Source of the DNA: a virus
Length of the DNA stretch: 21,766 nucleotides
IMG/VR virus record: IMGVR_UViG_3300031722_000181
Location: 1 to 21,766 of that record
Direction: 5' to 3' (one strand)
Positions 1 to 21,766 of this stretch are shown here, in pieces. The position numbers were made by a program, and so were the translations under genes. Each line of letters opens with the position of its first letter. The first letter of the stretch is position 1. The notes under the pieces were generated by a model. That model was not told the DNA's origin and did not search any database. It saw only the letters and a program-made list of their open reading frames with translations.

Positions 1-14
1 TGTGGTATGCTCCG

Positions 15-33
15 CCCCCCCCCCCCCCCCCCC
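15..33. repeat. Poly-C homopolymer, 19 bases
   Basis: An uninterrupted run of 19 C lies near the left edge, outside any gene and downstream of the leftward gene ending at 106. A run this long is rare in a phage and may be a contig-end or sequencing artefact. If real, its length would be prone to slippage. I see no gene that it would switch. Confidence 0.9.
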
Positions 34-41
34 AAGGTGCT

Positions 42-65
42 TGTCCAAGTTGGTGGACTTGGACA
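42..65 (-). terminator. Hairpin downstream of the leftward gene set, possible terminator without U tract
   Basis: The arms TGTCCAAGT (42-50) and ACTTGGACA (57-65) form a perfect 9-bp stem with a 6-base loop, 41 bases beyond the stop codon of the leftward gene 106-1185. Its position fits a transcript end or a 3' stabilising hairpin. No run of U follows on the leftward transcript, so a classical intrinsic terminator is not supported. Confidence 0.35.
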
Positions 66-105
66 CGTTGAAATAAATTAGGGTTGTGGACATGGAACGG
101 AGGAT

Positions 106-1185
106 TTAGTCAGCCCAGCCCTGCGATTCGGCGAAGCGTTCAATTTCCGCCCACGTCAGGCGATGGCACCCCGCCACCACTCCCGCGTCGTTTACAGCGT
201 CGAGCCAATAGCCACCAATAGCGAATGTTTCCCCGTTTTTGTGCCAACCGATTGCGCGGACTTTGGACACAAAGAGGAAAGCCCTCTTTGCATCAGCCAA
301 CGGAATACGTGCCCCTTTGCTTGTCACCATTTCTTTTCCGTCGTGCGTTGGGTCATCGTCACCAACTGGGGATTCGACGCGGAGCAAAACCGGGCAGTCA
401 TAAGGGAGGCGAACGTCTGCCCCGTTGTGCCATGCGTCGAACGCTCCCGCGTTTACTGCTTTGACCTTGGCAAGGAATTTCTCCCGCAGACCAGCCGACA
501 GCATAGCCAAAGCTCCGTCTTTTTCGTCAATGTTGAAAATGGGTTTTGCTGCTGGGTCTGTCAGGTACTCTTCAGCCATTTTGACATTTCTTTCTGCCTG
601 AGCTTTGGCGTCTTTCTTGCGCTTCAGCTCTTTGGCACGCTCGCGAGCATCGGCCGCGTCTTTGACCAGCTGTGCCGCTTCAGCGTTTCGGGCCTCCCGT
701 TTGTCAATCTGCCGCGAGATGCCGAGGAAGGGCAGACCGAAAAACTCGCAAACCTCCACGGCTTTACGGAGGGACGCAGTTGCCTCTAAATACTGGGACG
801 CACGGAGCCGGGCAAGCCGTGAGGGCTCGCGGGTCTCAATCTCTTTGGACTCATTGACGTAAAAGTCGCGGAGCGTCTGTGGGGTAAAATAGAGCGACTG
901 GCCACGCTCCCCCGCGTAAATGTGAAAGGTTTTGGTTAAGCCCAATTCGTCAGGCGGAACAGCCCGCCAGACCCGCCCCTGTATTTTGCTTGTCGTGATA
1001 CTGAAGGAAGCACGGTCAAGGATGAAAGCCGTTCGCCCGTTGTGCTCGATGCGTCGGGCAATTACGGTCGCATAGCTTCTGAACGCGTCGCCCCCGAAGG
1101 AAGCGTTGCCAGGAGAACGGCCGGAAGGGGCGAGACTGTGCGCCCAAACGTGGGCAATTTCGTCAGATGTGAAGACTGTTTTCAT
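106..1185 (-). CDS. Conserved phage/plasmid-type hypothetical protein, 359 aa
   Basis: I cannot assign a function. The N-terminus (KTVFTSDEIAHVWAHSL, then a GRSPGNASFGG stretch and FRSYATVIARR) resembles a family often met in phages and plasmids with the pattern 'HxWA...SYxxxIAR'; this is from memory and not verified. Residues of roughly 110-215 are highly charged, with an Ala/Lys/Arg/Glu-rich helical segment (around DARERAKELKRKKDAKAQAE) likely to form a coiled coil. The C-terminal 100 residues look globular. The ATG at 1185 is preceded by AATAAAAAACCACC, a leader shared with the next two upstream genes and lacking a Shine-Dalgarno. It is the last gene of a leftward set of three. No signal peptide or membrane segment is seen. 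Confidence 0.7.
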   Translation of the reverse strand: MKTVFTSDEIAHVWAHSLAPSGRSPGNASFGGDAFRSYATVIARRIEHNGRTAFILDRASFSITTSKIQGRVWRAVPPDELGLTKTFHIYAGERGQSLYFTPQTLRDFYVNESKEIETREPSRLARLRASQYLEATASLRKAVEVCEFFGLPFLGISRQIDKREARNAEAAQLVKDAADARERAKELKRKKDAKAQAERNVKMAEEYLTDPAAKPIFNIDEKDGALAMLSAGLREKFLAKVKAVNAGAFDAWHNGADVRLPYDCPVLLRVESPVGDDDPTHDGKEMVTSKGARIPLADAKRAFLFVSKVRAIGWHKNGETFAIGGYWLDAVNDAGVVAGCHRLTWAEIERFAESQGWAD

Positions 1186-1216
1186 GGTGGTTTTTTATTC
1201 TGTATGTACGTTGATA

Positions 1217-1240
1217 GTTACAGAGTTACAGAGTTACAGA
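1217..1240. repeat. 8-bp tandem repeat, three copies
   Basis: GTTACAGA occurs three times head to tail (1217-1224, 1225-1232, 1233-1240). The array overlaps the stop codon and the last codons (SVTL) of the leftward gene 1226-1831 and fills much of the gap before the gene starting at 1185. Slippage would alter the C-terminus and the intergenic distance. Confidence 0.9.
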
Positions 1241-1831
1241 GCGTTTACCGTCCACCGTGAATGCGTAGCCGTTGCACTCTATTGAGTCCGCGATTTGTTC
1301 GTCATCCACACGCCAGTAATAATCCTTTTCCAGTTGGCAGTAGATCCACTCCATTAAATCGCGGGAGGCTTCCGTTAAGTCGCGCTCTGCCTTGTCGGCA
1401 TCATTGCCCGTTATTTCGTCGCCGTTTTCGTCAACGATTGAGAACGTGAAGTCCGTGCAAAACTTGTGGCAATAGTAGCCGCGATGCGCGACCGTGAAAC
1501 TAGCAAACAGGAACGCCTTCGCGATCCGTTCAAATTCATCGGCTAGGCGGTGCAATGTGGAATCAATCGGCGCGTGTTCTTTGAGGGCCGTGGCGTTAAC
1601 ATCGCGAGCGCACCAGGTGCCGTCAAAACACGCGCCGTCACCTTGCGAGCTAAAGCCGGAAAACCAGATGTTTTTCACGTCAAAGCCAAGGAATGCCGCG
1701 CACTGCTTTGAGTCCTCGTTTTGGCATTCGCCGTCATATTCTAGGCCCTCGCGAAACCAAGCACGCGCCTTTTCTTTGGCTTTACTGCTCAGCTCGCGGT
1801 ATCCGTAGGTTGTTAGCTCAATCGTTTTCAC
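1226..1831 (-). CDS. Conserved phage-type hypothetical protein, 201 aa
   Basis: The N-terminus (TIELTTYGYRELSSKAKEKA, then RAWFREGLEYDGE) and the stretch WFSGFSSQGDGACFDGTW match a family I recall as common in phages and plasmids: 'ELSxxAKExAxxW' followed by 'SGFxSQGDGAxFxG'. Some databases attach an antitoxin-like label to it, but no function is established that I can support. The protein is acidic, Cys-rich and has no membrane segment. Translation appears to start at a GTG (1829-1831 on the minus strand); the next Met is far inside. The GTG sits behind the same CCACC leader that precedes the ATG of its neighbours, which supports this start. It is the middle gene of the leftward set. Confidence 0.72.
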   Translation of the reverse strand: MKTIELTTYGYRELSSKAKEKARAWFREGLEYDGECQNEDSKQCAAFLGFDVKNIWFSGFSSQGDGACFDGTWCARDVNATALKEHAPIDSTLHRLADEFERIAKAFLFASFTVAHRGYYCHKFCTDFTFSIVDENGDEITGNDADKAERDLTEASRDLMEWIYCQLEKDYYWRVDDEQIADSIECNGYAFTVDGKRSVTL

Positions 1832-1856
1832 GGTGGCTTTTATTTAGGGATGTTTT
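1824..1856 (-). repeat. Repeated translation-start leader, copy 1
   Basis: This stretch covers the first codons and the leader of the gene starting at 1831. It matches 2084-2116 over 33 bases with one difference, which turns the start codon from ATG to GTG. Read leftward, the leader ends AATAAAAGCCACC directly before the start codon. It contains no purine-rich Shine-Dalgarno. A shorter, diverged copy (CCACC plus an AT-rich run) precedes the gene at 1185. Confidence 0.85.
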
Positions 1857-1860
1857 GGGA

Positions 1861-2091
1861 CTAAAGGTTGGGGCCAACTCGGTTGACAAGCTCGGTGGGG
1901 TTGTAAGTGTAGACATGCACCGTTGAAGCCGGAAGCCTAGCTGCGACTAGCTCAGCTAGCTCGGTCGCAGAGCCCTGGAACGCCGTGGAAAGTACACGCG
2001 GCGACAACTTACGGAATGCGGGGGAAGGCATGGCGCGCCGGAAGTCTTTGGGCGTTGAACCGGCGACGAGGTTGACGATATAGGTTTTCAT
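1861..2091 (-). CDS. Small hypothetical protein, 76 aa
   Basis: The protein begins MKTYIVNLVAGSTPKDFRRA and is slightly basic. It shows alternating hydrophobic stretches (TELAELVAARL, STVHVYTYNP) that fit a small alpha/beta domain. I recognise no family. It is the first gene after the promoter-like sequence at 2190-2218 and shares its leader with the gene starting at 1831. Its ATG position is supported by the 33-base repeated leader. The gap to the next gene downstream is only 29 bases, so the two are probably cotranscribed. Confidence 0.55.
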   Translation of the reverse strand: MKTYIVNLVAGSTPKDFRRAMPSPAFRKLSPRVLSTAFQGSATELAELVAARLPASTVHVYTYNPTELVNRVGPNL

Positions 2092-2116
2092 GGTGGCTTT
2101 TATTTAGGGATGTTTT
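2084..2116 (-). repeat. Repeated translation-start leader, copy 2
   Basis: This is the second copy of the 33-base leader described for 1824-1856, here with an ATG start (2089-2091). It lies between the promoter-like sequence at 2190-2218 and the first gene of the leftward set. Confidence 0.85.
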
Positions 2117-2145
2117 TTTCAGGCCAGACCGGACCTTCGACGGTT

Positions 2146-2164
2146 TAAGAGTTTAGCGCTCTTA
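2146..2164. other. Small hairpin in the leftward 5' leader
   Basis: TAAGAG (2146-2151) and CTCTTA (2159-2164) form a 6-bp inverted repeat with a 7-base spacer. It lies between the leftward promoter candidate and the first gene of the set. It could be an operator or an RNA hairpin; no U tract follows. Confidence 0.35.
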
Positions 2165-2189
2165 GCGTGGTGTTTCTTAATCTGAATAG

Positions 2190-2218
2190 ACTATCGTCTC
2201 ACTATACAGGAAAGTCAA
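2190..2218 (-). promoter_or_regulatory. Sigma70-type promoter candidate for the leftward gene set
   Basis: Read leftward, TTGACT (2213-2218) is followed after exactly 17 bases by GATAGT (2190-2195). That is five of six and four of six matches to the bacterial -35 and -10 consensus at the ideal spacing. It lies about 100 bases upstream of the gene starting at 2091, in a stretch without genes. Just upstream, CAAAGGATACA abuts the -35 box and recurs near 3298-3308, a possible shared regulator site. Confidence 0.5.
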
Positions 2219-2314
2219 GTGTATCCTTTGAAAATAAGTGAAGTAGTCGTAAGATACTGACTGATAGTGTGCTAACCTATAACAAAGGCTGCGTAGTTAC
2301 TTTGTGGATACGTT

Positions 2315-2348
2315 AGACAAAGGAAGTCAGCAAACAGGTGCCTTGTCT
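2315..2348 (-). terminator. Hairpin directly after the stop codon of the 42-aa gene
   Basis: AGACAAAGG (2315-2323) and CCTTGTCT (2341-2348) pair with one bulged base around a 17-base loop. It abuts the TAG of the leftward gene 2349-2477. Position suggests an end for the three-gene transcript, but no U run follows, so intrinsic termination is uncertain. Confidence 0.3.
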
Positions 2349-2477
2349 CTAGGCAAGAACGTGTTCCACCCGCTTAGCTATCCTACGCCTCGCGGCATCG
2401 CGTTTTAGCCTCTGAGCGTCAAAACCGTTATCTGGCAACCGGTGGTAAACGACGCTACCAATAAAAGAGGCTTTCAT
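2349..2477 (-). CDS. Small basic protein, 42 aa, translationally coupled
   Basis: This short gene begins MKASFIGSVVYHRLPDNGFD and continues with an Arg/Lys/Ala-rich helix (LKRDAARRRIAKRVEHVLA). Its ATG (2475-2477) overlaps the stop codon of the gene 2474-2722 as ATGA. The two genes before it overlap in the same way, so it looks like the third member of a coupled leftward operon. The strongly basic helix could bind nucleic acid, but I recognise no family. It is supported by the coupling and by the hairpin directly after its stop; conservation in relatives would be needed to be sure. Confidence 0.5.
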   Translation of the reverse strand: MKASFIGSVVYHRLPDNGFDAQRLKRDAARRRIAKRVEHVLA

Positions 2478-2722
2478 AACGCGTCCTTCAGTCTGAGTAC
2501 AAACCCAGCTCTGACTTCCTTGTCGATTGGGTCGTCTTCCTGGTAGCTAGTAACGTTGTAACTCCCCAGTCGACCAAGGTCCCACTCCATATCGGCGTCT
2601 CGGGTCGAGCTCCGACAGATTCGGAAATTCATAAAAGGAAGCTGTAAGGCTCCAGGATACAGGTCCTCAAACTCGTCAATGGTGAGTTCTGCCGTTGGCA
2701 ATGGCCAATTGTATTTGTTCAT
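2474..2722 (-). CDS. Small acidic hypothetical protein, 82 aa
   Basis: The protein starts MNKYNWPLPTAELTIDEFED and is acidic, with a mixed, globular-looking composition and no membrane segment. I do not recognise a family. Its ATG lies inside the stop overlap (ATGA, 2719-2722) of the upstream gene, and a G-rich stretch (GGGGGTGG) lies just upstream and may serve as a ribosome-binding site. Its own stop codon overlaps the start of the 42-aa gene. The double overlap indicates coupled translation within one transcript. Confidence 0.6.
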   Translation of the reverse strand: MNKYNWPLPTAELTIDEFEDLYPGALQLPFMNFRICRSSTRDADMEWDLGRLGSYNVTSYQEDDPIDKEVRAGFVLRLKDAL

Positions 2723-3183
2723 AGGCCACCCCCGGTCTCCCGACTGTCTGCGTATCCGACTTCTAGCCCTCGCACCACAACGGAGGGGGTGATGCCTGAG
2801 GCTTCCTTCTTACGTGCAAGGCTGAATGTCCGGGCTAGCGTTGCTTTGCCAAGCCCGAGTGCGATACTGGCGTCTTGAACGGTTTCAAAGTAGACAGGCT
2901 TGCCATTGGAGGGGGCAACGCGAAGGGCGTTCGGGAAGCCGTGGTCTTCTTTGCGAGCATAGTAGTTGAAATCCCGGTCATTGACTATCCGAGATATTAC
3001 GACGGGCCGAGACTTGCCCGTTGTCTTGTATCGAAGCCCTTTCATATCAGTGCGCCCCTTGAAAGCTTCGATTTCAGCGACTAGCTTGTCGCGTGTCGGG
3101 TCATAGGCAGTGCGGTAGAGGATTCTTCCGACTATGCCAGTTTCGCTTTCGGTTAGGAGCATTAGGCTATGTATCGTTTGCAT
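2719..3183 (-). CDS. Hypothetical protein with possible helix-turn-helix C-terminus, 154 aa
   Basis: This is the first gene of the coupled leftward set. The stretch KPVYFETVQDASIALGLGKA at about residues 95-114 followed by TLARTF has the shape of NUMOD1-type or related DNA-binding modules ('a conserved V-Y, then a helix A..LGL, then a second helix'). This is a weak, by-eye resemblance. The N-terminal part (SLMLLTESETGIVGRILYRT) is unassigned. If DNA-binding, it could be an early regulator, given its position next to the palindrome-rich region 3184-4210. There is no clear Shine-Dalgarno before the ATG. Alternatives include a structural or host-takeover protein. Confidence 0.55.
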   Translation of the reverse strand: MQTIHSLMLLTESETGIVGRILYRTAYDPTRDKLVAEIEAFKGRTDMKGLRYKTTGKSRPVVISRIVNDRDFNYYARKEDHGFPNALRVAPSNGKPVYFETVQDASIALGLGKATLARTFSLARKKEASGITPSVVVRGLEVGYADSRETGGGL

Positions 3184-3227
3184 GGGTTATTCTAGGTTTT
3201 AGGGATTGCTTGCCATTTCAGGTAAGG

Positions 3228-3256
3228 ATTGGAAACCTGTGTTTCGTCAATGTCAA
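3228..3256 (-). promoter_or_regulatory. Possible leftward promoter for the 3183-2349 operon
   Basis: Read leftward, TTGACA (3251-3256) is followed after 17 bases by TCCAAT (3228-3233). The -35 is perfect; the -10 matches four of six consensus bases. It lies 45 bases upstream of the ATG at 3183, a suitable place for the operon's promoter. The weak -10 keeps confidence modest. Confidence 0.35.
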
Positions 3257-3416
3257 TCAAATAGGTAAATGGGCTGAAATGGCACAGATTTTAAGAATGT
3301 ATCCTTTGCCCATAGGATAGGCATAGCTAGCTAACCAGGATTTTACCTCCCAAAATGGGTGTCATCGGCCAAGCCGGGGCCAACCCGAATACACATACCC
3401 AAGTACTCCATATAAA

Positions 3417-3451
3417 AAGTATCATTACCTATCTATTGTCTAAGTATCATT
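3417..3451. repeat. Pair of 10-bp direct repeats, 25-bp period
   Basis: AAGTATCATT occurs at 3417-3426 and 3442-3451 in an AT-rich stretch. The second copy abuts the 14-bp palindrome at 3451-3464. Such spacing of direct repeats beside a palindrome is typical of regulator binding sites. Confidence 0.6.
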
Positions 3452-3464
3452 GGTTAGCTAACCA
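3451..3464. promoter_or_regulatory. Perfect 14-bp palindrome, operator candidate
   Basis: TGGTTAGCTAACCA is its own reverse complement. Part of it (TAGCTAACCA) recurs at 3328-3337. The pair of sites, about 120 bases apart in an AT-rich intergenic region, is what would be expected of a dimeric repressor's operators. No repressor is identified in the window, though the possible helix-turn-helix gene at 2719-3183 is adjacent. Confidence 0.45.
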
Positions 3465-3568
3465 TACATTTTAATTACGGTAGTCCGAAACCCATAAAGG
3501 GGTCATTCCTGCCCTCCGTTTTAGGTAGTACTCGGCACGAAAAACGTTGACGCAGGCTTGAACCGGGG

Positions 3569-3595
3569 CGTAACACTCACGCGTGAAGTGTTACG
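3569..3595. repeat. 27-base near-palindrome
   Basis: The arms CGTAACACT (3569-3577) and AGTGTTACG (3587-3595) are exact reverse complements. The centre contains a second palindrome CACGCGTG (3578-3585), so nearly the whole element is symmetric apart from one extra A. No U tract follows on either strand, so it is more likely a protein-binding or cruciform element than a terminator. Confidence 0.6.
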
Positions 3596-3788
3596 GGGCA
3601 GAAACGGGCGGGGCTGGCGTTTGTGCGGGTTTCCTACGGCTGCCCAAACCACTCCAGCTCCTTCGTTCAACTTAAACCAACGAAGCAACAAAGGAACGGA
3701 TGCGAGGGGGAACGGGTGAGACTTGACAACTGAGGGTGGGAGGGTCAAAGAGACTTCTTGACGGTTTGTTTGGTGGTTTGGTGGTGTG

Positions 3789-3822
3789 ACCGGCCGGGCC
3801 TGTGGTGGGTCCGGCCGGTTTT
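3789..3822 (+). terminator. Rightward intrinsic terminator-like hairpin
   Basis: ACCGGCCGGGCC (3789-3800) and GGTCCGGCCGGT (3808-3819) form a 12-bp GC-rich stem with one G-U pair and a 7-base loop, followed by TTTG, so a run of four T. It would stop rightward transcription before the terminase genes. No rightward gene precedes it in this window, so it either ends a non-coding transcript or insulates the late module. Confidence 0.5.
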
Positions 3823-4210
3823 GTGCCCATACGTCAATTGTCCCACATGGAACAGAGTTGCTAGCAGGGTAAGGACTTGACAGAGGGACACCCTCCAAAA
3901 GGAGGGTAGGCACCGACCCGGCCACGCCTTCGCTCATAGGACAAATCGTCTACGTCGTGCCGGTAGGCACGCTGTTACCGGCGCGACTCCGCGCCGTAGT
4001 GACGCCCTCAAGGCGGCACGCTGTCGACCCCCAGACCGTCTCCAACCCCGAACTCCGTCCCGCTTTTAACGTTGGGTCCCATCCACCATGCCGTAGGGAC
4101 CCAGCGCCCACACCAGCCCAACAGCGCCAGAATGGCCCGATACCGGAATCCCGACACCGTCAAAAATTTTTGGCGTGATTTTTCTGCCATCGTACCCATA
4201 GTGCAGGTCG

Positions 4211-5257
4211 ATGGACACACCACCTCCAGTGCAACTACCGCCAGGCCCCACCCCCGAATTTGAGGAAGCCACATCGGCCGACCTTGAAAAAATTTTTGGA
4301 AAAATTCCTGCCCCGAGCGTGACGTTTGACGACGACGGGAGTGTGGTCAGCGGGCTCCCCATACCCGAGCCACCTCCGGCACCCGTAGCAGAAACCCCGG
4401 CAGTGAACCCCGATGTGGTGGCCGCGACTGAAAACACGCCGGCTGGTAAAGCCAGCACACCTTCGAAAATTCTTAGTAAAGCGGAAGACGTCTCGGCGGT
4501 GGCGAGCCCACCCTTGCCGACGCGTCAACAAATTGCCCTAAAGGCAAGAACTGATCTAGGCGTCAACTGGTCAGCGGCCTTCCTGCTCTTTGCTAAAGGC
4601 GTATCGCTGAAGCAAATATCAGTCGAGTTCGACATCCCCTTTGCCAGGTTGACGGAGCGGTATTTCAAGGAAGACTGGGAGACGTTGGTCAAGAAGCACG
4701 GCGGGGCACTGGTGTCCGCACCTCCCAAGCCTGAGAACGTGCAGCTGGCTTTGATCGAGACGGAGAAGCGGATGAAGCGAGTGATCGAGAACCGCGACCG
4801 CAACTACGAGTCTGCGGAAGCCCTCCGTGAAGACATCATGAAGGTCATCGCTGCCTACCGCGCTGATAACCAGTTTCTCCGGCCGGACGATATTGCAACG
4901 CTGGCCAAGGCGCTGAAGATGACCTTCGAGATAAGCCAGATGGCGCTGGGCGACGATTTTGTCCTCGGCAAAGCAGGCGAATCTGGGAAGGGTGGAGGAG
5001 GCAACAACATGCGGCCAATCATCATCAACCTGCCTTCGGCGGTGTCGATGGGCAAGGATCAGCGCCGGGCCGAGGTGGTCGGTGAGAGCGAGGACCAACC
5101 CGCGCCGGGCAAGGAAGTGGATGCCGACGCGGTCATCGAACTCGCGGTGGTGGGCAAGACCCAAGGCGATCGAGAGGCCAAGCCCGCCGCGTCAGGGAAA
5201 GGTTGCGGTGTGAATTTCGAAGCGTTACCCAAGATCAAGCCAGCCTCAACTCCATGA
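4211..5257 (+). CDS. Putative terminase small subunit, 348 aa
   Basis: The small terminase recognises phage DNA and hands it to the large subunit. Here the first 100 residues are Pro/Ala-rich and probably disordered. Residues of about 120-155 (NWSAAFLLFAKGVSLKQISV, then a second helix ending RYFKEDWETL) look like the helix-turn-helix of small terminases, and 180-220 form a charged helix that could oligomerise. The C-terminal third is low-complexity. Position supports the call: it starts the packaging module, two tiny genes before TerL, in a coupled run. The length exceeds most small terminases because of the disordered ends. A different DNA-binding packaging factor is possible. The Shine-Dalgarno is weak (AGG). 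Confidence 0.6.
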   Translation: MDTPPPVQLPPGPTPEFEEATSADLEKIFGKIPAPSVTFDDDGSVVSGLPIPEPPPAPVAETPAVNPDVVAATENTPAGKASTPSKILSKAEDVSAVASPPLPTRQQIALKARTDLGVNWSAAFLLFAKGVSLKQISVEFDIPFARLTERYFKEDWETLVKKHGGALVSAPPKPENVQLALIETEKRMKRVIENRDRNYESAEALREDIMKVIAAYRADNQFLRPDDIATLAKALKMTFEISQMALGDDFVLGKAGESGKGGGGNNMRPIIINLPSAVSMGKDQRRAEVVGESEDQPAPGKEVDADAVIELAVVGKTQGDREAKPAASGKGCGVNFEALPKIKPASTP

Positions 5258-5406
5258 AAAACGAACCAATCAAACTCTCCAACAAAGCAAGCGAGACACT
5301 GGATGCCCTGCGCAAACGCATGGCCCAGGCGACGAAATCCAAGAAGCCCTACACCCGGAAGGCGGCTCTGGAAAAGCTCATCGACATGCAGGGAGGACTC
5401 AAGTGA
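5254..5406 (+). CDS. Small ribbon-helix-helix-like protein, 50 aa
   Basis: The protein reads MKNEPIKLSNKASETLDALR and ends with TRKAALEKLIDMQGGLK. A short strand (PIKLS) followed by two helices (KASETLDALRKRMAQ and TRKAALEKLIDM) is the layout of ribbon-helix-helix DNA-binding domains such as Arc or CopG. The ATG overlaps the stop of the putative small terminase (ATGA), so translation is probably coupled, and the next gene follows with no gap. It could regulate late transcription or bind DNA during packaging. The family call rests on pattern only. Confidence 0.55.
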   Translation: MKNEPIKLSNKASETLDALRKRMAQATKSKKPYTRKAALEKLIDMQGGLK

Positions 5407-5637
5407 ATGAAAAGCGCAAAAAAGAAACTCGGCTATGCTGGCCTCAAATCCATGCCTACCCGAGCTCGCCAGGCCTACCTCAAAAAGGAAGGCTTTATCC
5501 TCGGCGTGTTTGTGTGTCATCACTGCGGGGCTACTCTTCCTGACGCTTCGTCTGCTCCTGCCGAAATGCGCAAGGTCAAGAAATGTTTTTGGTGTGGCCG
5601 AAAGGCCGGTGAGTTCAAACCCGATCTCGGATCATGA
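5407..5637 (+). CDS. Small zinc-ribbon-like protein, 76 aa
   Basis: Two Cys pairs, CHHC near residue 37 and CFWC near residue 60, separated by about 20 residues, fit a zinc ribbon. The N-terminal part is basic (KSAKKKLGYAGLKSMPTRAR). A GGAGG (5392-5396) lies 10 bases before the ATG, inside the preceding gene. The stop overlaps the TerL start (ATGA, 5634-5637). Its place between the terminase subunits suggests a role in packaging, or a small regulator, but the function is unknown. Confidence 0.6.
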   Translation: MKSAKKKLGYAGLKSMPTRARQAYLKKEGFILGVFVCHHCGATLPDASSAPAEMRKVKKCFWCGRKAGEFKPDLGS

Positions 5638-8156
5638 GCACAAAGTCTTCACCTGCCCCGACGACGGAAGAGCTGCGAAGCTCCGCGCTCGTTGGGACCC
5701 CCGACGAGTGGTACAAACCCGGCCCAAGCATCAAGGAGTTTCACCGTTCACCTGCGAAGGTTCGGATACTGATCGGAGGCCGTGGGTCCGGCAAAACCAC
5801 AGGCGTCGCAGTCGAGGCCGTTGAGCACTGCGTCAACAATGCTGGTGCGAAGGTCCTGTGCGTGCGACAGACGCAGGTCGCTAACGATGACACATCGGTA
5901 AAGACCTTCGATGAGGTCTATACGAACATGGGGTTTGCGGTAAACACCGACCCCGAAATTTCGCTGTTCAGGAAGTGGAACGATGGTCTGACCGCACGCA
6001 TCCCCTCGCGTGATGCGGTCGAGGCTTATAACAAGTTCCTTGGGGCAATGCAGCGGACGCGTGCCCAGATCAAGACGTGGATCGAGAACGAAGGCGACCG
6101 ACTGTGCTCCTACATCATGTTCCGTGGTCTGAAGGACGACCAGAAAGCACAGGGTCAGCTGCGCGGATTCGAGTGCTCGATGTTCATCGGTATCGAGGCC
6201 GACTTGCTGAACGAATCTGATATAGACCTAGCGATCGGTTGTTTGCGCTGGAAGAACGCTTACGGCCAGTATTTTGAGCACTACACTCTCATTTTGGACA
6301 CCAATCCGCCCTCCCCGAGGCACTGGATTGCCCTACTGGAGAAGAAGAAAACGGTCACGAAGCCTGACCCTGAGTATGCTTTTTGGCACATTTCGACCTA
6401 CGAGAACGCCCACAACATGCGTCCGGGGTATGTCGAGGACCTTGAGCGCCAGTATGCAGACAAGCCCGCGCACCGGAGACGGTACATCTTGGGCGAGTAC
6501 GCGGACCTCTTCGACGGCTCCCCCGTTATCCACAAGTTCAAAGAGGACAAACATGCCCGCGAGGAGATCGGCTGGCCGTCCGGCGCGTACCTTGTGCGCG
6601 GCTGGGACTTTGGTTCGACCCACGCCAACACCTTCTCGGCTTACTTCAAGGTCGATTTCGACGTGGGCGGCAAGATCGTACCCGTCGAATACTGGTGGGA
6701 CCTGCACGAATACTACCAAGAGATGAGTGATGTGGACCGCCAGTGCGCGGCTGTCCTCGAAATCACCGATCGTGAGTTCCCATTCTGGAACGACCGGTCC
6801 GTTTGCGCGGGTGTCCTCGACTACTGCGACCCGGCAGGTGCCCAGAAGAAGGACACAGGTTGCTCAGTGACGGTTCTCAACAACAACGGCATCTACCCAC
6901 GCTGGCAAACGCGTGTCCGAAGTTTGGATACAACCATCGCGATCGTGAATCGTTTGATGGAAGTGAAGGACCCGCAGGGCCGGTACACCTACAAGATCGA
7001 CAAGAAGTGCTGCCCGCGCCTCTACGCTGCCATGCTGGGTGAGTACCGCTACCCCTTTGCCGGAGAGCCAGGCTACTCGTCAGGCGAACCGATCAAAGGA
7101 CCCAAAGCCAATGGGTCGGACCATATTTGTTTTGCAGCAGGGACACTGGTCCAAACTGAGTATGGGGAGAGGCCGATTGAACAGATAGAAGCTGGTGAGA
7201 GAGTCTTGACTCGCCAAGGCCTCAAACGGGTAAACCGCGCATGGTTGTCAGGCAAGAGCTCTCCCGTCAGAAGGTACAGTTTTTCTAACGGGCGGGAGTT
7301 GGTGGCTACACTGGAACATCCGGTGATGTCTGAAGCAGGCTGGATTCCTATTGACACGCTCAGATATTCAGGTATCGAGGTGTATTCATGGAGCAAATTG
7401 AATATAACAGCAGGACTTACCGAAGATACCCGGAGTCGAAACGCAGGAGCGACCGAGTCTATTTCAAACACCACACCGAATGGCTGCACCGGAGAGTCTA
7501 TGAAGACAACTTTGGGCCAATCCCTGAGGGGTTTATCATCCACCACCGGGACGGAAATCCCCAGAATAACGACCCTGCCAATCTTGAGGCGGTTACTCAA
7601 AAAGTTCACCTTAGTGAGAGACACCCTCATCGCAGAAGTTTTCCTGAAGCTGCAAGGCACGCAGCCGCAGAATGGCATAGGTCAGACGAAGGCCGAGCAT
7701 GGCATAGCCGTAATGCTAAAGGTCGGAAGGTCCCTCTTGTTGAACGGGTGTGCAAATGCTGTGGAAACCAGTTCACAGGGACAAGCACGTCTGAGTACTG
7801 CAAACCGTATTGTAAATCCAAATACAGGACAAACTCTGGTGTCGATAACGTTGAAGTCGAATGTCCCATGTGTGGGAGTATCAGACTTCATAACAGGTAC
7901 AAACTACATGGAGACGGGACGTGCCACCCTTGTTCAATCAAGCGCCGTGATGAACGCAGACGTATATGCGCTAAGTGTTGAAGAGATCCATGAGTTTTTT
8001 GCCGAAGGTATTCTAGTATCTAACTGTGATGCTGCACGCTATCCGAAGATCAATCTGCTCCAGCTCGCGCAGAAGATGATGGACGAGGCGCTAAAGCCGA
8101 ACACCGGCCCGCTGGGCAACACGGCCAAGAAGCTCAACCGGACCCGGACATGGTAG
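5634..8156 (+). CDS. terL: Phage terminase large subunit, interrupted by an intein
   Basis: TerL is the ATP-driven motor and nuclease that pumps and cuts DNA at the portal. The 840-residue precursor has Walker A GGRGSGKT (48-55), a likely Walker B strand MFIGIEAD (183-190) and a coupling motif LDTNPP (221-226). The RNase H-like nuclease domain follows, with GWDFG (Asp325), LDYCDP (Asp396/Asp399) and the third motif SDHI/CDAARY. That last motif is split by an intein occupying residues 499-797. Removing it leaves 541 residues, a normal TerL length, and restores GSDHICDAARY. The start overlaps the zinc-ribbon gene by 4 bases. Active packaging enzyme would require splicing, because the nuclease site is broken in the precursor. 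Confidence 0.93.
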   Translation: MSTKSSPAPTTEELRSSALVGTPDEWYKPGPSIKEFHRSPAKVRILIGGRGSGKTTGVAVEAVEHCVNNAGAKVLCVRQTQVANDDTSVKTFDEVYTNMGFAVNTDPEISLFRKWNDGLTARIPSRDAVEAYNKFLGAMQRTRAQIKTWIENEGDRLCSYIMFRGLKDDQKAQGQLRGFECSMFIGIEADLLNESDIDLAIGCLRWKNAYGQYFEHYTLILDTNPPSPRHWIALLEKKKTVTKPDPEYAFWHISTYENAHNMRPGYVEDLERQYADKPAHRRRYILGEYADLFDGSPVIHKFKEDKHAREEIGWPSGAYLVRGWDFGSTHANTFSAYFKVDFDVGGKIVPVEYWWDLHEYYQEMSDVDRQCAAVLEITDREFPFWNDRSVCAGVLDYCDPAGAQKKDTGCSVTVLNNNGIYPRWQTRVRSLDTTIAIVNRLMEVKDPQGRYTYKIDKKCCPRLYAAMLGEYRYPFAGEPGYSSGEPIKGPKANGSDHICFAAGTLVQTEYGERPIEQIEAGERVLTRQGLKRVNRAWLSGKSSPVRRYSFSNGRELVATLEHPVMSEAGWIPIDTLRYSGIEVYSWSKLNITAGLTEDTRSRNAGATESISNTTPNGCTGESMKTTLGQSLRGLSSTTGTEIPRITTLPILRRLLKKFTLVRDTLIAEVFLKLQGTQPQNGIGQTKAEHGIAVMLKVGRSLLLNGCANAVETSSQGQARLSTANRIVNPNTGQTLVSITLKSNVPCVGVSDFITGTNYMETGRATLVQSSAVMNADVYALSVEEIHEFFAEGILVSNCDAARYPKINLLQLAQKMMDEALKPNTGPLGNTAKKLNRTRTW
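7377..7380 (+). promoter_or_regulatory. Internal Shine-Dalgarno for the nested HNH gene
   Basis: GAGG lies 7 bases before the ATG at 7388, inside the intein coding sequence and shortly after block B. The spacing is ideal for independent initiation and argues against the HNH frame being accidental. Confidence 0.6.
7388..7981 (+). CDS. HNH homing endonuclease encoded out of frame inside the TerL intein
   Basis: This 197-residue protein is read in the -1 frame relative to TerL. Residues 32-74 carry an HNH_3-like pattern: WLHRRVYEDNFGPIPEG, then IIHHRDGNPQNNDPANLEAV with His52/His53, Asn57, Asn61, Asn65, and His74. Three Cys clusters follow that may bind zinc: Cys122/Cys125 with Cys138/Cys142, Cys159/Cys162 with Cys179/Cys182, and Cys194/Cys197. 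The gene begins about 45 bases after intein block B and ends on the first codons of block F. It thus fills exactly the slot of an in-frame endonuclease domain. Its frame has a stop at 7352-7354, so it is not a read-through product of upstream translation. By family it should cut intein-free terL alleles. Confidence 0.88.
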   Translation: MEQIEYNSRTYRRYPESKRRSDRVYFKHHTEWLHRRVYEDNFGPIPEGFIIHHRDGNPQNNDPANLEAVTQKVHLSERHPHRRSFPEAARHAAAEWHRSDEGRAWHSRNAKGRKVPLVERVCKCCGNQFTGTSTSEYCKPYCKSKYRTNSGVDNVEVECPMCGSIRLHNRYKLHGDGTCHPCSIKRRDERRRICAKC

Positions 8157-8180
8157 AGCTCCGCAGGTAGAGCTCCGCAG
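8153..8180. repeat. 14-bp tandem duplication spanning the TerL stop codon
   Basis: GTAGAGCTCCGCAG occurs twice head to tail (8153-8166, 8167-8180). The first copy contains the TerL stop TAG (8154-8156). The array is followed directly by GGAGAG, the likely ribosome-binding site of the next gene. It looks like a recent slippage duplication that lengthened the intergenic gap. Confidence 0.92.
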
Positions 8181-8194
8181 GGAGAGCGTTGCAA

Positions 8195-8842
8195 GTGAAA
8201 CTTGTTGACACGGCAAGTCTCAAAGACGAAGTTTCCAAACTGTCAAACCTTCCTCCCATGAACTCTCTCATCGTTTCCGACAAAGAAAAGTACGGGGAAG
8301 ATTCCCCCAGTGTTTGCTGCCCGAGCGGTCCAGGCGAAAAGCCCAAGCCTGAAGACCGAAAGAGCGCCCCGACATTCGATCTCGTCGGGCCACAAGTAGC
8401 CGCCCTCGACATGGACAACGACGCCGCAGTCGGCAAGGTCTACGTCGCCAAGGTGAAGCTCATCGTGAAAGCCGTCTCCGATGGCGACAAGTACGACAGC
8501 AGTGTAACCGAGGCAGGCAAACGGAAGAAGCCCAAGACCGTGACAGTCCAACTGATCGCGGCGGCACCGATCCCTGAAGGCGACCCTGCCCACGAGGACG
8601 AAGAGACCCCAGCCGAAGAAGCTGGTGAAATGGCGGCTGAAGGTAAGGGGGAGGAAGAGGAAGAGGCAGATGAACCTGCTGCCGGAGAAGCGTCCGAGAC
8701 CCCAGCGGAGGAAGGCGCCGAGGAGGCTGGAGAGCCTGCTGCCGGAGAGAAAGCCGAGAAGCCCGCCAAGGGCAGAAAGAAAGCCAAGGAGTCCGAGAAA
8801 ACGGACTACGTTTCGCCTGCTGAAGCCGACCTCCCTGAATAA
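8195..8842 (+). CDS. Acidic low-complexity protein between TerL and portal, 215 aa
   Basis: The first 130 residues look globular and include KVYVAKVKLIVKAVSDGDKY, a probable beta-rich segment. From about residue 130 on, the protein is Glu/Ala/Pro-rich with repeated PAAGE motifs and ends in a Lys-rich stretch before DYVSPAEADLPE. I do not recognise a family. Position between TerL and portal suggests a virion or assembly role. I chose GTG 8195, which lies 10 bases after GGGAG (8180-8184); an in-frame TTG at 8189 would be too close to that site. The disordered tail may bind another virion protein. Confidence 0.6.
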   Translation: MKLVDTASLKDEVSKLSNLPPMNSLIVSDKEKYGEDSPSVCCPSGPGEKPKPEDRKSAPTFDLVGPQVAALDMDNDAAVGKVYVAKVKLIVKAVSDGDKYDSSVTEAGKRKKPKTVTVQLIAAAPIPEGDPAHEDEETPAEEAGEMAAEGKGEEEEEADEPAAGEASETPAEEGAEEAGEPAAGEKAEKPAKGRKKAKESEKTDYVSPAEADLPE

Positions 8843-8848
8843 TTTCCA

Positions 8849-10933
8849 ATGCCTGCCAGCCTTACAGCCCGCCTCGACGAGGACGAGGAGTTCAAAAAAG
8901 CACTCCTGAAGGTGTGCAAGGATTACGTCCAGCACGCCAAGTCCACCCTCGACTATTACACGCCGGACCTTGATGCCGCACATGACGTGCTCATGTGCTA
9001 TTCGTCGCTCGCCAAGAACGACTACATCAAGCTGGCGAAGGGGCACCCGCGCCGGTTCATTCTCCCGATTACTGCGACGCACGTCCACACGATGACCACG
9101 TTCATCGCTCAGGCGTTGTTCGGCTCCGACGTTCCCTGGCGCGTAGACGCGGGCAGCTCTGGCGACGAAGCCGCAGCGAGGGCCATGAACCAACTCCTCC
9201 GTTGGAATGCGTCCTGTCAGCCCGAGGGTATGTTTCAGCTTGGCTGGATGTGGATCGAGAATGCTTTGACCTACAACCGGGGCATTATGTACGACCGGTA
9301 CGAGTCCATCTACAAGAGCAAGTGGCAGGAGGTTGAAGAGCCCGACGTCGACGAAGAAGGTGAGCCCAAGGTAGACGATGCAGGCAAGCCGGTGATGGTG
9401 AAGAACGTCAAGAAGGTGAAGAACCGCGTCGGCGGTTACTGCCGCGCCTTGATCGTTTCACCCTACGATTTTTTCATCGACCCGATGATCCCGCTCTACC
9501 GGATGCAGCAAGGCCGCTTCGTCGGCCATCGGTTGCAGGCACCGTGGGCTGAGCTCCAAGCACGGTCGCTTCTCGATCCCGATGATCCGATGTACGTGTC
9601 CCCAAAGTCGGTTGACACGCTGAAGAAGAAACCCAGCAAGGGCTTCATGTACCCGACCGCAGGGACCGGTACGTCTGGCAGTACTGCGGAAGGCGAGCTC
9701 GCGTCGCGCACCGCGTACGAACGTGGCAAGCTCGGCGGCACCGCCGATGCCCGCGCTGATTCGAAAGACCCCGGCATGGTCGAGGTCACGGAGATGTGGG
9801 TCAAGCTGGTCCCGAAGGACTACGAGATCGACGACCGCACCGACGTCCAAGTTTTCCAGATCGTGATGGGCAATGACATGGAAGTGCTCTCAGTTAACGA
9901 ATCCACGTACGAGCATGAGATGTTCCCCTACTCAGTTGGCGAACCCCGGCCGTCTCCATTTTATCAATACAGCCCATCGTGGGTGATGCTCCTGAAGAAC
10001 ATCCAAGACTATGTCGACTACCTGAAGGACCGCCACCAAGAGGCTGTCACGCGTACGATCGGCAACGTGTTCATCGCTCGTGCAGACATGATCGACATTC
10101 AGGACTTCGAGGACCCGCAGAAGGAAGGTAAGTTCATCACAGTGCTGCCCGAAGCCCGAGGCATGGACTTGAACCAAGTGGTCCGGCAAGTCCCAGTCGT
10201 CGACACGACCCAAGGATTCCCCGGCGAGATGCGCAACTTTATCAACTTTGCCGAGAGCACGACCGGCGCGAGCCAAGGGCTGCAAGGCCAGGCTGGCGAT
10301 AGTGGCACAGCAACCGAGTTTCAAGGTGCGATGAGCATGGCTACGGCGCGATTGTCGGCAATGGCTCGCCTTCTCTCCGTGCAAGGCATCGTTCCCCAGA
10401 CCAAGCGCATCGTCTCAAACTTCCAACAGTTCATGGACATGGACCTCGTCCGGCGCGTGGAAGGGGAAGACCTCCTCGACATGACAGAGGGGCCAGCGGC
10501 CGAGATCACGCTGACGCGAGATACGATCCAAGGCTCCTTTGATTTCATCGCCCACGACGGCGCGCTGCCCGGCTCCGACAGCAAGAAAGTCGCGGCCCTC
10601 TCCCGAGCCCTCGACGTGGCCTCCAAATTCCCCGGCGTCTTCACGCCAATGGAAGGTAGCCTCGATCCTCGCAAGATCATCCTCGACCTACTCCGCGTCG
10701 GCGGGATGCGCGTCGAGCAGTACCGCTGGTCTCCCGAGCAGATTCAGAGGGCACAGGAGCTTCAAGCCCAGGAACAAGCTAAGAATATCATGCAGCAGCA
10801 GATAGGTAAGAGCATAGCACAAAACGGAGTTACTGGCCCAGGAACTCCAGGCCCCGCTCCGGCGAGCCCGGACATCCAGCCCCCGGCGATGCCGTCCGCC
10901 TCGCCGCCACAGATTCGGCCAGCCAATGCATGA
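8849..10933 (+). CDS. Portal protein, 694 aa
   Basis: The portal is the dodecameric ring at one capsid vertex through which DNA enters and leaves. The order of segments fits long podovirus portals: a helical N-terminus with RRFILPITATHVHTMTTFIA, a wing/stem region rich in Asp and Lys, SPYDFFIDPMIP, EMWVKLVPKDY, a helical segment WVMLLKNIQDYVDYLKDRHQ, a GTATEFQGAMSMATARLSAM helix, and a Pro/Ala-rich C-terminal tail. Its position after TerL and before the scaffold and capsid genes supports the call. The length matches the large portals of SU10-like phages better than the 400-500 residues common in siphoviruses. No Shine-Dalgarno precedes the ATG; the spacer is AT-rich. Confidence 0.85.
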   Translation: MPASLTARLDEDEEFKKALLKVCKDYVQHAKSTLDYYTPDLDAAHDVLMCYSSLAKNDYIKLAKGHPRRFILPITATHVHTMTTFIAQALFGSDVPWRVDAGSSGDEAAARAMNQLLRWNASCQPEGMFQLGWMWIENALTYNRGIMYDRYESIYKSKWQEVEEPDVDEEGEPKVDDAGKPVMVKNVKKVKNRVGGYCRALIVSPYDFFIDPMIPLYRMQQGRFVGHRLQAPWAELQARSLLDPDDPMYVSPKSVDTLKKKPSKGFMYPTAGTGTSGSTAEGELASRTAYERGKLGGTADARADSKDPGMVEVTEMWVKLVPKDYEIDDRTDVQVFQIVMGNDMEVLSVNESTYEHEMFPYSVGEPRPSPFYQYSPSWVMLLKNIQDYVDYLKDRHQEAVTRTIGNVFIARADMIDIQDFEDPQKEGKFITVLPEARGMDLNQVVRQVPVVDTTQGFPGEMRNFINFAESTTGASQGLQGQAGDSGTATEFQGAMSMATARLSAMARLLSVQGIVPQTKRIVSNFQQFMDMDLVRRVEGEDLLDMTEGPAAEITLTRDTIQGSFDFIAHDGALPGSDSKKVAALSRALDVASKFPGVFTPMEGSLDPRKIILDLLRVGGMRVEQYRWSPEQIQRAQELQAQEQAKNIMQQQIGKSIAQNGVTGPGTPGPAPASPDIQPPAMPSASPPQIRPANA

Positions 10934-10938
10934 TTATG

Positions 10939-10957
10939 CGACCCTTTTCCGGGGTCG
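10939..10957. other. Small hairpin after the portal gene
   Basis: CGACCC (10939-10944) and GGGTCG (10952-10957) form a 6-bp stem with a 7-base loop just after the portal stop. No T run follows, so it is more likely an mRNA processing or stability element than a terminator, if functional at all. Confidence 0.3.
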
Positions 10958-11008
10958 GTAATTCAACTTCGAGATTGAACTGTTAAGCGAGGCTTACAAG
11001 TTGGCGGG

Positions 11009-11269
11009 GTGCAACTCACCAAATCGCTGACCGACGCCACCGGGATGTCAGAGCAGGAAGCCGTGGAGCTTTGGTTCCACATGCCGAATTCTCCGTTCCG
11101 CACCCTCGTTGAGTACGAGCTCGAAAAACGAAAGATGCAGGAGACCGCCGCTCTGGCTGTCCCCGGTCTCTCGCTCGAAGACTACCGTAAGCAACAGGGT
11201 GTAGTCGAAGGACTCCAAGTCGCGATCGGCATCCTCAACCGTAAACCATCAACTAAGTCTAAGACTTAA
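11009..11269 (+). CDS. Small protein between portal and scaffold, 86 aa
   Basis: The protein (QLTKSLTDATGMSEQEAVEL, then WFHMPNSPFRTLVEYELEKR) is helical and charged, and ends KPSTKSKT. I recognise no family. The gene appears to start at a GTG (11009); an ATG at 11045 is an alternative, and neither has a good Shine-Dalgarno. It is probably cotranscribed with its neighbours, with 6 bases to the next gene. Small genes in this position are common in phages with long portals, but their role is unclear. Confidence 0.55.
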   Translation: MQLTKSLTDATGMSEQEAVELWFHMPNSPFRTLVEYELEKRKMQETAALAVPGLSLEDYRKQQGVVEGLQVAIGILNRKPSTKSKT

Positions 11270-11275
11270 TTCGTT

Positions 11276-12610
11276 ATGTCTAAAGAAGCTACGCCTGCCT
11301 CCAACGCCAGCCCGACCGTGTCAGTGTCTGAAGCCTTCGGGCTTCCTTCCGACTGGTCGTTCACCAAGTCCCTCGGTATGGCTGACGCCACCAAGGGTCT
11401 CACCCCCGAGACAGTTCCGGCTGTCGACCACGAAGAACCCGCTGCTACCCCAACGGAAGCTCCGGTTGACGCGCCTGCCACCGAAGCTCCGGTGACCCCT
11501 GCCGAGCAAGTCGATGACGACGGAAAAGCCGCAGCCAAACCGGTCGAGCCCGCGAAGCCCGCAGACGGAACCAAACCAGCAGACCCCGCCAAACCTGCGG
11601 GCGGTGCCAAACCTGCCACCCCGGCAAAGCCTGCAAAAGGTAAAACTAAACTGGCAGCACCAGCCAAGCCCGCCGATCCGGCGAAGCCTGCCAAACCAGC
11701 AGACCCCGCTAAACCTGCGGAGCCTGCAAAGCCTGCGGTCCCGGCTGCCACGGTCACTCCAAAGTTCAAAGTCGGGGACAAGGAGTACACGGAGAACGAG
11801 CTCAAAGCCGCCCTTGCTGGTAAGAAACCCGAAGCTGCCCAACCGCTAGTCCCCGCCAAACCTGAGCCGACTCCTGCCGAGAAGGCTGCGGCTGAAGCCG
11901 AGGTGAAGAAGAAAGACGTCGAGTACGTCAATGCTGTGGCGGGGCATTTCTCCAACACGGCCGTCGACGAAGACACGCTCGATGCAATCATGGCCGGTGG
12001 TGCTGAAGGGGCCAAGGTCCTCACCCAGACGCTCCACAAGATCGGAGCCGAGGCCACTCTCCTCGCCCGCAAGTCGATCTACAACGAGATCATGCCGATC
12101 TTCGAGCGCATGAAAGCCACTGTTGAGCCTCTGGCCCAGCAACATGTGCGGGCCGAGAACGAGCGCATGGAGGCCCAGTTCAAAGAGACATACCCGGACC
12201 TCGCCGACAAGATGGACACGGTCATGCTCATCACTGGAGTTCTCGCCGAACAGCAGGCTGATCGAGTCAGTAAGATGTCGCCGGACGAATTCATGGCCAC
12301 GGTTGCGGAAGAGACGAAAACGTTCATCTCGAAGTTCGCGCCCGCCGCTCCGGGCGCGGCCTCCGTCCCAGCTGCACCTGCTGCCGCGACACCCGCTGCA
12401 CCTGCGGCAGCTGCTGCCGCGACACCCGCTGCACCTGCGGCAGCTGCTCCTGTGGTTCCTGCGGTTCCGGCTGCTGCTCCGGCGAAACCCGTTGCTCCGA
12501 CAAAGCCAGTCGTTCGTCCTCCGGGTTCGAACACACCGGCTGCGCCTGGAGCAGTTCGAGGCGCGGGCGGCAAGGGCTCTGACGCGGACATCATCAAAAC
12601 GCTCTGGTGA
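11276..12610 (+). CDS. Scaffold-like head assembly protein, 444 aa
   Basis: It lies between the portal and the major capsid gene, the usual place of the scaffold that templates the prohead shell. The N-terminal 200 residues are Pro/Ala/Lys-rich with many AKPADPAKPA-type repeats. FKVGDKEYTENELKAALAGK follows, resembling a motif common in phage scaffolds. Residues of about 195-350 are strongly helical (VKKKDVEYVNAVAG, then MPIFERMKATVEPLAQ and ERMEAQFKETYPDLADKM), fitting an elongated coiled-coil scaffold. The C-terminus is Ala/Pro-rich with a tandem repeat and a short basic end. No protease gene is seen nearby. The role is inferred from position and composition. Confidence 0.7.
   Translation: MSKEATPASNASPTVSVSEAFGLPSDWSFTKSLGMADATKGLTPETVPAVDHEEPAATPTEAPVDAPATEAPVTPAEQVDDDGKAAAKPVEPAKPADGTKPADPAKPAGGAKPATPAKPAKGKTKLAAPAKPADPAKPAKPADPAKPAEPAKPAVPAATVTPKFKVGDKEYTENELKAALAGKKPEAAQPLVPAKPEPTPAEKAAAEAEVKKKDVEYVNAVAGHFSNTAVDEDTLDAIMAGGAEGAKVLTQTLHKIGAEATLLARKSIYNEIMPIFERMKATVEPLAQQHVRAENERMEAQFKETYPDLADKMDTVMLITGVLAEQQADRVSKMSPDEFMATVAEETKTFISKFAPAAPGAASVPAAPAAATPAAPAAAAAATPAAPAAAAPVVPAVPAAAPAKPVAPTKPVVRPPGSNTPAAPGAVRGAGGKGSDADIIKTLW
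12383..12448 (+). repeat. 33-bp tandem repeat in the scaffold gene, two copies
   Basis: A 33-base unit starting GCCGCGACACCCGCTGCACC is repeated exactly at 12383-12415 and 12416-12448. It encodes two 11-residue Ala/Pro/Thr repeats (AATPAAPAAAA). It keeps the frame and probably only changes linker length. Confidence 0.85.
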
Positions 12611-12611
12611 C

Positions 12612-13142
12612 ATGAGTATCCAAACCACCAATACCACCACCGATCTCTTGGGCGCTGTGCAAATCACAACGCCCGAGTTGGCGAAACGCCGCTGCATAAA
12701 GTGCGGGGCTACGAAGGAACTTGAGCTTTTCAAGACGAACAGTCATGGAAAGTTCGGGCGGGCTAACACATGCAAAGAGTGTGACAAGGCGAGGGTTCAC
12801 GCATGGGCTCAGCACCATCCAGATGAAAGAGCTCTTGCGTACCGGAGACGCCATCTGAAGAGAACGTATAACATGACGGAAGCTCAGTATGCCGAAATGC
12901 TCGCCAGGCAGAACGGAGTCTGCGCGATCTGTGGGAGACCCGATAGTGGCCGAGAAGGAGCTAAGAACAGCCATAGCTTCTGCGTCGACCATAGCCATGA
13001 GACACGGCTCGTGAGAGGACTGCTGTGTTTCAGTTGCAATGCCGCCCTTGGGTCTATGGACGACTCCCCAGAACGACTTGAACGTGCAGCAGCTTACCTC
13101 CGTAACGCAAATGTGGCCCCGCTAATTCAAGAAATTTGTTGA
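12612..13142 (+). CDS. Endonuclease VII-like (His-Me finger) nuclease, 176 aa
   Basis: The C-terminal half fits recombination endonuclease VII: YNMTEAQYAEMLARQNGVCA with Cys104/Cys107, then FCVDHSHETRLVRGLLC with Asp126/His127, Cys139/Cys142 and Asn143. An N-terminal zinc finger (Cys28/Cys31, Cys54/Cys57) is typical of the mobile members of this family. These resolve branched DNA or act as free-standing homing enzymes. The first 25 residues (SIQTTNTTTDLLGAVQITT) look unrelated to the nuclease. The gene starts one base after the scaffold stop and is 75 bases before the capsid gene. This placement within a structural operon suggests an inserted mobile gene. An in-frame open stretch to 12123 overlaps the scaffold and is not used. 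Confidence 0.85.
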   Translation: MSIQTTNTTTDLLGAVQITTPELAKRRCIKCGATKELELFKTNSHGKFGRANTCKECDKARVHAWAQHHPDERALAYRRRHLKRTYNMTEAQYAEMLARQNGVCAICGRPDSGREGAKNSHSFCVDHSHETRLVRGLLCFSCNAALGSMDDSPERLERAAAYLRNANVAPLIQEIC

Positions 13143-13176
13143 AAAGGAAAATAATCCTGTCTTTCTGTCAAATTAC

Positions 13177-13191
13177 TGACGACATTCGTCA
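13177..13191. other. Short hairpin before the capsid gene
   Basis: TGACGA, a 3-base loop and TCGTCA form a perfect 6-bp stem 26 bases before the capsid ATG, in a 75-base AT-rich gap. The capsid gene has no Shine-Dalgarno, so this hairpin may mark an mRNA 5' end, a processing site or a nuclease-related site. This is speculative. Confidence 0.35.
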
Positions 13192-13217
13192 AGTTTAACA
13201 ATCAACCCTACAATAAT

Positions 13218-14429
13218 ATGTCCCTAATTCATGGACTCCTGTCAGTACAAAATGCTGATACTGACGATCTTACAGGAGAATGGCAGCAACATGTGACAGT
13301 TCGTCACGCCAAGGGCATCGGCAACGGTGCTATCTTGTTCGCCCTGATGTCGATGCTGCGGAAGGAGAATGCCGAATCCACCGAGTTCAACTGGTTCGAG
13401 CGCGACCCGGTCCGCAACGACTTCTACTCCAACGCTGCCTTCCTCGTCGGTGATACTACCCTCACCTTCGACGACGCCGCAGCTGGTGCCGTTTGGCAGG
13501 GTCTCTCGCTGAACACCATCCTCGAAAATCAACGTACCGGTGAGTATGTTCGCGTCACTGCGGACCCGACCACCGCGAGCGTGACTGTCGAGCGTGGCCA
13601 CGCGGGCACGACTGCTGCTGCGGTCAACGACAACGACCTCTGGACTCGCATCGCGATCTCCGCTGAGGAAGGTGCTCTCCCGACTCGCTCGGTGTACGAG
13701 AACCCTGAAGAGCTCAAGAACTACGTGCAGACCTTCAACGCTTCGGTCTTCCTGACCAACGCGTTCAAAGGCACTGTGCTGCGTTCCGACCAGGAAGGGC
13801 CTCTACGTGAGCGCCGTCTGTACGCTCTCGAACGCATCACTGGCGACATCGAGAAAGCCTTCATCCTCGGCCGTCGTTCCCGCATCGCGGGCACCAACGG
13901 TTACGTCTACATGACGGGTGGCATCCGCGACGCGATCACTCGCGCCGGTCTGGCCTCGACCAACATCCTCAACGGTCTCGGTGGCACTGGTGTTACCCTC
14001 CAGGCGTTCAAAGATTGGCTCCGCGCCTTCATGGTGTACGGTTCCAACCAGAAGCTCGCTCTGTGCGGACCCAAGGCCTTCGCTGCGATTTCGGACTACG
14101 CCAACACGGCGGCTTCCGGTTTCCGCATCATGAACAACGAGACGGTGTTCGGCATGAACATCACGACCATTGTCACCCCGTACGGTGTGCTGGAACTCAC
14201 CTTCCACCCGCTGCTTCAGGAGATGACTGCCTACCAAGGCGCGATGGTCGTCATCGACCTCCCGAACGTTGTCCAGAAGACGATGGAAACCCTGTTCCTC
14301 GAAAAGAACATCCAGACTCGCGGTCAGGATGCTTATCAGGAGCAGTTCCGCGCCAAGCTGGGCCTCAAGCTCAAGTTCGCGAACGCCTTCGGCTTTGCGT
14401 ACAACCTCGAAAAGATCACCGCCAGCTAA
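13218..14429 (+). CDS. Major capsid protein, SU10-like (DUF5309) type, 403 aa
   Basis: The segment NYVQTFNASVFLTNAFKGTV followed by ERRLYALERITGDIEKAFIL GRR resembles the SU10-like capsid family, which builds the icosahedral shell through an HK97 fold. Later parts (LQAFKDWLRAF, KLALCGPKAFAAISDYA, VTPYGVLELTFHPLLQ, GAMVVIDLPNVVQKTM) fit the A-domain and C-terminal strands of that family. The gene follows the scaffold and is strongly GC-rich. No Shine-Dalgarno is visible before the ATG, only an AT-rich stretch ending ACAATAAT, which is unusual for the most abundant virion protein. The ATG start is otherwise natural, since the frame is open only shortly upstream. Confidence 0.8.
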   Translation: MSLIHGLLSVQNADTDDLTGEWQQHVTVRHAKGIGNGAILFALMSMLRKENAESTEFNWFERDPVRNDFYSNAAFLVGDTTLTFDDAAAGAVWQGLSLNTILENQRTGEYVRVTADPTTASVTVERGHAGTTAAAVNDNDLWTRIAISAEEGALPTRSVYENPEELKNYVQTFNASVFLTNAFKGTVLRSDQEGPLRERRLYALERITGDIEKAFILGRRSRIAGTNGYVYMTGGIRDAITRAGLASTNILNGLGGTGVTLQAFKDWLRAFMVYGSNQKLALCGPKAFAAISDYANTAASGFRIMNNETVFGMNITTIVTPYGVLELTFHPLLQEMTAYQGAMVVIDLPNVVQKTMETLFLEKNIQTRGQDAYQEQFRAKLGLKLKFANAFGFAYNLEKITAS

Positions 14430-14461
14430 GCACTGGTGGTCAGTAGACAAAACCAATAGCC

Positions 14462-14908
14462 ATGCCTAAGATCGTCAGGTCTGCTGCACAAGCTCTCGGT
14501 GCCGAGAAGCCAGTCGAAGAGACTCCCGCAAAGAGTTCCTTCGCTGGCGGCTCGCTCCTTCAGAGGGACACCATACCGGAAACGGCGGAAGTTAAAATCG
14601 CTGACCCAGCCCCAACGGAGCCAACCGCTCCGCAGGCCGGGTTCGAGACCCCTCCCGCCGCAACCGATTCAACCCCCTCCGTTGAACCGAAAGCTGACTC
14701 CACATCGGCAGTGGGTGCAAAAGACCAGCCAGCGCCGACACCAGTGAAAGAATGGAGATTCGTCAAAAACGTTCACACCCACGAGAAGATCGTGCTTGAA
14801 GACGGGACGGAGATGCACTTCAAACATTCACTTTTTGTCATGCATGACCCCGCCCTGGCGGAAAAGATCATCGCCGTAGCTAAACGCTACAACATCGTCG
14901 AACAGTAA
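14462..14908 (+). CDS. Small head-region protein with a conserved C-terminal domain, 148 aa
   Basis: Residues 1-95 are Pro/Ala/Thr-rich and probably disordered. The C-terminal 50 residues (EWRFVKNVHTHEKIVLEDGT, then EMHFKHSLFVMHDPALAEKI) form a compact beta/alpha pattern: a strand, a loop with 'EDGT', then helices. That pattern is common in small proteins encoded after the capsid gene in phages. I cannot give it an assigned function; a decoration or head-completion role would fit the position. No Shine-Dalgarno is seen. Confidence 0.6.
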   Translation: MPKIVRSAAQALGAEKPVEETPAKSSFAGGSLLQRDTIPETAEVKIADPAPTEPTAPQAGFETPPAATDSTPSVEPKADSTSAVGAKDQPAPTPVKEWRFVKNVHTHEKIVLEDGTEMHFKHSLFVMHDPALAEKIIAVAKRYNIVEQ

Positions 14909-14941
14909 CCCTCAACTCAACCCACAAAGAAAAGGTCTATC

Positions 14942-15106
14942 ATGAGCACGTCTCCTTCGAAGCCTGAAAAAGGCTCCCAGTCTCCTGTCTCTTCGCCTGA
15001 AGAGCAGCAGAAAGTCCTTGGCGGTATGCCTCCTCTGAAAAACGAGGACCAGATCAACCAAGAGAACTCGCCCAAGAAAGCCCCGGACATCGTCCGAGGC
15101 CGCTAA
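14942..15106 (+). CDS. Very small hydrophilic protein, 54 aa
   Basis: The gene starts MSTSPSKPEKGSQSPVSSPE and ends PKKAPDIVRGR. It is Ser/Pro/Glu/Lys-rich, probably disordered, with no membrane segment. AAAGG lies 6 bases before the ATG, one of the clearer ribosome-binding sites in the head region, which supports it as a real gene. It lies just before the terminator at 15128. Function is unknown. Confidence 0.6.
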   Translation: MSTSPSKPEKGSQSPVSSPEEQQKVLGGMPPLKNEDQINQENSPKKAPDIVRGR

Positions 15107-15127
15107 GCGGGTTGGTTAATACTCACG

Positions 15128-15165
15128 AGTGGCGGTTCTTGTTTGACAGGAGCCGCCACTTTTTT
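15128..15165 (+). terminator. Strong intrinsic terminator after the head genes
   Basis: AGTGGCGGTTC (15128-15138) and GAGCCGCCACT (15150-15160) form an 11-bp stem with one G-U pair and an 11-base loop, followed by TTTTT. It lies 21 bases after the stop of the 54-aa gene and ends the head transcript; the adaptor gene begins 12 bases later. Confidence 0.85.
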
Positions 15166-15176
15166 ATGCCTACACC

Positions 15177-15821
15177 ATGACGTTTGACGAAGCCATCGCC
15201 AGTTTGACTGTGACCGTCGATCGTGACGATCTCGTCTCGACGTATCCAGGCTTTCTCAACCGGGCAGTCCGTGAGACCGCGCTGCGCTGGAATTTCCCGC
15301 AGATGAAGACGACAGGAACGGTCACGATTGCCTCCGGGGCAATGACAGTCGCGCTCCCGAGCGACTTCAAAGCATGGCAGAGTCTCCGTTTCCCCGCGTC
15401 GGTAGTAATTGGTTCGGCACCCCCGGTCCAAGTTCCGGTTTATACCCGCGAAGAGATCGAGCGGCTTTCCCCAGCGTTTCGGCCTACGCTCTACCTCATT
15501 TTCTCGCAGGACAACGGAGGCTACCAAATCACCCTCCCAGCCAATGCAACGGCGAGTAACGTTTTCACGGTCTACTATTTTGCGTACCCAGCAACTGTGA
15601 CCGATACGACGCTGACCACTCCGCTGCTCCGAGACTATGAAAATCTGGTTATTTCGAAAGCGCGGTCCCTCATCTTCGAATCGATCAACGACCCAGTGTA
15701 CGTCGCTCACGAATCTCAGTTTGTGAAGGACCTCACGGACCTCACAGGTGCCAGCATCAAGTCGGCTTTCATCAAATCGACGAAGCCTCATGCTGACCCA
15801 GATGGAGAACAACCGTCATGA
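15177..15821 (+). CDS. Head-to-tail adaptor-like protein, 214 aa (paralogue 1)
   Basis: The N-terminus is helical (DEAIASLTVTVDRDDLVSTY). A beta region with MKTTGTVTIASGAMTVALPS DFK follows, then VYTREEIERLSPAFRPTLYL and a Pro-rich strand (YYFAYPATV), and finally a helix (LLRDYENLVISKARSLIFES). This layout is typical of P22 gp4-like or related phage adaptor proteins that join the portal to the tail. The gene lies right after the terminator, and its stop overlaps the start of the next gene by 4 bases (ATGA). The next gene is a clear paralogue. The adaptor call is by layout and order. Confidence 0.65.
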   Translation: MTFDEAIASLTVTVDRDDLVSTYPGFLNRAVRETALRWNFPQMKTTGTVTIASGAMTVALPSDFKAWQSLRFPASVVIGSAPPVQVPVYTREEIERLSPAFRPTLYLIFSQDNGGYQITLPANATASNVFTVYYFAYPATVTDTTLTTPLLRDYENLVISKARSLIFESINDPVYVAHESQFVKDLTDLTGASIKSAFIKSTKPHADPDGEQPS

Positions 15822-16489
15822 CCCTCGCTGATATGCAGTCCTTGGTGCATCACGCCACGAAGAAGGATGGGCTTCTTGGTGCGATTCCCACGCTTATGAA
15901 CGATGCGCTGAAGCAGATTCAGCAGCGCCGGTCTTGGTCGTGTATGAAGAACATGATTACGCTAACCATCCCTTCGGGACAATCTTCAGTCGCACTCCCT
16001 GCCACATTCAAATGCCCCCAACGCGGAAAGAATCCGCTGAAGGGCAGCAACCCGCTTTCGGTTGTTGGATATGTTCCTTGGGTCCTCGTCACGAAGCAAG
16101 AGCTCGAACGGTTGCAGATGATCGGCCAGACCACAACCGATCGGCGGGCTTCAATTTTCCAAGAAGGTGGTGTCTGGAAACTCACGATGGCCGGGTATCT
16201 GGCAGGTTTCGTTTTCAGCGCACCGTACGATACGACTTTCAACCTCGACGCGTACTCGTATCTCCCGAAGCTAACCGCTGCGGCAGATACAAACGATTTC
16301 CTTGAGCAGTACCCACAGATGGTGCTGGAGCTCACAAAAGAACTCGTCTATGCGCTCGACGACAGTGACGACAATGACGACGCGATCCAGCGTGCCCACA
16401 GTCGCTACGATGATGAATTCCAACGCTGCTCGATAGACGACGCAAACCGCGAGGTCTCGGGCCGCGACATCCGCATGGGAGGAAATTAA
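15818..16489 (+). CDS. Head-to-tail adaptor-like protein, 223 aa (paralogue 2)
   Basis: It has the same layout as its upstream neighbour: a helical N-terminus, MKNMITLTIPSGQSSVALPA TFK, an EELER-like helix (TKQELERLQMIG) and a C-terminal helical region. Residues 41-65 of the two proteins line up without a gap, with 13 of 25 identical. The end is acidic (DDSDDNDDAIQRAHSRYDDE). Translation is coupled by ATGA. One could be the portal-side adaptor and the other a second ring, as in phages that use two adaptors, or the pair could be recent duplicates with divided roles. Confidence 0.65.
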   Translation: MTLADMQSLVHHATKKDGLLGAIPTLMNDALKQIQQRRSWSCMKNMITLTIPSGQSSVALPATFKCPQRGKNPLKGSNPLSVVGYVPWVLVTKQELERLQMIGQTTTDRRASIFQEGGVWKLTMAGYLAGFVFSAPYDTTFNLDAYSYLPKLTAAADTNDFLEQYPQMVLELTKELVYALDDSDDNDDAIQRAHSRYDDEFQRCSIDDANREVSGRDIRMGGN

Positions 16490-16490
16490 C

Positions 16491-17201
16491 ATGGCTCTTC
16501 TAGGCTCCGATTTTTTACCAACTGATCCAGCCGATAGTTCGGCGGTTTCTCAAGGTGCGGCGTATATCCGCGACCTAAAGCAGCGGCTGAAGGACTTCGT
16601 CGGGGTAAGCTTTAACCCCGAAACAGGGGCAATTCTGACAGAGGCGATTCCGAACGCAGTTACAACCCCCTACGGGGAGGCAGGAACGGTCTATACTTCT
16701 ACAGGCCCGAGTTCTGCTCCTGTATGGGGGGCCACCCCAGGAATCCAGGTCGGGGCAATCATGATGTGGCCAACGAGTACAGCCCCAACGGGATATTTGC
16801 TCTGTCAGGGTGGAACTCAGAATATCGCGGACTACCCAGCCCTCGCAGCCCTCACCGGAACGAATTTCGGTGGGGACGGGGTCACGACGTTTGGAATCCC
16901 CGATCTCCGTGGTCGGGCTCCAGTCGGGATTGGCACTGGTGATGCGACGGACGCAACTCTCTGGGTGCTATCCCAGAAAAAAGGGAGCGAGGGGCATATT
17001 TTGGTGCTCGATGAGATACCGTCACACGCCCATGGCTTCAAAGCGGCCAGTAACAATACCTCAGGAGCATCTGGGGCACAGGCAGGTGATTCTTCAGCTA
17101 TTCGGCAGGAGACGGACCTGACAACAGCCTACGTAGGTGGGGGCAAGGCACACACAAGTCTCCAGCCCAGCATTGCGCTGGCTTTCATCATCAAGACCTA
17201 A
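16491..17201 (+). CDS. Phage tail collar domain protein, 236 aa
   Basis: Residues of about 83-135 match the tail collar domain: VGAIMMWPTSTAPTGYLLCQ, then IADYPALAALTGTNFGGDG and FGIPDLRGRAPVGIGTG. The C-terminus carries SLQPSIALAFIIKT, the typical end of collar or short-fibre proteins. The N-terminal 80 residues (AYIRDLKQRLKDFVGVSFNP) are helical and likely attach it to the tail. GGGAGG (16477-16482) lies 8 bases before the ATG, an excellent ribosome-binding site. Such proteins form collar fibres or the tip of a fibre. Its location between adaptors and tail-hub genes fits. Confidence 0.8.
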   Translation: MALLGSDFLPTDPADSSAVSQGAAYIRDLKQRLKDFVGVSFNPETGAILTEAIPNAVTTPYGEAGTVYTSTGPSSAPVWGATPGIQVGAIMMWPTSTAPTGYLLCQGGTQNIADYPALAALTGTNFGGDGVTTFGIPDLRGRAPVGIGTGDATDATLWVLSQKKGSEGHILVLDEIPSHAHGFKAASNNTSGASGAQAGDSSAIRQETDLTTAYVGGGKAHTSLQPSIALAFIIKT

Positions 17202-17207
17202 CCCGTC

Positions 17208-17963
17208 ATGAGACGTAAAGATGGAGCATTCGAAGCGGTCATCACAGCCCCGACACTGGGGCTGATTACGCGCATCCCCGGAAACCAGATCGACCCACGG
17301 ACGGCGACGGTGGCGTCCAACATGCGATTCGATCAAGGCGTGGCTCGAAACGCCGAAGGCTATGGGCTCCTCACGACGAAGCCGCCGCTCGAAACCCAGC
17401 CCAGTCTGATCTTTCAAGGGGAACTCGCGCCGAAGAACAACCAGCGCCAAATCCCGGCGATTTTCGCCACGGAGCAGCGCCTCTGGTCGGTCCTCCGTTG
17501 GCCCGTTGGCTACGCGCCTCCGACGATCGTAGGTATCATCGATGTCACGGACACAGCATTCAAATCAGCAGTAAACGCGTTGGGAGGTGCAGTTTTCTAC
17601 GTTCGAGCGTATGCAGGATCATCTTCAGTGGATACGTTCTTCACATGGGATTCTGGCCTAAACCATTTCCGTGTAGAGGACTCTTCGATAGCTGTAGCTA
17701 GCGATCTGCTGGATGTTACAGCTTTAGTTCAAGGGTTGGCTGGGTCTATTGTCTATGTTGCGTTTTATATACAAGCTGGATCAAGCAATTATTTCTTCCA
17801 TACAGGGGGCCCAATGGCATTAGAAGTGTCCGCTTTGCCGGTCCCAGCGATGGTGAACTCGACGCTGGTCGAAGCCTATTCAGGTGGCCCGCAAGAAGTA
17901 ACAATTCAGGATAATACCATTTTCCAATTCCATATAAAGGCCCGGTCGCTAGGAGGTTCTTAG
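17208..17963 (+). CDS. N-terminal part of a tail-hub-like protein, probably split, 251 aa
   Basis: Residues 1-100 (AVITAPTLGLITRIPGNQID, then ASNMRFDQGVARNAEGYGLL and PAIFATEQRLWSV) have the N-terminal pattern of phage tail-hub or tail-tube B-like proteins. Such proteins would normally continue for several hundred residues. Here the resemblance stops near residue 105. The rest (about 17530-17963) is a beta-rich, Ser/Gly-rich segment of lower GC with no recognised family. The C-terminal part of the hub appears to be carried by 19039-21216, after two unrelated genes. The break looks like an insertion, or the tail protein has been rebuilt. No Shine-Dalgarno is seen. Confidence 0.55.
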   Translation: MRRKDGAFEAVITAPTLGLITRIPGNQIDPRTATVASNMRFDQGVARNAEGYGLLTTKPPLETQPSLIFQGELAPKNNQRQIPAIFATEQRLWSVLRWPVGYAPPTIVGIIDVTDTAFKSAVNALGGAVFYVRAYAGSSSVDTFFTWDSGLNHFRVEDSSIAVASDLLDVTALVQGLAGSIVYVAFYIQAGSSNYFFHTGGPMALEVSALPVPAMVNSTLVEAYSGGPQEVTIQDNTIFQFHIKARSLGGS

Positions 17964-17965
17964 AT

Positions 17966-18646
17966 ATGATCCCAAAGCTCATACATTTACTCTGGATCAA
18001 TCGGAACAGTAAGCCTATCCCGGCTTGGTGTGCCCCCTACATTACTAAGTGGCGTGCCCTCCACCCAGGCTATATAGTCTCAGTTTGGGGGCTAGATGAG
18101 GTTCGTAGTCTGCAAGATGACATGTTTGAAAAGCTTTGGGCTGATATAGAGACGGACGAAGCCGCTATTTGTAACCTAATTCGAATGGTCATTATCCACA
18201 AGTTCGGTGGGATATATGCAGACATCGACACAGAGCCAATTAAGAGCTTCGAACCCCTACTTAGTTGCCCTAATCTGGGAGTCGGGCGCTTTGGGCCAGC
18301 AGATAAATTTGAAATCAATCTATTCTTCGCGGAACCAAATAACCCGGTTCTGGAGTTCGGCATCGACTTTTATAAAAAATCGAATCCTGACCTATATAGA
18401 TTTGGGGGCCGAACTCCCCTTATCATGGATGCGATGGATAAAAGCTACCCAGCTTCTATAACCAAATACCCCCAGTCCTATTTCCAAGGCCACGTTGCTA
18501 CGCCTGAAACGTACTCACTCCATTGGCCCCACGCTCTCCGGTCATGGCACGAAGCCGCAGCACGGCAGTATGCTAAACTCCGCAACATCCCAACAGTGAA
18601 GCCCGCGCCAAAGGCTTCTCCGTTGGGAATTGACCCACAAATTTAA
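17966..18646 (+). CDS. GT32-like glycosyltransferase, 226 aa
   Basis: The N-terminus IPKLIHLLWINRNSKPIPAW is the start of sugar-transferase DXD (GT32) enzymes. DEAAICNLIRM, then FGGIYADIDTEP with Asp86 and Asp88 provide the metal/nucleotide-sugar motif. Such enzymes move a sugar from a nucleotide donor to an acceptor; in phages the target may be host envelope glycan, a virion protein or DNA. No signal peptide or membrane segment is visible, so it acts in the cytoplasm. AGGAGG (17951-17956) lies 9 bases before the ATG. G+C by hand count at 18121-18240 is 52 of 120, well below the structural genes, suggesting recent transfer. It sits inside the tail operon. Confidence 0.82.
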   Translation: MIPKLIHLLWINRNSKPIPAWCAPYITKWRALHPGYIVSVWGLDEVRSLQDDMFEKLWADIETDEAAICNLIRMVIIHKFGGIYADIDTEPIKSFEPLLSCPNLGVGRFGPADKFEINLFFAEPNNPVLEFGIDFYKKSNPDLYRFGGRTPLIMDAMDKSYPASITKYPQSYFQGHVATPETYSLHWPHALRSWHEAAARQYAKLRNIPTVKPAPKASPLGIDPQI

Positions 18647-18671
18647 CTCAGTAGCTTGGAGAGACCAAACC

Positions 18672-19037
18672 ATGAGCGAAGATTCTACCAGTCCCTTTAC
18701 AGAGAATGCCTTCCTTCAGAAGATGGCAAAATCTGTTGAACGCATCGAACTTCGGCTTGTCGGCGATCCCGATCTGCAATCAACTGGCCTCGTGCAAGAC
18801 GTCACGGTACTTCAGCGCCAGCAGGAAGAGACAGCCAAAATCCTCGAACGGGTTGTGGAACGTTTGGATGGGATGGATAAGGTGATCGTTGCCCGCGACG
18901 ATATTGTGACCAAATCGACGCTCAAGAAATGGGTGGCTGTGGCTTGTGTTGTGATGCCGGTCCTTGGTGGTGCTGTGACATGGCTGTGGAATAACGGCTT
19001 TGTTCACATCACCTTGAACTCCGTTCATCATCCTTAA
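18672..19037 (+). CDS. Coiled-coil protein with a C-terminal membrane segment, 121 aa
   Basis: Residues 25-75 form a charged heptad-like region (LQRQQEETAKILERVVERLD). Residues of about 87-106 (WVAVACVVMPVLGGAVTWLW) form one membrane span near the C-terminus. This fits XhlA- or holin-like small phage proteins, or a tail-associated membrane protein. I do not recognise an exact family. GGAGAG (18658-18663) lies 8 bases before the ATG at 18672, which I prefer over an in-frame upstream start. The stop is one base before the next ATG. It lies between the glycosyltransferase and the large tail gene, so it may belong to the inserted block. Confidence 0.6.
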   Translation: MSEDSTSPFTENAFLQKMAKSVERIELRLVGDPDLQSTGLVQDVTVLQRQQEETAKILERVVERLDGMDKVIVARDDIVTKSTLKKWVAVACVVMPVLGGAVTWLWNNGFVHITLNSVHHP

Positions 19038-19038
19038 C

Positions 19039-21216
19039 ATGGCCGATCTCTACGCAGACATTCAGCAGATTTACGACTACGGTGCCACGATCGTCTCACC
19101 GGGTCGCCGCGTTGTCGCGTCCAATTTTATCGACAAAGTTCTATTTGCCCACCCCGATGCCCCACTGCTCTACTGGAATGGGACAGGGGACGCCAAGAAA
19201 GTCCCTGGTCTTCCAGTAGGCGAGTTTTATCGGGGTGTAAATGTGTTTCAAGGCTATATCATGGTGTGGCGGGGGAACGTTCTAAAATGGTCCTCTACGA
19301 ACGACTACACTGAATGGGTTCCGGTTGGGTCCACAGCCACCTCGTTCGTGTTCACTCTTGCTGCGCCCTTTGTGAGGGGGGAGAGCGGCGTGGAAAGCAC
19401 GGCTTACATGTATGTCAACGAGTCACCGCTCGGGATTGTAGTAGGCCAGTATCTCCGTATTGACTCTGACCCGAACTACGATTTCTTCCTAATAAAAACA
19501 GTGCTTCCGGTGATCGAGGCTGAGGGCGCGGTGTCTGGGAAGCAAACGGTTGCAGCTGGGGCTACGAAGCTCCTTTTTCTAAATAGCTTTGTCGCTTACA
19601 AAGAGGGAGCCCAGCTATACTTCAAGGATAGCTCGGCTACATTGGAGGTTCAAAGTGATGCCGTGGATGTTACAAGTTTCTCGATCCCAGTAGTTGAGGA
19701 TTTTACGGTGCCCGACATTGGCTCGACTGTTACAGTTAGGTGTACCCAGGTAGGTGGGGTCCCGAGCGGGTATGTTTCTGTCGGGCGCGGCACAGCCCCT
19801 GGTCAGGACATCTATCACATTGAAGGTGTAGAAACCATCTCGGTGACAGAGACAGTTACGTCCGTGAGCCCGCTGGACAACAGTGACACGAGCACATCCG
19901 ATATAACGACCAAGTACACGTCACTGACCTTGAAACGCATCGGGGTTGGGTCTGTCGATGCTGCTGCGCATGTCGCTGGAGAGTATATCGTTGCTCAAGT
20001 TAGTATTTCAGTTAAAAATACTTCAACTGTTATAGCGGTAGGCTCGTTTGTGACTGCCCTTAAAGAGCGGTGGGGCTTTACTGTTGAGCCTCTTGATTTC
20101 ACAGGGGCAAGTGATGCAACGAAAGTGTTCCCGAAGGACGACACGACAGTCTTCACCATAGACGCCAATGGAGCTGGTGAAGTTGTCAATGCTGGGGCTG
20201 CGATCAATGGCGAGATTCTCCATTTCGATACGCTTAGCGATTATGGATACCTCTTCAAGCACCGCTCTATCCAGTCTGTCCAGTATGTCGGAGCCGACCA
20301 AGGCACGTTCTATATCCGAACAGAGGTCTCAGACGAAGGCCTGCTTGGGGAATACTCTTTTGTGAAGGTCGGAGTTGATAAAATGTACCTCTGGGGCAAC
20401 AAGGAGATATACAGCTACGCGGGCGGGAACCAGCTCGTGGCGATTGGCCAGACTCACACAAAGCAACTCTTTGCCGAGGTCGATAAGTCGAAAGCTAACC
20501 AGATCATAGGCTACCACAATGAGAAGGACCAGGAAATCTGGTTTATATACCCGGTCAAAGCCCAGGCAGGATACGGGCCTCTCCGTGTATTCGTTTACAA
20601 CTATGTTGAGGACTCCTGCACGATCGACAACTACTTAACTGATCTACAAGCGATTACGGCAGCCTCAAGGGTTGAATGGGCGGAAGACGTTATTTGGTCT
20701 CGTGCGAAAGGCACCTGGGAAGCCCCGACTTCATGGGATATGGCAGCGACGTGGGATGAGCTCGGGGCGGACGTTGATGAGTCGTACACGCTTATTGGGG
20801 CTGAGACGGAGCCACTCAAGACCAACGGTCCAGCAGTACTTGTCCACGGTGCAGGAACCTACAACCGGCTTGGTGTGGAGTACGAGTGCATCTGGGAAAC
20901 AGCTGACCTCGATGGTGGAGACGCGATGACGTGGAAGTATATTGACACAGTACTAGTCAGCTTGCAGGTTAAAGCTGCGCTCACTGGAGCACCCACTCTC
21001 GAACTATACGTCGGAACCAAAAAAGACTATGATGACGACATCGTCTGGTCCGAGGCTCGAGCTCTTCAAGTGCAAGGCAACGGAAATTACACGACCAAAG
21101 TGAACATCCAGCGAGCAGGCAAGTACGTTCGGATTCGGTTCCGGTCGAACACGGCTGACATCCAGTGGCGTGTCTCGCAGGTCCGGGTGCTCGGGCGCTC
21201 TGGTGGGGATATGTAA
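19039..21216 (+). CDS. Large tail-hub / tail-tube B-like protein, 725 aa
   Basis: The N-terminus (VVASNFIDKVLFAHPDAPLL, then YWNGTGDAKKVPGLPVG and GYIMVWRGNVLKWSSTNDYT) has the repeated strands of phage tail hubs resembling P22 gp10 or T7 gp12. The centre (YSFVKVGVDKMYLWGNKEIY, then NEKDQEIWFIYPV) fits a beta-propeller, and the C-terminal 150 residues look like an added beta-sandwich domain. It likely forms the tail tube or hub below the adaptors. The usual N-terminal segment found in such proteins seems to be missing here and matches instead the start of the protein at 17208. No Shine-Dalgarno is seen before the ATG (one base after the previous stop). Confidence 0.65.
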   Translation: MADLYADIQQIYDYGATIVSPGRRVVASNFIDKVLFAHPDAPLLYWNGTGDAKKVPGLPVGEFYRGVNVFQGYIMVWRGNVLKWSSTNDYTEWVPVGSTATSFVFTLAAPFVRGESGVESTAYMYVNESPLGIVVGQYLRIDSDPNYDFFLIKTVLPVIEAEGAVSGKQTVAAGATKLLFLNSFVAYKEGAQLYFKDSSATLEVQSDAVDVTSFSIPVVEDFTVPDIGSTVTVRCTQVGGVPSGYVSVGRGTAPGQDIYHIEGVETISVTETVTSVSPLDNSDTSTSDITTKYTSLTLKRIGVGSVDAAAHVAGEYIVAQVSISVKNTSTVIAVGSFVTALKERWGFTVEPLDFTGASDATKVFPKDDTTVFTIDANGAGEVVNAGAAINGEILHFDTLSDYGYLFKHRSIQSVQYVGADQGTFYIRTEVSDEGLLGEYSFVKVGVDKMYLWGNKEIYSYAGGNQLVAIGQTHTKQLFAEVDKSKANQIIGYHNEKDQEIWFIYPVKAQAGYGPLRVFVYNYVEDSCTIDNYLTDLQAITAASRVEWAEDVIWSRAKGTWEAPTSWDMAATWDELGADVDESYTLIGAETEPLKTNGPAVLVHGAGTYNRLGVEYECIWETADLDGGDAMTWKYIDTVLVSLQVKAALTGAPTLELYVGTKKDYDDDIVWSEARALQVQGNGNYTTKVNIQRAGKYVRIRFRSNTADIQWRVSQVRVLGRSGGDM

Positions 21217-21217
21217 A

Positions 21218-21766
21218 ATGGACCTAAAGTTTTCAGATGCCCCTAAGAAAATACCCCTGAAGGACCACACCTCAGAGCTCGGGCAAGCTATGTCTTCCGT
21301 CCACCAGTGGGCACGTGAGGTGTCGCTTGCTGTCAGAGCAATTAACAAGAAAGTCAGTGAGGTGTCTCCAAGTCCCAGTGCCTCATCTGGAGCAGCCTCC
21401 GTCTCAAATAGCACAGCTGCAAATACTATTGAGCAAGTTACAACCTCTGGGTTTTCTGGCCGGTTCGCAGACCTTGAGGGGCTCCCAACAACACTCAGGG
21501 GCTATGGTATCAATGATGCCCAGCCGAAGAACGACGCTCTAACGGGAATATCCTCGCTGGCTACGACATCGTTTGGTAGAGGATTGCTGGCAGAGTCGAG
21601 CGAAGATACGCTTAAGACGACACTGGCCCTCAATAACGTCGAAAACACGGCGCTGAGTACGTGGGCGGGTTCGACGAATCTAACGACATTGGGGACTATC
21701 GCAACGGGTGTGTGGCAAGGCTCTGCGATTGGTGACAGTTACATCACCAGCGCGGCAACCTGGAAC
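21218..21766 (+). CDS. Tail fibre-like protein, N-terminal part, cut by the window edge
   Basis: The frame is open from ATG 21218 to the end (183 codons). Residues 1-50 (MDLKFSDAPKKIPLKDHTSE) form a helical attachment region with a possible coiled coil. From residue about 80 on, repeats typical of phage tail fibres appear: GYGINDAQPKNDALTGISSL, then LALNNVENTALSTWAGSTNL and GTIATGVWQGSAI. The protein should recognise the host surface; the receptor-binding tip lies beyond the window. It starts one base after the hub gene stop. Confidence 0.75.
   Translation, partial: MDLKFSDAPKKIPLKDHTSELGQAMSSVHQWAREVSLAVRAINKKVSEVSPSPSASSGAASVSNSTAANTIEQVTTSGFSGRFADLEGLPTTLRGYGINDAQPKNDALTGISSLATTSFGRGLLAESSEDTLKTTLALNNVENTALSTWAGSTNLTTLGTIATGVWQGSAIGDSYITSAATWN

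What the first reader, a model, noticed from the sequence alone, without database searches (positions are those of the whole stretch)
7128..8024. HNH endonuclease gene nested out of frame inside a TerL intein
Seen directly: the intein frame (block A, TxxH block B, C-terminal blocks) is open for 299 codons, while a complete 197-codon HNH gene runs in the -1 frame inside it from 7388 to 7981, with GAGG 7 bases before its ATG. Known: inteins normally carry the endonuclease in frame, as part of the spliced protein. Inference: here splicing and homing are uncoupled at the protein level but coupled on the DNA, so the nuclease can be made without splicing. The roughly 190-codon linker in the intein frame has stayed open although it matches no endonuclease; by chance, at uniform codon use, 195 codons without a stop would occur about once in ten thousand. 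I do not know whether this arrangement has been described.
Basis: partly seen in the sequence, partly recalled or inferred. Interest (0 to 1): 0.95.

Follow-up and report, generated by a model that had tools for sequence, protein, structure and literature searches.

The report
Intein with endonuclease in overlapping frame
A self-splicing insert (intein) in a phage DNA-packaging gene carries its DNA-cutting homing enzyme in a different reading frame of the same DNA, and the same double use of one DNA stretch recurs in at least about 170 distinct phage and prophage loci, some of whose relatives are split inteins.

Summary
TerL (5634-8156) holds a complete intein (7128-8024), and a 197-codon HNH endonuclease gene (7388-7981) lies inside it in the -1 frame, with its own start site. 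It is not a local oddity. Scans gave 164 distinct relatives with HNH nested in this same frame, 8 with HNH nested in the other frame, 24 with the intein split around HNH, and 32 with a free-standing HNH gene; in-frame HNH was seen only in two distant relatives. In nested loci the intein frame is free of stops (0 seen, 332 expected under synonymous shuffling); split and free-standing relatives show no such effect (154 versus 153; 225 versus 226). The HNH frame is under protein-level selection. The intein linker is predicted disordered, evolves like an unread frame and is merely kept open. Empty alleles and a mini-intein occur at the same TerL site. Best reading: a homing intein whose splicing and endonuclease proteins are made separately from overlapping frames, related to natural split inteins by breakage of the linker. 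The closest published case found (ShiLan) is an out-of-frame HNH insertion that is not an intein. New variant of a known kind; splicing, cleavage and translation untested.

The parts
5634..8156 (+). terL ORF (840 aa) with the intein in frame
   Evidence: Terminase_3 and Terminase_6N, phrog_2 terminase large subunit E 6.4e-30
5634..7127 (+). N-extein of TerL, ending ...NGSDHI at the nuclease-domain motif DHxxDAxRY
   Evidence: alignment with intein-less TerLs L316, L317, L329
7128..8024 (+). intein (299 codons): Cys1, block B TLEH at residues 61-64, C-terminal Ser298-Asn299
   Evidence: Pfam Hint_2 and Intein_splicing, TIGR01445, TIGR01443; empty alleles define the ends
7128..7388 (+). Hint N-half (intein residues 1-87)
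   Evidence: AlphaFold2 pLDDT above 90 through residue 80
7401..7901 (+). intein-frame linker (residues 92-258), predicted disordered, no protein-level conservation
   Evidence: pLDDT about 45; intein-frame identity 0.52 equals third frame 0.51 in close pairs of relatives
7911..8024 (+). Hint C-half (residues 262-299)
   Evidence: pLDDT above 90 from residue 271; TIGR01443
7377..7380 (+). GAGG, Shine-Dalgarno-like site of the HNH gene
   Evidence: anti-SD pairing -7.2 kcal/mol; enriched across the family
7388..7981 (+). HNH endonuclease gene (197 codons) in frame -1 relative to the intein; HNH_3 motif plus two CxxC...C..C zinc-finger-like motifs
   Evidence: HNH_3 E 4.7e-16, phrog_15471 E 5e-24, model pLDDT 92.6
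7979..7981 (+). HNH stop TGA, formed across the Val-Glu codons GTT GAA of the intein C-block
   Evidence: same placement in relatives
8025..8153 (+). C-extein of TerL, beginning Cys(+1)-DAARY

Best explanation
This is a homing intein of phage TerL with dual-frame coding. Shown by computation: one frame encodes TerL plus a Hint splicing domain whose halves are joined by a linker of about 170 residues; the -1 frame encodes a complete HNH_3-type nuclease with its own start site and with its stop inside the Hint C-block codons. Inferred: ribosomes on the terL message make the TerL-intein precursor, which splices out the intein with its disordered linker, while ribosomes starting at the internal site make free HNH protein. 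HNH cuts intein-less terL at the DHxxDAxRY codons in co-infecting phages, and repair copies the whole element, including the +1 Cys. Selection on the linker frame is only for absence of stops; a stop in the linker turns the locus into a split intein with HNH between the halves.
For: 164 distinct relatives nested in the same phase, 8 in the other. Intein-frame stops 0 versus 331.7 expected, and normal stop counts in split and free-standing relatives. HNH codon positions 1/2/3 differ 0.20/0.15/0.41 in close pairs; linker identity equals that of the unread frame. 170 of 172 nested HNH genes have their own start with enriched SD pairing, frame closed a median 5 codons upstream. Hint catalytic residues kept: Cys1 192/196, TxxH 173 plus TxxN 20. 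Folds: HNH pLDDT 92.6, Hint halves above 90, linker about 45, Hint model matches gp41-1 and RecA inteins. Empty alleles and a mini-intein at the exact site. Transfer between distant TerLs: L226/L240 Hint 83%, HNH 68%, TerL 36%.
Against: No experiment: splicing, HNH translation and cleavage are untested. The window has Ser, not the usual His, before the terminal Asn (29 of about 164 scored relatives likewise). Foldseek gives only a weak match of the HNH model to I-HmuI (E 0.035). Hint and HNH similarities are only loosely correlated (Spearman 0.30).
Confidence: 0.82

Rival explanations
1. HNH is reached by programmed -1 ribosomal frameshifting out of the intein frame, giving a TerL-N/Hint-N/HNH fusion instead of, or besides, a free HNH.
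For: The window's HNH frame is -1 relative to the intein frame, and its HNH frame is open for 11 codons before the ATG.
Against: Own start codon in 170 of 172 nested loci with enriched SD pairing (p about 4e-18) and an in-frame stop a median 5 codons upstream; eight loci use the other phase; free-standing and split relatives start at the same place.
Confidence: 0.06
2. HNH is not a homing enzyme but a packaging partner of terminase, as reported for HNH proteins beside terminase in phages such as HK97, and merely resides in the intein.
For: Free-standing members of the same family lie next to intact terL. Such a role for HNH proteins is discussed in PMC10448857.
Against: It lies inside a splicing element at the motif that element interrupts; TerLs 66-73% identical to the window's lack the insertion, so it is dispensable; Hint and HNH are shared between distant TerLs.
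Confidence: 0.1
3. The arrangement is a sequencing or assembly error, or a decayed in-frame intein.
For: In-frame HNH inteins exist in distant relatives (L307, L314).
Against: One indel cannot place both Hint halves in one frame and HNH in another; the same phase recurs in 164 distinct sequences, including isolate phages TJE1 and Highwayman and isolate genomes; active-site residues are invariant.
Confidence: 0.01
4. The linker frame itself encodes a functional second protein domain, so both frames are under protein-level selection.
For: A few near-invariant linker columns such as G125 and G183.
Against: They look like out-of-frame shadows of invariant HNH codons; linker identity equals that of the unread frame; predicted disordered; no family match in the linker.
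Confidence: 0.01

Closest known systems
ShiLan domain and the Pacc40 gp60 insertion: hidden out-of-frame HNH in phage DNA methylases (Arsenault, Gosselin, Gogarten 2025, PMC11855218)
   Same: A roughly 195-codon HNH gene inserted in a host gene in a different frame, host frame kept open, homing-like distribution.
   Different: That paper finds no intein motifs or splicing domain and predicts the insert stays in the protein; no RBS was found for it. Here the HNH lies between two halves of a Hint domain with splicing residues, in TerL, with an SD signal.
Canonical bifunctional inteins with an in-frame homing endonuclease
   Same: Hint domain with an endonuclease at the usual insertion place between block B and the C-terminal blocks; insertion in a conserved host motif.
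   Different: The endonuclease is normally part of the spliced polypeptide; here it is a separate protein from another frame.
Natural split inteins and 'fractured genes' with an endonuclease gene between the halves (Dassa et al. 2009, cited in PMC7090010; original not held), gp41-1 intein
   Same: Hint profile best matches gp41-1 (6qaz, E 4.7e-21); 24 relatives are split inteins around this HNH family.
   Different: In the window and 171 other loci both halves are on one ORF that reads through the HNH gene. Identity of the Dassa endonuclease family with this HNH was not tested.
Mycobacteriophage TerL inteins (Kelley et al. 2016, PMC5050341)
   Same: Inteins in phage TerL; splicing and endonuclease activity shown there for some.
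   Different: Those lie in the ATPase domain; these lie in the C-terminal nuclease domain motif. I saw no out-of-frame HNH in the passages read.
Gosselin, Arsenault, Gogarten 2025 preprint (10.1101/2025.01.02.630785), actinobacteriophage inteins with non-canonical architecture
   Same: May describe unusual intein and endonuclease arrangements.
   Different: Not held here, so its content is unknown to me; it is the main prior work that could lower the novelty.

Membership tests
Intein (Hint splicing element) | N-terminal Cys/Ser, block B TxxH, C-terminal Asn and Cys/Ser/Thr at +1 | tested here: met
   C1, TLEH 61-64, N299, C+1 in the window; Cys1 in 192 of 196 family members
Intein (Hint splicing element) | Hint fold | tested here: met
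   AlphaFold2 Hint halves above 90, matches to gp41-1 and RecA inteins E about 1e-5
Intein (Hint splicing element) | In frame with a conserved host gene, precise empty alleles exist | tested here: met
   Open ORF 5634-8156; L316, L317, L329 lack it at the exact junction
Intein (Hint splicing element) | Protein splicing takes place | not testable with these tools
   needs expression
Canonical bifunctional intein | Endonuclease domain in frame with the splicing domain | tested here: not met
   HNH is in the -1 frame
HNH homing endonuclease (HNH_3, I-HmuI-like) | HNH motif with conserved catalytic residues | tested here: met
   HNH_3 E 4.7e-16; H52, H53, N61, N65, H74 invariant in 61 sequences
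HNH homing endonuclease (HNH_3, I-HmuI-like) | Same fold as I-HmuI | tested here: inconclusive
   Profile match to 1u3e E 8e-5; Foldseek E 0.035, prob 0.91, TM 0.26
HNH homing endonuclease (HNH_3, I-HmuI-like) | Cuts empty alleles and drives its own transfer | not testable with these tools
   Empty alleles and horizontal spread are seen, cutting is not
Split intein / fractured gene | Two Hint halves on separate ORFs | tested here: not met
   One ORF in the window; met in 24 relatives
ShiLan-type out-of-frame HNH insertion | Insertion without any splicing domain | tested here: not met
   The window has a Hint domain
Group I or II intron with HNH ORF | Recognisable intron RNA | tested here: not met
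   No intron family in window 5000-10500 in Rfam at E up to 1

The most novel reading that the evidence does not exclude
Dual-frame inteins are an evolutionary link between contiguous inteins and natural split inteins: because HNH is an independent overlapping gene, a stop codon in the passive linker turns the intein into a split intein with the endonuclease between its halves, and split forms can fuse again in the other phase (the eight loci nested in the other frame sit within a clade made largely of split inteins).
Probability: 0.45. Interest if true: 0.9.

Novelty: new variant of a known kind. Interest (0 to 1): 0.82.

Why it matters
Homing inteins are described as one protein with two activities. 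Here the two activities sit in overlapping genes: both must survive in the same bases, yet each protein can be made on its own. This is a large natural set of overlapping genes with built-in controls (free-standing and split relatives), and it gives a testable route to natural split inteins such as gp41-1, which are widely used tools. It also suggests that very long disordered insertions at this Hint site are tolerated, and that intein surveys reading only the host frame miss the endonuclease.

Tried and rejected
Chance open frame: not excluded by the window alone (27% under synonymous shuffling), excluded by the family. Sequencing indel: rejected by recurrence in one phase. Intron: no Rfam match. 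Linker as a protein domain: rejected. Frameshifting: disfavoured. Foldseek for HNH gave only a weak I-HmuI match. The first motif search missed divergent C-blocks; profiles replaced it, and 26 loci with an open spanning ORF but a C-block below threshold were added as nested after inspection of their tails. A significance bound failed to compute and is not used. Dassa 2009, Gorbalenya 1998 and the 2025 preprint were not held.

Full report
What is there. The window is a virus record of 21,766 bases with a head-and-tail gene region (portal, major head protein, tail proteins). The terL ORF 5634-8156 is open for 840 codons. Inside it lies an intein, 7128-8024: Cys1, block B TLEH, C-terminal VYALSVEEIHEFFAEGILVSN, followed by Cys +1. 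A 197-codon ORF, 7388-7981, runs in the -1 frame within it and matches HNH_3 at 4.7e-16. GAGG (7377-7380) is 7 nt before its ATG, and its TGA stop is formed across the Val-Glu codons GTT GAA of the intein C-block.

Is it chance? For this locus alone the case is modest. The family decides. tblastn found the same nesting in TerL of Tetrasphaera phage TJE1, Acinetobacter phage Highwayman, a Rhodobacteraceae phage and a faecal phage contig, all in the same phase. Scans of IMG/VR and of genome contigs brought the set to 316 sequences, sorted with profiles of the Hint N part, the Hint C part and HNH. Distinct HNH sequences: 164 nested with intein frame = HNH+1 (the window's phase), 8 nested with HNH+2, 24 split inteins (one, Brochothrix phage BL3, with only an HNH remnant), and 32 free-standing. 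Only two distant HNHs, L307 and L314, are in frame with a Hint domain.

Stop codons. Nested: 0 stops in the intein frame against 331.7 expected by synonymous shuffling, while the third frame has 2835 against 2957. The eight loci of the other phase: 0 against 80.9 in their intein frame and 79 against 66.6 in the other. Split inteins: 154 against 153. Free-standing: 225 against 225.5. Nested loci are open by definition, so the stricter statement is that of 195 loci holding both intein halves 172 are open where about 23 would be by chance. The constraint is present when the intein is on one ORF and absent when it is not.

Which frame encodes a protein? In 30 close nested pairs, differences at HNH codon positions 1/2/3 are 0.20/0.15/0.41. 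Amino-acid identity is 0.76 in the HNH frame, 0.52 in the intein frame and 0.51 in the third frame. HNH is thus under protein-level selection, and the intein-frame linker is conserved no more than a frame that is not read. AlphaFold2 agrees: HNH has mean pLDDT 92.6, pTM 0.58; in the intein frame the two Hint halves are above 90 and the linker about 45. Apparent conserved glycines in the linker alignment look like out-of-frame shadows of invariant HNH codons. The Hint model matches gp41-1 and RecA inteins.

How HNH is probably made. 170 of 172 nested HNH genes have a start codon near the expected place (158 ATG). Anti-SD pairing is much stronger than at internal ATGs (median -4.4 against -1.7 kcal/mol for the ATG nearest the projected start; p about 4e-18), and the frame is closed a median of 5 codons upstream. 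The HNH stop falls within 30 nt of the start of the Hint C-block in 99% of 137 measured loci, most often at +5 or +17. Internal initiation is therefore favoured over frameshifting; the existence of the second phase points the same way.

Mobility. The sampled inteins interrupt TerL at or near the nuclease-domain motif DHxxDAxRY, with insertion points a few codons apart. Pfam scans of 130 N-exteins match Terminase_3 in 60 and Terminase_6N in 54 members. TerLs 66-73% identical to the window's have no insert at exactly this junction; L324/L325 (50% identical) hold a mini-intein without HNH there. Hint and HNH of L226 and L240 are 83% and 68% identical while their TerLs are 36% identical. This is the pattern of a homing element, but cleavage was not tested. 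Overall, Hint and HNH similarities are only loosely correlated (Spearman 0.30), so exchange of HNH between inteins is likely too.

Link to split inteins. In split relatives the N-half ORF ends near the start of HNH, and in five of them (L073, L087, L100, L206, L209) a C-half start overlaps the HNH stop with good SD pairing (-6.4 to -8.4 kcal/mol), so these look like real genes rather than errors. On HNH trees nested, split and free-standing states are interleaved. In a careful tree of one clade, split loci as a single clade are rejected at p 0.024, and the loci nested in the other phase lie among split ones. That grouping was chosen after seeing a first tree, the p value is not extreme, and the root is uncertain, so the direction of change is a proposal. 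The best solved match of this Hint profile is gp41-1, a natural split intein.

Known or new. The nearest published case I could read is the ShiLan domain (PMC11855218): an out-of-frame HNH of about 195 codons in a phage methylase, without splicing domains. Searches of the open library found no description of an intein with its endonuclease in another frame. A 2025 preprint on actinobacteriophage inteins with 'non-canonical architecture' could not be read and may overlap. I file it as a new variant of a known kind: an intein by all sequence tests, an HNH endonuclease by motif, but not a canonical bifunctional intein, not (in the window) a split intein, and not ShiLan-type.

Shown and inferred. 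Shown by computation: anatomy, recurrence, phase, stop avoidance and its controls, the frame under selection, start and stop signals, empty alleles, mini-intein, split relatives. Inferred: splicing, translation of HNH, cleavage and homing, direction of evolution.

Noticed in passing
L073:1360-3765; also L087, L100, L102, L206, L209, L264, L273: TerL genes split in two by an intein whose halves lie on separate ORFs with an HNH gene between them; in several the C-half start overlaps the HNH stop.
   Followed up: partly
L098 (Vibrio phage 1.245.O) and L097 (Brochothrix phage BL3): Isolate phages whose records annotate pieces of what looks like a split TerL intein ('hedgehog/hint domain protein', 'gp3'); BL3 keeps only the zinc-finger end of HNH.
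   Followed up: partly
L324 and L325, after positions 3907 and 3478: A mini-intein without HNH at exactly the TerL site used by the window's intein.
   Followed up: partly
L131, L150, L154, L162, L211, L212, L223, L249: HNH nested in the other alternative phase (intein frame = HNH+2), within a clade of mostly split inteins.
   Followed up: partly
L010, L015, L047, L075, L079, L086, L090, L091, L096: Free-standing HNH genes of the same family beside intact terminase genes.
   Followed up: partly
L307:818-1678 and L314:3132-3995: Distant HNH homologues in frame with a Hint domain, the canonical arrangement, inside long host ORFs at a site ...NPC|C.
   Followed up: no
L260 and L294: Nested loci on contigs filed as archaeal genomes (Thermoplasmatales MAG, Nitrosotalea MAG); could be archaeal viruses or misbinned contigs.
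   Followed up: no
L327, after position 3931: An intein-less TerL with Cys at the +1 position (DHV|CDASRY), possibly a trace of a lost intein or a pre-adapted target.
   Followed up: no
window 7073-7678, - strand: A 201-codon open frame antisense to the intein N-half and HNH; no evidence that it is a gene.
   Followed up: no
window 8189-8842: A 217-codon ORF downstream of terL with a strongly acidic, repetitive C-terminal half and no PHROGs match.
   Followed up: no
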